Source of the DNA: Cytophagales bacterium
Lineage (GTDB): Bacteria; Bacteroidota; Bacteroidia; Cytophagales; 172606-1
DNA length: 64,000 bases
Direction: 5' to 3'
Assembly: GCA_030446715.1 (NCBI GenBank)
Contig: JAUJMU010000011.1
Coordinates: 63,503-127,502, forward strand
The position numbers were made by a program, and so were the translations under genes. Every line of letters starts with the position of its first letter. The stretch's first letter is position 1. This document shows, in pieces, positions 1-64,000 of the stretch. The notes beneath the pieces were generated by a model that had not been told where the DNA came from, made no database searches, and was given only the letters and a program-made list of their open reading frames with translations.

Positions 1-12
1 TAAGGAAAAGAT

Positions 13-267
13 ATGACTACGATGTCCCTGAAAGAGTATGAAAGCTTACCGGTTGATCTGCAGGCGAATTACCTCTGGGACAATGGCCGGTACCTGACCA
101 GCTGCCGCGACCACCGGTACTGCATTAACCTGTACAGCCTGCACAGCTACTTTGTGGAAGTATGGTACGACACCCGGCTCAGCCATATCCACGCCATCAC
201 GGCTTTTACCAACTCCAGAAGGCTCGATTCTTATCTGGAAAGCGTGTCCGTCAGCAGTCTGATCTGA
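13..267 (+). CDS. Small hypothetical protein (84 aa)
   Basis: I do not recognise this family. It is a soluble-looking, aromatic-rich protein (many Tyr, Trp and His) with no signal peptide or membrane segment. The ATG at 13 is preceded by an A/G-rich stretch (AAGGAAAA at 2-9), which supports this start; a second ATG lies at 22. The TAA at positions 1-3 could be the stop of a gene outside the window, in which case this gene would be the tail of an operon. Size and composition resemble the small uncharacterised proteins common in Cytophagales. Its function is unknown. Confidence 0.6.
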   Translation: MTTMSLKEYESLPVDLQANYLWDNGRYLTSCRDHRYCINLYSLHSYFVEVWYDTRLSHIHAITAFTNSRRLDSYLESVSVSSLI

Positions 268-387
268 CGCGGCACCACGTTTCCGAACCTCCTGCCGGTT
301 TCGCCGTAAAGGGCTGATACAAATGGCGCATACGTCTTGCACCACAGGTCCTTTATACAAACCGTGGTATTTTCCGCGTAAAAAGTT

Positions 388-1350
388 ATGGTTCAGTTGG
401 GTTTTCACGCATCTCACGAACAATTTCCGCCGGGCCAGTTGCTGCAGCTTTCCCAGAAAGCCGCCTCTGCCGGATTTGATATCATTTCCTGTTCCGATCA
501 TTTTTTTCCGTGGAGTGAACGGCAGGGGCAAAGTGGATTTGCCTTTGCCTGGCTGGGCGCTTCCATGCACGCCACCGGCCTGCCGCACATGGTTGTAAAC
601 GCGCCCGGCCAGCGGTACCACCCCGCTATAGTAGCCCAGGCGGCCGCCACACTGGAAGAAATGTTTCCTGGCAACTTCAACCTGATCATCGGCACGGGGC
701 AATATGTAAACGAACACATCACCGGCGACAAGTGGCCGACCAAGCAGGAAAGGAATGCCCGGTTGCTGGAGTGCGCGAGTATCATCCGGGCATTGTGGCG
801 GGGTGAAACCGTACGGCACGACGGAATGGTAAAGGTAGAAAACGCCAGGCTATACACCCGGCCGGCCAGGCCACCTCTGCTGATCGGCGCAGCCATCACT
901 GCCGAAACGGCCCGCTGGATCGGTGGCTGGGCGGATGGCCTCATTACCGTCTCCCGGCCAAAAGAAGAACTGCAGCCGGTGATTGATGCTTTCCGCGAAG
1001 GCGGCGGAGAAGGCAAACCGATGTATCTGAAGGTGCAGTTGTCCTACGCCGCTACGGATGGGGCCGCCCGGGAAGGCGCTTTCGACCAGTGGCGTACCAA
1101 TATTTTTACCTCCAACGTGCTGGCCGACCTGAGTGTGGTGGGGCAGTTTGACGAAGCCGCCCAGTTTGTCCGTCCCGAAGACCTCGACCCGTTTGTGCAT
1201 ATTTCTTCGGATGTAAACCGGCACGTGGACTGGATCAGGGGCTACCAGGAGATGGGTTTCAGCCGGATCACCCTGCACAACGTAAACCGCGAACAGGACC
1301 GGTTCGTTGAGGCTTTCGGCGAATACGTACTGCCCCAGTTGAAAGGTTAG
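388..1350 (+). CDS. LLM-class flavin-dependent oxidoreductase (probable non-F420 type)
   Basis: A 320-residue luciferase-like monooxygenase fold protein. The N-terminus (VQLGFHASHEQFPP), the SDHFFPW segment near residue 37 and the GTGQYVNEH segment near residue 110 match the TIGR03885-type subgroup, which is thought to use FMN or another flavin because the hosts lack F420. The substrate is unknown; the family performs flavin-dependent oxidation or reduction in the cytoplasm. The length is that of a complete single-domain member and there is no signal peptide. An A-rich tract sits just before the ATG. The gene stands alone between two small unknown genes, so context adds nothing to its role. 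Confidence 0.85.
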   Translation: MVQLGFHASHEQFPPGQLLQLSQKAASAGFDIISCSDHFFPWSERQGQSGFAFAWLGASMHATGLPHMVVNAPGQRYHPAIVAQAAATLEEMFPGNFNLIIGTGQYVNEHITGDKWPTKQERNARLLECASIIRALWRGETVRHDGMVKVENARLYTRPARPPLLIGAAITAETARWIGGWADGLITVSRPKEELQPVIDAFREGGGEGKPMYLKVQLSYAATDGAAREGAFDQWRTNIFTSNVLADLSVVGQFDEAAQFVRPEDLDPFVHISSDVNRHVDWIRGYQEMGFSRITLHNVNREQDRFVEAFGEYVLPQLKG

Positions 1351-1392
1351 CTGGTCAGATGGTTATATGGCCGGCATGATCCTTCAGAGGCA

Positions 1393-1460
1393 GACAATTT
1401 AACAATGCAGCAATTTAACCATAAAACCATATAGCAATTCAGTCATACAACCATAAAATT
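1393..1460. repeat. Intergenic tract of short repeated words
   Basis: AT-rich stretch built from variants of AATTTAACCATA, CAATTTAACAATG and ACAACCATAAAA, in loose tandem order. It lies between the flavin oxidoreductase and the next small gene. Similar word tracts made of other words occur at 8766, 25174, 36112, 38714 and 40992. Confidence 0.5.
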
Positions 1461-1485
1461 TCAAACATCCTAAACTACCACGCAT

Positions 1486-1701
1486 ATGACACCAGAAGAA
1501 AAAAATCAGCAGGCCCAGATGGACAGTGCAGATAAAGATTTTCAGAAGGCAGTAGAAGAAGCCGGCAGTAACCAATCAGGAGTAGGCAGTATAACTGATG
1601 CTCTGGAAGCGGGTGCCGAAGACATCAGCAAGGACAGTAAGGGCAAAAAGGAAGGGGACACGCCTGCCGGGGAAAAAGCCGGGACCACCAGCGGTGTATA
1701 A
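1486..1701 (+). CDS. Small hydrophilic hypothetical protein (71 aa)
   Basis: A short, highly charged protein rich in Glu, Lys, Asp, Gly and Ser, with no predicted membrane segment and probably largely disordered. It begins MTPEEKNQQ and ends in a Gly/Thr-rich tail. ATG start; a rho-independent terminator follows at 1760, which supports a real transcript. I know no function for it. Its composition resembles small stress-associated or intrinsically disordered proteins, but that is only a compositional remark. Confidence 0.55.
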   Translation: MTPEEKNQQAQMDSADKDFQKAVEEAGSNQSGVGSITDALEAGAEDISKDSKGKKEGDTPAGEKAGTTSGV

Positions 1702-1759
1702 ACCCTCACCTTGCAGCCCGCCCTGCGCTGGCACGATTGCACAGCTACTTAAGTTACTC

Positions 1760-1785
1760 AAAGCGCCTTTCCGGGCGCTTTTTCA
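1760..1785 (+). terminator. Rho-independent terminator
   Basis: Stem AAGCGCC (1761-1767) pairs with GGCGCTT (1774-1780) around a short loop, followed by a T-rich run. It closes the small gene ending at 1701. Confidence 0.75.
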
Positions 1786-1819
1786 TTTTGACTACTGGCG
1801 TTGCAACCCCCGGGAAAGA

Positions 1820-2057
1820 GCCGGCCTATACTACGGTACATTCCGGCAAAGGACCTCACCCCCCGGCCCCCTCTCCTGGGAGAGGGGGAGCCACAGCAGC
1901 GTTTTTCTCCCCTCCCCGAAAGGGCTACGATCAGAACACATATTTCACGTTGCTGTAAATCAGTACGTTGCATCTCCCCTCTCCCGAGGAGAGGGGCTGG
2001 GGGTGAGGTCCCTGAAGAGGCAGAAACTGGTACATGTACTGTAGTATAGGCCCGGCC
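1820..2057. repeat. 238-bp imperfect inverted-repeat element (MITE/REP-like)
   Basis: The outer ends match inverted: CCGGCCTATACTACGGTACA (1821-1840) against the complement of 2035-2057. The inner arms also match: GGACCTCACCCCC..GCCCC.CTCTCC (from 1851) against CTCTCCTC..GGGGGTGAGGTCC (1979-2011). Each inner arm can itself fold as a C-rich/G-rich hairpin. It encodes no protein. Inner architecture resembles the element at 57301-57499 (C-rich half, then a CCCCTCC/GGAGGGG hairpin), although the outer ends differ. No clear target-site duplication was found. Confidence 0.65.
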
Positions 2058-2458
2058 ATAAATCTTTCGGGTTTTTGAAACCAAAAAGATTTTCTGCAAA
2101 GGCAAGACGCAGTCCGGGATAGTTCACTGCTATGTGAAATTTAAAAAATACGGTCATATTTGTAACCTGATTAACCGGTTTCCGTATAAGCCACCATCAA
2201 AAGCAGCTTTGTTGCTTTCCTCTCAGCAAACCACACTACAGCCTCAGCATTTATACTAATTTTCAGTCTGTCTTTGGGTATTTACATTAAAATTTGAGAA
2301 CTTTCAAAGACCTCTTAAATCGTTATCTTTACCTTTCATCAGCCGGCAACAGATTTCTTATTGCCAGTTTGCGGCAATAGTTTACCCATTGGTATAGTAA
2401 TTTCACCGGCCTTTACATCTTAGAGCCTTTACATTTTATTTAAAAAACTGCTTCATTA

Positions 2459-5400
2459 ATGAGCGCACCTACCACCCACGGTATCCAGGAAGATTTCAAC
2501 ATACTGGATACAAAGGAACTGCTGCGGGTTCTTATGGAGATGAAGAACGGAAATTTCTCTGTTCGGATGCCCATCGACCACTACGGAGTCAGCGGCAAAA
2601 TCTGCGATACCCTCAACGAGATCATCGAGACCAACGAAATGATGGTCCATGAATTCATCCGCGCCGGCAATACCATTGGCAAGCAGGGCAAACTCAACCA
2701 GCGCCTGGAGTTGCCCAACTCCAAAGGCTCCTGGAAGACCGGCGTTGACGCGCTGAATACCCTGGTTTCAGACCTTGTGCATCCCACCATCGAAATTGCC
2801 CACGTAATCAGTTCGGTGGCCAGGGGAAATCTCTCCCAGCAAATGCCGCTGGAGGTAGAGGGCAATGCGCTGCAGGGCGAATTCCTGCGCATTGCCAACG
2901 AGGTAAACGACATGGTGGAGCAGCTCAACCTGTTTTCCCGCGAAGTAACCCGCGTGGCCCGGGAAGTAGGCTCGGAAGGTAAACTCGGCGGCCAGGCGGC
3001 AGTAAAAGGCGTGGGCGGCGTATGGAAAGACCTCACCGACTCGGTGAACCAGATGGCCGGCAACCTGACCAATCAGGTACGGAATATAGCCGAAGTAACC
3101 ACTGCCATTGCCAAGGGTGACCTCTCCAAAAAGATCACCGTCGATGCCCGGGGCGAATTGCAGGAAGTAAAAAACACCATTAACACGATGGTGGATCAGC
3201 TCAACTCATTTGCCTCGGAAGTAACCCGGGTGGCGCTGGAAGTAGGTACCGAAGGCCGTCTGGGCGGACAAGCCACCGTAAAAGGTGTAGGCGGTACGTG
3301 GAAAGATCTCACTGATTCGGTGAACCAGATGGCCGGCAACCTGACGGCTCAGGTCAGAAACATTGCCGGCGTGACCATCGCCGTGGCCAAGGGTGACTTG
3401 TCCCAGAAGATCACAGTGGACGCCAAGGGCGAACTTTTAGAACTCAAGAACACCATCAACACGATGGTGGACCAGCTCAACTCATTTTCTTCGGAAGTAA
3501 CCCGTGTAGCCCGCGAGGTAGGCTCGGAGGGGCAGCTGGGTGGTCAGGCCAACGTGCCGGGCGTGGGTGGAACGTGGAAGGACTTAACCGACTCGGTAAA
3601 CCGGATGGCCTCCAACCTCACTGACCAGGTGCGCAACATTGCCGACGTAACTACCGCCGTGGCAAAAGGTGACCTCTCCAAAGAAAATCACAGTGGACGC
3701 CAAGGGTGAACTTTTAGAACTCAAGAACACCATCAACACGATGGTGGATCAATTGAATTCCTTTGGCTCGGAAGTAACCCGCGTGGCGCTGGAAGTAGGT
3801 ACCGAAGGCCGTCTGGGCGGACAAGCCACCGTAAAAGGCGTGGGTGGCGTCTGGAAAGACCTCACGGATTCAGTAAATCAGATGGCTTCCAACCTTACTG
3901 ATCAGGTGCGCAATATTGCCGACGTTACGACTTCCGTAGCCAACGGTGACCTTTCAAGAAGATCACAGTGGACGTAAAAGGAGAGATGCTGGAGCTCAAG
4001 AACACCATCAACACGATGGTGGATCAGCTCAACTCCTTCGGCTCGGAAGTAACCCGCGTGGCGCTGGAAGTAGGTACGGAAGGAAAACTCGGTGGTCAGG
4101 CGAAAGTCCGCGGAGTAGGCGGTGTCTGGAAAGATCTCACTGATTCGGTGAACCAGATGGCCGGCAACCTGACGGCTCAGGTCAGAAACATTGCCGGCGT
4201 GACCATCGCCGTGGCAAAAGGTGATTTGTCCCAGAAGATCACAGTGGACGCCAAGGGTGAACTTTTAGAACTCAAGAACACCATCAACACGATGGTGGAC
4301 CAGCTCAACTCATTTTCTTCGGAAGTAACCCGTGTAGCCCGTGAAGTAGGCTCGGAGGGGCAGCTGGGTGGTCAGGCCAACGTGCCGGGCGTGGGTGGTA
4401 CGTGGAAGGACTTAACCGACTCGGTAAACCGGATGGCCTCCAACCTCACCGATCAGGTGCGCAACATTGCCGACGTAACTACCGCCGTGGCAAAAGGTGA
4501 CCTCTCCAAGAAAATCACTGTAGGTGTGGAAGGAGAGATGCTGGAACTCAAGAACACCATCAACACGATGGTGGACCAGCTCAACTCCTTCGGCTCGGAA
4601 GTAACCCGTGTAGCCCGCGAGGTAGGCTCGGAGGGGCAGTTAGGCGGTCAGGCCAACGTGCCGGGCGTGGGTGGTACGTGGAAGGACTTAACCGACTCGG
4701 TAAACCGGATGGCCTCCAACCTCACCGATCAGGTACGGAACATTGCCGACGTTGCCACCGCCATTGCCAAGGGTGACCTCTCCAAAAGATCACAGTGGAC
4801 GCCAAGGGCGAACTCTTGGAGCTTAAGAACACCATCAACACGATGGTGGACCAGCTGAACGCCTTTGGTTCTGAAGTAACGCGGGTGGCCCGCGAAGTAG
4901 GTACCGACGGTAAGCTTGGTGGCAGGCGCAGGTACTCGGGGTAGCCGGGGTCTGGAAGGATCTGACCGACTCCGTGAACCAGATGGCCGGCAACCTGACC
5001 GCCCAGCTCCGGAACATCGCCGAAGTAGCCATTGCCGTGGCTGACGGTGACTTGTCCAAGAAAATTACGGTAGACGTACGCGGGGAAATTCTGCAGTTAA
5101 AGGAGACCATCAACACGATGGTGGACCAGCTCCGGGTTTTGCCTCTGAAGTAACGCGGGTGGCCCGTGAAGTGGGTACGGACGGTAAACTCGGCGGTCAG
5201 GCCTTTGTGCCGGGCGTGGGTGGCGTCTGGAAAGATCTGACTGACTCCGTGAACCAGATGTCAGGCAACCTCACCGCCCAGGTGCGGAACATTGCCGAAG
5301 TGACCAAAGCCGTGGCCAGCGGTTACCTCTCCAAAACCGTGGTCATTGACGTGAAGGGTTAGATGATGGACCTGAAAAACACCATCAATACGATGGTGGA

Positions 5401-8400
5401 CCAGCTCAACTCCTTCGCGTTTGAAGTAACCCGGGTGGCGAGGGAAGTGGGTACGGAAGGAAAGCTCGGTGGCCAGGCGCAGGTAAAAGGCGTAGCCGGT
5501 ACGTGGAAAGACTTAACGGATTCGGTGAACCAGATGGCCTCCAACCTCACCGGTCAGGTGCGGGGCATCGCCAAGGTAGTGACCTCGGTAGCCAAGGGCA
5601 ACCTGAGGCAGAAGCTCTCCATCAATGCCCTGGGTGAACTGGCCCAATTGACGGATACCATCAACGAAATGATTGATACGCTGGCCGTATTTGCCGATCA
5701 GGTCACTACCGTAGCCCGCGAAGTGGGTGTGGAAGGACGGCTCGGTGGTCAGGCCAGCGTACCCGGCGCCTCCGGTACGTGGAAGGATCTTACGGAAAAC
5801 GTAAACCAGCTGGCGGCCAACCTGACCACGCAGGTACGTTCCATCTCCGAAGTTGCCTCCGCCGTAACCAAAGGTGACCTGACCCGTACCATCCGCGTGG
5901 ATGCCAAGGGTGAACTGGAAGCCCTGAAGGATACCATCAACCAGATGATTGCCAACCTGCGCGAAACGACCCTGCGGAACCAGGAGCAGGACTGGCTGAA
6001 GTCTAACCTGGCCAAGTTCACGCAGATGCTGCAGGGGCAGAAGGACCTCAATACGGTAACCAACCGCATCTTGTCCGAACTGGCACAGGTAGTGAAAGCC
6101 CATTACGGTGCTTTCTACATCCTGCGGCAGGACGATGAGCAGCAGAATGTAACGCTGAAATTATTTGCGGGCTACGCTTACCGCCCGGATGCCGGCATTA
6201 AAAGTGAATTTGCCATCGGCGAAGGGCTGGTGGGTCAGTGCGCCGTTGAGAAGGAGAGAATTATTCTCTCCAACGTGCCCGGTGACTACGTAAAAATCAG
6301 TTCCGGACTGGGCGAAGCTACGCCGCTGAACCTGATTGTACTGCCGGTACTTTTTGAAACCAACGTAAAAGCCGTAATCGAACTGGCCTCCTTTGAACTC
6401 TTCAACCAGACGCACCTCGACTTCCTGGAGCAGCTGACGGAAAGTATCGGTATCGTACTCAATACCATCGAAACCAACAGCCGTACGGAAGAACTGCTAG
6501 CCCAGTCGCAGTCCCTGACCGACGAACTGAAGCTTGCCAACGAGGAGCTGCAGGACAAAGCTTTCCTGCTGGTGAAGCAGAAAGAAGAGGTGGAAGCCAA
6601 AAACATGGAAGTGGAAGTAGCCCGCCGGTCGCTGGAAGAAAAAGCCGAGCAGCTCACGATTACTTCCAAATACAAGTCGGAGTTCCTCGCCAATATGTCG
6701 CACGAACTGCGGACGCCGCTGAACAGCTTGCTCATTCTGGCGCAGCAGCTTTTCGAAAACCCGGATGGCAACCTCAACGAAAAGCAGGTGCGTTTTGCCA
6801 GAACGATTCACTCCTGCGGCGATGACCTGCTGCAACTAATCAACGACATTCTGGATCTTTCCAAGATCGAATCCGGATTTATTTCGGCCGAGTTCCTGCC
6901 TGTCCGCTTCCGTGAGATCAGTTCGTTTGCCGAAACTACCTTCCGGCCCATTTCCGAAGCCAAGCACCTCAGGTTCGTGATTGATATTGAGGATAAGCTG
7001 CCGGAAATGATGGAAACGGACATTCAGCGACTCAATCAGATTCTCAAGAACCTCTTGTCCAACGCCTTTAAGTTTACGGAGAAGGGTGAAGTGAAGCTGC
7101 GCATCTGTAAAGCGATCCAGTGGAAGACCCGCCGCGATAGTCTGGACAGCGCCCAGGAAGTAGTAGCCTTTGCCATTTCGGATACCGGAATCGGTATATC
7201 AAAGGACAAACAGAATATCATATTCGAAGCATTCCAGCAGGCCGAAGGTTCTACCAGCCGCAAGTACGGCGGCACCGGTCTGGGCCTGTCCATCAGCCGC
7301 GGTCTGGCCGAACTGCTGGGTGGTACCATCGAGCTGGAGAGCCAGCCGGGCAAAGGCAGCGTGTTTACCCTCTATCTGCCGATGAAAGCCGACAGCGTTT
7401 CCCGCAAGGAAGAAGTCAGAAGTCTGCTTCAGGTAGACAACTTGTCGTCGTCTGACCTTGACCGCTCCCTGGTAAAAACCCTCAAATCGCAGGTGCTTTC
7501 CAACACCGGTCAGGACAGCCGCCATTCTGAAATGGTGAATGAGATGATCAACGAAACCGGCGACGACCGGGGTAGCATCCAGTCCAATGATAAAGTGCTG
7601 CTGGTGGTGGAAGACGATCTGCGTTTCGGCAAGATCATGCTCGACAAAGCGCACCAGTGGAACATGAAAGTAGTTATTGCGACCAGTTACGCGGAGGTAT
7701 TCAGTCTGGTGAATACGTACAATCCGGTAGCCGTTACCCTGGACGTGAAGCTGCCCGACAACAGCGGCTGGAAAATTCTGGACCTGTTCAAGAACGACCT
7801 CAACTTCCGCCACATTCCGGTTTATCTGATCTCGGGTGAGGAAAACCGTGCGCTGGCCTACAAGCGCGGAGCCCGTAACTTCCTGCTCAAGCCGCTGCGC
7901 AACGAAGACCTCGATCTGCTGTTTAAAGACATTGAAAGGTTCAGGGACAAAAAGCAGCGGACCCTGCTGCTGGTGGAAGACAACGAAATGGACAGTTCCA
8001 ACATCGCAAAGATGCTGCAGAACGACGACGTAAAGATCACCATTGCCGGTACCGGACAAAAGGCGCTGCAACTGCTGAAGAAAAAATCCTTTGACAGCGT
8101 GGTGATGGACTACATGCTGCCCGACATGAACGGTGCAGAACTGCTGAAGAAGATCAGTGCGCTCAACCGGCAGGAACTGACGCCGGTGATCGTCTATTCG
8201 GCCAAAGACTTTACCGGCCGCGAACTGAGCCAGGTGAAGCAGTCGGCCCGCAATGTGATTGTGAAGGATGTAAAATCGCTGGACCTGCTGCTGGAAGAGA
8301 TGACCATGCACCTGCACATCAACCACAAGAATCTGCCGGCCCAGCAACGCAAGCTGATCGAGAGCATCTACATGAAGGAAGATCTGCTGGTGGGCAAGAA

Positions 8401-8761
8401 CATTCTGATAGTGGACGACGACGTACGCAACCTGTTTGCCCTGACCACGGCATTTGAGCGGCACAACATCAATGCGATCACGGCGGAAAGCGGTCATGAG
8501 GCCATTCACATCCTCAACAGCCGCGATGACATAGACATGGTACTGATGGACATCATGATGCCGGAAATGGACGGCTACGAAACCACGCAGAAGATCCGCC
8601 GCGAAAACAAAAACAATGCACTTCCCATTATTGCCGTAACCGCCAAGGCCATGAAGGGCGACCGGCAGAAGTGTCTGGAAGCCGGTGCGTCGGATTACAT
8701 CACCAAACCCGTAAAAGTTGACCAGCTCCTTTCGCTGATGCGGATCTGGTTGTACAGGTAA
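2459..8761 (+). CDS. Poly-HAMP/GAF hybrid histidine kinase with three receivers (frame broken by indels)
   Basis: A cytosolic sensor kinase of fungal Nik1-like (group III) architecture, with no signal peptide or membrane helix. A diverged N-terminus is followed by an array of about eleven 92-residue (276-bp) HAMP units to about 5950, a GAF domain (about 6040-6470), a coiled coil, HisKA (SHELRTPLN; His codon 6701-6703), an HATPase domain (about 7020-7400) and three receivers (about 7590-7945, 7965-8300 and 8395-8755) with [15 protein letters not shown] and VLMDIMMP phosphorylation sites. HAMP arrays transmit stress signals by stacked conformational change. The frame is broken by +1 near 3681, -1 near 3955, 4785, 4923 and 5134, and a TAG at 5360-5362. 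The net shift is -3, so start and kinase part share a frame; repaired length is about 2,101 residues. All lesions fall in near-identical repeats. First of four co-directional signalling genes. Confidence 0.85.
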
Positions 8762-8765
8762 AATA

Positions 8766-8800
8766 GTTGTAAGTCGTAAGTCATGAGTCGTAAGTGAGTC
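8766..8800. repeat. Short word-repeat tract (GTAAGTC words)
   Basis: Loose tandem copies of AGTCGTAAGT and CATGAGTCGTAAGT directly after the poly-HAMP kinase stop codon. The same word occurs on the other strand near 38757-38768 and 38808-38819. Confidence 0.45.
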
Positions 8801-8912
8801 CGAAGCGGGCCTTTGCGGCTTATGACTGATAAAACTGCTTACAAAAGAGTGATTAGTGGTAAGTGGGTGTGCATGAGTCACCGCGTACCACTGGCCACTA
8901 ACCACTATTTCC

Positions 8913-10394
8913 ATGAAAATCTCGGTAACTATTTTTGCTGGATTTACGCTGATCCTGTTGTTTTTTACGGCCACTACGTTCGTAAACTATCAGCAGTCGC
9001 AGAAGGTAAAGGAGAATTCCGAATGGGTAGCCACTTCGCAGCTGGTCATCCGGATGATCAACCGTTATCAGAGAAATATAATCGACATGCAGAGCAATCT
9101 GCGGGGTTTTCTGCTGACGGGTGAGGATAACTTCCTGCAGTCGTACGCGGTGGCCGACTCCGAAAATGTGTCCCTGCAGAAGGAGATATTTCCCAAGATG
9201 GACCCTTTGTCTTACCAGCGCCGGCAAATGCAGGCGGTTGATTCACTGCACCAGCTGTGGCGGTCTGTCTATGCCCGGCCACTGGTTGATGCCCGGATGC
9301 GGGCCGAACAGTCTGACAGTGCCAGGGCCGCATTCCGGCTGCTTTACAACAGCAAGCAGAGGCGGTTGTTTGACCGGCAGGTGAGCGAACAGGTACAGGC
9401 AAATTTCCGGGAGGCCACCAATGCGGAGTACGAACTGCGGGAGGTACGCGGAAAAAACCTGAATGCATCAGTGGCCGGCACCCGCAGTATTTCATTTACA
9501 CTCACGCTGCTTTCCATCGGATTGGGGTTGTCAGTTGCATTTTACATCAGTTACAGTATTTCGCACCGGATCAACAACATGGTCAAACTCGCCGACCGCA
9601 TCACCGTCGGTAAATTTGATACCCTGCTGAAAGACACCGGCCGCGATGAGATCAGCCATCTCTCGGGGTCACTCAACCGCATGTCGCGGATGCTGGAGGA
9701 ATATATTACCGAACTGGAACGGAAAAATCTGGAGCTCGACCGGTTCAGCTACGTGGTATCACACGACCTGAAGGCACCGCTGAGGGGCATTGAAAACATT
9801 TCGCGGTGGATTGAGGAAGACTTTGCCGAGGAACTGCCCGAAAAAATGCTGGAGTATACGGACCTGATCCGGAGCCGTATCCGCCGCATGGAAGGGCTGA
9901 TCGATGGTTTGCTGGCCCTGTCTAAAATAGGCAAGCAGAAGCAACCCCCTGAGCGGGTAGATATCGGTGCCATGCTGACCGAGATTGTAGAACTGATCTC
10001 TCCCGGTCCGCAGATGCGCATCCACCTGCCCCGGCGGCTACCGGTGGTATACACGGAACGGTTACCTTTACAGCAGGTACTGTCTAACCTGATCAGCAAT
10101 GCGGTAAAGTACCACAACCGGCCCAATGGCGAGATCACGGTCGGCTTCCGGGAGGCAGACTCAGTTTATGAATTTTCCGTGTCGGATAACGGGCCAGGCA
10201 TTGATCCTCAGTATCACGAAAAAATCTTCATTATATTTCAAACGTTAACCCCCAAAGATGCGTTTGAGAGTTCAGGCGTAGGACTGGCAATTGTAAAGAA
10301 AATCCTTGACGACCGGAAATGCAGCATAAAAGTGGTATCCGCCGTAGGCAAGGGGGCCAGCTTTTTGTTTACATGGCCAAAAGCAGTAGCTTAG
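8913..10394 (+). CDS. CHASE3-HAMP sensor histidine kinase
   Basis: A 493-residue inner-membrane sensor kinase. TM1 (about 5-24), a CHASE3-type periplasmic helical sensor (about 30-180; includes RGFLLTGED near 64-72), TM2 (about 193-215), HAMP (about 216-270), HisKA with the phospho-acceptor His284 in VVSHDLKAPL, and an HATPase with N-box NLISNAVKY, DNGPGI and SSGVGLAIVKK. All catalytic boxes look intact. It lacks a receiver, so it needs a partner; the receiver encoded 32 bp downstream is the obvious candidate. The ATG at 8913 places TM1 at the N-terminus as expected. The ligand is unknown; CHASE3 domains are general extracytoplasmic sensors. Confidence 0.9.
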   Translation: MKISVTIFAGFTLILLFFTATTFVNYQQSQKVKENSEWVATSQLVIRMINRYQRNIIDMQSNLRGFLLTGEDNFLQSYAVADSENVSLQKEIFPKMDPLSYQRRQMQAVDSLHQLWRSVYARPLVDARMRAEQSDSARAAFRLLYNSKQRRLFDRQVSEQVQANFREATNAEYELREVRGKNLNASVAGTRSISFTLTLLSIGLGLSVAFYISYSISHRINNMVKLADRITVGKFDTLLKDTGRDEISHLSGSLNRMSRMLEEYITELERKNLELDRFSYVVSHDLKAPLRGIENISRWIEEDFAEELPEKMLEYTDLIRSRIRRMEGLIDGLLALSKIGKQKQPPERVDIGAMLTEIVELISPGPQMRIHLPRRLPVVYTERLPLQQVLSNLISNAVKYHNRPNGEITVGFREADSVYEFSVSDNGPGIDPQYHEKIFIIFQTLTPKDAFESSGVGLAIVKKILDDRKCSIKVVSAVGKGASFLFTWPKAVA

Positions 10395-10426
10395 TTCAGA
10401 GAGTATTGTTTTTAAATTTTCTTGCC

Positions 10427-10855
10427 ATGGTTGATAAGGTTGCAAATATTCTGCTGGTAGAAGACGATTATCTCGATATTCTGACTGTGGAGCGGGCCTT
10501 CAAGAGAGTAAATGCCAACCACAAGCTTTACGTTGCCAATGACGGAAAACAGGCCCTTGCCATGCTGCGGGGCGAAGGAGTAGAAAAAATCAATCCCCGG
10601 CCGAGCATCATCATGCTTGATATCAACCTGCCCAAGATGAACGGGCTGGAATTTCTGAGTGAACTCCGCAAGGACGAAGAACTGAGGGATATAAAAGTAT
10701 TTATTACCACTACCTCTGACCACGAAAACGACCGCGATCTGTCGAGGCAACTCGGTGTTTCCGGTTACATTGTGAAGCCGGTCAATTTCAGTAACCCGAC
10801 ATCATCCTTTGATAATTTCAATCTGCTTATTGACCTCTTGAACCTGAAGAAATAA
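10427..10855 (+). CDS. Single-domain response regulator (Rcp1-like)
   Basis: A 142-residue stand-alone receiver. It shows the acidic pocket (VEDDYLD near 11-17), phosphorylation site Asp65 in MLDINLP, the Thr switch in FITTTSD and the conserved Lys in YIVKPV. There is no output domain, so it probably passes phosphate on or acts by protein contact. The Rcp1-like group often pairs with CHASE or phytochrome kinases, and here it lies 32 bp behind a CHASE3 kinase. I chose the ATG at 10427 because the open frame upstream overlaps the kinase and reads as unrelated residues. Confidence 0.88.
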   Translation: MVDKVANILLVEDDYLDILTVERAFKRVNANHKLYVANDGKQALAMLRGEGVEKINPRPSIIMLDINLPKMNGLEFLSELRKDEELRDIKVFITTTSDHENDRDLSRQLGVSGYIVKPVNFSNPTSSFDNFNLLIDLLNLKK

Positions 10856-10936
10856 ACCGTCGTCCGTTTCCTGTTGCACTTCCACCGGTTTGCGGGTGCT
10901 CACGGCAACTACCCTGAAGAACTAATTCTTACTATT

Positions 10937-12181
10937 TTGGATACCAAGCCGCAGATAAAGATACTACTCGTTGACGACCGGGAGGATAACTTGTTTTCCA
11001 TCGAGGCTATCTTTGGGCAGGAAGACTATCATTTTGTAAAAGCCCGTTCGGGCCGGCAGGCGCTGAAAATTCTGCTCGGGCAACAGGATTTTTCGTTGAT
11101 TCTGATGGATGTGCAGATGCCTGACCTCGACGGCTTCGAGACTGCCTCCCTGATCTATGACCGCGACAAACTGCGGCATATCCCCATTATTTTTATCACG
11201 GCTTTCGACTTCAGCGACGATAATATCTACCGCGGCTACAAAGCCGGAGCGGTTGATTACATATTCAAGCCCATCAATCCAAATCTGCTCAAGGCCAAAG
11301 TGGCGGTGTTTGTGGAACTCTACCGTAAAAACCACCAGCTGATGGCTCAGGAGCAAAAACTGCTGGCGGTAAACAATGAACTGGAGGAACGTGTAGAACA
11401 GCGGACCGAAGAGCTGCTGAGAAAAAATCTGGAACTGGAAGCCAAGAACATGGAGCTGAAGAAGATCAACAGCGACCTGGATAACTTTGTCTACGCTGCC
11501 TCCCATGATCTGAAGGGCCCGATGGCTAACCTGGAGGGACTCATCAACCTGCTCAGCCGTAAGGTTAAAGGCAAGATTCCGGAAGATGATTCGCAGCTGT
11601 TTTCACTCATCAATCATTCGATCAGCAAATTTAACCGCACCCTCAAAGACCTCACTGAAATTACCAAAGTACAGAAAGGCCTCGAAGAGGAACGCGAAAC
11701 GGTAGCTTTCAGTCAGGTAGTGGCCGATATCCGGAGCGACCTGAGCAAGATCATTTCCGAGTCCGGGGCAGCCATCACGGAACAGTACACCGCACCCGAT
11801 GTGCTGTACGCACCAAAGAATGTACGCAGTATTCTGTATAATCTGCTTACCAACGGAATCAAGTACGCCTCACCCGAACGCCTCCCCTGCATTGAAATAA
11901 AAACCCACTGGGAGGAGAACGAAGTGGTGCTCTCCGTTTCGGATAACGGGCTGGGCATCAGCACCGAGCAACTACCTAAGCTTTTCGGCATGTTCAAGCG
12001 CCTGCACACGCACGTAGAGGGTTCCGGCATCGGCCTGTACATCGTAAAGCGGATTGTGGAAAACAACGGTGGCCGCATTGAAGTGAGGAGTGAACTCGCC
12101 CGGGGCACTGTGTTCATCATCCGTTTCGGGAACAACTCCCGCGTACTGCCCGAAAAGGTGCAGCAGTTTGAAGTACACTGA
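10937..12181 (+). CDS. Receiver-histidine kinase (REC-HisKA-HATPase)
   Basis: A soluble protein of about 414 residues. An N-terminal receiver (LVDDREDN; phospho-Asp58 in LILMDVQMPD; Lys in YIFKPI) is followed by a coiled coil (about 125-180), HisKA with His190 in AASHDLKGP, and an HATPase (NLLTNGIKY, DNGLGIS, GSGIGLYIVKR). Because the receiver precedes the kinase, phosphorylation by an upstream kinase may control its activity, which makes it a plausible next step in the phosphorelay encoded by the three preceding genes. There is no ATG before the receiver. I use TTG at 10937; another in-frame TTG lies at 10874, so the start is uncertain. Confidence 0.85.
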   Translation: MDTKPQIKILLVDDREDNLFSIEAIFGQEDYHFVKARSGRQALKILLGQQDFSLILMDVQMPDLDGFETASLIYDRDKLRHIPIIFITAFDFSDDNIYRGYKAGAVDYIFKPINPNLLKAKVAVFVELYRKNHQLMAQEQKLLAVNNELEERVEQRTEELLRKNLELEAKNMELKKINSDLDNFVYAASHDLKGPMANLEGLINLLSRKVKGKIPEDDSQLFSLINHSISKFNRTLKDLTEITKVQKGLEEERETVAFSQVVADIRSDLSKIISESGAAITEQYTAPDVLYAPKNVRSILYNLLTNGIKYASPERLPCIEIKTHWEENEVVLSVSDNGLGISTEQLPKLFGMFKRLHTHVEGSGIGLYIVKRIVENNGGRIEVRSELARGTVFIIRFGNNSRVLPEKVQQFEVH

Positions 12182-12220
12182 GCGGAGAGAGGTACAAAGG
12201 CCCGCCGGACGAAGAAATAT

Positions 12221-12526
12221 TTATTCCACTACCTCCAGCACCGTACGGAAAGCAACAAATTTATCCGGGTACCGCCCGGCGTGCTCAGCCTGTAGCCGGG
12301 GAGCGTGCCGCTGCTGATACTCTTCATAATCTGCAATGTTTTTCAGGTAGTATTGAAAAGAGTAGGTGACCCCGCCGTTCTCAATTTCATCAAGCATCCG
12401 CAGGATACGGTTCTCCACAAACAAGCCAGTTTTCAGCACATCGGGTATGTGCACGGTTTGCATCCAGTGCAACCATTCGTCGTGTACCTGGTTATCGATG
12501 TTGACAGTTACGCTGTACAGGATCAT
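12221..12526 (-). CDS. DUF4286 family protein
   Basis: A 101-residue protein beginning MILYSVTVNID and containing the HDEWLHWMQTVHIPDVL segment typical of DUF4286, a small ferredoxin-like (dimeric alpha-beta barrel) family of unknown function found mainly in Bacteroidota. No signal peptide. It is complete. The start codon is only 23 bp from the divergent start of the CruF-like gene, so the two genes must share a very compact promoter region or one promoter must lie inside the other gene. It converges on the receiver-kinase gene (39 bp between stops). Confidence 0.88.
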   Translation of the reverse strand: MILYSVTVNIDNQVHDEWLHWMQTVHIPDVLKTGLFVENRILRMLDEIENGGVTYSFQYYLKNIADYEEYQQRHAPRLQAEHAGRYPDKFVAFRTVLEVVE

Positions 12527-12549
12527 ATTGCGGACTTTATTCAGTTTTC

Positions 12550-13194
12550 ATGTCAGTTTATTTCCCGGCAGCACGGTGGCTGCTCATCAGCATGCACATA
12601 GCCGGAATCATCGGGTTGCTGCATCCTTTTACCAGGCCTCTTTTTCTGGCGCTGGTGCCGTTCAATCTGGTGGTAACGGCGGGCCTGCTTTTTATGTTTC
12701 ACCGTGATTACCGGCTTTCGTTTGTGCTTTTTTGCCTGCTTGCTTTTGCGGCAGGCTTTGCCGTGGAAGTAGCCGGAGTACATACCGGCCTGATATTCGG
12801 CTCGTACAGTTACGGCAGCACCCTTGGGATCAGGCAATGGGAGGTGCCCCTGCTGATCGGCCTCAACTGGCTGGTACTGATCTATTGTACCGGCAATATT
12901 ACCGAAAGAATGATTCCGGTGAGCCTGGCAAGGCCGTTCGTCGGGGCGGCGCTGATGGTACTGCTGGATTTGTTCATTGAACCCGTAGCGGTCCGGTACG
13001 GATTCTGGGAGTGGCATTCGGCGCAGATTCCGCTCCGCAACTACGTCGGGTGGTACCTCACTTCGCTGCTGCTGCTGACACTCTTTCAGGCATTGCCTTT
13101 CCGGAAAGAGAATCAACTGGCACCTTGGGTATATGCAATGCAACTGGTCTTTTTTTGTGGTTCAGCGCTTCTGTGGAAGTGGAATTTTTTTTAA
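12550..13194 (+). CDS. Carotenoid biosynthesis protein, CruF/DUF422 family
   Basis: A 214-residue polytopic membrane protein with about six to seven hydrophobic helices. The conserved GVHTGLIFGSYSYG segment (about 75-88) and the D-L-F-I-E-P-V-A motif near residue 140 are hallmarks of the CruF/bacterioruberin C-2',3'-hydratase family. These enzymes hydrate the psi-end of acyclic or monocyclic carotenoids in the membrane. No other carotenoid gene lies in the window, but the next gene is a MerR/B12 regulator of the type that controls carotenogenesis by light. An internal ATG at 12592 would remove part of TM1, so 12550 is preferred. The exact substrate cannot be read from sequence. Confidence 0.82.
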   Translation: MSVYFPAARWLLISMHIAGIIGLLHPFTRPLFLALVPFNLVVTAGLLFMFHRDYRLSFVLFCLLAFAAGFAVEVAGVHTGLIFGSYSYGSTLGIRQWEVPLLIGLNWLVLIYCTGNITERMIPVSLARPFVGAALMVLLDLFIEPVAVRYGFWEWHSAQIPLRNYVGWYLTSLLLLTLFQALPFRKENQLAPWVYAMQLVFFCGSALLWKWNFF

Positions 13195-13310
13195 ACAAAT
13201 GCCATTTTTGAAGGTTAAAGATATGCCCCTTCCGCAACCTCCGCGGACGTATCTTCAGCCTTGAACAACAAGGTGGGTAAAGATCAGTTGTATTTGTGAG
13301 GCACTCCTTT

Positions 13311-14216
13311 ATGAGCGTATATTCGATCAGTGATTTAGAGCATCTTTCCGGAATAAAGGCCCATACCCTGCGCATATGGGAGCAGCGGTATAATATTATA
13401 TGTCCCAAACGAACCGATACCAATATCCGCTTTTATGATGATACTGATTTAAAGCTGGTTCTGAATATTTCTCTGCTGAAAGAGCACGGTTTTAAAATAT
13501 CAGAAATTGCCCGCATGACAGTAGAGGACATGAGTCAGGAGGTACTTTCACTCACCGACAAGAACCTCCGGTACTCTGACCAGATTCAGGCGCTTACTCT
13601 TTCCATGATCGACCTGGATGAGGAGCGTTTTGAAAAGATCATGGCTACCAGTGCCCTGCAATCGGGCTTTGAGCAGACTATGATTAACATTGTGTACCCT
13701 TTTCTGACCAAGATCGGTGTACTCTGGCAAACGGGAGCCATCAGCCCGGCGCAGGAGCATTTTATCAGCAATCTGATCCGGCAAAAACTGATCGTAGCCA
13801 TTGATGGTCAGATCACGCGGCGCAATGACTGCCCCAAGTACATGCTGTTTTTGCCGGAAGGGGAATTGCATGAATTGAGTCTGCTGTTTGCAAATTATCT
13901 GCTGAAAGCCCGGCAAAACCGGGTCATCTATCTGGGGCAGAGTATGCCCTTTGTGGATATTTGCAGCGCCTACCAGATTCATAAGCCTGATTTCCTTTTT
14001 TCCGTGATCACTTCTATCCCCAACTCAGAAGAGGTACAGGCATATATTGAACGGCTGGCCCATTCTTTTCCCCGCTCCAGGGTTCTTCTGACCGGTTATC
14101 AGATAGTGGCTCAGGACCTTCGCGTACCCGATAATGTAATAGTAATCCGGAAGTTCAGGGACCTGGTTCTTCTTGCTGAAGAAAACGGCGGAACCATATA
14201 TGCCGACGCAGGCTAG
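13311..14216 (+). CDS. MerR-family regulator with B12-binding region (LitR/CarH-like)
   Basis: A 301-residue regulator. The N-terminal MerR winged helix (SVYSISDLEHLSG..THTLRIWEQRY type, residues 1-70) is followed by a helical-bundle cap (about 95-180, with LWQTGAISPAQEHF) and a Rossmann-like B12-binding fold (about 185-295). The EGELHELS motif keeps the His that ligates cobalt in CarH, but the residue after the cap Trp is Gln rather than the His used in light-exposed CarH. Light sensing through adenosyl-B12 is therefore possible but not assured; some relatives act without B12. It is adjacent to and co-directional with the CruF-like gene. A GTG at 13296 is an alternative start. Confidence 0.85.
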   Translation: MSVYSISDLEHLSGIKAHTLRIWEQRYNIICPKRTDTNIRFYDDTDLKLVLNISLLKEHGFKISEIARMTVEDMSQEVLSLTDKNLRYSDQIQALTLSMIDLDEERFEKIMATSALQSGFEQTMINIVYPFLTKIGVLWQTGAISPAQEHFISNLIRQKLIVAIDGQITRRNDCPKYMLFLPEGELHELSLLFANYLLKARQNRVIYLGQSMPFVDICSAYQIHKPDFLFSVITSIPNSEEVQAYIERLAHSFPRSRVLLTGYQIVAQDLRVPDNVIVIRKFRDLVLLAEENGGTIYADAG

Positions 14217-14384
14217 CCTTGAGAGCCTGAATACCGGGGTGCCATGTGCAGGGAAGATTAGTCTATAAAAAGCAGTGTTTGGTAGTACGATTTTTCGCTT
14301 TAGTCCCTTTCAATCTTTTATCTGGCTCCGATTTTCCGGCACAAGCGTGCAAAAAGCGTACATGAGCAAGGTTATTTTCAGATC

Positions 14385-14415
14385 AGCCGGTTACCTTAAG
14401 CCGGCTATTTTTTTT
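14385..14415 (+). terminator. Rho-independent terminator
   Basis: Stem AGCCGG (14385-14390) with CCGGCT (14401-14406) and a run of eight T directly after. It lies about 170 bp past the MerR stop. Confidence 0.7.
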
Positions 14416-14629
14416 GTCATCTGTAAAAGGCTGATTTTTAGTGATAAAGGAATAAAAAGAGTGATGAAGGACGAGTGACTGCCAGGCGGATATAATCCGT
14501 TGCCGGCAAATGACGGTACCCGCCTGAAGGGTAGCAGCGCCTCAGAAAAATCTTTTATCTCCCGGCTCCTTTTGATATTACATTCCTCCCGTTTAGCCGG
14601 CTGCTACCCCGCGGCTACCCACCTCCGAC

Positions 14630-14683
14630 TTCTGGTATCTATAGGCATCTGATATGGATGAATTGTTGATCCTGATACCAGAA
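14630..14683 (+). promoter_or_regulatory. Inverted repeat flanking the T9SS gene leader
   Basis: Perfect 10-bp arms TTCTGGTATC and GATACCAGAA separated by 34 nt; the second arm ends 4 nt before the ATG at 14688. In RNA this would place the ribosome-binding region next to a stem; as DNA it could be an operator. Confidence 0.35.
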
Positions 14684-14687
14684 TATT

Positions 14688-17600
14688 ATGAAAAATTCGC
14701 TACAACCCCTCAATAGCCAAAATCTCAGAACTGCCCCGGCAGCAACGCGGCTGTTCAGAACATTGCTGGCCCTGAGTGCAATCCTGATTGCCCCATTAAT
14801 AAGCTTCGGGCAAACCTTCACCGGAACCGGCAACTGGAGTAATCCTGCCCGGTGGAGCACCGGAGTAGTACCCACGGGCACTTCCAGCGTAATTATTGAT
14901 GGTACCTGTACGCTGGATGCTTCCTTTTCGGCGGCCAGTGTCACCATCAACGCTACGCGTGAATTAATTGGCGGCGGCGGATTTCTCCAGATCCGCGACG
15001 GATGGACCAACAACGGGACCTTTACCGCGGGTACCAGTACAGTTACCTTCACCACCTCGACCGGCAACGCCCAGATCAGCGGCTTGCCGACTGCTTTTCA
15101 TAACCTTACCCTGGGCAGGTTCAGCAATGACCATACAGTGGTGGTAAATGCCGCGGTTACGGCTAACAGCCTCACCCTGCTGCGGGGAAATGCAGAAGTT
15201 AATCCGGCAGGCGGATCTTTGGTGGCCGGCAGTCTGACTGTAAACAATGCCACCGGCCAGTTGTCAAACGTGAGGGGAACCCTTACCATTAACGGGAATG
15301 TCTCCGTTCCGGCGGTGGCAACGCTGGGCCTGCTGGGCGCGGCTACCCATCTCAGGATTGGCGGCAACCTTACCCTGGAGGGCACATTCAATGCGGATAA
15401 CCTCAATGTTTCGGTTACCTTCTCTGCCGGCACTCCGAGTGTTATCTCAGGTGGCAACGTAAACCTGCCTGCTACTGTGCGGATCAACAAAACGGGCGGC
15501 GCCCTGACCTCATTTGCTGCCGGCACTGCAGCCGCGATAGGTGGCGCTTTACTGGTAGACAGCCCCCTGGAGGTAAACCGGACTCTGGTTGTGGACGGTA
15601 CCACTACGGTTAATGGTATTATGGACGTCAGAGCACAGAACATCACTTTCAACAGTGATTTTATTATTAATGCCGGCGGCACCTTTTCGACACTGGCGAG
15701 TCCTTCCAACGTCTTCCTCCAGGGTAACTGGGTGAGCAGCAGAGCCGGTGCTGCCTTTAACTCAGACAATTCAACTTTGATCCTGACTGGCGGCGCCAAT
15801 AGTACCATCACCCCGGGTGTGGCTACGCAGTTTAACGGTATAACCATCCAGAAAACCGGATCGGCTACCGTATCCTATAATACCAATCCGCTGATCCTGC
15901 GGAGTGATCTTAATATTCTCTCCGGTGCGTTGCTGTGCGCCAATACTACTTCTGGCGTTACCAGCTTTACGCCTTCCACTGTTTGTGTGGGGGAAGAGAT
16001 TTCCATTCCCAATCCAGATCTGTCAGTGGGCGGAGATGTCAGCATCGGCAATATGGCCGCCCTTCGTCTGGATGAAGACAATTTTGAGGATAACCTGAAC
16101 GGTATATCCATGTGGGTAAACGGCGCCCTTACGGATAACAACTTGGAAGAGCCAACCTATCCTACCCCTACCCGGCAGGCACGGGGCTTACTCATTGGTA
16201 CCCAAAATGTAGCCCTGCGGATTTCCAACCTCAACCGTCCCTTTATTGTATTTACGGGTGGCGACATGGTTGTCAAGGGTCAGGTGCCACAATTAAGAGA
16301 CAGCGAAGGAACACCCTCCCAGGGATTGGGTATCTCGCTGCCAAATGTGGTTATCTACAAAACGGATAATACCCGGACTTTTGCCATTCACAGCGGAGCT
16401 AATCCTACAATACCCGGTGATAAACACAAACTGCGGATACTTGGTAACCTGACTGTAGCCAGAGGCCGCCTGCTGCTGAATAGTACCTCTCTTTTATTCG
16501 GCGACAGCCGGAACGACGAAGTAAACGTATACGGGATACTGGATGCGAACGCCGGGTCCACGCTTAAAATGACAACGGGCGGCGCTTCTCCGTCCGGCTC
16601 CATCCTCAGGGGCCGGCGCGGCGGCGTAGTACGATTTGTCGGTACACCTTCACAGCCGGTTACGGTAACGCGTGAAGGGCAGCCGGGATATTATTATGGC
16701 ATTGCCATCTACGCGGGTTGCTCCGTTTACGCCTATAGTACCAACTTCTCCTTTCTTACGGCGTCAAATGAAGATTACAACACTTTATCGCCGGAGCAAA
16801 CCATCCTGAATATCACTCAGGCTGGCAATGGTTGTGCCCTGCCCGGTACCGGTGGATACGAGAGTTACGGAGGTTTTAAAATATACCAGGGTGCGCTGAT
16901 CAACCCCGATAATCAGACAGACCTGCTTTCGGCGGCTCCTTTTACGGGTGCTGAATATAATTTCAGCTATTGTACCTTCGGGGGGTCCGCCAACGGTATG
17001 TCACACCTGACCATCAATACCGGCCAGACGCTTACGATCCGGAATATTCTGTTTACGCTGCCAAACGGCGATCCTAGTACTTCTACTCAGAAATTCAGCA
17101 ACATTGTTGCCAATAACCCTTCTACTAATAATCTCACTACCACACCTACTCCGGCAACACCGGTAGATCCGCCGCCTGCTATTACTGTGCTGTCTTCAAC
17201 CGGTAACGCGGCCGGTCTGAATGCTGAATATTTTGATGGCGGAGATTTTGAACTGGGATATCCAAATCCCTCTTCAGGAACAGTTCCTAATGGCGGCAAG
17301 GGCCGAATTGTGTGGGAATCACTGCCCTTTTTCTTCTGGGTAGGCGGGTATGATACGCAAACATTTAACCGGCCATCGGAAGCAGAGTATCGGAATGGCG
17401 ACAACAGGACTGACTGGACCAACTGGAAAAACTGGTCACTGGCAGAAAATGACCCTTTCAGTAATGGTTTGGCAACGTACAACAATCCAGAGCGGATTTT
17501 TCCCGGGCAGCGTACACTTGATCAGGCCACCTGTCGCTTGGCAGACCGACCTGATGCTTTGCCCGCCCGAGTAAACAATCAGCCAGATGCATTGGATTAT

Positions 17601-20600
17601 TACAATGTGTTTATCTGCCGTTCGGCGGTGACAGATCCGATTTTGAATACTGCCGAGGTAACTATAAGAGGCTCATTGGTCATCAATTCTGGTGTCACCA
17701 TCAATACTGCCAATAATAATGCTGTTTTCGCGCAGGACAATACAGGGTTTCCTAACCTGAAGGTAAATCGTTTTAATATCAATAATGTCAGTAACAATGT
17801 CAGTTCCCTAGCCAGCAGTGTTGTCAATAACTTTCGGATTCTGTATACCGGTAATAATATCCTTAACGTAAGCGGAGATTTGGTGGCGGAGGTAAATGGC
17901 GTGCTCGATGCAACTGGTAATGGCACCATCAGGGTGGGGGGTAATATGTTTATGATGGCTAATCTGCCTTATAACGGCAGCATACCGCCGGGCAATGCTT
18001 CTTCCACCTACAATTCCAACCAAGCTAATGCCAATACCACCTTTCAGTATCTGTACCGCGCCGGCCGACCTACGGTAGTGATCAATGGCATTGGTTTACA
18101 GGAAATGCGGATCAGGCGCAATGTGCTGCATAACCTGATCATTGAGAAGCCTTACAACGAAGTTCAGATCCAAGGCTTGTCAAATACCAGTGAAATAGCC
18201 CGTTTTACCGTAAATAACGATCTGACGATACGGTCCGGCGGTTTGAAAATGTTGTCTAATACGCCTATGCTGGTGAATGGCAACTTCACTCTGCAGGGCG
18301 GCACATTTAATTATAATCAGAAAACATATCTGACCGTGCGCGGCAACTGGCAAAATACGGGAGGCTCTACTTCACTGGGTTCTGAAAGTCCGAGAATTAA
18401 TTTTCACCCGTGGAATGCTTCTCCCAGAACAGTTTTGTCAGCGGGGCAGCCTTTTCCGCAGGCCAACTTCGGGCATCAGGATGATGCCACCAACTTTACC
18501 ACTAATTATGAGATTGACCGTACTCCTGAACTGTACCCAAGTACCGGCGCTTTCTCTAAAGGAATATTTGGTGTAAACAGCAACATAGTACCTTATCTGC
18601 AGAAGTCAGCCGGATCAGTAGACACAACATCGGTTACTAACCTTGATGCACCGAACCTTCCGAAAGCTTTGGTAGCTACTAATGTAACCTATACAATTCT
18701 GGATAATTTCACTTCCAGCAGTTTAACTACTATCTACCCGAACCGCACAGTCACCACCGTTGCCGGTACAAAGACCATTATCAGAACGGTGGGAATGACA
18801 ATTCAAAGCAACGGCGTGGTTGATCTGAAGGGCGGTTCCGAACTGCTGCTCGAGACCTCGCCGGCTACTGCGCCGGGCACCAATACGCTGCTGGTGAGCG
18901 CCGGTGCTACCCTGCGGGGGATTGGTACCCCAACTGCTGACGTGAAGATCAGCCGCCAGAATACCTCTGGCAGCTTTACCTTCCGGGTAGATGGTACCAT
19001 TACTGCAAGGTACTACCACTTTGAATTTATGGACGCAAACGGTGTGGACATGCGGGCAGTAACGGCTCGGGCTGTATCTCCCGGCCTGCTTTATCCAGCA
19101 TTGCCATTCGATGCATCTACCAATCCCAATGCTGGTTGCTTCAGTGATGGTCTGCTCACCAACGGTGCAGATGGCGGCACACTGCTTTATTTTGGTGAAA
19201 ATACCGTAACCACAAATACGGTTATCTATAACGCTAACTTCCCGCTGAATCCGGGTCCGGGGTCTCATAACGTGAGGCAAATGCCTTTCCCGGGTACATC
19301 AATTACCTCTGGGACACTAATTTACTTCCGGGATGCTACCGGTGTATTCGCCGGCGAGAATTTTGACAGTGATGCAAATGACGCCTACGCTTATACGCTG
19401 ACGCCACCTGTGCCGCCTCCTGCCGCCGAAAAGACGTTTTATGGAAACATCAGGTGGATTGACCGGATTAAGCGCTGGACAGGAGCCGGCCTTGCTGATA
19501 CCCGCTGGAATAATCCTGAAAACTGGACCGATAATACCGTGCCTACCGTTGATGACGATATTGTGCTGGACTTCTCTTCACCGGCTATTTCAAAGAATGC
19601 TGATTTTACTTATGGCTATGTGGTTACAATTGATGGAGTACCAGCCGTTTGCCGCAACCTGACTGTACTGGGCGTCGATGCCAACGGGATTGCAACAACA
19701 ACTAATCAGAAAATCTTCATTATTCTCACCAGTAACAATAATCACCCGGACTCGGATTTGAACATTGCCGGTGACTACAGTGCTGACGGAAGCGCAGACC
19801 TGCGGATATCTAATGGAGCTGTCAATGACATCAGAGTTGGCAAGAGTTGGAGTAATGAGGGGCGGTTCCGTGGTCAGTCCTCTCATGCCCTTCCCGTATC
19901 ACCTCTTGATCAAGATGAAGCGGATTTATTGGGTTTGTCTTCTCGTGGTGTACCATTTACTGTTACCAACGGCACCGGCGGTACCGTTCAATTTACCGGC
20001 AATGTTGGCAAGCGTGTGGTCCAGACGGGTAAAAAAGCTACCGGTAATTATTATGATCCTTTCTGGAACGTGGAGTTTTTAGCCGGGACCACTGAAATAA
20101 ACGATGTCCTTCGGGTAAATAATGACCTGATCATCCGCCAGGGTGCTGTACTTGACGCTTCACTTGGTAACAATCCTGTTTTCCTGAAAGGTGACTGGCT
20201 GAACGATGGAGGTAAATTCGTGCCCCGTCAGGGCCGGGTAACCATTGAAGGTGTTAAGTATAATTCGAGTGGTATAGCAATACTGACTTATATTACAAAG
20301 AACCGGACGGCAGGCGTATCCGGTGGTGTAGAGAATTTCTTTGACTTAGCCATTTACAAGCAGGATGGTCCGGGCAGCACTGTTTCGGCAGTAATTGGCG
20401 GCAACCCGAATAATGTAATTCTCAATAATCGGGTAACTGTGGCCAACGGACTTATTTTCTACCGGGGTCGTTTCGTAAGTGTGACAGATAAAGAGATGAT
20501 TTTACTGGAGAATGCAGAGTTCGTTCGTACGCCCCGCGATGGTAATGGCAATGCTTTCTCTCCTTTGATCCTTAACGCGTTACAGAGTCTGTCCACACCT

Positions 20601-21839
20601 CCTCCTCCCGGTGGTCCTTCGACACAGGTAGACCAGTACAGTTGTTATGTGAATGGTCCGGTTGGTCGTTTTTACTCCAGTTCCACTTCTGACGTGGCCG
20701 GTAAATTCCCGGTTTCTAAAGATGGCGAGTACATTGCTCACCCGACAGATGGCGTAAAGCTGACCATCCGGCTGAGCAACAACCTGCCCACCGTATTCTC
20801 GGTAGAGCAGTTCAATGCCAACCCTGACTTCCCGGTGCCACCAGCCAGCCGGATTATTTCCGAGCCGCTGAATTACATTTCGCAGAGTCGCTACTGGGTA
20901 GTAAAAAACATTGCGGCTTCATCCGTGCCTTTCCCGGGTACCAGCGTGGCTGAACTGAGTGAAGGCTCAATAAGTTTACCTTACCGCGGGGCGCAGGAAG
21001 CAGTACCGTTTGTACACGGACATAATTATCCGAATTTTGCGCACGTGGAGGCAATGGCCAAGCTGCTGCAACTCAGCATCGTACAAGATTCGGCGTCGTA
21101 TACCAAGCCCTATGCCGCCAGCGTCCTGAGAGGTACGGCTCCAAAAGGTACGCACTGGAACAATCTGGGTGGCATCATCAGTCCGACCACCAGTGTGACG
21201 ACGATCAATACGGAGGAGAAATTCACTACCCTTGGCAATGGCGTGTTTACGTTCGGTTTTAATTATACGCCGCTGCCCGCCGAAATACTCTCCCTCACGG
21301 CCAGGCCCCGCAACGGTGAAATTGATGTAGTGTGGGTTGCAGCCGGTGAGGAAAATGTGGTGGATTATCTGGTGCAGCGGAGTATGAACGGCAGGGATTT
21401 TCAGACAATCGGAAGAGTAGCCGGCAGAAAATCCGGAACCACGCAGTCGTACCAGTTTGTTGACCGGCAACCATTGTCCGGTACCAACTACTACCGGCTG
21501 GAGCAGGTTGATATTCACCAGCTTTCCAGTTTATCAAAGACGGTGAGTGCCAGCCTGGGTAGCGTTTCTTCTGCAACGAAAGGGGAGATAACCGTTTACC
21601 CCAACCCGATTGAAGGACACCAGACGGAAATAAGCATTCTCGTGCCCGAAGAAGTACGCGGCGCGGTGCAGGTGTCCCTGCTGGATATGAAAGGACAAAG
21701 CGTATACAGTCAGCGTCATCAGGCAGACAGCCAGCAGATCATCCGGATCAACCCGGGCCGGCAGCTGCCAACTGGTATGTATATCGTAAACGTGATTTCG
21801 GGCGAAGGTATATTTCAGAAGAAACTGGTGGTACGCTGA
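14688..21839 (+). CDS. Giant secreted beta-helix-like protein with T9SS type A sorting domain
   Basis: A 2,383-residue surface or secreted protein. The signal peptide ends near ISFGQ (about residue 42). Most of the length consists of short, Gly/Asn/Thr-rich strands such as INGNVSV, GGNLTLEG and NNDLIIRQGA, as in parallel beta-helices. Trp-rich segments (GTGNWSNPARW near 46; WTGAGLADTRWNNPENW near 1,605) recur. Near 2,200-2,290 lies an FN3-like domain (DYLVQRSMNG..FQTIGR), then the type A C-terminal domain (VYPNPIEG..GMYIVNV..KKLVVR, about 2,300-2,383) that directs export through the type IX system and cell-surface anchoring. No catalytic motif is evident, so adhesion or a structural surface role is likeliest. 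Strong terminator at 21877. It appears intact in one frame. Confidence 0.88.
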   Translation: MKNSLQPLNSQNLRTAPAATRLFRTLLALSAILIAPLISFGQTFTGTGNWSNPARWSTGVVPTGTSSVIIDGTCTLDASFSAASVTINATRELIGGGGFLQIRDGWTNNGTFTAGTSTVTFTTSTGNAQISGLPTAFHNLTLGRFSNDHTVVVNAAVTANSLTLLRGNAEVNPAGGSLVAGSLTVNNATGQLSNVRGTLTINGNVSVPAVATLGLLGAATHLRIGGNLTLEGTFNADNLNVSVTFSAGTPSVISGGNVNLPATVRINKTGGALTSFAAGTAAAIGGALLVDSPLEVNRTLVVDGTTTVNGIMDVRAQNITFNSDFIINAGGTFSTLASPSNVFLQGNWVSSRAGAAFNSDNSTLILTGGANSTITPGVATQFNGITIQKTGSATVSYNTNPLILRSDLNILSGALLCANTTSGVTSFTPSTVCVGEEISIPNPDLSVGGDVSIGNMAALRLDEDNFEDNLNGISMWVNGALTDNNLEEPTYPTPTRQARGLLIGTQNVALRISNLNRPFIVFTGGDMVVKGQVPQLRDSEGTPSQGLGISLPNVVIYKTDNTRTFAIHSGANPTIPGDKHKLRILGNLTVARGRLLLNSTSLLFGDSRNDEVNVYGILDANAGSTLKMTTGGASPSGSILRGRRGGVVRFVGTPSQPVTVTREGQPGYYYGIAIYAGCSVYAYSTNFSFLTASNEDYNTLSPEQTILNITQAGNGCALPGTGGYESYGGFKIYQGALINPDNQTDLLSAAPFTGAEYNFSYCTFGGSANGMSHLTINTGQTLTIRNILFTLPNGDPSTSTQKFSNIVANNPSTNNLTTTPTPATPVDPPPAITVLSSTGNAAGLNAEYFDGGDFELGYPNPSSGTVPNGGKGRIVWESLPFFFWVGGYDTQTFNRPSEAEYRNGDNRTDWTNWKNWSLAENDPFSNGLATYNNPERIFPGQRTLDQATCRLADRPDALPARVNNQPDALDYYNVFICRSAVTDPILNTAEVTIRGSLVINSGVTINTANNNAVFAQDNTGFPNLKVNRFNINNVSNNVSSLASSVVNNFRILYTGNNILNVSGDLVAEVNGVLDATGNGTIRVGGNMFMMANLPYNGSIPPGNASSTYNSNQANANTTFQYLYRAGRPTVVINGIGLQEMRIRRNVLHNLIIEKPYNEVQIQGLSNTSEIARFTVNNDLTIRSGGLKMLSNTPMLVNGNFTLQGGTFNYNQKTYLTVRGNWQNTGGSTSLGSESPRINFHPWNASPRTVLSAGQPFPQANFGHQDDATNFTTNYEIDRTPELYPSTGAFSKGIFGVNSNIVPYLQKSAGSVDTTSVTNLDAPNLPKALVATNVTYTILDNFTSSSLTTIYPNRTVTTVAGTKTIIRTVGMTIQSNGVVDLKGGSELLLETSPATAPGTNTLLVSAGATLRGIGTPTADVKISRQNTSGSFTFRVDGTITARYYHFEFMDANGVDMRAVTARAVSPGLLYPALPFDASTNPNAGCFSDGLLTNGADGGTLLYFGENTVTTNTVIYNANFPLNPGPGSHNVRQMPFPGTSITSGTLIYFRDATGVFAGENFDSDANDAYAYTLTPPVPPPAAEKTFYGNIRWIDRIKRWTGAGLADTRWNNPENWTDNTVPTVDDDIVLDFSSPAISKNADFTYGYVVTIDGVPAVCRNLTVLGVDANGIATTTNQKIFIILTSNNNHPDSDLNIAGDYSADGSADLRISNGAVNDIRVGKSWSNEGRFRGQSSHALPVSPLDQDEADLLGLSSRGVPFTVTNGTGGTVQFTGNVGKRVVQTGKKATGNYYDPFWNVEFLAGTTEINDVLRVNNDLIIRQGAVLDASLGNNPVFLKGDWLNDGGKFVPRQGRVTIEGVKYNSSGIAILTYITKNRTAGVSGGVENFFDLAIYKQDGPGSTVSAVIGGNPNNVILNNRVTVANGLIFYRGRFVSVTDKEMILLENAEFVRTPRDGNGNAFSPLILNALQSLSTPPPPGGPSTQVDQYSCYVNGPVGRFYSSSTSDVAGKFPVSKDGEYIAHPTDGVKLTIRLSNNLPTVFSVEQFNANPDFPVPPASRIISEPLNYISQSRYWVVKNIAASSVPFPGTSVAELSEGSISLPYRGAQEAVPFVHGHNYPNFAHVEAMAKLLQLSIVQDSASYTKPYAASVLRGTAPKGTHWNNLGGIISPTTSVTTINTEEKFTTLGNGVFTFGFNYTPLPAEILSLTARPRNGEIDVVWVAAGEENVVDYLVQRSMNGRDFQTIGRVAGRKSGTTQSYQFVDRQPLSGTNYYRLEQVDIHQLSSLSKTVSASLGSVSSATKGEITVYPNPIEGHQTEISILVPEEVRGAVQVSLLDMKGQSVYSQRHQADSQQIIRINPGRQLPTGMYIVNVISGEGIFQKKLVVR

Positions 21840-21876
21840 TCATTATCAGGATATTGGTTCAGCAGAAAACAACTGT

Positions 21877-21916
21877 GCGGCCGGCTGCGTTATGATGCAG
21901 CCGGCCGCTTTTTTTT
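21877..21916 (+). terminator. Strong rho-independent terminator
   Basis: Perfect 12-bp stem GCGGCCGGCTGC (21877-21888) with GCAGCCGGCCGC (21897-21908), an 8-nt loop and eight T. Ends the giant T9SS gene. Confidence 0.9.
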
Positions 21917-22018
21917 CGGATATGACTGACAAATCTCCTGCGCCGGATGAGTGGCGCCGGGTATAGTGTTGCAGTTAGCCAGGTTGATTAATAATTACGG
22001 CCATTATTGCTTTGATAA

Positions 22019-22049
22019 TTGGGATTATCGTAGATTATCCTTAAATTTT
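22019..22049 (+). promoter_or_regulatory. Candidate Bacteroidota-type promoter
   Basis: TTG (22019-22021), a 20-bp spacer and TAAATTTT (22042-22049), close to the TTG/TAnnTTTG consensus of the Bacteroidota primary sigma factor. It lies 43 bp before the ATG of the protease-like gene. Confidence 0.35.
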
Positions 22050-22092
22050 CTAATAATTTGCCAGTTGTCAATGCCTTTAAATTTACTGCACC

Positions 22093-23358
22093 ATGGGAGC
22101 TTCACATACATTCCGTGTCTGGCGAGGCTTGTGGATCATCATTGCCCTCTTCTTTACAGCTGGTGAGGCGGCACAAGCTCAGTATGCATTAGGGTTCAAC
22201 TTTACTTCAAATAAAAAATCGGTCAAAATCCCGTTCGAATGGCACAGTAATCTCATCATTGTGCCGATCCGGATCAATGACTCGGATACCCTGAATTTCA
22301 TTCTGGATACCGGCATCAGCATGACGCTGCTCACCGACCCTAAGGCGGCTGCCGGACTCGGTCTCCATTATACCCGTCAGGTAAACGTGATAGGTGTGGG
22401 AGACGGTGACCCACTCAAAGCTTCCATTGCAATCAACAACCGGATATTTGTACCGGGTGGTATTGAAGCCAGAGGACACAACATTGTGGTGCTTTCCGAG
22501 GACATTCTTCAGCTGTCGAGTTACGTCGGGATGCCGGTGCACGGCATATTTGGCTTTGATCTCTTCAAAAACTTCGTGGTTAAAATAGACTTCCGGCAGA
22601 AGGAGATTACGCTTTACAAGCCGGAACATTATCAATACCGGGGCAAGGGAGAAAAAATTCCTATTGTAGTGGAGGATACCAAACCCTACCTGTATGCCAA
22701 AGCCATTTATGCCGACAACCGGGAAGTGCCGATCAAGGTAATTCTGGATACGGGTGCAGGCCATGCGCTTTCACTGGATATGGGCACGCACGAAGAGATC
22801 CAACTGCCCGACAAAATCATACGGGCTCAACTTGGCCGGGGACTGAACGGAGTGATTACGGGCAGCGTCGGGCGGCTGGAGAAGCTGAAGTTCGTGAGTT
22901 ATGAACTACAGAACGTAATCACTTCTTTTCCCGATACCAATTCTATGGCAGCGCAGATAGCCCGTAAGCTGGACCGGCAGGGCAATATCGGCTGCGAACT
23001 GCTGAAAAGGTTTACGGTGGTAATTGACTACTCCCGCAACTACGTGGTGCTGAAACCGGTGAAGAAGATGTACAAAGAAAGTTTTGAGCGGGATATGAGC
23101 GGTCTGGAGGTGCGGGCCAAAGGCGAAAAGTTCAATTCATTCGTAATCGATAAGCTGGAAGATGGCTCCCCGGGCGATGTAGCTGGCCTTAAGCCGGGTG
23201 ATGAGATTATTGCCCTGAACGGAAAAATGACCTCTGCGCTCAGGTTGAGCGACATCCTCAAAACCTTCCAGAAGGGGGAAGGGAAGGAAATCAAGATCTT
23301 TGTCAAACGGGGCAACGAGTTTTTTTTTACTTCATTTTTCCTGAAAAGAATGATCTGA
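22093..23358 (+). CDS. Double retropepsin-like aspartyl protease with C-terminal PDZ domain
   Basis: A 421-residue exported protein. The N-terminal signal peptide ends near AAQAQ (about residue 35). Two retropepsin-like halves follow, each with an LDTG motif: LDTGISMTLL near residue 75 and LDTGAGHALS near residue 218. Each half contains a GIFGFDLFK or GNIGCELLK flap-like segment, as in single-chain pepsin-type dimers. A PDZ domain (about 335-415; DGSPGDVAGLKPGDEI) completes it. The two Asp residues could form one active site, so a periplasmic or surface endopeptidase that recognises substrate tails through PDZ is the best reading. It has its own candidate promoter, after a strong terminator. 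Confidence 0.87.
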   Translation: MGASHTFRVWRGLWIIIALFFTAGEAAQAQYALGFNFTSNKKSVKIPFEWHSNLIIVPIRINDSDTLNFILDTGISMTLLTDPKAAAGLGLHYTRQVNVIGVGDGDPLKASIAINNRIFVPGGIEARGHNIVVLSEDILQLSSYVGMPVHGIFGFDLFKNFVVKIDFRQKEITLYKPEHYQYRGKGEKIPIVVEDTKPYLYAKAIYADNREVPIKVILDTGAGHALSLDMGTHEEIQLPDKIIRAQLGRGLNGVITGSVGRLEKLKFVSYELQNVITSFPDTNSMAAQIARKLDRQGNIGCELLKRFTVVIDYSRNYVVLKPVKKMYKESFERDMSGLEVRAKGEKFNSFVIDKLEDGSPGDVAGLKPGDEIIALNGKMTSALRLSDILKTFQKGEGKEIKIFVKRGNEFFFTSFFLKRMI

Positions 23359-23515
23359 AAGCCGGTTGTCAGTTCATTGTTCCAAATCCCGGTTCAGCCA
23401 ACTTTTGGTTGAGCAGCCATAAACTGCTGTTTTCCGGTCAACCTTTGGCGGCTGGGCCACGTATGTGGGCGTACAGAATCATGTGTGCAAGCTTGCCTAA
23501 TACGTTTACACCCAT

Positions 23516-23785
23516 ATGGCTAAGAAAAAGAAGACAAAAGGGAATAAGAATCCTTTGCTCAAAACACTCAAACCCCTGTTTAAAGAAAACCGTGTGTTGA
23601 TGACAGTTCTGGGAGCAGCGGCAGGTGGTGCCGCACTGGCCGCTATCATGGGCACCGACCGGGGGAAGCAGGTAATTGACAGCCTATCAGAGTCGGTGAA
23701 AGAGCTGATGAACCTGGACAACGACAGGCGGCCATCCCGCCCTAAATTGGTTTCAAAAAAGCCAACTCCGGCACCAACTCCCTGA
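23516..23785 (+). CDS. Small YtxH-like membrane protein (89 aa)
   Basis: Begins with a Lys-rich stretch, then one hydrophobic Ala/Gly helix (VLGAAAGGAALAAIMG, about 31-46) followed by a charged amphipathic tail and a Lys/Pro-rich end. The pattern of Gly/Ala helix plus T-D-R-G-K is that of YtxH-like or general stress-type small proteins, but the match is weak. The gene is complete and ends in a bidirectional terminator shared with ffh on the other strand. Function unknown. Confidence 0.6.
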   Translation: MAKKKKTKGNKNPLLKTLKPLFKENRVLMTVLGAAAGGAALAAIMGTDRGKQVIDSLSESVKELMNLDNDRRPSRPKLVSKKPTPAPTP

Positions 23786-23825
23786 AAACAGAAAACCGGC
23801 TTAGTTCCGGTTTTTCTGTTTTCAG
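23782..23825. terminator. Bidirectional terminator
   Basis: Long palindrome: CTGAAAACAGAAAAACCGG-type left arm against CCGGTTTTTCTGTTTTCAG on the right (left arm has one fewer A). It gives a T-run on either strand and separates two convergent genes. Confidence 0.8.
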
Positions 23826-23837
23826 GTAAAGCCATTT

Positions 23838-25167
23838 TTATCCTTTGCGCATTTGCTGAGCCTGCCGCATCATCTGCTTAGTATCCATCTGATTCATCTG
23901 CTTCATCATCTTACGCATGCCGTCAAACTGCTTGATCAGGGTCTTTACCTGCTGACCCGTGGGGCCGCTGCGGGGGGCACTCCGGCGGCGGCGGCGGGTG
24001 TCAAGGTTTGCCGGAGTGGCCCTGTCCGTGGGCGTCATTGACTTGATGATTGCTTCAACGGGTTTAAATGCATCATCGTCGATTTCTACGTCCTTCAGCA
24101 TACCGCTCACACCCGGGATCATGCCCACCAGATCTTTCAGGTTACCCATCTTCTTGATCTGCTGCAACTGCGACAGGAAATCGTCAAAATTGAACTGATT
24201 TTCCGGATTTTCTGGTTCAGGCGACGCGCTTCGTCCTCATCATAAGCCTGCTGGGCCCGTTCGACCAGCGAGATTACGTCGCCCATGCCCAGAATACGGC
24301 TGGCCATCCGGTCAGGATAGAAGAGGTCCAGGGCCTCCATCTTCTCACCGGTACTGATGAATTTAATGGGCTTGTTCACTACGGAACGGATGGAAAGGGC
24401 AGCGCCCCCCGCGAATCGCCGTCCAGTTTGGTAAGCACCACACCGTCGAAGTTCAGGCGGTCATTGAAAGTTTTGGCCGTATTCACCGCGTCCTGACCGG
24501 TCATGGAGTCTACGACAAACAGCGTCTCTGAAGGGTTCAAAGCTTTTTTACGGCCTCGATCTCATTCATCATCTGCTCATCAATGGCCAGACGACCAGCG
24601 AGTATCCACGATGACAATCTTTTTGTTGGTCGCCTTTGCATGATGGATGGCATTCTGGGCGATCTGGATGGCGTTTTTATTATCGGGTTCGGCGTACACT
24701 TCCACACCCACCTGCTCACCCAGCACTTTCAGCTGGTCAATGGCCGCCGGGCGGTAAATATCACAGGCCACCAGCAATACATTGCGGCCCGATTTTTTGA
24801 GGTGGCTGGCCAGCTTGCCTGAGAATGTGGTCTTGCCCGAACCCTGCAGGCCGGCAATGAGTACAATGGCAGGGTCACCCTTCAGATTGATGTCTTTTTT
24901 CTCCTCGCCCATCAGCTTGGTCAGCTCCTCATGCACGATTTTCACGAGCAACTGCCCCGGCTCCACGGCGATGAGTACCTGCCGGCCCATGGCTTCATCC
25001 TTGATGGTGTCCGTTACGGTTTTGGCTACTTTGTAGTTAACGTCGGCGTCCAGCAGCGCCTTGCGGATCTCCTTTACGGTGGCAGCGACGTTGATATCGG
25101 TAATCCGGCCTTTCCCTTTAAGGGTACGCATGGCCTGATTGATGTTCTGGGTTAAATTTTCAAACAT
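23838..25167 (-). CDS. ffh: Signal recognition particle protein Ffh (frame broken by four indels)
   Basis: SRP54-type GTPase that binds signal peptides on nascent chains and, with 4.5S RNA and FtsY, delivers them to the membrane. The N domain starts [13 protein letters not shown]; the G domain has P-loop GLQGSGKTT and [11 protein letters not shown]; then TKLDGD; the Met-rich M domain ([29 protein letters not shown]) ends it. Four single-base indels break the frame: one extra base near 24599-24601 (after VIVDT), one missing G near 24547, one missing in the C-run at 24406-24411, and one missing in the T-run at 24199-24202. Repairing them gives 443 residues and the normal family sequence. ffh is essential and the losses sit in homopolymers, so sequence errors are the natural explanation. 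Confidence 0.9.
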
Positions 25168-25173
25168 ATTCCT

Positions 25174-25208
25174 TTAAGTATTGAGACATGAGTATTTAGT
25201 ATTGAGCA
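25174..25208. repeat. Short word-repeat tract (TATTGAG words)
   Basis: Loose tandem copies of AGTATTGAG, GACATGAGTATT and TAGTATTGAG between the Uma2 gene stop and the ffh start. Same style as the tracts at 1393 and 8766. Confidence 0.45.
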
Positions 25209-25885
25209 CTGCCCCGGAGCAGTTCTGTCAGGGCCTGCATATTGGCTTTTTCGTCAAAAATAGCCCGGACCGGTACCAGAAAACCCGGCAGTACGTGCCC
25301 CGCCACCGTGCCATTGTTTGACTTCAGGACCAGCTGATAATTATTATCTTCCAGCACGTACTGCTCAACGATTTCTGCCTCAGGGTCAATGATCCAGTAC
25401 TCCCGGACGCCGTGAGCTTCATAATCCTGAAACTTTACACCCCGGTCCATCTTTTCAGTGGATCTGGAAAGCACTTCCACAACCCAGTCGGGGGCCGGAA
25501 ACAGCTTCTGGTCCTCCGTAAAGGCAGCGGCCTTTTCTTTAGAAAAGAAACAGATATCCGGTTCGTAATCGTTGCGGGTCAGGGAGATCATTATTTTCTC
25601 TATTCCCACAAAACCCGCATCATGTAGTGCGGCATACGTACTTATCAGCCGGTAAAGCATACCCGTTACAGCATTATGCCTTTTGGCTACGGGTGAATGC
25701 ACCAGTATCTCTCCATTGATAAATTCAGCCTTCATATTTTCATCAATAAAGTCGTAAAAAGCCATGCGGCGTTGCTTTTCATCAGCCAACGCCTTTTCCA
25801 GCCTTTCCACGTACAGGGCCAGCTTGGGTGATTGCAGTAACTTTTCAAGGATCGCTTCCATTGCTGATTGGTTATCAATATGCAA
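25196..25885 (-). CDS. Uma2 family (DUF820) putative endonuclease
   Basis: A 229-residue PD-(D/E)XK-fold protein. The characteristic EFINGEILVHSP segment (about 53-64), EPDICFF with the catalytic Asp (about 109), APDWVVEVLS (about 130-139) and the DYEAHGVREYWIIDPE motif are all present, so the nuclease core looks intact. Uma2 proteins are abundant and of unknown biological role. The N-terminal 45 residues form a helical extension. An in-frame ATG at 25861 is an alternative start. The stop lies inside the word-repeat tract. It is upstream of ffh on the same strand, but a functional link is not implied. Confidence 0.85.
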   Translation of the reverse strand: MHIDNQSAMEAILEKLLQSPKLALYVERLEKALADEKQRRMAFYDFIDENMKAEFINGEILVHSPVAKRHNAVTGMLYRLISTYAALHDAGFVGIEKIMISLTRNDYEPDICFFSKEKAAAFTEDQKLFPAPDWVVEVLSRSTEKMDRGVKFQDYEAHGVREYWIIDPEAEIVEQYVLEDNNYQLVLKSNNGTVAGHVLPGFLVPVRAIFDEKANMQALTELLRGSAQY

Positions 25886-25944
25886 AAATACGGATACTAA
25901 CCAGGTTTAGGAAAACATTGGTCCTCTGTTTTTTACGGCAGCCT

Positions 25945-27462
25945 TTACTCTTTGGCACCAACGATCCGCCGCAACCGCCTGAACAGATTTTCCGCAAGGC
26001 CATTTGCCTCTTCGGAAACGCGGAAAAGATAGATCATTATGCCGTACAGCGTGGCAATTACGGCCGACCGGATGGCAATATTGACAAGGGATTCGTAAAA
26101 GTCCCTACCGGGCAACGGAATCGCCACGGAAGCAAAATAAGTAATGCCCGCAATCAGCAGAGCCGCAACGGCCCGGGAAGAAAAAGGCTGCAACCCAAAC
26201 TTGCGGTAGATGAAAGCCAGCTTGGCGGCGTTGTAGAGCACCACCACCAGTAAATCGGCAAATGCGGCCCCGGTGCTGCCCAGCATGGGAATAAAAATCC
26301 GGTTGGCTACCACTTTTACCAGCACCATGACAACCAGGCCAATCAGATCAAACTTATAATATTTAGAGCCGAAAATAATCTCGCTGTTCGGGCCGGTAGC
26401 CATGTCCACCAGGCGGCTGAGAGCAATCAGCAGCACCACAAACTTGCCGGCCCGGTATACTTCGCCGTTGGGCACGAGGTTGAATATGGCGTCAATGTTG
26501 CACCAGATGCCCAGAAACAGAAAAGCCCCCACGATCAGCTGGTTGAGGGCCGACTTCTGGTACAGACTCTGGATCTGGTTGAGGTCGTTGTCCCGCCAGG
26601 CGGTTGTCAGCAGCGGAAGGGTGATCTGGGCAATGGCCCGGCGCGGAATTTCAATGACAATGGCAATCTTGAAGGCAATCGTATACACCCCGAACGTACC
26701 CACGCCGCCTTCCGTCGCCGACAGCATCAGGGCGTCTATTTTGTAAATGAGTAGTGTGCCCATGCCGCCCATAAACACGAAAAGCCCGTACTTCACCATT
26801 TGCCGGAAGACTGGCTGGCTGAAAAACGAAAAATCCAGCCGGACGGACAGCCGGCGCAGACTGCGGGCGTAGATGAAAAGAAATAGTGCCGCCAGACCGT
26901 ACGACACCACCAGCAGGAACACAAACTGATCCAGGGTGATCCAGTGCAGCCCGTACGAAATAATCAGGAAAGCATTGAACAGCTTGAGAAAAAACTCCCG
27001 GATCAGGGCCGGTACGGCGATGCGCAGGTTCATCCGGGCGAATGATTCGAGCAGCTGAATGTACACGAAAAAGAACGTGAGCGGCAGCAGGTGGTAGTAA
27101 TAAGGCAGCAGCAAGGGGGATTCTTCGCGGTAAACCTCCGCAAAAACGGGCTCAAACAGAAAGTAGGCCAGGGAAAACACCGCCAGTCCGGCCAGCGGCA
27201 ATACGGCCAGAAAGCCCAGAAACTTCTGGTAGAGACTTTCGTCTTTCTGGAACTGCGAAAAAAAGCGCAGGGCAATCTGCGGAGCCCCTAACTGCACAAA
27301 GGCGGCATACAGCAGGGAAACGTCAACCACAAACTGGGTAAGGCCGATCTCTTCTTTGGCGAGAAACTTGGGCGAAAGCCACAGTACATTGAAAGTCCCA
27401 ATGATTACCCCGGCGTAAGTGACTAGCGAACTTTTAATACTCTGGCGAATTACAATGCCCAT
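25945..27462 (-). CDS. Polysaccharide flippase (Wzx-like, MOP superfamily)
   Basis: About 505 residues with 12-14 hydrophobic helices. The N-terminal IRQSIKSSLVTYAGVIIGTFNVLWL segment (first part) is typical of oligosaccharide flippases that move lipid-linked glycan units across the inner membrane. I chose the ATG at 27462 (MGIVIRQ) because the open frame upstream is polar and starts only at a TTG. It heads the minus-strand arm of the glycan cluster at its distal end, after the glycosyltransferase and FkbM genes on the same strand. The 137-bp gap to the next gene suggests a loosely linked transcription unit. Confidence 0.88.
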   Translation of the reverse strand: MGIVIRQSIKSSLVTYAGVIIGTFNVLWLSPKFLAKEEIGLTQFVVDVSLLYAAFVQLGAPQIALRFFSQFQKDESLYQKFLGFLAVLPLAGLAVFSLAYFLFEPVFAEVYREESPLLLPYYYHLLPLTFFFVYIQLLESFARMNLRIAVPALIREFFLKLFNAFLIISYGLHWITLDQFVFLLVVSYGLAALFLFIYARSLRRLSVRLDFSFFSQPVFRQMVKYGLFVFMGGMGTLLIYKIDALMLSATEGGVGTFGVYTIAFKIAIVIEIPRRAIAQITLPLLTTAWRDNDLNQIQSLYQKSALNQLIVGAFLFLGIWCNIDAIFNLVPNGEVYRAGKFVVLLIALSRLVDMATGPNSEIIFGSKYYKFDLIGLVVMVLVKVVANRIFIPMLGSTGAAFADLLVVVLYNAAKLAFIYRKFGLQPFSSRAVAALLIAGITYFASVAIPLPGRDFYESLVNIAIRSAVIATLYGIMIYLFRVSEEANGLAENLFRRLRRIVGAKE

Positions 27463-27599
27463 GCAGATAGTTTGCGAAAAACCATTTTTAAGTATCCGTG
27501 CAGTAATCCGGTATTTATCTCTATGTAACTGTTTGAATGTCAAAAAATTTTATCTAACGACGGGCAACCAATGACCAAAAACTACTCAAGGCTGCCGTG

Positions 27600-28556
27600 T
27601 CAGTCTATGAATGTCGGGCCGGCCTTTCTGCCCTGACGCCGGCTGCTCAGCACCTCAGGCAGTTTTTTCAGCACGTTCCACTTGCTGAGCAGGATTGCCG
27701 GAAAAAGTTTAACCGGATGGCTTGCCAGGGCATAAATCGTCTGGGCCGCAAAACTAGCGAATTGTATCGCGATTGACCGGTTGATGTTGATCAGGGCCGC
27801 AAGGTCGTTTGACTGCTGTTTGAGGCTTTCCCAAGGGGACGGCCGTGGTGCCGTTGCCGGTACAGCGTTGCTGCGGGCGTGGAAGATCCGGGCTCGGGGC
27901 ACAATGCCGATCTGCAGGCGGTGGAACAAAACCCGCTGGGTATAGTCCAGATCCTCGCCGTACATAAAAAACATTGGATTGAATCCGCCGGTTTTTTCCA
28001 GACAGGCCCGGGTCAGCAGCCAGGCCGCCGCATTGACAAAGGGCAGCGGATAAATAGATTTGAGTTGCTGCAGATAGGCATCAGAGATAAAGCCGGGGCA
28101 CCGGTCGGCCCTTACGTAATTGGCAAAACCATGGTCGAGGGCATTGCCGTCCGCGTTAAGGTGCGCCGGGCTGAACAGCCCATACTCCGGATGCAGCTGA
28201 CTCTGTTCAACGAGCTGCTGCAAGGTGTCGGGCTCCACCCAGGCGTCCTGATTGAGCAGAAAAACGTAATCTGCCCCGCCTTTGAGGGCCAGCCGGATGC
28301 CTTCATTGTTGGCCCGGCCGAAACCAACATTGTCCGGGTTCCGGATGAGGGTAACTTCAGGAAATCTGGTTTCGATCAGTTGAATACTGCCGTCCGCGGA
28401 GCCATTGTCCAGCACTACCACCCTTACCGGCAGGATGCTGGTCTTCAGGCTCTCCATGCATTTGCGCAGCCAGTCGCCGCCGTTGTAGCAAACCACCACT
28501 ACCCATACAGCACTCAGGGAACTGTTTGTTTTAGAAAATGCGTCGGGCTGGTTCAT
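27600..28556 (-). CDS. Glycosyltransferase family 2 (rhamnosyltransferase-like)
   Basis: A 318-residue GT-A fold enzyme. It shows the nucleotide-binding start WVVVVCYNGGDWL, LDNGSADGS, NVGFGRANNEG and the metal-binding region LNQDAWV (DXD-equivalent), then GEDLDYTQR near the acceptor site. Such enzymes add rhamnose or another sugar to surface glycans on the cytoplasmic face. The ATG at 28556 is preferred; a GTG directly precedes it. It ends with a basic, probably membrane-associated tail. Only 14 bp separate it from the preceding FkbM methyltransferase gene, so the two are very likely co-transcribed. Confidence 0.88.
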   Translation of the reverse strand: MNQPDAFSKTNSSLSAVWVVVVCYNGGDWLRKCMESLKTSILPVRVVVLDNGSADGSIQLIETRFPEVTLIRNPDNVGFGRANNEGIRLALKGGADYVFLLNQDAWVEPDTLQQLVEQSQLHPEYGLFSPAHLNADGNALDHGFANYVRADRCPGFISDAYLQQLKSIYPLPFVNAAAWLLTRACLEKTGGFNPMFFMYGEDLDYTQRVLFHRLQIGIVPRARIFHARSNAVPATAPRPSPWESLKQQSNDLAALININRSIAIQFASFAAQTIYALASHPVKLFPAILLSKWNVLKKLPEVLSSRRQGRKAGPTFID

Positions 28557-28570
28557 CACAGGGCAGCGGC

Positions 28571-29467
28571 TTACATCAGGCCCAGTTTCCGGGCCACCGG
28601 TTCGGTGCAGATCAGGTAGTTGGACTCATTGACCGCCTGGATGGAATTTTTTCGCTCAACCTGTCCGTTCTCGTTGATGTTGAAATAGAGATAGTTGCAG
28701 TCCCGGATGACTTCTTCCACCCGACGCCCGATTTCGGTGGTCATGACTTCAATGAGCAGCGTGGGCCTGAACTGCTGCAGGCAGCTGCCCATGCCCCGCA
28801 GTGCTTCCGGTTCGTGCATTTCTACGTCCACCTTCATCAGATCAACCCGTTTGAGGTTGTGCTGCCCGATGTATTGCGCCAAAGCGGCGGTCTTTACCTT
28901 GACCTCAAACCGGTTGTCGCCGTGAACGGCATGACGCGTATCGGAGAAGGTTTTATTCAATGTAGCGCTGAAGTTGTTGGCCAGCGGAACGTCGTAGATT
29001 ACCGCTTCGCCCTCATGATCCGACACGGCCATCCACTCGCAGCGTACATCGTAGCCATTGAGTTCGCAGTTGGCCTTATACTTGTCGAAAATCCGTTTCA
29101 GGGGCTCAAAGCCAAAGACCCGGCTGGCGGGGTTAACCGTTTTGGCGACCAGTGAATATAAGCCGGTGTTGGCTCCCAGATCAAAAATTACCTGGGCATC
29201 GGCACAGAGTTTCTGCCAGAGTTGCAGGGAAAAGCCTTCGCGCCGCCGGCCCAGTCCCTCCCAGAAAAGGTCGTCTTCGATCACGTAGCCGTGCGTGTTG
29301 TAGTGGTTCATGTAAAAATGCCGTCCATCAACTTTTACTTTAAACTTGCCGCCGAAAAACAAGTGGCGGTAAACCGATTTTGGCGGGACGTACACCGCCC
29401 GGATGGCTTCAAAGAGCGGTTTTTTGAAAGGCAGGACCTGGTACACTTTCTTCAAAATGCTGGACAT
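28571..29467 (-). CDS. FkbM family methyltransferase
   Basis: A 298-residue SAM-dependent O-methyltransferase. The SAM-binding motif I is IFDLGANTGLYSL (about 93-105), then FGFEPLKRI, and the FkbM-typical KVDVEMHEPEALRGM segment (about 215-229). These enzymes usually methylate sugar hydroxyls, which fits its place between glycosyltransferases. It leads the minus-strand arm of the glycan cluster, divergent by 146 bp from a second FkbM methyltransferase on the plus strand; the two proteins are only distantly similar. Confidence 0.87.
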   Translation of the reverse strand: MSSILKKVYQVLPFKKPLFEAIRAVYVPPKSVYRHLFFGGKFKVKVDGRHFYMNHYNTHGYVIEDDLFWEGLGRRREGFSLQLWQKLCADAQVIFDLGANTGLYSLVAKTVNPASRVFGFEPLKRIFDKYKANCELNGYDVRCEWMAVSDHEGEAVIYDVPLANNFSATLNKTFSDTRHAVHGDNRFEVKVKTAALAQYIGQHNLKRVDLMKVDVEMHEPEALRGMGSCLQQFRPTLLIEVMTTEIGRRVEEVIRDCNYLYFNINENGQVERKNSIQAVNESNYLICTEPVARKLGLM

Positions 29468-29613
29468 GAGCGGAAGGTTGGTTTGGCGGTTACCCGTAAA
29501 ACTATGTTATTTTGAACTGCCGGACAATCCGACCGGAGGTAACCGGACGGATCGGTGCAATCATGTAATTTTACCGTTTATCCTTCCGCGATGTCAGCCT
29601 GCCCTGCAACACT

Positions 29614-30420
29614 ATGAAGCTGTTTTTCAAGATTCTGTCCAAAGATTTCTACCACCTGCTGCGCGATGCCGGTCACCGGGAGTTTCTCCGGCTGGCCTTC
29701 CGGTACGGGGATACGCCCCGTTACCAGGCGCGGAAGGTGCGGTTTCTGCGTTACCAGGTGCAGGTGCCCGATACGCTTTCCTTCATCTGGCAGTTCAGGG
29801 AGATATTTGCGGAAGAATCTTATTTTTTCGGGGTAAATAACCCTGCGCCGGTAATACTGGACTGCGGCGCCAATATCGGGCTGAGTTGTCTCTTTTTTAA
29901 GCACCATTATCCGCTGGCGAAGATCATCGCTTTTGAGGCTGATCCTAACGTAGCTGCTTTGTTGACTGAAAACTTACGGCAGAATGGATTTTCGGATATT
30001 AGCGTAATTGCGAAGGCTGTATGGACCCAGAACGCCACCATTCCCTTTGCCGGTGAAGGTGCCGACGGCGGTTCGGCAGTGGCGGGCAAGGCCTCCATGC
30101 AGGTTCCGGCGGTGCGGCTGAAAGACTACCTCCACGGGGCCGGCCGGATCGACCTGCTCAAGATGGATATTGAAGGGGCAGAAGTGGCCGTTCTGGAAGA
30201 CTGCCGGGGCAGCCTCGGCGAAGTACAGCAGCTTTTCGTGGAGTACCACGCTTACACCATGCAGGCCCAGCGGCTGGATACCCTGCTGACAGTGCTGCAG
30301 GAAAGCGGCTTCCGCTATTTTATCCGTTCCGAAGCCGACCGGCCCCGCCCTTTTGTAAACCGCTTTAACCGGAGTACACCTTACATGGATCTTCAGCTTA
30401 ATATTTTTGCTTATCGCTAA
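29614..30420 (+). CDS. FkbM family methyltransferase (second)
   Basis: A 268-residue FkbM-type methyltransferase. Motif I is ILDCGANIGLSCL (about 85-97), then IIAFEADPNV and LLKMDIEGAEVAVL (about 184-197), the FkbM signature. It is shorter at the N-terminus than its divergent neighbour and probably modifies a different sugar position. It starts the plus-strand arm of the glycan cluster. The 60-bp gap before the next glycosyltransferase allows co-transcription. Confidence 0.87.
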   Translation: MKLFFKILSKDFYHLLRDAGHREFLRLAFRYGDTPRYQARKVRFLRYQVQVPDTLSFIWQFREIFAEESYFFGVNNPAPVILDCGANIGLSCLFFKHHYPLAKIIAFEADPNVAALLTENLRQNGFSDISVIAKAVWTQNATIPFAGEGADGGSAVAGKASMQVPAVRLKDYLHGAGRIDLLKMDIEGAEVAVLEDCRGSLGEVQQLFVEYHAYTMQAQRLDTLLTVLQESGFRYFIRSEADRPRPFVNRFNRSTPYMDLQLNIFAYR

Positions 30421-30480
30421 CCTCCGCCATATTGCATCCTCGGAAGCGCAGGCGTGGCTTCCGGCGTCTAACATCTAACA

Positions 30481-31740
30481 ATGAAAGTTCTTTTAATCAA
30501 TACATTTGACCGGAGCGGAGGGGCGGCTGTAGCTTGTAACCGCCTGCTGCAAGCCCTGCACAAAGAGGGAGTAGATGCAAAACTGCTGGCTCAGGAGCAG
30601 ACGCACCCAGATCCGCTGGTGGTGCCGGCGGGCGAAGCCGGGAAAGCCAGTAAAAATGCGTTTGGCCGTTTTTTGCTCGACCGGCTCGAAGTGTATTTTC
30701 AGGAAAAAGACAAGAGTGTCCGTTTTGCCTTTTCGCCGGCCCACATCGGTGCCGACATCAGCCGGCATCCGGCCGTGCTGGAAGCGGATATCCTGCACCT
30801 GCACTGGGTACAGTTTGGTTTTCTGTCCATTGATTCCCTCAAAAAACTGATCCAGCTGGGCAAGCCCATCGTATGGACCCTGCACGATATGTGGGCCTTC
30901 ACGGGCGGCTGCCACTACAGCGGCGACTGTAAAAATTACCTTTCTCATTGCCATACCTGCCCTTACCTGAAGCGGCCCGGTCCCAAAGACCTTTCGTGGA
31001 AGATATTTGAGCAGAAGATAGAATTATTCGGGCGGGGACAAATCCATTTTGTCACCTGCAGTCAGTGGCTGGCCGGTCAGGCCAAAGAAAGTGCCCTGCT
31101 GAAAAATTTTCCGGTGACGGCGATTCCCAACCCCATCAATATTGAAAAATTTTCCTCCAAAAATAAGATTGCGGCCCGGCGGCATACCAGACTGCCCGAA
31201 GGAAAAGAGTTGATTCTTTTCGGAGCGATGAACACCAAAGATTCCCGCAAGGGCTTTACTTATCTGAAGGATGCGCTGCAACTGCTGAAAAACACGTTTC
31301 CTAAAACTGCTGACGATGTGGAACTGGTGATTTTTGGCAAGACCGACCCCGAAATGCTGGCTGGACTGCCTTTCCCGGTCAATAACCGCGGACAGGTACA
31401 AAGCGAAGCCGAACTGGTGTACCTGTACAATGCCTGCGACATTACGGTGCTGCCTTCCCTGCAGGACAATCTGCCCAATGTGGTAATGGAATCAATGGCG
31501 TGCTGTACGCCGGTGGTTGCTTTTGACACCAGCGGCCTGCCCGAAATGGTACAGCACAACCGCAACGGCTACCTTGCGCAGCCCCGTTCTGCCGATGACC
31601 TTGCTCAGGGGATTTACCAGACGCTGTACCAAAGTAGTACGCAGTTGCTGCAGGCGCATGCCCGGCAGAAAGTGATTGACTGCTACTCCGAAAGCAAGGT
31701 TGCCGGGCAGTACCGGCAGGTATACAAGAGTTTCTTATAG
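30481..31740 (+). CDS. Glycosyltransferase family 4
   Basis: A 419-residue GT-B enzyme. The N-terminal domain starts MKVLLINTFDRSGGAAVA; a Cys-rich insert (CHYSGDCKNY..CHTCP, about 142-161) is typical of the WcaC/TuaC-like subgroup; the C-terminal donor domain has LPSLQDNLPNVVMESMACCTPVVAF with the E-x7-E-like motif (about 322-346). It transfers a nucleotide-activated sugar onto a lipid-linked acceptor at the cytoplasmic membrane. It is followed after 8 bp by a family 2 enzyme, which shows an operon. Confidence 0.9.
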   Translation: MKVLLINTFDRSGGAAVACNRLLQALHKEGVDAKLLAQEQTHPDPLVVPAGEAGKASKNAFGRFLLDRLEVYFQEKDKSVRFAFSPAHIGADISRHPAVLEADILHLHWVQFGFLSIDSLKKLIQLGKPIVWTLHDMWAFTGGCHYSGDCKNYLSHCHTCPYLKRPGPKDLSWKIFEQKIELFGRGQIHFVTCSQWLAGQAKESALLKNFPVTAIPNPINIEKFSSKNKIAARRHTRLPEGKELILFGAMNTKDSRKGFTYLKDALQLLKNTFPKTADDVELVIFGKTDPEMLAGLPFPVNNRGQVQSEAELVYLYNACDITVLPSLQDNLPNVVMESMACCTPVVAFDTSGLPEMVQHNRNGYLAQPRSADDLAQGIYQTLYQSSTQLLQAHARQKVIDCYSESKVAGQYRQVYKSFL

Positions 31741-31748
31741 AAACCAAT

Positions 31749-32519
31749 ATGAGTGCGCCGCCCAAAGTATCCGTCATCACGATTACCCGGAACGCAGCGG
31801 CGGTGCTGGAGCCCACCATCGGAAGCATTCTGAATCAGACCTTCAAGGATTACGAGTACATAATCATCGACGGCGGCAGCACTGACGGCACCCTTGATAT
31901 CATCCGCCGGCACGAACCGAAACTGGGTTACTGGATTTCCGGGCCGGATAAAGGACTCTACGACGCCATGAACAAAGGCCTCCGGGCCGCCAGGGGAGAA
32001 TACGTATGGTTCATGAATGCCGGCGACCAGCTCTACGACCTGCATACGCTTGCCCAGGTTTTTGAAGAATCAGAAAAAGGAGCCGATGTATACTACGGTG
32101 ATGCGCTTTATTTTAATCAGGAGGGGCAGACCATTGGCCTGAGGAGCCGCGTGACACCCCATAAGCTTCCGGAGTATCTGACATGGAAATCCCTGCGGCA
32201 CGGTATGGTGGTTTGTCACCAGTCTTTTGTGGCCCGCCGGAGCATTGCCCCGCCCTATGACCTTTCGCATCCGTACAGCGCTGACATTGACTGGGAAATC
32301 CGCTGTCTGCGCAATGCCCGAAAAATCGTAAATACCCACACCGTACTATGCCGCTACCTTACGGGCGGCTTCTCGGTAAAGAACCACCGCGAATCGCTGC
32401 TGGACCGTTACCAGATTCTGCGGAAGCATTACGGCACCGTACCCAACCTGCTCAATCACCTCTGGATTACCGCCCGCGGCGGATTTTTTGCGCTCCGCCA
32501 GCGGGGCGGGAAGAGGTAG
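31749..32519 (+). CDS. Glycosyltransferase family 2 (WcaA-like)
   Basis: A 256-residue GT-A enzyme. It starts with KVSVITITRNAAAVLEPTI, followed by IIDGGSTDGT, the metal-binding region FMNAGDQLY (N-A-G-D as in WcaA relatives) and the acceptor-site segment YSADIDWEIRC (about 177-187). The likely role is sugar addition in capsule or exopolysaccharide assembly. It is the last gene of the plus-strand arm, 8 bp behind the family 4 enzyme. An inverted-repeat element follows at 32547. Confidence 0.88.
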   Translation: MSAPPKVSVITITRNAAAVLEPTIGSILNQTFKDYEYIIIDGGSTDGTLDIIRRHEPKLGYWISGPDKGLYDAMNKGLRAARGEYVWFMNAGDQLYDLHTLAQVFEESEKGADVYYGDALYFNQEGQTIGLRSRVTPHKLPEYLTWKSLRHGMVVCHQSFVARRSIAPPYDLSHPYSADIDWEIRCLRNARKIVNTHTVLCRYLTGGFSVKNHRESLLDRYQILRKHYGTVPNLLNHLWITARGGFFALRQRGGKR

Positions 32520-32546
32520 GCTGTTTGGGTTTTGATAAAAGAGTTC

Positions 32547-32713
32547 TCGCATATTTACGCAGATAAGGACGCAGATTGGCGCTGATTTTATGCGGGATTA
32601 TCAGCAGGGCCATGATAAAAACAGAAAATTGATAGTGTATTGCTGACAAACAGCTTTTAGCAAATCCCTTCTGCGGGGATCTGCGTCCTTATCTGCGCAC
32701 ATCTGCGAGAAAC
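32547..32713. repeat. Intergenic inverted repeat (ACGCAGATAAGGACGCAGAT family)
   Basis: The left end (about 32547-32577) contains ACGCAGATAAGGACGCAGAT; the right end (about 32679-32712) contains its inverse, ATCTGCGTCCTTATCTGCG, with TCGCA/TGCGA outside each. The 100-bp centre is unrelated. It lies between convergent genes and could also act as a terminator hairpin. Words of this type recur in intergenic regions of many Bacteroidota, from general knowledge. Confidence 0.6.
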
Positions 32714-32743
32714 AATCCGCGGGAAACAATCCGCAACAAACTC

Positions 32744-33571
32744 CTATGTCAGTTCCTCCATAAGCCGGTGCAGTTCCGGAATCTGTTCCTTCCTTAAGTC
32801 GTGACCAGCTACGTTTTTAATAAATTGAATACCAGCCACGTTGCAGCAGAGAACGGCGTCGGCCGCAAATAGCTCTTCCCGGAAGAACAAATCCTGTTTT
32901 ACTGCCAGTCCGTGCGCCGGAGCCAGCCGGATCATCTGCTTCAGCATGACACCTTCGATGCAGCCCGTAGCAACAGAAGGGGTGTACAGCGTGCCATCTT
33001 TCAGCCACAAAAGACTGGAAGCGCCGCATTCCGCCAGGTGCCCGTAAACGTCCAGCAGAATCACCTCATCAGCACCGGCGTGCCTGCGGGCCAAAGCAGC
33101 CATTACGTAAGGCAGGGCAGACGTAGTCTTGAACCGCGAAACCGCCGATGCCGACAGCCGGATATCTTCGTAAAAAATCGCTTTCTTCTTAAAAGGCACC
33201 GGTTCTTGGGGTAGCTCCGTCAGGGAAACCAAAAATTCTGCATTCCTGCTCTCCGGCGTATAAAGCCCGCCGGGACTGCGCCAGACATGAATTTTCACCC
33301 GGGCATCACCCCCCAGATTGTTCTGCAGGGCCAGGTCTTCAATCGCCTGCCTCAGGTAGCCGGGGGTAAAGCCTTCCGGCACATCTATGCCCAGGGCAGC
33401 CATGCCGCCGGCAAGCCGCCCGAAGTGGTCTGGCAGGAAACGAACTGTTCCATCCCGCATAATAATGGTTTCAAACAGGCCATCGCCGTACTGGAAAGCC
33501 CGGTTTTGCCAGAAATCGTTTGGCAAAAAGCCTTCAGTGACCGAAAAATTATGAATCAGTTTCGTGGACAT
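32744..33571 (-). CDS. Class IV aminotransferase (PabC/IlvE-like)
   Basis: A 275-residue PLP enzyme of the branched-chain aminotransferase/aminodeoxychorismate lyase fold. Motifs: FQYGDGLFETI (about 26-36), the PLP Lys in RFKTTSALPYV (about 148), GHLAECGASSLLWLKDG (about 176-192) and GCIEGVMLKQM (about 202-212). It could be the lyase of p-aminobenzoate synthesis or a D- or branched-chain amino acid aminotransferase; the sequence alone does not decide. It stands alone, convergent with the glycosyltransferase operon. Confidence 0.85.
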   Translation of the reverse strand: MSTKLIHNFSVTEGFLPNDFWQNRAFQYGDGLFETIIMRDGTVRFLPDHFGRLAGGMAALGIDVPEGFTPGYLRQAIEDLALQNNLGGDARVKIHVWRSPGGLYTPESRNAEFLVSLTELPQEPVPFKKKAIFYEDIRLSASAVSRFKTTSALPYVMAALARRHAGADEVILLDVYGHLAECGASSLLWLKDGTLYTPSVATGCIEGVMLKQMIRLAPAHGLAVKQDLFFREELFAADAVLCCNVAGIQFIKNVAGHDLRKEQIPELHRLMEELT

Positions 33572-33746
33572 ATTTTGCCATTTATCATTATTTGATTCGG
33601 TGTTAAATGGATTCGGGGTAATATTGATGGAGGCGTTGTGTCCTTAACAGGTTACCGGATTGCCCGACTGGCATCAAGGTTCAAGGTAAGCCTTTCCTGC
33701 CAAAGCCGGAAGGATCAACAGCCGGTAAGCAATATTTAGAATCCGC

Positions 33747-34421
33747 ATGGCAAGCAGTGTATTTGATATGATCGGGCCAGTGATGATCGGGCCATCCAGC
33801 TCGCACACTGCGGGGGTAGTACGCATTGGCCGGGTGGCCACCAAAGTACTGGGCAGCGTACCCGAAACTGCCGAAATTACTTTTTATAACTCATTTGCCC
33901 GCACCTACGAGGGGCACGGCAGTGACCGGGCCATTATTGCCGGCCTGCTGGACTTTGCAACGGATGACGCGCGCATCCGCAACAGCTTTGATCACGCGGC
34001 TGCGGCCGGCCTTCAGTATAGTTTCCGGTCGGTGGGTAACGCCTCTACCATGCACCCCAATACAGTAAAGCTGACGCTGAAGGCTGGTACGAGACAGATT
34101 GAAGTGGTAGGGGAGAGCAAAGGCGGCGGCCTGATCAATATTGCCTCGGTAAATGGCTTCCGGGCCGATTTTTCGGCGCAGCTGCACACCCTGATCATTA
34201 CGGCGGCAGACGTGAAGGGAAGCATCGCCTTCATCGCCGACGTGCTGGCCAACGACGACTGCAACATTGCTACCATGAACGTTTCCCGAAAGGGCAGGCA
34301 CGATGTAGCCTGCCAGTTCATTGAAATGGATTCGGATATAAGGCCTCTCACCCTGGACTACATGAAGAGTCTGCCCTACGTCCGGGAAATCGTTTACGTA
34401 CCACCTGATATAAGTCTTTAA
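33747..34421 (+). CDS. sdaAB: L-serine ammonia-lyase, iron-sulfur-dependent, beta subunit
   Basis: A 224-residue protein with the GPSSSHTAG motif (about 15-23), the serine-dehydratase beta-chain signature, and a C-terminal ACT domain (about 147-222; SIAFIADVLAND). Together with the alpha chain it converts L-serine to pyruvate and ammonia. The alpha subunit, which carries most of the Fe-S ligands, is not encoded next to it in this window. The next gene is an unrelated TolC. Confidence 0.88.
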   Translation: MASSVFDMIGPVMIGPSSSHTAGVVRIGRVATKVLGSVPETAEITFYNSFARTYEGHGSDRAIIAGLLDFATDDARIRNSFDHAAAAGLQYSFRSVGNASTMHPNTVKLTLKAGTRQIEVVGESKGGGLINIASVNGFRADFSAQLHTLIITAADVKGSIAFIADVLANDDCNIATMNVSRKGRHDVACQFIEMDSDIRPLTLDYMKSLPYVREIVYVPPDISL

Positions 34422-34491
34422 GGGAGAATTCTTTCATTCTTAAACCATACACACTTATTGAAAATACACACTACCTTTATCATTTGTTACC

Positions 34492-35958
34492 ATGAAAAGA
34501 TTAAAACTAACGGCAATTCTAGCTTTGATTCTGAGCAGCATCGGGGGATTTGCTCAGAACCAGGCCCAGTCCGGCGACAATCTCTGGTCGCTGAAAGAGT
34601 GCATTGACTACGCACTGGTGAATAACCTGAGGGTCCGGAGCAGTGACCTGCAGGCAAATGCCGACCGCGCAATGGCATTTCAGGCAAAGGCGGGCATTTT
34701 ACCGACCATAAATGCTTCCGGTAACTACGCCTTTAATATCGGTCGAACTATCGACCCCACCACCCAACAATTCGTGGATACTACCATTCAGACGAGCCGT
34801 CTGGGTCTGAACGGTAGTTTGCTCTTATTTCAGGGCGGGCAAAGATTGCGTACCATTCAGCAAAGCCAGAATACGGCCGAAGCCAGCCAGTATGACCTGC
34901 TGCAGGCACGAAATACAGCCAGCCTTAACGTGGCCCAGAACTACCTGCTGGTGCTGAATAATTCTGAATTGCTGGAGGCCGCCCGCTTTCAGGTACAGGT
35001 AAGCCGCCAACAGGCTGATCGTGCCGAAAAGCTGGTTAAAGCCGGTTCCCTGCCCCAGACTGACCTGCTCGACCTGCTGGCCCAACTCGCTAATGATCAA
35101 CTGGCACTGACTACTGCTGAAAATAACCTCCGGACCGCCAAACTAAACCTGATGCAGGCCATGAATCTGCCGGCTCAGCCCGATTTTGAGGTAGAAAGAA
35201 TCCAACTGGAAGAGCCTACCGTAGGTGCCTATGATCAGACGGCCCAGCAGGTTTACGAAACTGCCCTTCAGACGCAGTTTTCCGTGAAGAGTGCCGATAT
35301 GCGGATCAGGAGCAGTCATTTTGCCGTACAGGCTGCCCGCGGCTTCTACTACCCTTCTCTTTCCCTCAATGCCGGTATCAACTCAAACTATTCGAACCAG
35401 AGTCAGAAGTTTCAGATTACCGGCAACCGGGGCACAATTGATGAGTCCAATGTGGTTGGTTATCTGGGAGGCAATCCCCGTAACCTTGTACTGCGGACAC
35501 CCATTGACCAGCAGCAGGTTGTAGCCCGCGACTATCCTTACTGGGACCAGGTCGGCGACAACACGAGCAGCTTTGTTTCGCTTAATCTCAATGTACCGAT
35601 TCTCAACGGATGGCAGACCCGCACCCAGGTAAGCCGGGCCGTGATACAGCAGAAGTCAGCCGAACTGGATGGCCAGAATGTACGCGTACTGCTTCGCCAG
35701 GACATCGAGCAGGCCTATAACGATATGCAGGCATCGGTTTCCCAGTATCTGTCCAACAAGCAGCAGGTAGAAGCGCTGGAACTCGCCTTCCGCGCCGCCG
35801 AAACCCGGTTGAATGTCGGTGCCATTAATTCGGTAGATTATAATCTGGCCAAAGCCAACCTTGACCGGGCGCGGGCCAATTTGATTATGGCCAAATACAG
35901 CTATTATTTCCGTCAGAAAGTGCTCGACTTTTATCAGAATAAGCCGCTTACCTTCTGA
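34492..35958 (+). CDS. TolC family outer-membrane efflux protein
   Basis: A 488-residue outer-membrane channel protein. The signal peptide ends near GGFAQ (about 23). It has two TolC repeats, each with long coiled helices (about 130-230 and 370-470) and beta segments such as GLNGSLLLFQGGQRLRT and SLNLNVPILNGWQTRTQ, a pattern typical of Bacteroidota TolC proteins. It forms the outer-membrane part of a tripartite pump or type I exporter. The periplasmic adaptor follows 214 bp downstream, but no inner-membrane pump gene is near. Confidence 0.9.
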   Translation: MKRLKLTAILALILSSIGGFAQNQAQSGDNLWSLKECIDYALVNNLRVRSSDLQANADRAMAFQAKAGILPTINASGNYAFNIGRTIDPTTQQFVDTTIQTSRLGLNGSLLLFQGGQRLRTIQQSQNTAEASQYDLLQARNTASLNVAQNYLLVLNNSELLEAARFQVQVSRQQADRAEKLVKAGSLPQTDLLDLLAQLANDQLALTTAENNLRTAKLNLMQAMNLPAQPDFEVERIQLEEPTVGAYDQTAQQVYETALQTQFSVKSADMRIRSSHFAVQAARGFYYPSLSLNAGINSNYSNQSQKFQITGNRGTIDESNVVGYLGGNPRNLVLRTPIDQQQVVARDYPYWDQVGDNTSSFVSLNLNVPILNGWQTRTQVSRAVIQQKSAELDGQNVRVLLRQDIEQAYNDMQASVSQYLSNKQQVEALELAFRAAETRLNVGAINSVDYNLAKANLDRARANLIMAKYSYYFRQKVLDFYQNKPLTF

Positions 35959-36111
35959 GACCTGACCCTCCGGCCGGGCAAAACCAGCCGGATGCCTTTC
36001 CGGAACCGGACTACCGGCGACGATTCAGGTACCGAAGCAGAATCAAGTATAGATTTAAAATTCTGATGTACGGGCAGCATCCCTCTGCAAGTCAGATAGT
36101 TATCCAGTTTC

Positions 36112-36150
36112 ATTTAAAATTCAGAATTCACAATTTAAAATTGCGTAGCT
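36112..36150. repeat. Intergenic word tract (AATTTAAAATT words)
   Basis: ATTTAAAATTCAGAATTCA followed by CAATTTAAAATTGCGTAGC, just before the adaptor gene. A related tract stands before the TPR gene at 40992-41033, sharing AATTCACA and TTGCG-AGCT. Confidence 0.45.
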
Positions 36151-36172
36151 ACTTAAATCCGCAACCTTTTCA

Positions 36173-37576
36173 ATGGCTAAGAAAAACTCAAATCGTCTGC
36201 TGATCATCCTTGCCGCAGCGGTGGTGGTGCTGGTGTCTTTCGCCTTTATTGCCAAACGGGCAGGTTGGATCGGTAAGGAAAAACCAGTTGATGTAGAGCT
36301 TGCGAAAGCAAAGCGGGTCAGTATTGTAGAAAAAGTCAGCGCCTCCGGTAAAGTGCAGCCCGAGGTGGAAGTAAAGATCAGCCCCGACGTATCCGGTGAA
36401 ATCATTGCCCTGTACGTTGCCGAGGGTGATTCGGTGGTAAAAGATCAGGTTTTACTGAAAATCCGGCCGGACAACTACATATCCGCCGTTGACCGCGCAA
36501 GAGCCACCGTAAACAACAACAAAGCTTCGCTGGCGCAGGCTGGTGCAAGAGTGACGCAGACGGAGGCGCAGCTGGAAAGAGCCAGGATTGAGTTTGACCG
36601 CAATAAAAAGCTTTTCGAGGAGAAGGTAATTTCGGATGCTGCCTTCCTGCAGGCCCAGACCGACTTTAAAGTGGCCCAGCAGGAGGTGAATTCTGCAAAG
36701 CAGAACCTTGAAGCGGCCCGTTACCTGATTCAAAGTGCCGAAGCCGGGCTGCGGGATGCGCAGGAAAACCTCCGTAAAACAACCATTCTGGCCCCGGTAA
36801 GCGGTACCATCTCCAAGCTGGACGTAGAACTCGGCGAACGGGTGGTGGGTACATCGCAGATGGCCGGTACCGAGTTACTGCGCATCGCCAATCTCAACAA
36901 TATGGAGGTGCGGGTAGACGTAAATGAAAACGACATCGTGCGGGTAGGCGTTGGTGATACGGCCATCATTGATGTGGATTCCTATTCCAGTATGGAAAAA
37001 ACCTTCCGGGGAATTGTGACTGAAATTGCCAACACCGCCAACGAAACTGTTTCTCAGGATGCAGTAACGGAGTTTCAGGTCAAGGTCCGCATCCTCAATG
37101 AATCGTACAAAGACCTGACCAGCAAGAACAAGAAACTGTCGCCCTTCCGGCCCGGTATGACCGCCTCGGTGGACATTGTGACTGCCCGCAAAAGCAATGT
37201 GTTATCTGTGCCGCTGGCGGCCGTCACCACCCGTAATCCCGATGCCCCCAAGGGCGCAGACCGGGAAAACAAGGGCGGTCAGGGGGAGAATAACCAGAAC
37301 AACCAGGGAGGGGCACAGCCCGCGCCGGGAGCACCGGTTAAACCCGAAGAACTGAAAGAAGTAGTATTCGTGAACAACGCCGGCAAAGCTGAAATGCGCC
37401 TCGTCCGGACAGGCATCAGTGACTACGATAACATCGAGATCATCACCGGTCTGAAAGAAGGCGAAGAAATAGTAGCCGGCCCGTACATGGTGGTTTCCAA
37501 GCGCCTCAACGATGGCGACGCGGTAGCGCAGCGAAAAGCCGACGAGAGGGTAGCCAAAGGAGCCGGCAACCCGTAG
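36173..37576 (+). CDS. Efflux periplasmic adaptor subunit (HlyD/MacA type)
   Basis: A 467-residue membrane-fusion protein. One N-terminal membrane anchor (about 9-30), a lipoyl-like half (VSASGKVQPEVEVKISPDVSG), a long alpha-hairpin coiled coil (about 105-205), the second lipoyl half (ILAPVSGTISKLDVELGERV) and beta-barrel domains. A Gly/Asn/Gln/Pro-rich insert (about 360-395) interrupts the C-terminal membrane-proximal domain. MacA-type adaptors usually work with MacB; MacB is absent here, so the pump partner must be encoded elsewhere. Terminator at 37621. Confidence 0.9.
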   Translation: MAKKNSNRLLIILAAAVVVLVSFAFIAKRAGWIGKEKPVDVELAKAKRVSIVEKVSASGKVQPEVEVKISPDVSGEIIALYVAEGDSVVKDQVLLKIRPDNYISAVDRARATVNNNKASLAQAGARVTQTEAQLERARIEFDRNKKLFEEKVISDAAFLQAQTDFKVAQQEVNSAKQNLEAARYLIQSAEAGLRDAQENLRKTTILAPVSGTISKLDVELGERVVGTSQMAGTELLRIANLNNMEVRVDVNENDIVRVGVGDTAIIDVDSYSSMEKTFRGIVTEIANTANETVSQDAVTEFQVKVRILNESYKDLTSKNKKLSPFRPGMTASVDIVTARKSNVLSVPLAAVTTRNPDAPKGADRENKGGQGENNQNNQGGAQPAPGAPVKPEELKEVVFVNNAGKAEMRLVRTGISDYDNIEIITGLKEGEEIVAGPYMVVSKRLNDGDAVAQRKADERVAKGAGNP

Positions 37577-37620
37577 GGCAAACGTTCATTTTCTTTTCAT
37601 TCCGACTATAGGTTAAAGTA

Positions 37621-37652
37621 AAATCCGGCACTGCTTAGTGCCGGATTTTTTT
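37621..37652 (+). terminator. Rho-independent terminator
   Basis: AATCCGGCAC pairs with GTGCCGGATT around a 6-nt loop, followed by seven T. Closes the TolC/adaptor unit. Confidence 0.88.
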
Positions 37653-37699
37653 GCCATCCTTATCCTTCTATTTTTGTCGCCTTACTTACAAGCTGAAAT

Positions 37700-38713
37700 T
37701 TGATCACCAAAGAAAAACCGACATCTGCCGTAATTGCCGTAGTAGGCGGAGGAAGCTGGGCTACGGCCATTATCAAAATACTTACCGAAGGAAACGTACG
37801 CGTACACTGGTGGCTGCGCAATCAGGAAGATGCTGCCTACATCCGGCAGTACGGGCATAATCCGCATTACCTCAGTGATGTGCAGCTCAACCGGCGCAAG
37901 GTAAAGGTATGCTCCGGCATTGAAGAGGCTATAACCGGTACCACGCATGTGATCCTCGCGGTGCCGGCTGCTTTCGTGCAGAGTGCCCTTGCCGGTGTAT
38001 CGGCAGACCTGCTGGCCGGCAAAGTGGTGGTGTCGGCCATAAAAGGCATGATTCCGGAAAAGAACCTGCTGGTAACCGACTGGGTGGAAGCTGATTTCGG
38101 AGTGCCCGCTGAAAAAATCTGCGTTATTGCCGGGCCCTGCCACGCCGAAGAAGTAGCCCTTGAAAAACAATCTTACCTCACCATTGCTTCCACCGGAATG
38201 GATGAAGCAGAGGTAGTAGCAGAGCTTATGACCTGCCGCTACGTACAATCTTCGGCCCTCGACGATGTGTACGGCGTTGAATACTCGGCCGTGATGAAAA
38301 ACATCATTGCCCTTGCCTGCGGCATTACCCACGGACTGGGTTACGGCGATAATTTTCAGGCGGTGCTGGTTTCCAATGCCATGCAGGAAATCCGGCGGTT
38401 TGTGGACGCCGTCTACCCCAGAAACCGCGACCTCAGCGCCTCCGTTTACCTCGGCGACCTGCTGGTAACGGCCTATTCGCAGTTCAGCCGAAACCGGATG
38501 TTTGGCAGCATGATCGGCCGGGGGTACAGCGTGAAGTCGGCGCAGGTAGAAATGAACATGATTGCCGAAGGGTACTACGCCGTGAAAAGCATTCACGAAA
38601 TCAACCGGAAGCACCGCGTGCGGATGCCCATCACCGGAGCCGTATACCGCATCCTCTACGAAAAAGCCCCTCCCGGTCAGGAAATCAGCGCTCTGAAGAA
38701 AATGTTAAAATGA
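37700..38713 (+). CDS. gpsA: NAD(P)H-dependent glycerol-3-phosphate dehydrogenase
   Basis: A 337-residue enzyme reducing dihydroxyacetone phosphate to sn-glycerol 3-phosphate for phospholipid synthesis. The Rossmann motif VVGGGSWATAI lies at about 14-24, IAGPCHAEEVA near 146-156, the catalytic Lys in YSAVMKNIIAL (about 200), and RNRMFGSMIGRG near 270. The length fits a full GpsA. No ATG precedes the Rossmann motif; the TTG at 37700 (MITKEKPTS) gives the normal N-terminus. It stands alone after a terminator. Confidence 0.9.
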   Translation: MITKEKPTSAVIAVVGGGSWATAIIKILTEGNVRVHWWLRNQEDAAYIRQYGHNPHYLSDVQLNRRKVKVCSGIEEAITGTTHVILAVPAAFVQSALAGVSADLLAGKVVVSAIKGMIPEKNLLVTDWVEADFGVPAEKICVIAGPCHAEEVALEKQSYLTIASTGMDEAEVVAELMTCRYVQSSALDDVYGVEYSAVMKNIIALACGITHGLGYGDNFQAVLVSNAMQEIRRFVDAVYPRNRDLSASVYLGDLLVTAYSQFSRNRMFGSMIGRGYSVKSAQVEMNMIAEGYYAVKSIHEINRKHRVRMPITGAVYRILYEKAPPGQEISALKKMLK

Positions 38714-38745
38714 GAGGAGCGGGAAGTCAGGAGTGAGAAGCGAGA
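38714..38745. repeat. Intergenic word tract (GAGCGGGAAG/GAGTGAGAAG)
   Basis: Short loose repeats of GGAGCGGGAAGTCA and GGAGTGAGAAGCGAGAA directly after the gpsA stop codon. Same style as other word tracts in the window. Confidence 0.4.
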
Positions 38746-38772
38746 ATGTAACTCTCCCCTTACGACTTGTAC

Positions 38773-38792
38773 AGACGCCATGCATGGCGTCT
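38773..38792. repeat. Perfect 20-bp palindrome
   Basis: AGACGCCATGCATGGCGTCT, a perfect palindrome 31 bp before the aat start, followed by a partial copy (CGCATGGCGACT at 38798-38809). It resembles the GAGACGC...GCGTCTC dispersed repeats seen in several phyla. It may be a mobile REP-type unit or an operator. Confidence 0.6.
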
Positions 38793-38822
38793 CTTCACGC
38801 ATGGCGACTTACGACTTGATAC

Positions 38823-39422
38823 ATGAAGCGTTCTTTCCGACTTACGGCTGAGCAGGTCCTTAACGGGTACGTAAACGGCGTTTTTCCGATGGCGGAAGGC
38901 CGGAGCGGACGCGTTTACTGGTATTCGCCTGATCCGAGGGCCATCATTCCGCTGGACACCTATAAACCCCAGCGGTCTCTGCGGCCGGTGCTGAACCGCG
39001 GCGAATTCGAGATCAGGTTTGACGCCGCCTTTGAGCAGGTGATGCGCTACTGCGCCGGCCCCCGCAGTGATGAGTCCGGCAGCTGGATTTCCGAAGAAAT
39101 TATACGTGCTTATACCGAACTGCACTACCTTGGCTATGCCCACAGCGTGGAGGCGTACTACGAAGACGAACTGGCCGGTGGGCTTTATGGCGTTTCGGTT
39201 GGCGCGGCTTTTTTCGGCGAATCCATGTTTTACCTCCGGTCCAATGCCTCCAAAGTAGCCTTCCACTACCTGGTGGAGCAGCTTCGCCGGCAGGGATTTG
39301 AACTGCTGGACTCTCAGTTTATGAATGACAACGTGCTGCGGTACGGTGCCATTGACATTCCCCGCGACGAGTACCTGGAGCGGCTGCGGCAAGCCATCAG
39401 CCGGAAAGTTCGTTTTTTATGA
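38823..39422 (+). CDS. aat: Leucyl/phenylalanyl-tRNA-protein transferase
   Basis: A 199-residue N-end-rule enzyme that adds Leu or Phe to proteins with N-terminal Arg or Lys, marking them for ClpAP. Family motifs are clear: GVFPMAEG..VYWYSPDPRAI (about 19-41), GGLYGVSVGAAFFGESMF (about 119-136) and LLDSQFMNDNVLRYGA (about 160-175). The protein is slightly shorter than the E. coli enzyme because the N-terminus is trimmed, but the catalytic core is complete. ATG start at 38823. Confidence 0.93.
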   Translation: MKRSFRLTAEQVLNGYVNGVFPMAEGRSGRVYWYSPDPRAIIPLDTYKPQRSLRPVLNRGEFEIRFDAAFEQVMRYCAGPRSDESGSWISEEIIRAYTELHYLGYAHSVEAYYEDELAGGLYGVSVGAAFFGESMFYLRSNASKVAFHYLVEQLRRQGFELLDSQFMNDNVLRYGAIDIPRDEYLERLRQAISRKVRFL

Positions 39423-39519
39423 ATCCGGGGTCTTCCCAGCTATCCAAAAAGTACATTTACCAGAATCCATTACAACTTCCCTGCGGACCTGCGGGATAAA
39501 ATATTATTTTGCGTTACTT

Positions 39520-40860
39520 ATGAACGCGAAAGAAGTGATCGAGAATCTGCGGCAGGCCCTTGCCGTTTCTCCTGACAACGTACCCTTGCGGAAGTACCTC
39601 GCCGGCATGTTGCTGGAAGGAGCCGAATGGGAAGAAGCGGAAACGGAATACAAGACTGCCCTTGGGTTCGCTCCCGACGATCAGACGCTCAAACTAGGCC
39701 TGGCGCAGGCATTTTTTGGACTGCGAAAGCTTGACGCCGCCTCGGTAGTGGTAGAAGAGTTGCTCTCCCTCGGCAACAAGGCGGCTGCCCTTTATCTGCT
39801 GCATGCCCGGCTGCTGTTTGTCAATGGTACCCACCGCGAGGCTTACAACCAGTACAAGGCGGCCATCAAAAGCAACCCTCAGCTGGCCGACAAAGCCTTT
39901 GAAGAACAACTGAATGAAGCCATTGCGCGGAGCGGCAAAGCGGGCCGCGTATCGGCACCCGTCGACGACGAACTGCTGAATTACATCGAAAAAGAATTTG
40001 AAAAGCCGAAGGTCCGGTTTAAGGACGTGGGCGGCATGGATCAGGTGAAGGAAGAAATTGCCCTGAAAGTGATTTACCCGCTGAAGAACCCGGAGATTTA
40101 CAAGGCGTACGGCAAAAAAGCCGGCGGAGGCATTCTGCTGTACGGCCCTCCCGGCTGCGGCAAAACGCACCTTGCACGGGCCACGGCCGGAGAAATAGAG
40201 GCTAACTTTATTTCCGTGGGCATCAGCGACGTGCTGGATATGTGGGTGGGCAACAGCGAGAAAAACCTGCACCAGATCTTTGAACAGGCCCGTCAGCTGC
40301 AGCCCTGCGTATTGTTTTTCGATGAGGTGGACGCCCTTGGTGCCAGCCGCACCGACATGCGCCGCAGCGAAGGTCGTTTCCTCATCAATCAGTTCCTGAA
40401 CGAACTCGACGGCATTGACGCTTCCAATGAAGGCGTACTGATTCTTGCCGCCACCAACTCACCGTGGTATCTGGATGCAGCTTTCCGCCGTCCCGGCCGC
40501 TTCGGCCGCATCATTTTCGTGGCACCACCCGACCAGCCGGCCCGGGTAAGCATCCTGCAACTGCTGCTGAAGGATACACCGACCGAAAAAACAGACTACG
40601 AAGCCCTGGCAAAAATGACATCGGAATTTTCCGGTGCCGACCTGAAAGCCATAGTGGACATGGCCATTGAAGGCAAGATCACCGAATCGCTGAAAGCCGG
40701 CCGGCCACTGCCGCTTACGCAGAGTGATCTGAAAGCCGCCTGTGGCCGTCAGACCGCCACCACCCGCGAATGGTTTTCGGCCGCCAAAAACTACGCCCTC
40801 TACGCCAATGAAGGTGGCCTGTACGACGACATTCTGAGGTACCTGAAAATCAAAAAGTAA
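39520..40860 (+). CDS. TPR-AAA+ ATPase (CDC48/SpoVK-like)
   Basis: A 446-residue protein. Helical TPR-like repeats (about 1-130; DNVPLRKYLAGMLL, EEAETEYKTALGF) precede an AAA+ module with FKDVGGMDQVKEEI (about 166-179), Walker A GPPGCGKT (about 208-215), Walker B VLFFDEVD (about 266-273), sensor/Arg-finger FRRPGRFGR (about 323-331) and SGADLKAIVDMA. It is probably an unfoldase or remodelling ATPase whose TPR part selects partners. I start at the ATG at 39520; the frame upstream overlaps aat and does not read as protein. A TPR membrane protein follows 187 bp later and may be its partner. Confidence 0.88.
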   Translation: MNAKEVIENLRQALAVSPDNVPLRKYLAGMLLEGAEWEEAETEYKTALGFAPDDQTLKLGLAQAFFGLRKLDAASVVVEELLSLGNKAAALYLLHARLLFVNGTHREAYNQYKAAIKSNPQLADKAFEEQLNEAIARSGKAGRVSAPVDDELLNYIEKEFEKPKVRFKDVGGMDQVKEEIALKVIYPLKNPEIYKAYGKKAGGGILLYGPPGCGKTHLARATAGEIEANFISVGISDVLDMWVGNSEKNLHQIFEQARQLQPCVLFFDEVDALGASRTDMRRSEGRFLINQFLNELDGIDASNEGVLILAATNSPWYLDAAFRRPGRFGRIIFVAPPDQPARVSILQLLLKDTPTEKTDYEALAKMTSEFSGADLKAIVDMAIEGKITESLKAGRPLPLTQSDLKAACGRQTATTREWFSAAKNYALYANEGGLYDDILRYLKIKK

Positions 40861-40991
40861 CTTTGTTTTACAGCCGGTCAACTGCTGGCTTTATCCGTCA
40901 AAAGCTCTTTTAAACATCTTAGTAAAAACAGATTCGTATTTTTATTGATCCGACTTTGGTTTTAAATCCTTATGAATCAAGACTTTGCGCA

Positions 40992-41033
40992 ATCATTCAA
41001 AATTTAAAATTCTCAATTCACAGTTGCGCAGCT
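40992..41033. repeat. Intergenic word tract (AAAATTTAAAATT words)
   Basis: ATTCAAAATTTAAAATTCTC followed by AATTCACAGTTGCGCAGCTC. Related to the tract at 36112-36150 in front of the efflux adaptor. Confidence 0.45.
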
Positions 41034-41047
41034 CCTTTCTCCTCTCT

Positions 41048-42286
41048 ATGCATCTCAATCCCACTCTCCAGAAGGCCTCTTTGCTCATCGGGCAGTCGCG
41101 TTACGACATGGCCGAAAAGGAACTGCGAACCCTGCTCACCCACCAACCACAGGACACAAGGGCCATGCGGCTGCTGGCCATCTGTCTGCTCAGTCAGGGG
41201 CGCAGCAGCGATGCGCTGGTGATCTCCGGCGACCTCGTGGGCACCGAACCCGACGAGCCGCAGAACCTGTACATCCACGCGGCCATTCTGCTCAATCTGG
41301 AACGGGTAAATGACGCGGAGCATTACGTACGCGAAGCCATCCGCCTGTACCCGCACGATGCCGATTATTTTGAGTTGCTGGCAAGGGTTTACCTGCACCG
41401 TAAGGAGTGGGAAACGGCCCTGCAATACGCCGGTGAAGGACTGGCCGTTGATCCGGCCCACGTGGGCTGTCTCAATACCCGCACCACGGCCCTCACTAAA
41501 CTCAACCGCAAGGAAGAGGCTGCCCGGACCATCGGAGACGTGCTGGAACAGGACCCCGAAAACCCCTATTCCCACGCCAACGTGGGCTGGACCCGGCTGG
41601 AGCAGGGCGATCACAAAGGGGCTCAGGTGCATTTTGCCGAAGCCCTCCGGCTCGACCCTTCCATGGAATTTGCCCGGGCCGGTATGCTGGAAGCCCTCAA
41701 AGCCGGTAATTTCATCTACCGCGGTTTCCTGGCTTTCTTCTTCTGGTTAGCCCGGTTTCAAGGGAAAACCCAATGGGGCGTTATTGTAGGGATTTACATC
41801 GTTTCCCGGGTAATCCGCACCGCCGCCAAATCGGAGCCGATGCTGATGCCGGTTGCCATACTGCTCAGCCTGCTGATTTACCTCACCTGGGTGATTGAGC
41901 CGGTGTTTGACCTCTTTATGCGCCTGCACCCGCGGGGCAAATACCTGCTGACCGCACCCGAACGGGAAGGCACCAACTGGGTGGGGGCACTGATCGGCGT
42001 GGCATTAACAGCCCTGGGTATCTCGTTTGCCGAAGGAATGGACGATTTTATGATGCTTGCCCTGGTGGCCGGCACGATGGTACTGCCCGTGTCGGCTCTG
42101 TACGGAGCCGATACGCCGAAGCAGAAGCGGGTATACCGCCTCTATACGCTGGGGCTGGCCGTTACCGGACTGGCTGCCCTGCTCTGCACCGCCTTCAACA
42201 TTGAAGCTGCCGGGCTGCTCACCGGAATTTATTTCCTCGGCATCTTTGCCTTCGGCTGGATAGCCAATGCGCTGACAATCAAATAA
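41048..42286 (+). CDS. TPR-repeat membrane protein
   Basis: A 412-residue protein. The N-terminal half (about 1-220) is a run of roughly six TPR units (EPQNLYIHAAILLNLERVND, NPYSHANVGWTRLEQGD); the C-terminal half has five to six hydrophobic helices (about 224-410). TPRs face the cytoplasm unless an unseen signal exists; no signal peptide is present. I start at MHLNPTL (41048) because the frame upstream is the AT-rich word tract. Function unknown; it follows the TPR-AAA+ gene and ends at a clear terminator. Confidence 0.82.
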   Translation: MHLNPTLQKASLLIGQSRYDMAEKELRTLLTHQPQDTRAMRLLAICLLSQGRSSDALVISGDLVGTEPDEPQNLYIHAAILLNLERVNDAEHYVREAIRLYPHDADYFELLARVYLHRKEWETALQYAGEGLAVDPAHVGCLNTRTTALTKLNRKEEAARTIGDVLEQDPENPYSHANVGWTRLEQGDHKGAQVHFAEALRLDPSMEFARAGMLEALKAGNFIYRGFLAFFFWLARFQGKTQWGVIVGIYIVSRVIRTAAKSEPMLMPVAILLSLLIYLTWVIEPVFDLFMRLHPRGKYLLTAPEREGTNWVGALIGVALTALGISFAEGMDDFMMLALVAGTMVLPVSALYGADTPKQKRVYRLYTLGLAVTGLAALLCTAFNIEAAGLLTGIYFLGIFAFGWIANALTIK

Positions 42287-42322
42287 GGAATCTGCCTGCA
42301 AAAGCAGGTAAGTCTTTCTGCC

Positions 42323-42361
42323 GAAGCCCCGTAATCCAATAGATTATGGGGCTTCCCTTTT
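42323..42361 (+). terminator. Rho-independent terminator
   Basis: GAAGCCCCGTAATC pairs with GATTATGGGGCTTC (one G-T pair) around a 5-nt loop, followed by a T-rich stretch. Separates the TPR gene from pyruvate carboxylase. Confidence 0.8.
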
Positions 42362-42424
42362 GAAAAGGCTACTTTTTGCCTATCTTTTGCAGCCCGGATC
42401 ACTTTTCACGAGCCCATTTCAGAG

Positions 42425-45400
42425 ATGCAAACTACCTTCACCCCTATTCAGAAACTGTTGGTTGCCAACCGCGGCGAAATCGCCATCCGTATCCTGCGGG
42501 CCGCTTCCGAACTGCACATCCGTACGGTAGCGGTGTACACCTACGAAGACCGCTACTCCCTTCACCGGTACAAAGCCGACGAGTCGTACCAGATCGGGCA
42601 GAACAACGACCCGCTGAAGCCTTATCTGGACATTGAAGAGATTATCCGGACGGCCAAACGGCACGGAGCCAATGCGATCCATCCCGGCTACGGTTTCTTG
42701 TCGGAAAATGTGAACCTGGCCCGCCGCTGCCGCGAAGAGGGCATTATTTTCGTGGGACCGAAGCCGGAAGTAATGGAGCAGTTGGGTGATAAGGTGGCCG
42801 CCAAAGCCATTGCCAGAACCGCCGGCGTTCCGCTGATTCCGGACAGCGAAGAGAAGCTCTCTTCCGTAGAAGTGGCCCGCAAAGAAGCGGAGCGGATCGT
42901 TTACCCCGTAATGGTGAAGGCGGCCGCCGGTGGCGGTGGCCGGGGAATGCGGGTAGTGCGGAGTGAAAAGGATCTGGAACGGGCCTACGACGAGGCGCGT
43001 AACGAAGCCCGTAATGCCTTCGGCGACGACACGCTTTTTCTCGAAAAATACATTGAAGCGCCCAAGCACCTGGAAGTGCAGATTCTGGGCGACAATTACA
43101 GCAACATTGTCCACCTCTACGAAAGGGACTGCTCCGTGCAGCGGCGATTCCAGAAGGTAGTCGAGATTGCCCCTTCGCTGGGCCTGAAACCCGAAACCCG
43201 CGAAAAGCTCTATGAGTACGCGCTGCGTATCACCCGGTCGGTGGGGTACAACAATGCCGGTACGGTGGAGTTTCTGGTGGATAAGGACGAGAATATATAC
43301 TTCATTGAGGTGAACCCCCGGATTCAGGTGGAGCACACCATCACCGAAGAAATTACGGGCATAGACATTGTCCGCTCCCAGATTCTGATTGCCCAGGGCA
43401 TCAGCCTCTCCGATAAGCAGATTTACATCCTCAGTCAGGAAAGTATTCCGTGCAACGGCTTCGCGATTCAGTGCCGGATCACGACCGAAGACCCGGCCAA
43501 TAATTTCAAACCCGATTACGGTACCATCATCGCCTACCGCAATGCGGGCGGCTACGGCATCCGCATTGATGAGGGCAGTTCCTACGCGGGCGTAAAAGTG
43601 TCGCCGTTTTTCGACTCCATGCTGGTGAAATTATCGGCCAAGGGCCGTACGCTGTGGGGAGCCGCCGAACGCCTGCACCGGGCCCTGCGGGAGTTCCGGA
43701 TCAGGGGCGTTAAAACGAACATTGGCTTTCTGGAAAACGTAATTTCCCATCCGGTTTTTCAGAAAGGACAGGCTACGGTCAGTTTTATTGCCGATAACCC
43801 CGAGCTGCTGCAGATGCCGCGCCGGCAGGACCGGGCCACCCGGATGCTGTCTTACTTTGCCGATGTGGTGGTAAACGGCAACCCCGACGTTCAGGGTAAG
43901 CCCGCACCGAAAGCATTCCGCCAGCCTATCGTGCCGCCGTTTGCCAAATACGCGCCTTACCCGAAGGGCTCCAAAGACCTGCTCAATGAATTAGGGCCGG
44001 AGGGCGTATCCCGGTGGCTGAAGGAGCAGAAGGCGATCCAGTACACCGACACTACGTTCCGCGACGGCCACCAGTCACTGCTGGCCACCCGCGTCCGCAC
44101 CATCGACATGATGCGCGTGGCGGAGGGTTTCGCCAAAAATCACCCGCAGGTATTTTCGATGGAAGTGTGGGGCGGCGCTACCTTTGATGTTTCGATGCGT
44201 TTCCTGCACGAATGTCCGTGGGACCGGCTCCGGCAGTTCCGCGAGGCCATTCAACATTCTCCTCCAGATGCTCATCCGCGGCTCCAATGCAGTCGGCTAT
44301 TCGGCCTATCCGGATAATCTGGTCGAAAAATTCATTGAAAAATCGTGGGAAACCGGTATTGACATCTTCCGCATCTTTGATTCGCTCAACTGGGTGGAGG
44401 CCATGAAAATCAGCATCCGGGCCGTACGCGAAAGAACCGGCGGCATTGCCGAAGCAGCCATCTGCTACACCGGCGACCTGCTGAGCCCTGACAATCGTAA
44501 ATATACCCTTCAGTATTACCTCGACATGGCCCGCCAGCTGGAAGATGAAGGCGCCCATATGCTGGCAATCAAAGACATGGCCGGCCTGCTGAAACCAGCC
44601 GCGGCCGAAGTGCTGATCCGGGAAATGAAAAAAGCGGTTTCCCTGCCTATCCACCTGCATACCCACGACACGGCCACCATTCAGGCAGCCACCTATCTGA
44701 AAGCGGTAGAGGCTGATGCAGACGTAATTGATCTGGCCTTGGGCGGACTTTCGGGGCTTACCTCGCAGCCTAATTTTAACTCCGTGGTGGCCATGCTGCA
44801 GGGACACCCCCGCGAATTACCGATAGATCTCCCTTCTCTCAATGCCTACAGCAACTATTGGGAAGATACCCGGGAGTGGTACTATCCGTTTGAGTCGGGG
44901 CTGAAGACGGGCACCGCTGAAGTGTACGAACACGAAATTCCCGGCGGGCAGTATTCCAACCTGAAGCCGCAGGCAGCCTCGCTGGGGCTTGAGGCACGGT
45001 TTGAGGAGATGAAGAAGAATTACGTGCTGGTAAACAAGCTGTTCGGCGACATCGTAAAGGTGACACCCTCCTCCAAGGTGGTGGGCGACATGGCCCTTTT
45101 CATGACTTCCAATAACCTCACGCCTGAAGATCTTTTCGAGAAGGGAAAATCTCTGTCCTTTCCGGAGTCGGTGAAAAGCTTCTTCCGCGGCGAACTGGGT
45201 CAGCCCTACGGCGGCTTTCCGGCGGAGCTTCAGAAGATCATCCTCAAGGGCGAGAAACCAATTACCGGCCGGCCCAACGAACACCTCGAGCCGGTAGATT
45301 TCGACAAGGAGTTCAATGACTTCAAAGGACGTTTCGGTGACCGGGTATCTTTCCTCGATTACCTTTCCTGCAAAATGTATCCGAAGGTGTTTGAGGAATT

Positions 45401-45878
45401 TCAGGCGCACCGGCAGCAGTTCAGCGACGTAAGCGTAATCCAGACGTGCCCCTTCTTCTACGGACTGAAGCCCGGCGAAGAAACCACCGTGAACCTAGTG
45501 GACGGCAAGATGCTCATTATCAAGCTTCTGTTTGTGGCCGAGCCGGATGAGGAAGGCAACCGCGAAGCTTCGTTTGAACTGAACGGCACCACCCGCACGG
45601 TGGAGGTCCGCGACAAGTCCGTAAAAGTAACCAAAGTCGCGCACCGGAAGGCGAAAGGTACCAGCGACATCGGTGCCCCGCTGCAGGGCAAGTTGTCCAA
45701 AATCATGATCAAGGCCGGCGATGAATTCAAGGAAGATCAGCCGCTGTTTGTGATTGAGGCCATGAAAATGGAAACCATTGTATCGGCGCCGAAAGCGGGT
45801 AAGGCAAAGGCAATTGTGCTGCCGGAAGGCGAAATCGTGGAGCAGGACGACGCCGTGATTGAAGTAGAAGAGAAATAA
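42425..45878 (+). CDS. pyc: Pyruvate carboxylase (frame broken by a 2-bp deletion)
   Basis: A biotin enzyme making oxaloacetate from pyruvate, bicarbonate and ATP. It has a biotin carboxylase domain (KLLVANRGEIAIRI at the start; VMVKAAAGGGGRGM; FIEVNPRIQVEHT), a carboxyltransferase domain (TDTTFRDGHQSLLATR with metal and substrate residues; HTHDT), and a C-terminal biotinyl domain with the EAMKMET lysine (near 45765). The frame shifts near 44252: ATT-C-AAC reads where the family has ATT-CCG-AAC (I-P-N), so two bases are missing. Repair gives 1,151 residues, the normal length. A sequence error is likeliest because both halves are perfectly conserved. A stand-alone gene bounded by a terminator. 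Confidence 0.92.
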
Positions 45879-46039
45879 TTACGAATTACCGTTACTACTG
45901 GTTTCCCGTTCGTCAGATGTAGTTCCGGAGTTAGGATAATCTGGCGGAAGATGACAGGTGCAGGGGCCGGTAAGAAGTATATTTCTAAACGCAAGCCATA
46001 TCCCGGGGAACGGCATTCAGAAACAATGGCTACAGCGTA

Positions 46040-46089
46040 ATCAGAATCTGCTGGTTCAAGCGTGGACGCTTGAACCAGCAGATTCTGAT
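46040..46089. repeat. REP-like palindrome, copy 1 (GCTGGTTCAAGCGT)
   Basis: Perfect 24-bp arms around a GG loop; the core GCTGGTTCAAGCGT-GG-ACGCTTGAACCAGC is shared with 62504-62533 and, degenerately, with 61071-61098. Confidence 0.75.
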
Positions 46090-46098
46090 CCAGCCCGA

Positions 46099-46125
46099 CT
46101 GCCGTAAGGCTCAGCCTTACGGCAG
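46099..46125. repeat. Perfect hairpin CTGCCGTAAGGCT
   Basis: 13-bp perfect arms CTGCCGTAAGGCT (46099-46111) and AGCCTTACGGCAG (46113-46125) with a 1-nt loop, 9 bp after the REP-like palindrome. No T-run follows. Confidence 0.7.
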
Positions 46126-46211
46126 CAGAGGGGCAGAAATAATCAGGTATTTTTCATACCATAAGTCACTGAATACGATTTTCTTCTTTTATTGAACATT
46201 AAATAACCATT

Positions 46212-47258
46212 TTGCAATCCCCCATTGAAGTTGGCCTTGCCTCGTACGGAATGTCCGGCAAGGTTTTTCACGGCCCGCTGCTGAAGGCCGACGGCCGTTT
46301 CCGCATCCGGAAAGTATTTGAACGTACCACCCAAAAATCGAAAGCCGATTACCCGGAAGTAGAGGTAGTCAGGAGTTTTGACGAAATATTGAATGATCCG
46401 GCCATTGAGCTGGTAATCGTAAATACGCCCAATGCCCTGCACGTGCCCATGACCCGGCAGGCGCTGGAGTCCGGCAAGCACGTGGTGGTCGAGAAACCCT
46501 TTACCGTCACTGCGGATGAGGCCCGGCAGTTGATTGAGTTGGCCCGGCAGAAGGACCGGGTGCTTTCCGTGTTCCAGAACCGGCGCTGGGACGGCGACTT
46601 TCTGACCGTGCAGGAAGTGGTAAAGCAGCAACTGCTGGGAAAGCTGGTGGAGTACGAAGCGCATTACGACCGCTACCGCAACTTCGTGGAGACCAATACT
46701 TGGAAGGAAGAAACCGGTCCGGGCTCGGGTATTCTCTATAACCTTGGCTCCCACATGATCGACCAGACTATGGTTTTGTTCGGCGTTCCCAAAAGCGTCA
46801 CCGCCGACCTCAGCACCCAGCGGCCCGGCGGAGATATTGATGACAGTTACCACATCGTACTGCAGTACGACGGGCTGCGGGTGATTCTCAAATCAAGCTA
46901 TCTGGTGCGGGAGCCGGGACCAAGGTATACATTGCACGGCACCGAAGGTTCGTTCCTGAAGCGGGGCCTCGATCCGCAGGAAGACGCCCTGAAAGCTGGC
47001 CGCTTACCGGGTGAGTCAGGCTGGGGTTCTGAGCCGGAAGCCTGGTGGGGCTTGCTCAATACGCAGGTAGGCGAACTGCATTTTACGGGAAAGGTAGAAA
47101 CCAGGGCCGGGGCTTACCAGCATTTTTACGGTAATATCTACGCAACTGTCCGGGAAGGAGCCCCTCTGGCAGTGAAGCCGGAAGAAGCCATGCAGGTAAT
47201 CCGCGTTATTGAGGCTGCCATGGAGAGCAGCCGTACTGGTCAGACGGTGAAATTATAG
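46212..47258 (+). CDS. Gfo/Idh/MocA family oxidoreductase
   Basis: A 348-residue NAD(P)-dependent dehydrogenase. The N-terminal Rossmann domain is followed by VVEKPFTVTADEA (the E-K-P motif, about 92-104) and a C-terminal domain with GSHMIDQTMVLFG (about 178-190), where the His is a usual catalytic candidate. The substrate is probably a sugar or inositol derivative; the sequence does not show which. The gene uses TTG at 46212; no ATG is available before the Rossmann strand. A terminator follows. Confidence 0.87.
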   Translation: MQSPIEVGLASYGMSGKVFHGPLLKADGRFRIRKVFERTTQKSKADYPEVEVVRSFDEILNDPAIELVIVNTPNALHVPMTRQALESGKHVVVEKPFTVTADEARQLIELARQKDRVLSVFQNRRWDGDFLTVQEVVKQQLLGKLVEYEAHYDRYRNFVETNTWKEETGPGSGILYNLGSHMIDQTMVLFGVPKSVTADLSTQRPGGDIDDSYHIVLQYDGLRVILKSSYLVREPGPRYTLHGTEGSFLKRGLDPQEDALKAGRLPGESGWGSEPEAWWGLLNTQVGELHFTGKVETRAGAYQHFYGNIYATVREGAPLAVKPEEAMQVIRVIEAAMESSRTGQTVKL

Positions 47259-47279
47259 AGATTGGTATCTCATCTTCTT

Positions 47280-47306
47280 ATCCCCCGGTTTGGGGGATTT
47301 TTTTGT
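47280..47306 (+). terminator. Rho-independent terminator
   Basis: ATCCCCC pairs with GGGGGAT around a 4-5-nt loop, then seven T. Ends the Gfo/Idh gene. Confidence 0.85.
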
Positions 47307-47511
47307 TTAATTCCAACCACTTCAGTCCTGTTGAGTAACCTTGAGGGCCAACAAAGGCATCTTTTTAGGTGAGTCTGCCGCTCGTGTATCAATTCTCCCG
47401 CTTATATGGGCATGCATCCGGTGGTTACAATTCCTCAAAATCCCCTCCGGAGGGTGAACAGAATGTCATATCCGGGAGGCATTTTTGAGTGATACACAAA
47501 CACTCCCCCTC

Positions 47512-47892
47512 ATGAAAGCAATTATCCGTTTACTGGGCACTGCCGTATTTGCAGGCGCCCTTCTGATCATGCCACCGGCTCTTGCCGGAACCGATTTCCA
47601 ACAAGGCAACAAAGGCAGCAGCCGCGACTCGGTCAACGCCGTGCACACCATGCGTGTCGTGTTTCTGCCGGGTTCTACTCCCAAAAACTTCCGTATCGGG
47701 ATTGAAGCCGATAACAGATGCGATGTAAACATTCAGGTGATCAACAAGCAGGGCATGGTGGTCTACTCCGATGTGATCGAGAAAGTCACCAGAAAAGTCG
47801 AAGAGAGGGACTTCTCCTGGCTGAAGCGTGGCGAATACACGGTAAAGGTGATGAATCAGGATAATGAGTATACCCGGAAACTAGTCCTCTGA
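47512..47892 (+). CDS. Small secreted hypothetical protein (126 aa)
   Basis: Signal peptide (about 1-26, ending ALAG) followed by a beta-rich Ig-like domain of about 85 residues (FRIGIEADNRCDVNIQVINKQG, with its first part GIEADN; WLKRGEYTVKVMN). The fold resembles the small secreted carboxypeptidase-regulatory or T9SS-like Ig domains of Bacteroidota, but a true type A sorting motif is lacking. I start at the ATG at 47512 because it gives an exact signal peptide. A terminator follows at 47919. Function unknown. Confidence 0.68.
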   Translation: MKAIIRLLGTAVFAGALLIMPPALAGTDFQQGNKGSSRDSVNAVHTMRVVFLPGSTPKNFRIGIEADNRCDVNIQVINKQGMVVYSDVIEKVTRKVEERDFSWLKRGEYTVKVMNQDNEYTRKLVL

Positions 47893-47918
47893 TTTCATCA
47901 GTGCCAGTACAGATATGG

Positions 47919-47946
47919 AGCAGGCCCCAGGGCCTGCTTTTCTATT
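47919..47946 (+). terminator. Rho-independent terminator
   Basis: AGCAGGCCC pairs with GGGCCTGCT across a 2-nt loop, then TTTCTATTT. Confidence 0.75.
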
Positions 47947-48005
47947 TAAGTATTTTTAACAAAGTCATTTGTATGCACTATGCCTGTCAGGCTTCGTAAA
48001 GCGGA

Positions 48006-48013
48006 TAGATTTG
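48006..48013 (+). promoter_or_regulatory. Candidate -7 box
   Basis: TAGATTTG, an exact match to the Bacteroidota TAnnTTTG -7 element, 36 bp before the parvulin ATG at 48050. The -33 TTG element is not obvious, so this is a partial match. Confidence 0.3.
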
Positions 48014-48049
48014 GTCAGATTTGTACATTCCACAATCCGTTGAGTAACC

Positions 48050-48745
48050 ATGAAAAGGTTTTTTCTGATCCTTCCCGCTTTTTTGCTGTTGCTGGTCTTT
48101 GCACCTTCCCTGGCCCAGACAGCGGCTGTTGATTCACAGGCAGTTGCTCAGCAGCAAGGCCGCGTCTGGGCCGAAACCCGCAAGCCTTACTTCAAAAATA
48201 CCCGCGATGATTCTTTATTTGTGGTAAACAATGGCGACGAACCTTTCCGGTATGAATACTACAGCCAAGCCGATAATTTAGGCTTTTTCAGCACGATGTT
48301 TTTCAGTGCAAACGTCGGAGATGTGGTAGGACCAATGTTTCTGGAAGGCTATGCCGTCCTGTACAAGATTGCCGGTTACGACTCCGTACACCGCATCCGG
48401 GCCAGCCATCTCTACATTAAGCCCGACGGCAAAAGCCGCAAAGACACCCTTCAGGCAGTAAAGAAGGCCAATCAGCACCTCGCGGCTGTGCAGAAGGGGG
48501 CCGATTTTGATGCGCTTGTCAAAAAGCACAGTCAGGACGAAAATGCGCAGGAGGGTGGTGATCTCGGCTGGCTCTGGCAGGGCTACATGATCAAAGAATT
48601 CAATGATGCGCTGGCCAATGCCAAAAAAGGCGATGTACTGGTGATCAAGTCACCGTTGGGTGCCCATTTGGTTAAAATTACCGAAGACCCCGTTCTGGAC
48701 CGCGGCCGGGTAAGGGTAATTCCCCTCACGAAGCGGTTTATGTAA
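48050..48745 (+). CDS. Periplasmic peptidyl-prolyl isomerase (parvulin type)
   Basis: A 231-residue exported protein. Signal peptide about 1-22 (ends SLAQ), then a non-conserved region and a C-terminal parvulin domain (about 114-222) with RIRASHLYI, GADFDALVKKHSQD, GGDLGWLW and KSPLGAHLVKI. It likely isomerises prolyl bonds during folding of exported proteins, as SurA/PpiC proteins do. It is shorter than SurA and lacks its N-terminal chaperone part. It stands alone after a terminator. Confidence 0.87.
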   Translation: MKRFFLILPAFLLLLVFAPSLAQTAAVDSQAVAQQQGRVWAETRKPYFKNTRDDSLFVVNNGDEPFRYEYYSQADNLGFFSTMFFSANVGDVVGPMFLEGYAVLYKIAGYDSVHRIRASHLYIKPDGKSRKDTLQAVKKANQHLAAVQKGADFDALVKKHSQDENAQEGGDLGWLWQGYMIKEFNDALANAKKGDVLVIKSPLGAHLVKITEDPVLDRGRVRVIPLTKRFM

Positions 48746-48824
48746 AAGGATTGCATAATTATCTGCATTACCTGACCTCTCAGTTCTGAAGTCACGTAAT
48801 CGTGCAATCCTTTAAATCATTTAT

Positions 48825-51800
48825 TCACGTAGCCAGCGAAGCTACTCTCTGTTCCGGATTTTGTACGGCATCCTTCCTGAGCGCCTGGAGCAGGATCTGG
48901 ACGGGGTGAAGGGCAGTTCTTTGGGTGGCGTCTCTGATCTGGTGGCGGCAGGAAGTGCCCGGGGCGCAGATGATCACCTCCTGCGGCTGCCTTCTCACGG
49001 TGGGAAAGAGCACCAGCTCACCGATCTGCTGAGAAATGTGGTAGTGCTCCTTTTCGTAGCCGAAAGAGCCGGCCATGCCGCAGCAACCGGAGGGAATGAG
49101 TTCCACCGAGTAGCCTTCCGGCAGGGAGAGGATCTGCTTGACGGGCACCATCGAGGAGAGCGCCTTCTGGTGGCAGTGGCCGTGGAGCTTGATGAGGCGT
49201 TTCCCGCCTGCAAACTGCTCTCTTTTTATATTTCCTGCTTTCAGCTCCCTTGCCAGAAACTCCTCGGTCAAAAGGCAGTTTTCTGCCAGTGCCTGAGCGG
49301 CAGGCCTGAGTTCCTGATCCACCAGCGAGAGGTACTCATCTCTGAAGGTGAGAATGGCCGAGGGTTCAATGCCTACCAGCGGAGCATCAGCGGTGATGAT
49401 GTCCCTGAGCAGCTCCACGTTCCTCTGGGCCAGCTTTTTTGCCTCCCTGACCAGCCCCTTGGAAAGATACGTTCTGCCGCTCTCAAGGTGGCGGGGTATT
49501 TCCACCACGTAGCCCAGTCCTTCCAAAAGTTCCACTGCCGCCCGTCCCACCTCCACGTCGTTGTAGTCAGTAAACTCGTCGCAGAACAGGTACACTTTCT
49601 TCAGACGGGAGACCGGAGACGGGAGACCGGAGACCGGAGCTGACGCCGGTTTTGCCTTGCCGCCTGCTGCTTGGTTCCCGTTTACTGCTTCTGTCTCCCG
49701 TCTCCCCTCTCCCGTCTTCCCTCTCTTTGCAAACCAGCTTCTCAGCGTGGTATCGTGCAAAAGGGGTATGCTTCTCTGGGGGGCAAAGCCGGTCAGCTGC
49801 CTGGCCAGCTTTGAGGTAAGCGGGTTGGTGAACACAAAGTTGTAGAGCCACGGGGCAAGAGAGGCCAGCTTGTTCAAGCGCGTGAAGTTTGCCACCAGCC
49901 AGCTTCTCAGGGGCACCCCGCGGGCATCGTAGTAATGCTGCTGCCACTCGGCCTTGAGCTTTGCCACGTCCACGTTGGAGGGACACTCGGCCCTGCAGCC
50001 CTTACACGATATACACAGATCCATCACCTCCTTTATCTCCCCGTGCGAGAAGGGATTCTCCCGCTCTGAGCGGGTGAGCATCTCTCTGAGCATGTTCGCC
50101 CTTGCCCTTGTCGTGTCGCGCTCATCTTTGGTGGCCATATAAGAAGGACACATCGTCCCGCCCATCAGGTGACTCTTGCGGCAGTCCCCTGAGCCGCTGC
50201 AGGCTTCGGCCATGCGGAGCACGCCACCTTTTTCTGAAAAATCAAACACCGTTTTGGGTCCGGAGGTGGCCTGGCCGGGTGTATACCGCAGGTGGTGGTT
50301 CATCGGCGGGGTGTCGACGATCTTGCCGGGGTTGAAAATGCCCTGCGGGTCAAACAGCGCCTTTACCTGCCGGAACAGCCCGTAGTTGTGTTCACCCACC
50401 ATGTAGGGGATGAACTCCCCCCGCAGCCGGCCATCGCCGTGCTCCCCGCTCAGGCTGCCGCCGTATTTCTTCACCAGTTGGGCAGTTTCGGCCAGCACCT
50501 GCCGGAACAGGGCATTTCCCTCCGTGGTTTTCAGATTAATCATAGGCTCCACGTGGAGCTCGCCAGCACCCGCGTGGGCGTACATGGAGTACCGCAGGCC
50601 ATGCTTTTGCAGCAAGGCTTCCAGTTCCTGAATATAATCGGGCAACACCTGCACATCCACGGCGCAGTCTTCAATCAGATTGACCGGCTGCGTATCGCCA
50701 ATGATATTGCGGATCAGGCCCAGGCCCGCTTTCCGCACGTCCCACACCATGCGGGTATCAGCGCCATAGATCACCGGGAAGGCATAGCCAAGGCCGGCTG
50801 CCTGTAATCCGGCCGTAAGGCGGCGCGTAGTTTCCTGAATTTCTTCCTTGGTTTGGGCCGTAAACTCCACCATCAGAACCGCCCCAGGGTCGCCCTCAAT
50901 AAAGAACCGGTTCTTGTGGTACTCCGGGTGGTCTTTGGTAAAATTGAGAATGTACCGGTCCACCAGTTCGGAAGCGCCGGGTTTGTACCTGACGGCAACC
51001 AGATTGGCCAGCAACGACTCCCGGATGGTGTTGCAGTGAATGCACATGACCCCGATCTCCTTCGGCGGCAGCGGAATCAGGTTCAGTCTGATCTCCGTCA
51101 CCATACACAGTGTTCCTTCTGATCCGGTGATCAGCTTGCAGAGGTTGAAAAAAGCACCATTCTCAGAAAATGGCTGCAGGGCCAGCATCTCGTCGAGGGC
51201 GTAGCCGGTATTGCGGCGGGTTACGGTTTTCTTCGGAAAGTGGCTGATGATTTCGTGCTGGTTGGCCGGCTGGCTCAGCATCTGAATCAATTGCAGGTAA
51301 ATTTCTTTTTCCAAAGGGCTCGCCACGCCAATGCCGTTGCATTTCGCTTCCAGTTCCTGTGCGGAAAGTGGATGAAAGATTGCTTCGGTGCCGTCGCTCA
51401 GCAGGGCTTTCAGTTCGATCACGTGGTCACGGGTTGCCCCGTAAATAACCGAATGGAGGCCGCAGGAGTTGTTGCCGACCATGCCCCCGATCATGGCGCG
51501 GTTGGCAGTGGAGGTTTCCGGACCAAACTGCAGGCCGTGCTCTCTGAGAAACAGGTTCAGCTCGTCCCTGACCACGCCCGGCTCCACGCGCACCCATCTT
51601 TCCTCTGCATTCAGCTCCAGAATGCGGTTCAGGTGCTTGCCCGTATCCACCACGATGCCCGCTCCCACCACCTGACCGGCCAGCGAAGTACCGGCCGCCC
51701 TTGGAATGAGGGAAGTTTTGTGCGTGCGGGCAAAGGCGATCAGCTTCCCGAGGTCGTCTTTGGTGCGGGGAATGGCTACTGCCTGCGGCATTTCCCGGTA

Positions 51801-51898
51801 GGCTGAAGCATCCGTGGCGTAAGCGTACGCATCGTGGAATCGTAATACAGGTTGCCTTTCAGCTGAGAAGCTAATGTACGGAGGTGATGGATGGTCAT
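48825..51898 (-). CDS. FAD-linked oxidase/Fe-S protein (D-lactate dehydrogenase-like, frame broken by 1-bp deletion)
   Basis: A fused flavin and iron-sulfur dehydrogenase of about 1,024 residues. An N-terminal PCMH FAD domain (SLIPRAAGTSLAGQVVG; NRAMIGGMVGNNSCGLHS) and FAD-oxidase C domain (SGEHGDGRLRGEF) are followed by Fe-S motifs (CSGSGDCRKSHLMG..MCPSY; CISCKGCRAECPS) and CCG domains (HGHCHQKAL; PSGCCGMAGSFG). These enzymes oxidise D-lactate or another 2-hydroxy acid at the membrane. The start is the ATG at 51898 (MTIHHLRT). One base is missing near 51822: the frame reads MRTL then needs one more T to give YATDASAYREMP. A 126-bp inverted-repeat-like insert (49603-49728) adds about 40 residues between the Fe-S and CCG parts without breaking the frame. 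Confidence 0.88.
49603..49728. repeat. In-frame inverted word-repeat insert within the dehydrogenase gene
   Basis: The ends are GGGAGACCGGAGACGGGAGA (49608-49627) and the inverse-type CTGTCTCCCGTCTCCCCTCT (49691-49710), with about 50 bp between. Length is about 126 bp (42 codons). It translates to a Lys/Pro/Gly/Arg-rich linker at a domain boundary. Confidence 0.5.
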
Positions 51899-52046
51899 GG
51901 ATGAAATACAGGGTCCCGGGCAAAATAAATAAGGCAAAAGCACCCCTGCACATAGTTAACATTTTGCCCGTAGAAATGATTGCTGCAAAGACAAAAAACT
52001 GCCTCCCGCCCCGAACGGGCAGGATGGCGGCCATGCGGAAGTGATA

Positions 52047-52508
52047 TCATCGGACGGCGGCTACCACTGCAATTTCAATATTGGCGTTGCCGGGCAGACT
52101 GGCAACGCCAACCGTAGTCCGGGCCGGAAAGTCGCCGGTGAAGTAGCGGCCGTATATCTCGTTTACTTTGGAGAAGTTACCGACGTCTTTCAGGTAGATG
52201 GTGGTGTTGACCACGTCGGCGAAACCTAGTCCGGCCGCCCCAAGAATTGCTTTTATGTTTTCCATCACCTGCGTAGCCTCCGGTTCAAAGCCGCCCGTTA
52301 CGAGCTGACGCGTCTGCGGGTCGAGACCCACCTGACCGGCCACAAACAAAAACCCGTTGGCTACCACGCCCTGGCTGTAGGGAGCCAACGGAACGGAAGC
52401 TTTTTCGGTTTTGATAATTTTCTTTCCTGCTTTCTGCGCAAAGGCAGGAAGCATCGGAAGCAGGAGCAGCATCGGAAGCAGAAACGGACGGATACGTGAC
52501 ATGGCCAT
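52047..52508 (-). CDS. RidA-family protein with signal peptide
   Basis: A 153-residue RidA/YjgF fold protein. A signal peptide (about 1-25, ends AFAQ) precedes the domain: APYSQGVVANGFLFVAGQVGLDP (start APYSQG), VVNTTIYLKDV, and FPARTTVGVASLPGNANIEI, which keeps the catalytic Arg and Glu of RidA. Cytosolic RidA hydrolyses reactive enamine/imine products of PLP enzymes. Export suggests a different substrate in the periplasm. It starts at 52508 (a second ATG at 52502 makes no difference to the signal). Its C-terminal neighbour is the dehydrogenase, 149 bp away on the same strand. Confidence 0.87.
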   Translation of the reverse strand: MAMSRIRPFLLPMLLLLPMLPAFAQKAGKKIIKTEKASVPLAPYSQGVVANGFLFVAGQVGLDPQTRQLVTGGFEPEATQVMENIKAILGAAGLGFADVVNTTIYLKDVGNFSKVNEIYGRYFTGDFPARTTVGVASLPGNANIEIAVVAAVR

Positions 52509-52608
52509 TACAGGGGATCAGCTGAAGCCCTTATAATACGCACTTCCACCACAGGAGTCAACAGGAGAATAATTTATTTATTCCTTCATAGAATAACCAA
52601 CCACCTCC

Positions 52609-53601
52609 TTACGGCCGGGTATTTTTTTTCCTTGACGTGTATTGTGGCGAATGGCTGTAGGGCCGGTGGGGTTTTGAGCCGTTGTCTGATACAGTGCCAG
52701 CGGGCTCTTCAATGGTACGGATGTGAACGGCATGCTCGTTTGGTATAATCTGGGTACCATACCGCTGTGCATACACAAACGTGAATTCTGCGCCGAGAAA
52801 CAGGATCACTGAACTGTAGTACACCCATAACAGGATAACGATCAACGAGCCGGCAGCACCATACGTACCCCCGATATCACTCTGGCCGATATAGATACCG
52901 ATCAGAATTTTGCCCACGGCAAAGAGGATGGCTGTGAACAAGGCTCCTTTCCAGACATCGGCGTATTTGATGTTAACATCGGGCAGCATTTTAAAAATGA
53001 CAGCAAACAGTAAGGACGTGATTCCGACTGAAACCAGAAAATTGAATACCTGCAGGGCAACTTCCCCAACCTGGGGAACTAAGGAAGTAATATAGTTTCC
53101 CAGAATAGCGATGCCGGCGTTTACCACCAGTGCTACCAGCAGCACAAATCCCAGGGAAAGTACAATGCTGAATGACAGCAGCCGGTCACGCACCAGTGCC
53201 CACATGCCATTCTGTGGCTTGGCCTTCAGATCCCAGATCTGATTCAGAGAAAGTTTGAGTTCGTTGAAAACCCCGGTAGCACCGAAGATCAGGGTTATGA
53301 CACTCAGTATGGTAGCTACTGTTCCCGAGCCGCTCTTGCTGACGCCGGCTACCATTTCCTGAATTTCGGCAGCAGCCTCAGCACCCATGAGGCCTTTCAG
53401 CTGGCCAAAAAGTTGTCCCTCCAGGGCCTCCCTGCCGAAGAAAAAACCGGCTGCCGTGATGATAATGACTAGTATGGGAGCCAGAGAGAAAATAGTATAG
53501 TAAGCCAGAGCTGCAGCGCGGCTCATTACGTTATCGTCAGCAAACTCGCTGAACATCTGCCTGGTAAAAGACCAGACTTCTCTGAAATTAAATTTTGCCA
53601 T
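52609..53601 (-). CDS. YihY/virulence factor BrkB family membrane protein
   Basis: A 330-residue inner-membrane protein with about six transmembrane helices. It has the RAAALAYYTIFSLAPILVII segment (about 28-47; first part RAAALAYYT), the PDVNIKYADVWKGALF motif (about 205-220) and the GTYGAAGSLIVILLWVYYSS region (about 246-265; GTYGAAGS). The C-terminal 45 residues are polar and variable. The family is widespread; a specific role (possibly transport) is unproven. It was once annotated as RNase BN in error. Complete with ATG at 53601. Confidence 0.9.
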   Translation of the reverse strand: MAKFNFREVWSFTRQMFSEFADDNVMSRAAALAYYTIFSLAPILVIIITAAGFFFGREALEGQLFGQLKGLMGAEAAAEIQEMVAGVSKSGSGTVATILSVITLIFGATGVFNELKLSLNQIWDLKAKPQNGMWALVRDRLLSFSIVLSLGFVLLVALVVNAGIAILGNYITSLVPQVGEVALQVFNFLVSVGITSLLFAVIFKMLPDVNIKYADVWKGALFTAILFAVGKILIGIYIGQSDIGGTYGAAGSLIVILLWVYYSSVILFLGAEFTFVYAQRYGTQIIPNEHAVHIRTIEEPAGTVSDNGSKPHRPYSHSPQYTSRKKNTRP

Positions 53602-53643
53602 AGTTTTCCGGAATCAGTTCCCTTTCCATTGTATCGTAAAAGA

Positions 53644-54085
53644 TCAACTGAGGGTTACTGTGCCGGCTTTACTATTAGGGGGTGGCTGGCAGGTGGTGCA
53701 GTAATAGGTTGCCCGGCCACCGACGTAACTTTTCCGGATACCCGCATGGCAACGGGGACAAAGCTGGTGCCCTTCCGGATCGGAGTGGGGAGAAGTATCC
53801 CACTCCCGGGCATGGATGAGATAATCCGCCGGAAACCGGCTGTACACGGCTTCGTGCTCAATGGCCGTCAGGAGTACCTCCCGGATGGCTGCGTGCAGGC
53901 GTTCCACTTCTGCTCCGTAAGCGCAGCCGCCTGCCGCTCCGGGTGGATGCCCGCCATAAACAGCACTTCGTCCACGATCCAGTTGCCGAGGCCCGCCAGC
54001 GTAGACTGATCCATAAGCACAGGTTTGAGTGGAAGGAATAGTTTAATACCTGAACCGGGATTCGGTAAATATCCTGCTGAGGTTC
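53644..54085 (-). pseudogene. Fpg/Nei-type DNA glycosylase remnant (C-terminal fragment)
   Basis: Only the C-terminal half of a formamidopyrimidine-DNA glycosylase is present. The H2TH region reads LMDQSTLAGLGNWIVDEVLFMAGIHP (start LMDQSTLAGLGNW, near 53940-54012), and the zinc finger CPRCH..CTTCQ lies near 53695-53780. A -1 shift near 53915 (CAG-AAG where CAG-GAAG is expected) splits it, and no upstream frame continues past a TGA at about 54086. The N-terminal catalytic Pro and first lobe are missing. So this is either a true remnant or a gene with more errors upstream; the sequence 5' of 54086 does not read as Fpg in any frame. Not functional as written. Confidence 0.7.
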
Positions 54086-54349
54086 AATATCTTATATTCA
54101 ATATAAATTCCATTTACCTGCTCTTCCCTTTTGCAGGCTGCGTTTCGGGTACCGTCTGCTGACAGACAAAACATCAATAACATCCTGCATTAGCGTTGTT
54201 AGGTTATTGTCCCGGATGAATTTCGAGGCATAGAACCAAACACTGCTTAAAGCCGGTGCCCCTTCCTGTAAATAAAAGCCGGCAGACTTCGAAAGCCTGC
54301 CGGGTCGGGTGATGATGGGTGTATTGTATTACTGCTCCCGCCTGAGAGC
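54086..54349. other. Non-coding region upstream of the glycosylase remnant
   Basis: AT-rich and without credible coding sequence. It contains the terminator for the serine-hydrolase gene at 54273-54303. Confidence 0.5.
54273..54303 (-). terminator. Rho-independent terminator (minus strand)
   Basis: On the minus strand, CCGGCAGGCTTTCGAAGTCTGCCGG forms a stem with a few mismatches followed by CTTTTATTT. It lies 47 bp past the stop of the serine hydrolase. Confidence 0.55.
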
Positions 54350-55603
54350 CTACTGATTATCTTTGTCAGTTCTGTACTTTATGGCCAGCTTGCTTTGTGC
54401 CTTATCCGTTTCGGGAGTAGACGGCATAGTCGAATCTTCATCGTACGGATAGAGAATCTCCTGCAAAAACTTGAGGTGGCTCAGGCTGTTGTTGGCTACG
54501 TTGGAGAGCACGATTACCGTACTCTGGTCCTTGCGGTTGCGCATGAAGTAGCTCTTGTAGCCGTGCCACCAGCCACCGTGGAAGATCACCGGGTCTCCGC
54601 TGCTGGTGGTGCGGAGCCGCCAGCCGTAGCCATAATTCTGTATTTTGAGTTCGGGACTGGCCGGTGTAAAGGCTTCTTCCAGCGTGGCCTGCGATACAAT
54701 TTTGTTGGTATACAACGCACGGTCCCATTTAAACATATCTCCGGCGGTAGAATACACATTTTTGTCGCCCACAACGCCGTCCTGGTAGCTGACGCCGTAC
54801 TGACGCCGACCTCCCGAATAGCCCTTGGCTACCTGCAGAATGGATACCGACGATTCATCGGTGAATATTCTGGTATGGCTCATGCCGAGCGGCTGGAAAA
54901 TCTGCTCTTCCACAAACTTATGAAAGGGTTTGCCGGATGCTTTTTCGGCGATGGAGGCCAGCAGGCAATAGCCGGTATTGCTGTACAAAAAGCGGGAATC
55001 CGGTGAGAAGTACGGATTTGGCTTATACTGAGCCAGCATCTGGACCACCTGATCGTTGTGAATATAGGTTCTGCGGTCCTTTACGTAATTGTCGCAGAAG
55101 TAATTGTAGTTGGGCAGGCCCGACCGGTGCGTGAGCAGGTGCCGCACAGTTACGCCATCATACGGAAAGTCTGGCAGGTACTTCTTCACGTTGTCATCGT
55201 AGCGGAGTTTGCCCATTTCTTTCAGTTTCATAATGGCTACTGCCGTAAACTGCTTGGATACCGAAGCCAGCTGAAAGGAAGTTTGCTCCGTAAGCGTATC
55301 CTTATGCGCCAAGTCAGCGTACCCGAATGCACCCTTATACAGCACCTGACCATACTGCGCAATGAGCACCGTGCCATTGAAGCCGTGCTTCTTGTGAAGG
55401 TTGCGGAAAAAAGTATCCAGCTGGTGGGCTTTGCGGGCTGCTTCCGCGGGACTGTACTTCAGCGCAATGAGACTATCCCTGATGGCGAGGGTATCCCGCT
55501 GAATGACGTGGGAGACAGAAGCTGTTTTAGCTTTGTTCTCGGTACAGGACGTCAGGAAGGTGACGCCTAACAGGTATAAAACCGTAATTCGCAGCAAGCT
55601 CAT
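54350..55603 (-). CDS. Serine hydrolase lipoprotein (class C beta-lactamase/PBP4b-like)
   Basis: A 417-residue lipoprotein. Its signal peptide ends in a lipobox (LTSC, Cys20). The beta-lactamase/D-Ala-D-Ala carboxypeptidase fold carries ASVSKQ (S-x-x-K nucleophile), YSNTGY (Y-x-N), and HGGWWHG at the KTG-equivalent position. Such proteins act on peptidoglycan or unknown esters and peptides; the class C likeness does not prove beta-lactamase activity. I start at the ATG at 55603 because it gives the lipobox; the frame upstream is not signal-like. Confidence 0.87.
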   Translation of the reverse strand: MSLLRITVLYLLGVTFLTSCTENKAKTASVSHVIQRDTLAIRDSLIALKYSPAEAARKAHQLDTFFRNLHKKHGFNGTVLIAQYGQVLYKGAFGYADLAHKDTLTEQTSFQLASVSKQFTAVAIMKLKEMGKLRYDDNVKKYLPDFPYDGVTVRHLLTHRSGLPNYNYFCDNYVKDRRTYIHNDQVVQMLAQYKPNPYFSPDSRFLYSNTGYCLLASIAEKASGKPFHKFVEEQIFQPLGMSHTRIFTDESSVSILQVAKGYSGGRRQYGVSYQDGVVGDKNVYSTAGDMFKWDRALYTNKIVSQATLEEAFTPASPELKIQNYGYGWRLRTTSSGDPVIFHGGWWHGYKSYFMRNRKDQSTVIVLSNVANNSLSHLKFLQEILYPYDEDSTMPSTPETDKAQSKLAIKYRTDKDNQ

Positions 55604-55871
55604 TTGGTAAAGGCAGTCCGGAAAGAAAGTGATTGAAAAAATAACGAACGGGAATGGAGTAAATTTCACAAAAAACGACTTTTATGGCAAGGTCAGGTAA
55701 GTTAATAGTTTGTTTTCTGTCCATTTCCAGCCAAAAGAGGCCAGTTTTCTACTAATTCGGGAAATGGTGCCAAATCCCTATTTTTGTACCTAACACAGAT
55801 GGATGGCACATGTGTACAATTTACACCTTGACCGTGGGCCGGAGGAGTGGCTTTCACCTGTTTTGCAGTCT

Positions 55872-56639
55872 ATGAAACACCTGATCAGTTATGTAATCCG
55901 GCATGTGCCGCGCCGTTATCTGCAACGCGTCAGTCACGTGGCCATGCGGGTAGTGGCCGTTTTTTACCAGGGCGATACCGTAGCCTGCCCCGTGTGCGGG
56001 AGCTGCTTCAGTAAATTTTTGCCGTATGGCCGTACCAACCCCCGCGAAAATGCCCTCTGTCCGGGCTGCCTTGCCCTGGAGCGGCACCGCCTGATGTGGC
56101 TGTACCTGCAGGAAAAAACCAGCTTTTTTACGGCTCCGCACAAACTGTTGCACGTAGCCCCGGAGCACTGCTTCATTAACCGGTTTGAGGCCATGAAGCA
56201 CCTCGACTATGTGACTGCCGACATTGAATCGCCGCTGGCGAAGGTGAAAATGGACATTCACCAGATTCCTTTCCCCGCAAACACCTTTGATGTTGCCTTC
56301 TGCAACCACGTAATGGAGCATGTGGACAATGATATCAAAGCCATGAGTGAACTGCACCGGGTGCTGAAGCCGGGCGGCTGGGCCATTATTCAATCCCCGA
56401 TGGATACCCGGATGGAAAATACCCTGGAAGACCCTGCCATCACCTCACCGGCCGAACGCGAAAAGTACTACTGGCAGGACGACCACCAGCGCCTCTACGG
56501 CCGCGACTACGGCCGGCGGCTGGAAAAAGCCGGATTTCAGGTCACCGAAGACCGCTTCGTGCTGGAACTCGACAAGGGCACCGTGCAGCGGTATGCTTTG
56601 CCGGGGGAGGAGATTATCTACCTGTGCCGGAAGGGGTGA
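55872..56639 (+). CDS. Zinc-finger class I SAM methyltransferase
   Basis: About 255 residues. The N-terminal region has a Cys4 zinc motif (CPVCG near 40 and CPGC near 65), followed by a Rossmann methyltransferase domain (HVAPEHCFIN, DIESPLAKVKMDIHQIPF, NHVMEHVDND, LHRVLKPGGW). The VLKPGGWAIIQ motif is typical of class I enzymes. It is probably a glycan or small-molecule methyltransferase; the substrate is unknown. I start at the ATG at 55872; the frame upstream has an alternative at 55803. Its last 96 bp are duplicated at 57590-57685. Confidence 0.82.
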   Translation: MKHLISYVIRHVPRRYLQRVSHVAMRVVAVFYQGDTVACPVCGSCFSKFLPYGRTNPRENALCPGCLALERHRLMWLYLQEKTSFFTAPHKLLHVAPEHCFINRFEAMKHLDYVTADIESPLAKVKMDIHQIPFPANTFDVAFCNHVMEHVDNDIKAMSELHRVLKPGGWAIIQSPMDTRMENTLEDPAITSPAEREKYYWQDDHQRLYGRDYGRRLEKAGFQVTEDRFVLELDKGTVQRYALPGEEIIYLCRKG

Positions 56640-56726
56640 GGGATGCTGTTCCGGATTACATGAACATGAATCTAAGGGTCCGGGACAATTGAGAAAAAGA
56701 CAAAAGCACGGACCGGAAATGCGTAT

Positions 56727-56849
56727 CAGGACTTTCTCAAAACCCCTCCGGAGAAGCCAGTTGTGAGACACAACCAGCGGTCTGCAGGCCGCGGTCAGTG
56801 TCCGCCGAGCCGTGATCAGTGTCCGGATGATCACTTTTGAGAAAGTCCT
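56727..56849. mobile_element. MITE-like element with 15-16-bp terminal inverted repeats
   Basis: CAGGACTTTCTCAAAA (56727-56742) is the inverse of TTTTGAGAAAGTCCTG (56835-56850). GCGTAT occurs directly outside on both sides (56721-56726 and 56850-56855), as a 6-bp target duplication; the last G is shared with the right arm. The interior, about 90 bp, includes a GTTGTG/CACAAC hairpin and is non-coding. No transposase is present, so it would be non-autonomous. Confidence 0.55.
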
Positions 56850-56881
56850 GCGTATATTGAATGTAAACACCAGTTAAGCCA

Positions 56882-57085
56882 ATGCTGACAATAAAAAAGC
56901 AATACATTGTAGACGAGAACGACCGGAAAGTGGCTGTGCAACTCGACATTGAGACATTTGAAAAAATAGAACAGGTACTCGAAGACTATGCATTGGGAGA
57001 ACTCATCAAGGAGAATAAACCAAAGGAAAAGTTGAGTTTGCAGGAGGCAAAAGAATTCTACAAGAACCTGAAAAAGGCAGAATAG
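56882..57085 (+). CDS. Antitoxin, RelB/Phd-like (67 aa)
   Basis: Begins MLTIKKQYIVDENDRKVAVQLDIETF, with its first part MLTIKKQYIVDENDRK, and contains FEKIEQVLEDYALGEL. Such KxxYIVDExGxRVAVxLDxxxF proteins are the antitoxins that pair with RelE/ParE toxins: they neutralise the toxin and repress the operon. The N-terminal strand-helix and C-terminal helical tail fit this. The partner toxin starts 1 bp after the stop. Complete. Confidence 0.82.
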   Translation: MLTIKKQYIVDENDRKVAVQLDIETFEKIEQVLEDYALGELIKENKPKEKLSLQEAKEFYKNLKKAE

Positions 57086-57086
57086 C

Positions 57087-57554
57087 TTGAAAATTTCATT
57101 CAATAAAAGGTTCCTGAAGGATCTGGCAAAGACTTCCTCCAGAGACAGGGCCAGAATCGAATCCTTTGTGTCTGAGGAATTAGCACACTACCAGAGCATA
57201 GAGGAGATTGGCAATATGGAAAAGCTGCAAGGACACGACACACTTTACCGGGCCAGATTTGGTAACTACCGGGTAGGGGTGCGCTTTGAAAACAATGAAT
57301 AGACTTGTTTATCTTTGATAATGAGTAAGTTATGCTTATCAGGAGAGAACCACCCCTGTCCCCTCCTTGAAGGAAGGAGGGGAACTGAGCGGAAACTTTC
57401 ACTGTATCCGGAAAAGGTGGTGCAGACTCCCCTCCTTTTGAAGGAGGGGCCGGGGGTGGTTATCAAACAACCCATTGACGATCAAATACAAACAAATCTA
57501 ATTAACGGTGGAAAGGGTACTGCACCGGAAGGAGATATACAAATTTTCCCTTGA
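57087..57554 (+). pseudogene. RelE/ParE-family toxin interrupted by a MITE-like element
   Basis: The 5' part (57087-57300) encodes a RelE-like toxin, MKISFNKRFLKDLAK...YRARFGNYRVGVRFENNE, whose final strand is missing. The missing end is found at 57503-57554 in the same orientation as LTVERVLHRKEIYKF, where the family usually ends RVLHRKEIYKFFP. A 199-bp insertion (57301-57499) separates the two. Removing it together with one AAT copy restores N-E-L-T-V-E-R-V-L. A second defect is that the final KFFP-stop needs one extra T in the T-run near 57544-57547; as written the frame runs on. TTG start. RelE-type toxins cleave mRNA on the ribosome; this one is probably inactive, leaving the antitoxin alone. 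Confidence 0.8.
57301..57499. mobile_element. 199-bp MITE-like insertion in the toxin gene
   Basis: Ends AGACTTGTTTATCTTTGAT and (inverse) AGATTTGTTTGTATTTGAT, about 19 bp with few mismatches. The target duplication is AAT (57298-57300 and 57500-57502). Inside is a second inverted repeat: GAACCACCCCTG-CCCCTCC near 57348 and GGAGGGG-CGGGGGTGGTT near 57445. No coding capacity for a transposase, so non-autonomous. Confidence 0.75.
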
Positions 57555-57576
57555 AGCCTGTCCGCGGCAGGCTTTC
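57555..57576 (+). terminator. Possible terminator hairpin
   Basis: GCCTG pairs with CAGGC around tccgcgg, with a short T-run after. It follows the toxin remnant. Confidence 0.4.
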
Positions 57577-57589
57577 ATGAAACAGATCC

Positions 57590-57685
57590 AAAGACCGCTT
57601 CGTGCTGGAACTCGACAAGGCCACCGTGCAGCGGTATGTCCTGCCGTGGGAGGAGATTACTTATGTGTGCCGGAAGGGGTGAGGG
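57590..57685 (+). pseudogene. Duplicated 3' end of the methyltransferase gene
   Basis: Matches 56546-56641 at about 90% over 96 bp (10 mismatches by hand count) and encodes DRFVLELDKATVQRYVLP and YVCRKG, then the same stop. It is a fragment with no start of its own. The pair of copies flanks the toxin-antitoxin module and both MITE-like elements. Confidence 0.8.
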
Positions 57686-57737
57686 GCTTTCGCTGACTAC
57701 TTCCTGTTGTTTATCGGGTGCAATAAAAAATAAGGCG

Positions 57738-58382
57738 ATGTTCAAATATGCGCTGATCTTTAGCTTCCCTTTACTGTTGGGCTGCTCCTCCCATAAGGCG
57801 GAAAAAAATGAAGCAGTTCTGGAAAGTATTGAGGAGGATAGGAAACTTAAAACTTCACAAGAAGCAACAGTCACGTCATCCGCACCTTCATCTGCTTTAC
57901 CATTCCTTTCTGGTTCCGTCCTCAGTCCAGCCTTTTCTCCGGTAGATGTAAGCAGACTCTCAGCCTCAGAAGTCAGAAAGCTGTACGCAGCTTTACTGAT
58001 CCAGGATCAGCAATACCGGGATAGTATTCACGCACCCGGGTTTAACTACAAAGACAGAGCGGAGCGGTTTAGGATAGATTTTAAAAAGGCTGACTCTCTT
58101 GATCAGTTGATTTTGTCGGCCTTGCTTTACAAATTTGGATGGCCTACTCTGAAAAAATCTGGAAAAGAGAGTGTAGAAGCTGCTTTCCTCATCACCTGGC
58201 ACGCGGATGAAGAATACAAAAAACAATACCTGCCTTTACTGCAAAGAGCTGCCGGATACGATACCCTAAACTTACAATATTTTAAGGTGCTGAAGGATAG
58301 GCTTTTGATTGGCGACGGAAAGAGTCAGCAGTTTAATACACACCGTCGTTTACCTGACGGGAGTTATCAGGTAAATTTTTAA
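57738..58382 (+). CDS. DUF6624-like lipoprotein
   Basis: A 214-residue lipoprotein. Signal peptide with lipobox LLGC (Cys16), a Ser/Ala-rich linker, and a C-terminal domain of about 130 residues with KFGWPTLKKSGKESVEAAFLITWHAD (begin KFGWPTLKKSGKES) and KDRLLIGDGKSQQFNTH. The G-W-P and D-R-x-L...G-x-x-Q patterns are those of DUF6624, whose function is unknown. I start at the ATG at 57738, which gives the lipobox. Promoter not placed; upstream are the methyltransferase tail and toxin remnants. Confidence 0.72.
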   Translation: MFKYALIFSFPLLLGCSSHKAEKNEAVLESIEEDRKLKTSQEATVTSSAPSSALPFLSGSVLSPAFSPVDVSRLSASEVRKLYAALLIQDQQYRDSIHAPGFNYKDRAERFRIDFKKADSLDQLILSALLYKFGWPTLKKSGKESVEAAFLITWHADEEYKKQYLPLLQRAAGYDTLNLQYFKVLKDRLLIGDGKSQQFNTHRRLPDGSYQVNF

Positions 58383-58538
58383 ATACTCTTTCAGGATGCC
58401 GTAGGGTAGGGTTGGCATAAAGAGGTACTATGTTTACCATAAGTGCGTAGTTCAGCTAAGGTGTGTAGTTCAGCGTTTGCAGTGGTACTTTAAGCAAACT
58501 CTTGGACGGAGACAATTCTAAAGATGTACTGAGTATGA

Positions 58539-58610
58539 GTCATCCTGAAAGGATCTTCGCAGTAGTCAGTCATCATTAATCTTTTGTCACAAAGATCCTT
58601 TCAGGATGAC
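58539..58610. repeat. Inverted repeat GTCATCCTGAAAGGATCTT
   Basis: GTCATCCTGAAAGGATCTT (58539-58557) and AAGATCCTTTCAGGATGAC (58592-58610), perfect 19-bp arms. It stands in the 269-bp gap between the DUF6624 gene and recF, and forms of it recur in many Bacteroidota, from general knowledge. Confidence 0.75.
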
Positions 58611-58651
58611 GAAGTCAGAATGGAGAAGTTGGAGTACAGACATTCCCCCCT

Positions 58652-59731
58652 TTACGTCTTGTGAAACAAAATCTCCCCGGAAAGCTGCCCGAGCAGCTGG
58701 CGGGTCCGTTCGGGGCGGGCATCGGTGATGAACAGCTGCCCGAAGGTATCGTATGAGATCATTTCCAGCAGCTTGTTGATCCGCATGTCGTCGAGCTTGT
58801 CAAAAATATCGTCCAGCAGCAGCAGCGGCTTTTTGCCCGTGGCCTGCCGGATCACGTCGAACTGCGCCAGCTTCAGGGCGATTACAAATGATTTCTGCTG
58901 CCCCTGCGAGCCAAACTTGCGCAAGGCAAAGCGGTCTATTTCAAACACAAAGTCATCTTTATGGACGCCCTTGGTCGTGCGCTGCAACTGCAGGTCCCGC
59001 CTGGTGGCGTAGGAAAACTCGTATTGGAAGTTTTCCTCAAATACCTCCGATTCGTAGATCAGGTCTACCTCTTCGCGGCTCTCACTCAGGAACCCGTAGT
59101 GCTGCCGGAACACGGGCACAAATTCCCGCATAAAACCGGCCCGCTGCCGGTGGATCAGGTCGCCGAGGGGCAGCAGTTGCACGTTGTACGTCTCCAGCAG
59201 TTCCTTATCAAAATAATGCCGCTCAAAAAACTGCTTCAGCAGGCTGTTGCGCTGCTTGAGCACGTTGTTGTAGCCGATCAGATTATCCAGGTAGGCGTGG
59301 TCAACCTGGGAAAGCATGTTGTCAAAAAACTTCCGGCGGGTTTCGCCGCTGTCGCGGACCAGGTCGGTATCATCAGGTGCAATCAGTACCACCGGGTAGC
59401 GGCCGATGTGTTCGCTGATTTTTTCGTAAGCCTTTTTATCGTGCATCACCACCTTGCGGCCGCCGGCTTTGAGGCTGATGGTAATCTGGTGCTTTTTGCC
59501 TTCCTCCAGAAAAGTGCCGTCAATCAGGAAAAACTCGCCGTGGTGCTTTATATTCTGACCGTCGAGAACGCTGAGGGCGCTTTTGGTCAGGCACAGGTAA
59601 TGAATGGCATCCAGCAGACTGGTTTTGCCGCTGCCGTTGGGTCCCACAATGCAATTGATGTCCTCGGAGAATTTTACCGTCAGCTCCTCGTAGTTCTTGA
59701 AGTTCAGCAGGTTGATTTTTTGAAGAAACAT
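58652..59731 (-). CDS. recF: DNA replication and repair protein RecF
   Basis: A 359-residue SMC-like ATPase that loads RecA at single-strand gaps with RecO and RecR. It starts MFLQKINLLNFKNYEEL, has Walker A GPNGSGKTS (about 34-42), the signature GSQGQQKSF (about 275) and Walker B LLLLDDIFDKLD (about 304-315). Full family length. The ATG at 59731 is clear, with the frame upstream unrelated. Divergent to pdhA; 164 bp lie between the starts. Confidence 0.94.
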   Translation of the reverse strand: MFLQKINLLNFKNYEELTVKFSEDINCIVGPNGSGKTSLLDAIHYLCLTKSALSVLDGQNIKHHGEFFLIDGTFLEEGKKHQITISLKAGGRKVVMHDKKAYEKISEHIGRYPVVLIAPDDTDLVRDSGETRRKFFDNMLSQVDHAYLDNLIGYNNVLKQRNSLLKQFFERHYFDKELLETYNVQLLPLGDLIHRQRAGFMREFVPVFRQHYGFLSESREEVDLIYESEVFEENFQYEFSYATRRDLQLQRTTKGVHKDDFVFEIDRFALRKFGSQGQQKSFVIALKLAQFDVIRQATGKKPLLLLDDIFDKLDDMRINKLLEMISYDTFGQLFITDARPERTRQLLGQLSGEILFHKT

Positions 59732-59895
59732 TCGTTTCCGGGTTGTGGTTTTTTCTGTAATTTCGCGAGCCGGCGCCGCATCGTTTCCTGATGGATACGT
59801 ATGCAAACGAATACGGATGTGCATTACGGCACAGCCAATAATACATTTTCCTTTTGTAATTGTTCTTCCCACCTAATATTTCAGCTAATCCAGAT

Positions 59896-60939
59896 ATGGC
59901 GAGTGTGAAAGAGAAAACGCCTGAAAAAAGTACCAAAGCCACAAAAGCCGGTGCCCAGTATCCCAGAGAGACGTACATGTACTGGTACGAATCCATGCAA
60001 CTGATGCGGAAGTTTGAGGAGAAGGCAGGTCAGTTGTACGGTCAGCAGAAGATCAGAGGCTTTTGTCATCTGTACATCGGGCAGGAAGCCTGTGCCGCCG
60101 GCTCGGTCACTGCCCTCGAAAAAGGAGATAAATACATTACCGCCTACCGCGACCACGCCCACCCGCTGGCACTGGGCACCAGCCCCAATGCGGTGATGGC
60201 CGAACTGTTTGCCAAATCTACCGGTGTATCTAAAGGGAAAGGCGGCTCCATGCACATGTTTGACCGCGAGGTGGGCTTCATGGGCGGACATGGCATCGTG
60301 GGGGCACAGATTCCACTGGGTGCCGGTATTGCCTTTGCCGAAAAATACAACAAAACCGGTAAACTCTGCATCTGCTACATGGGCGACGGGGCGGTGCGTC
60401 AGGGGGCATTTCACGAAGCCCTGAACATGGCAATGCTGTGGAAACTGCCGGTGATTTTCGCCATTGAAAACAACGGTTACGCCATGGGTACTGCTGTAAA
60501 GCGTTCTTCCAACGTGGTAGAACTCTATACGTTGGGCGAGGCGTACGACATGCCTTCCGAGCCGGTGGATGCCATGAGCGTAGAGGCCGTGCACGAAGCC
60601 GTGAGCCGCGCCGCCGAAAGAGCCCGCGCCGGTGAAGGCCCCACGCTGCTGGAGTTCCGGACCTACCGCTACCGCGGCCACTCCATGTCTGACCCGATGA
60701 AGTACCGCACCCGTGAGGAGGTGGAAGAATACAAGATGCGTGACCCCATCGAGCAGGTGCGGAAGAGCATTCTGGACAATAAATTTGCAACCGAAGAAGC
60801 ACTTGAGGCAATTGACCAGAAAGTGAAGGAGCAGGTAGAGGAGTCGGTCAGGTTTGCCGAAGAGTCGCCGTACCCCGATCCTTCCGAAGCGTTCAAGGAC
60901 GTGTACGTGCAGCAGGATTATCCTTATCTGATGGAATAG
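59896..60939 (+). CDS. pdhA: Pyruvate dehydrogenase E1 component, alpha subunit
   Basis: A 347-residue TPP-dependent subunit that decarboxylates pyruvate and transfers the acetyl group to E2. It shows GFCHLYIGQEAC (about 55-66), YRDHAHPLALG, SKGKGGSMHMF, the TPP motif GDGAVRQGAFHEALN..IENN (about 164-197), and the phospho-loop-like YRYRGHSMSDP (about 254-264). No beta subunit follows, so E1-beta must be elsewhere. ATG at 59896 chosen; an upstream frame exists but reads as leader. A terminator follows. Confidence 0.93.
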   Translation: MASVKEKTPEKSTKATKAGAQYPRETYMYWYESMQLMRKFEEKAGQLYGQQKIRGFCHLYIGQEACAAGSVTALEKGDKYITAYRDHAHPLALGTSPNAVMAELFAKSTGVSKGKGGSMHMFDREVGFMGGHGIVGAQIPLGAGIAFAEKYNKTGKLCICYMGDGAVRQGAFHEALNMAMLWKLPVIFAIENNGYAMGTAVKRSSNVVELYTLGEAYDMPSEPVDAMSVEAVHEAVSRAAERARAGEGPTLLEFRTYRYRGHSMSDPMKYRTREEVEEYKMRDPIEQVRKSILDNKFATEEALEAIDQKVKEQVEESVRFAEESPYPDPSEAFKDVYVQQDYPYLME

Positions 60940-60985
60940 ACGTCAGGCTTTAGAATTGAGATACTAATTATAAACTTCATATAGC

Positions 60986-61020
60986 AAAAAGCCCCGCTGC
61001 ATTCAACGGAGCTTTTGTTT
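60986..61020 (+). terminator. Rho-independent terminator
   Basis: AAAAAGCCCCG pairs with CGGAGCTTTTG (one mismatch) around a 12-nt loop, followed by T-rich sequence. Ends pdhA. Confidence 0.7.
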
Positions 61021-61070
61021 GTAAGGCTTAACCATCTGTGTTAGTGGGAGACTGACAAGGGCTGCGAAAT

Positions 61071-61098
61071 GATTCAAGCCTGGACGCTTAAATCAGCC
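61071..61098. repeat. REP-like palindrome, copy 2 (degenerate)
   Basis: GATTCAAGCC-TGG-ACGCTTAAATCAGCC, a decayed form of the TGGTTCAAGCGT palindrome seen at 46040 and 62504. Confidence 0.45.
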
Positions 61099-61230
61099 TG
61101 GCATGGGGGCGGAAGAAAGTATCTGAAAATCAGACACGGCACCGGATGTTGAAAAAGTTTCTGCCTGAAAAGCTACGGTACCGGGTAAGGCATCCAAATC
61201 ACCGGATGCTGATTTTCAATTTTCAATTAA

Positions 61231-62412
61231 TCATTCCACCTGCAGCACCAAACCCTTTAAGTATTCTCCTTCCGGATGGAAAATATTTACCGGGTGGTCA
61301 GGCGGCTGCGTGAGCTGGTGGAGAATCCGGACGTTGCGCTGCGCGTCGGCGGCGGCGGAGAAGATGATTTTACGGAACAGGTCGGTATCAATGTTCTGTG
61401 AACAGGAGAAGGTAAAGAGAATTCCGCCCGGATTGATCTTTTTCAGTGCTGTCAGGTTCAGATCTTTATAGCCCCGCGCAGCGTTTGGGACTGATTTGGC
61501 ATTTTTGGCAAACGCCGGTGGGTCCAGCACCACTACGTCATAAGAATTTTCGGTACGGCGCAGGTAGTCAAAGCAGTCTTCGGCGTATGACTGGTGCGCG
61601 GCATCGGGGCCAAAGTTCAGGGCTACGTTGGTATCACCCATCTGCACGGCGTCTTTGGATACATCAACGGAATGTACATGCGCAGCCCCGCCGGCCAATG
61701 CATACACACTGAATCCTCCCGTGTAGCTGAACGTGTTCAGCACGGACCTGCCCCGGCTGTAGCTCTTGAGCAACGCCCGGTTGTCGCGCTGATCAATGAA
61801 GAAGCCCGTTTTCTGGCCTTTCTCAAAGTCTATTTTAAAGGTCAGTCCGTTTTCCAGAATGGTGCAGTGCGTTTCGGAGGTTTCGCCGGTGAGGAAGCCA
61901 TTTTCCAGCGCAACTTCCTCACGGAAACCCGGATTGTGCTTGTTTTTAAGGTATACGTACCGGATGCCCAGTTCACGGATACCGCTGATCAGGTGCGGAT
62001 GCACGTTTTCGGTGCCTTTGATCAATAGCTGCATTACGGCCACGTCGCCATACACGTCAGCAATGACGCCGGGCAGAAAATCGCCTTCAGCGTGCAGGAG
62101 CCGGTAGGCGGTGGTTGATTCACTGAAGATGTGTTCTTCCCGGATGGCGTATGCCTGGCGGATGCGCTGGTGCCAGAAATCAGGTCCCGAAAAATCAGTT
62201 TCCTCTTTGGTGAAAGCAAACAGCCGGCAGACAATCTGGCTATGAGGCGAAAAAAAACCGTAGCCAAGCAACCCGTTGTGGTTATCCCGCACGGCGACGA
62301 TGTCACCATTCCGGGCGTCGGGTAAGTCTTTGATAGCTCCCGAAAAAAGCCAGGGATGCCGGTTATATATGGACCGGTCGCGGCCGGACTTCAGGATCAG
62401 ATTTTTGTACAT
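61231..62412 (-). CDS. Class I SAM-dependent rRNA methyltransferase (RlmI-like)
   Basis: A 393-residue enzyme with an N-terminal PUA-type domain (about 1-75; LKSGRDRSIYNRHPWLFSGAI begins as LKSGRDRSIYNRHPW), a middle RNA-binding part, and a Rossmann methyltransferase core with GFFIDQRDNR, LNTFSYTGGFSVYAL and the catalytic DPPAFAKN (about 292-299). RlmI methylates C5 of 23S rRNA cytosine 1962 in E. coli; the same activity is likely here but not certain. No neighbour shares its function. Confidence 0.87.
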   Translation of the reverse strand: MYKNLILKSGRDRSIYNRHPWLFSGAIKDLPDARNGDIVAVRDNHNGLLGYGFFSPHSQIVCRLFAFTKEETDFSGPDFWHQRIRQAYAIREEHIFSESTTAYRLLHAEGDFLPGVIADVYGDVAVMQLLIKGTENVHPHLISGIRELGIRYVYLKNKHNPGFREEVALENGFLTGETSETHCTILENGLTFKIDFEKGQKTGFFIDQRDNRALLKSYSRGRSVLNTFSYTGGFSVYALAGGAAHVHSVDVSKDAVQMGDTNVALNFGPDAAHQSYAEDCFDYLRRTENSYDVVVLDPPAFAKNAKSVPNAARGYKDLNLTALKKINPGGILFTFSCSQNIDTDLFRKIIFSAAADAQRNVRILHQLTQPPDHPVNIFHPEGEYLKGLVLQVE

Positions 62413-62462
62413 GGGTGGTTAGCGATTAGCTGTTCAGCCATTGGCTTTACTCTCAAAGGTGT

Positions 62463-62483
62463 CGGGATTTTGAGAAAATCCCG
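62463..62483. repeat. Short hairpin CGGGATTTT-GAG-AAAATCCCG
   Basis: Perfect 9-bp arms with a 3-nt loop, 20 bp before the REP-like copy 3. No T-run on either side, so it is not a standard terminator. Confidence 0.55.
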
Positions 62484-62503
62484 CCTCGGGTGACTACGGA
62501 GCA

Positions 62504-62533
62504 GCTGGTTCAGGCGTGGACGCCTGAACCAGC
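62504..62533. repeat. REP-like palindrome, copy 3 (GCTGGTTCAGGCGT)
   Basis: Perfect 14-bp arms around a GG loop; one base pair differs from copy 1 (GGC for AGC), a compensated change that keeps the stem. Confidence 0.75.
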
Positions 62534-62625
62534 AGGGGGCAGCTACAGGCCATTTCACAAAATAAAATTAATCAGAAGAGATTGATAGGTCGTTATTTAC
62601 CACCAACGAATAACGAACAACCTTC

Positions 62626-63492
62626 TCACTGCACTCTTCTTCTATCCACCCTGCTCTCCAGCGTATTCTGAAGATTCCGGGAAAGTTCGGAAAGAAAATC
62701 GTATCCGGTGGCGACCTCAATGGCGTCTACCGTTACAAGGTAATGGTCCCAGTTCTTGTTGCCGTTGTCCGCCGACTGCCGGTTGGGTACGTCCACGGCA
62801 ATCACCCGGGTGGAGGCATTGATCCGCTTGAGGTCATTTCTGCCTTCCGGCAGCACTACCACGATCTTCCAGCAACGGGCCGGCACGGTCACCTTTCCGT
62901 CGGCAATGGTGTTGCGGGAGCCGTTGCTGCCGGTGCCGCCCCGGCCGTACGTACCGGAAATAATGTACAGTTCGTTGCCTTCATCCAGCAGTTTGCGGCA
63001 GTACTCTTCCAGCAGCCGCCACGTCTGACGGTTCAGGTCGGAGGCCTGCGGAATGATGTTGGTCATCAGAAAAGTAGCGGAGTTGTCTTCCGGCGTGGCA
63101 TCGCGGTCATCGGAAGGGCAGAGGTGGCCGCGGTCAAAGCCGGTATTGGTGTAGTCGGCGGGAACTACGCGGTAGCAATTTGATGGCAGGGCATTGTCGG
63201 GACGAAAATCATTGCCGCGGGAAGCTGCGCCTTTCCAGGCTTTGCTCAGGTGCCAGCTTACCCAGTTGGCCGTTCCCTTTGAGCAATTGTAGGAAAGTGC
63301 AAACTGCGGCTTCCGGAGCAGGTAATTATCCGGATCAGCGGTGCCGGCCCCACTCGGGTTGCCTAAGGTTAAGTTATGCTCCCGGCCTGTATCCGGCGCT
63401 ACCTGCGCGTTCTTACAGCCATTGGTCAGCCACAGGGCTGATGTCAGCAGCAGAATGAATCTGTACCTGTTCAGAGAGAGATTTTTTAGCAT
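62626..63492 (-). CDS. Secreted DNA/RNA non-specific endonuclease (lipoprotein)
   Basis: A 288-residue lipoprotein. Signal peptide with lipobox TNGC (Cys26), then a beta-beta-alpha-metal nuclease with FDRGHLCPS (D-R-G-H catalytic His) and the Mg-binding Asn in FLMTNIIPQASDLNRQTW. The protein probably degrades extracellular nucleic acid for nutrients or biofilm turnover. Complete with ATG at 63492, 19 bp from the stop of the upstream methyltransferase gene on the same strand. Confidence 0.9.
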   Translation of the reverse strand: MLKNLSLNRYRFILLLTSALWLTNGCKNAQVAPDTGREHNLTLGNPSGAGTADPDNYLLRKPQFALSYNCSKGTANWVSWHLSKAWKGAASRGNDFRPDNALPSNCYRVVPADYTNTGFDRGHLCPSDDRDATPEDNSATFLMTNIIPQASDLNRQTWRLLEEYCRKLLDEGNELYIISGTYGRGGTGSNGSRNTIADGKVTVPARCWKIVVVLPEGRNDLKRINASTRVIAVDVPNRQSADNGNKNWDHYLVTVDAIEVATGYDFLSELSRNLQNTLESRVDRRRVQ

Positions 63493-63511
63493 AAAAGAAG
63501 AAAGTCAATTT

Positions 63512-64000
63512 TTAGCGGGCAACAATTTCGTAGCCGATCTGCAGCGGCTCCTGCTCAATGGGATCACCCAGCAATGCGGACCGCAAGAGCCGGTAGCAGC
63601 GGTACTTGAACGTCCACGACCAGGCACCCGGAGCCCGGAACACTTTGGTGTTGATCCTTGCAGCCAGTCCGCTTTCGGTTAAAAAGTCAAACGAATCCTG
63701 ATAGAAGCTCGTTACGTGAAATTTGCCGTGCTTCAGCCGCATCGGGCTTCGGTTTTTCAGTTCACTGAAGGGTGTAATTACGTATAAAATTTTACAATGC
63801 TTGATCAGGTGCGCGGCAATCTGTTCGTACGCCTCAAAATGTTCCAGCACGTTGGAGCAGTAGATCACATCGTACACTTCATTTAATTCTTCAAATCCCC
63901 CCACAAAGAACTGGGCCAGATTGCCGGATTTTTCTTCCGCGCGGCGGATGGCAGTAGGAGAAACATCGCATCCGTACAGCCGGGCCTGCGGGTACTTTTG
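63512..64000 (-). CDS. Class I SAM methyltransferase (partial, runs off the window)
   Basis: The visible C-terminal part (about 163 residues) contains LYGCDVSPTAIRRAEEK, DVIYCSNVLEHFE and a C-terminal FKYRCYRLLRSALLG segment, typical of a class I methyltransferase. The 5' end lies beyond position 64000. The substrate is not known. The nuclease gene follows 19 bp later. Confidence 0.82.
   Translation of the reverse strand, partial: QKYPQARLYGCDVSPTAIRRAEEKSGNLAQFFVGGFEELNEVYDVIYCSNVLEHFEAYEQIAAHLIKHCKILYVITPFSELKNRSPMRLKHGKFHVTSFYQDSFDFLTESGLAARINTKVFRAPGAWSWTFKYRCYRLLRSALLGDPIEQEPLQIGYEIVAR

Follow-up and report, generated by a model that had tools for sequence, protein, structure and literature searches.

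Intergenic hairpins in many copies are familiar from REP and REPIN elements with their RAYT transposases. The arrays described here share that many-copy intergenic hairpin form but, among 11 genomes, show no clear link to the Y1 transposase: PF01797 (RAYT/Y1 transposase) is present in eight of the 11, both with and without arrays, and for lack of correlation in these 11 RAYT is an unlikely mover. Palindromes inside proteins are known from the Rickettsia palindromic elements (RPE), reportedly the subject of Ogata et al. 2000. According to the accessible part of the source, RPE lie in frame in unrelated protein genes whose products apparently work (PMC10969869). Our case resembles them in that unrelated genes of a single genome, two in G226, carry such elements in frame. 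RPE differ in being sequence families of ~150 bp, set apart by description from the 7-nt array arms found here; the word of our element changes between genomes and one linker is struck repeatedly.

Two systems of heptamer arrays are closer in anatomy. The GGGAATC heptameric repeats of Xanthomonas are degenerate 7-nt arrays in many copies, ~90% intergenic, located close behind the upstream ORF, often as two convergent inverted arrays, and intragenic in a minority (PMC4692102, available portion). Imperfect 7-nt tandem units and convergent inverted pairs recur in our target, and the arrays of its own genome are mostly intergenic as well, 21 of 51 having a stop codon no more than 20 nt away. The unit is different (GGGAATC / GGGANTN there, GGGAGAC and others here), as is the phylum, and the portion of PMC4692102 available describes neither in-frame linkers nor recurrence at one site. 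The TAACTGA repeats of Beggiatoaceae, Cyanobacteria and some Bacteroidetes are likewise mostly intergenic 7-nt arrays, with a few inside ORFs, there at non-conserved places or protein edges (PMC4679880, available portion). In period, location and some Bacteroidetes hosts they resemble our element; in contrast to it, they use a single word and are nearly always direct, with one indirect repeat in the genome treated in that portion of the text. Palindromes read in frame are thus already published for Rickettsia (RPE), and inverted pairs of heptamer arrays for Xanthomonas. What appears new is that the two are combined and that unrelated repeats have used a single interdomain linker again and again; a search by title and start of abstract, with most subscription papers outside its reach, found no paper on inverted heptamer arrays inside Bacteroidota proteins.

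The element and its host gene

Positions 49603-49728 of the window, the whole 64,000-nucleotide stretch of DNA analysed, consist of two imperfect arrays of 7-bp period around a spacer, the first of GGGAGAC type and the second its reverse complement (Table 1). Tandem Repeats Finder reports period-7/14 arrays over exactly the two arm intervals, and the inversion between the arms extends over 30 nt at 87% complementarity with 55 nt between them. When lags 4-15 were scanned over the window, more than one match was obtained only for lags 7 and 14. At two mismatches or fewer, GGGAGACNGGAGAC matches the window seven times against 1.36 expected, a count reached by 0 of 100 shuffled windows, and six of the seven matches fall within the element. 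Read in the coding (-) orientation the first array is the downstream, C-rich arm. For the mRNA of the element a strong hairpin is predicted, with a folding energy of -64.7 kcal/mol (z = -5.8 relative to 200 shuffles). The spacer has no significant match in its own genome except its duplicate copy. The window also holds weak heptamer arrays of other words at 8760-8800, 25174-25211, 36101-36148, 38712-38746 and 40990-41029, all five between genes or at ORF edges by partly checked gene calls. At 2912-5563 a 276-bp unit is repeated in tandem across several called ORFs (9.6 copies, 76% match); by eye, it may be HAMP-like.

Table 1. Positions in the window of the repeat element, its parts and its host gene.
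Feature	Position	Strand	Remark
First heptamer array, AGACGGGAGACCGG units	49603..49639	+	G-rich 5' arm on + strand
Spacer between arms	49640..49692		
Second array, GTCTCCC units	49693..49725	+	Reverse complement of first array
In-frame interdomain linker, predicted disordered	49603..49728	-	~Residues 770-811 of 1069-aa ORF
YdiJ-like FAD/Fe-S dehydrogenase gene	48825..52034	-	1069-aa ORF

In the host ORF an FAD part is fused to a 4Fe-4S part and, at the C terminus, to a GlpC/CCG-like part (Pfam domains FAD_binding_4, FAD-oxidase_C and Fer4), and the element sits between the Fe-S and the CCG parts, with no stop anywhere across it. The preliminary description had proposed an inverted word-repeat insert in frame inside a dehydrogenase, and the Tandem Repeats Finder arrays, the inverted arms and the open ORF bear this out. 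Homology of the ORF begins near codon 72, and its true start is uncertain. The best NCBIfam match is YdiJ, D-2-hydroxyglutarate dehydrogenase (NF049975), at 607 bits, below the equivalog cut-off of 1350 bits; the name is therefore limited to YdiJ-like. An AlphaFold2 model built from 43 rows has a mean pLDDT of 87, and internally the pLDDT drops below 50 only at residues 707-737 of 998, within the element. A sequence search for solved structures, at E up to 1e-10, gave none that covers the fusion as a whole. The dehydrogenase with its array linker is presumably still active.

The gene is present twice. Window 48880-51821 corresponds to G000:C2:222236-225177 with 2941 of 2942 bases identical, the two copies having different flanks on different contigs and an identical element; since both carry it, the genome offers no empty twin for comparison. 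This may be a recent duplication, gene conversion or an assembly artefact, confined to the conserved coding part. As for the element itself, an assembly artefact is unlikely given its identity in two gene copies on different contigs, and a converted or wrongly resolved repeat might still underlie the two identical copies.

Heptamer arrays across the genome

The words singled out in the preliminary description recur genome-wide: at one mismatch or fewer, GGGAGACNGGAGAC has 44 matches in the 6.43-Mb genome against two for the reversed pattern. At E up to 10, BLAST of the element gave 53 matches, mostly short pieces of the arms, and at the 20 match places that we read the arrays lie mostly beside or between genes, several with the layout of array, spacer and inverted array. 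In a sample of 464 kb (the window and 20 further stretches of 20 kb each), 31 lag-7 matches were found at 19/28, one of them a run of N. The remaining 30 arrays comprise 23 that are intergenic, four within the outermost 3% of an ORF, one in a doubtful 98-aa ORF and the two arms of the target. Their words vary within the genome (AGTGGTA, AATTGAG, GGGAGAC, GTTATTG and others). The looser threshold of 18/28 yielded 51 arrays, the set with the 21 near stop codons mentioned above; for 18 of them an inverted partner was found that scores above 30 random regions. Seven lie inside ORFs: two are the target arms, and of the other five, in our judgement, three lie in spurious ORFs, one is a chance match and one falls in an erroneous N-terminal extension, so that "intergenic only" depends here on crude gene calling. 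The dehydrogenase, in its two near-identical copies, is the only firm in-frame case in this genome. The GGGAGAC words of the element belong to a genome-wide, almost always intergenic array family. As to the suggestion that such words are otherwise seen only between genes, the intergenic GGGAGAC copies are found elsewhere in the genome; the window has no other GGGAGAC array between genes, and its other lag-7 arrays use other words.

The same junction in homologous dehydrogenases

A match to the dehydrogenase is present in 35 of 39 related genomes, and at E up to 1e-100 in 183 of 291 genomes of the order. Eighty named homologue loci (79 distinct) were taken in as best matches to the query profile, not as a random draw. 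Of 199 loci, three lack the linker on one side; the other 196 gave linkers, 184 of them distinct. G001 has no linker on its matched contigs. Between fixed anchors the median linker length is 22 residues where arrays are absent and 42 where they are present, and our own has 52 against 18-26 in array-free members of the same family. The net gain is hence ~26-34 residues with some original linker sequence replaced, so that of the expected clean gap of ~40 residues the lengthening stands and the cleanness does not.

Lag-7 arrays at 18/28 are found in 14 of 184 distinct linkers as compared with three of 2024 control pieces from the same genes (Fisher p 2.7e-13). The enrichment persists without the 20 loci picked for length (11 of 164, p 9e-11) and at 20/28 (10 of 184 linkers versus 0 of 2024 control pieces). 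Every other lag from 4 to 19 gives 0-2 linkers at 18/28, except the harmonic 14 (nine); lags 6, 9 and 12 give 0, 1 and 0. A period of 7, with its harmonic 14, and not of 6, 9 or 12, indicates that the repeat arises in DNA and not as protein repeats, and drift of a protein-level repeat was rejected because 7 is no multiple of three. The frame is kept: a frameshift or stop occurs in 0 of 184 distinct linkers.

With slightly wider linker edges, 15 array linkers are counted in 13 genomes, seven genera and four families (by genus and family labels). Only one of the 79 distinct named loci, that of Dyadobacter luteus, has an array linker, which argues that the feature is patchy. Array linkers often share the array, spacer and inverted-array layout, and their words differ from genome to genome, even within one genus. 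Our own copy has no near-identical empty site to compare with; in its nearest genus relative, G002, both gene copies have arrays, of another word. In G007 one gene copy has a heptamer array and the other a GC-rich palindrome, CCCCGGCCCCTCCCC, which has 103 pattern matches in that genome against four for the control, 22 against one in the genome of the window and 0 in G003, which carries the same genus label as G007. The linker of G123 is a palindrome with many further copies elsewhere, 87-92% identical. Three species of genus g43 have three different linker fillings between flanks that are 80-84% identical. Two linkers (L192 and L279) look by eye like translations of palindromes, and another (L271, from G074) is an 85-residue filling without heptamer signal.

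The preliminary description regarded similar linkers in many genera as speaking against an inserted repeat. That objection holds only in part: a similar build does occur in several genera, but with words that differ between genomes, which points to repeated independent colonisation rather than to an ancestral linker; the entry of an intergenic repeat into this linker appears to be no one-off. Its proposal of a normally intergenic repeat at a tolerant domain boundary agrees with the intergenic family, with the array-free state of most homologues (170 of 184) and with the predicted low-confidence segment. The linker could instead be a fossil intergenic region captured on fusion of two genes, as an array followed by an inverted array before the second part resembles the intergenic regions of this genome. 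Against such a capture, short-linker versions of the fused gene are common throughout Bacteroidota and also outside that phylum, and the arrays differ between genomes; we hold it to be extremely improbable and rejected it on the array-free majority of fused homologues.

Other genomes, a second protein and the origin of the arrays

Array density differs between genomes. Five without an array in the linkers read (G003, G004, G034, G271 and G277) gave 0 lag-7 matches in 60-100 kb each, and G226 has 27 arrays per 100 kb in a 60-kb sample. A link between array density and linker arrays is suggestive only, since G062 and G235, with linker arrays, have only ~1 per 100 kb, and G175 and G015, without them, have 1.7 and 2.5. 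In G226 a 1168-aa FG-GAP/UnbV protein (L305:1736-5239) contains in-frame heptamer arrays at three places, one of them a clean insertion of 31 residues relative to G049 and G283, the other two differing in length by only a few residues. Inspected by eye, this one clean comparison showed no evident target-site duplication of the kind that marks a MITE. A relative of this protein in G194 shows another insert at one array site. A hydrolase match (L053), at first counted as a second in-frame case, was dropped as its motif looks ordinary, presumably a normal hydrolase motif.

The loop-rich FG-GAP protein also bears on whether the hairpin is kept for a role in the mRNA, slowing the ribosome between domains or shaping decay. 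The strength of the predicted hairpin and its repeated occurrence at one interdomain junction would suit such a role, which we consider very unlikely: so many homologous linkers are array-free, some array linkers (L217, L252) have low stem scores, and the FG-GAP case points to tolerance.

We are confident, if short of certain, that the element is an in-frame member of an intergenic family of heptamer-array hairpins and that the junction has been colonised independently many times. In this family a G-rich array, built of degenerate 7-nt units, is followed across a short spacer by its reverse complement. Such a hairpin would have joined the gene at the flexible Fe-S/CCG junction and would simply be translated as a disordered, length-tolerant linker, in which selection would demand only an open frame. 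The same junction would have been colonised many times in the order that holds Dyadobacter and Microscilla, the repeat family in each case being one of the genome concerned. Non-coding repeats would then become protein sequence repeatedly at one defined place, so that the steps by which junk DNA turns into a linker could be counted directly. The case also brings to light 7-nt hairpin arrays as a class that has received little study in Bacteroidota and that turns over fast enough to be traced from species to species.

We infer that copies arrived as DNA events, by insertion or by local template-switching plus slippage, and "inserted" is used in that sense. Nothing may in fact have moved in: the arrays could form on site, in a linker free of constraint, through slippage during replication and template-switching at hairpins. 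This concerns the arrival step only, overlaps with the explanation preferred above and strikes us as possible but rather doubtful. In G226, G283 and G058 the linker changes little in length while its sequence becomes array, and with an array in place of linker sequence in several genomes local conversion fits as well as insertion. The arms in G226, 15 of 19 arrays having an inverted partner, are often near-perfect complements, unit variants included (match scores up to 40); variants matching in order are what hairpin-templated copying would give, and these matched arms favour copying between arms. The difference in words between genomes also suits formation on site. On the other side, the same words occur at many unrelated places of one genome, the FG-GAP protein shows its clean 31-residue gain, and the truly multi-copy, different palindromes in the linkers of G007 and G123 argue that repeats do arrive there from elsewhere.

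We put forward only tentatively that heptamer-array hairpins are an element class defined by layout, repeatedly made by copying and writing in-frame linkers and loops. The class would be marked by the 7-nt period, the G-rich arm first and arms copied from each other; the copying process would keep making arrays in these bacteria, with the dehydrogenase junction as a standing recorder. Among the 100 matches listed of 121 in G062, 20 of 21 neighbouring pairs have the G-rich arm first, none is reversed and one is same-strand; strand order alone was used, the backwards control pattern being nearly the same array and uninformative. Judged by the base skew of the first arm, this order is kept less strictly than in these G062 matches, the G-rich arm coming first in seven of eight pairs in the genome of the window and in six of eight in G226, with one C-rich first arm in each.
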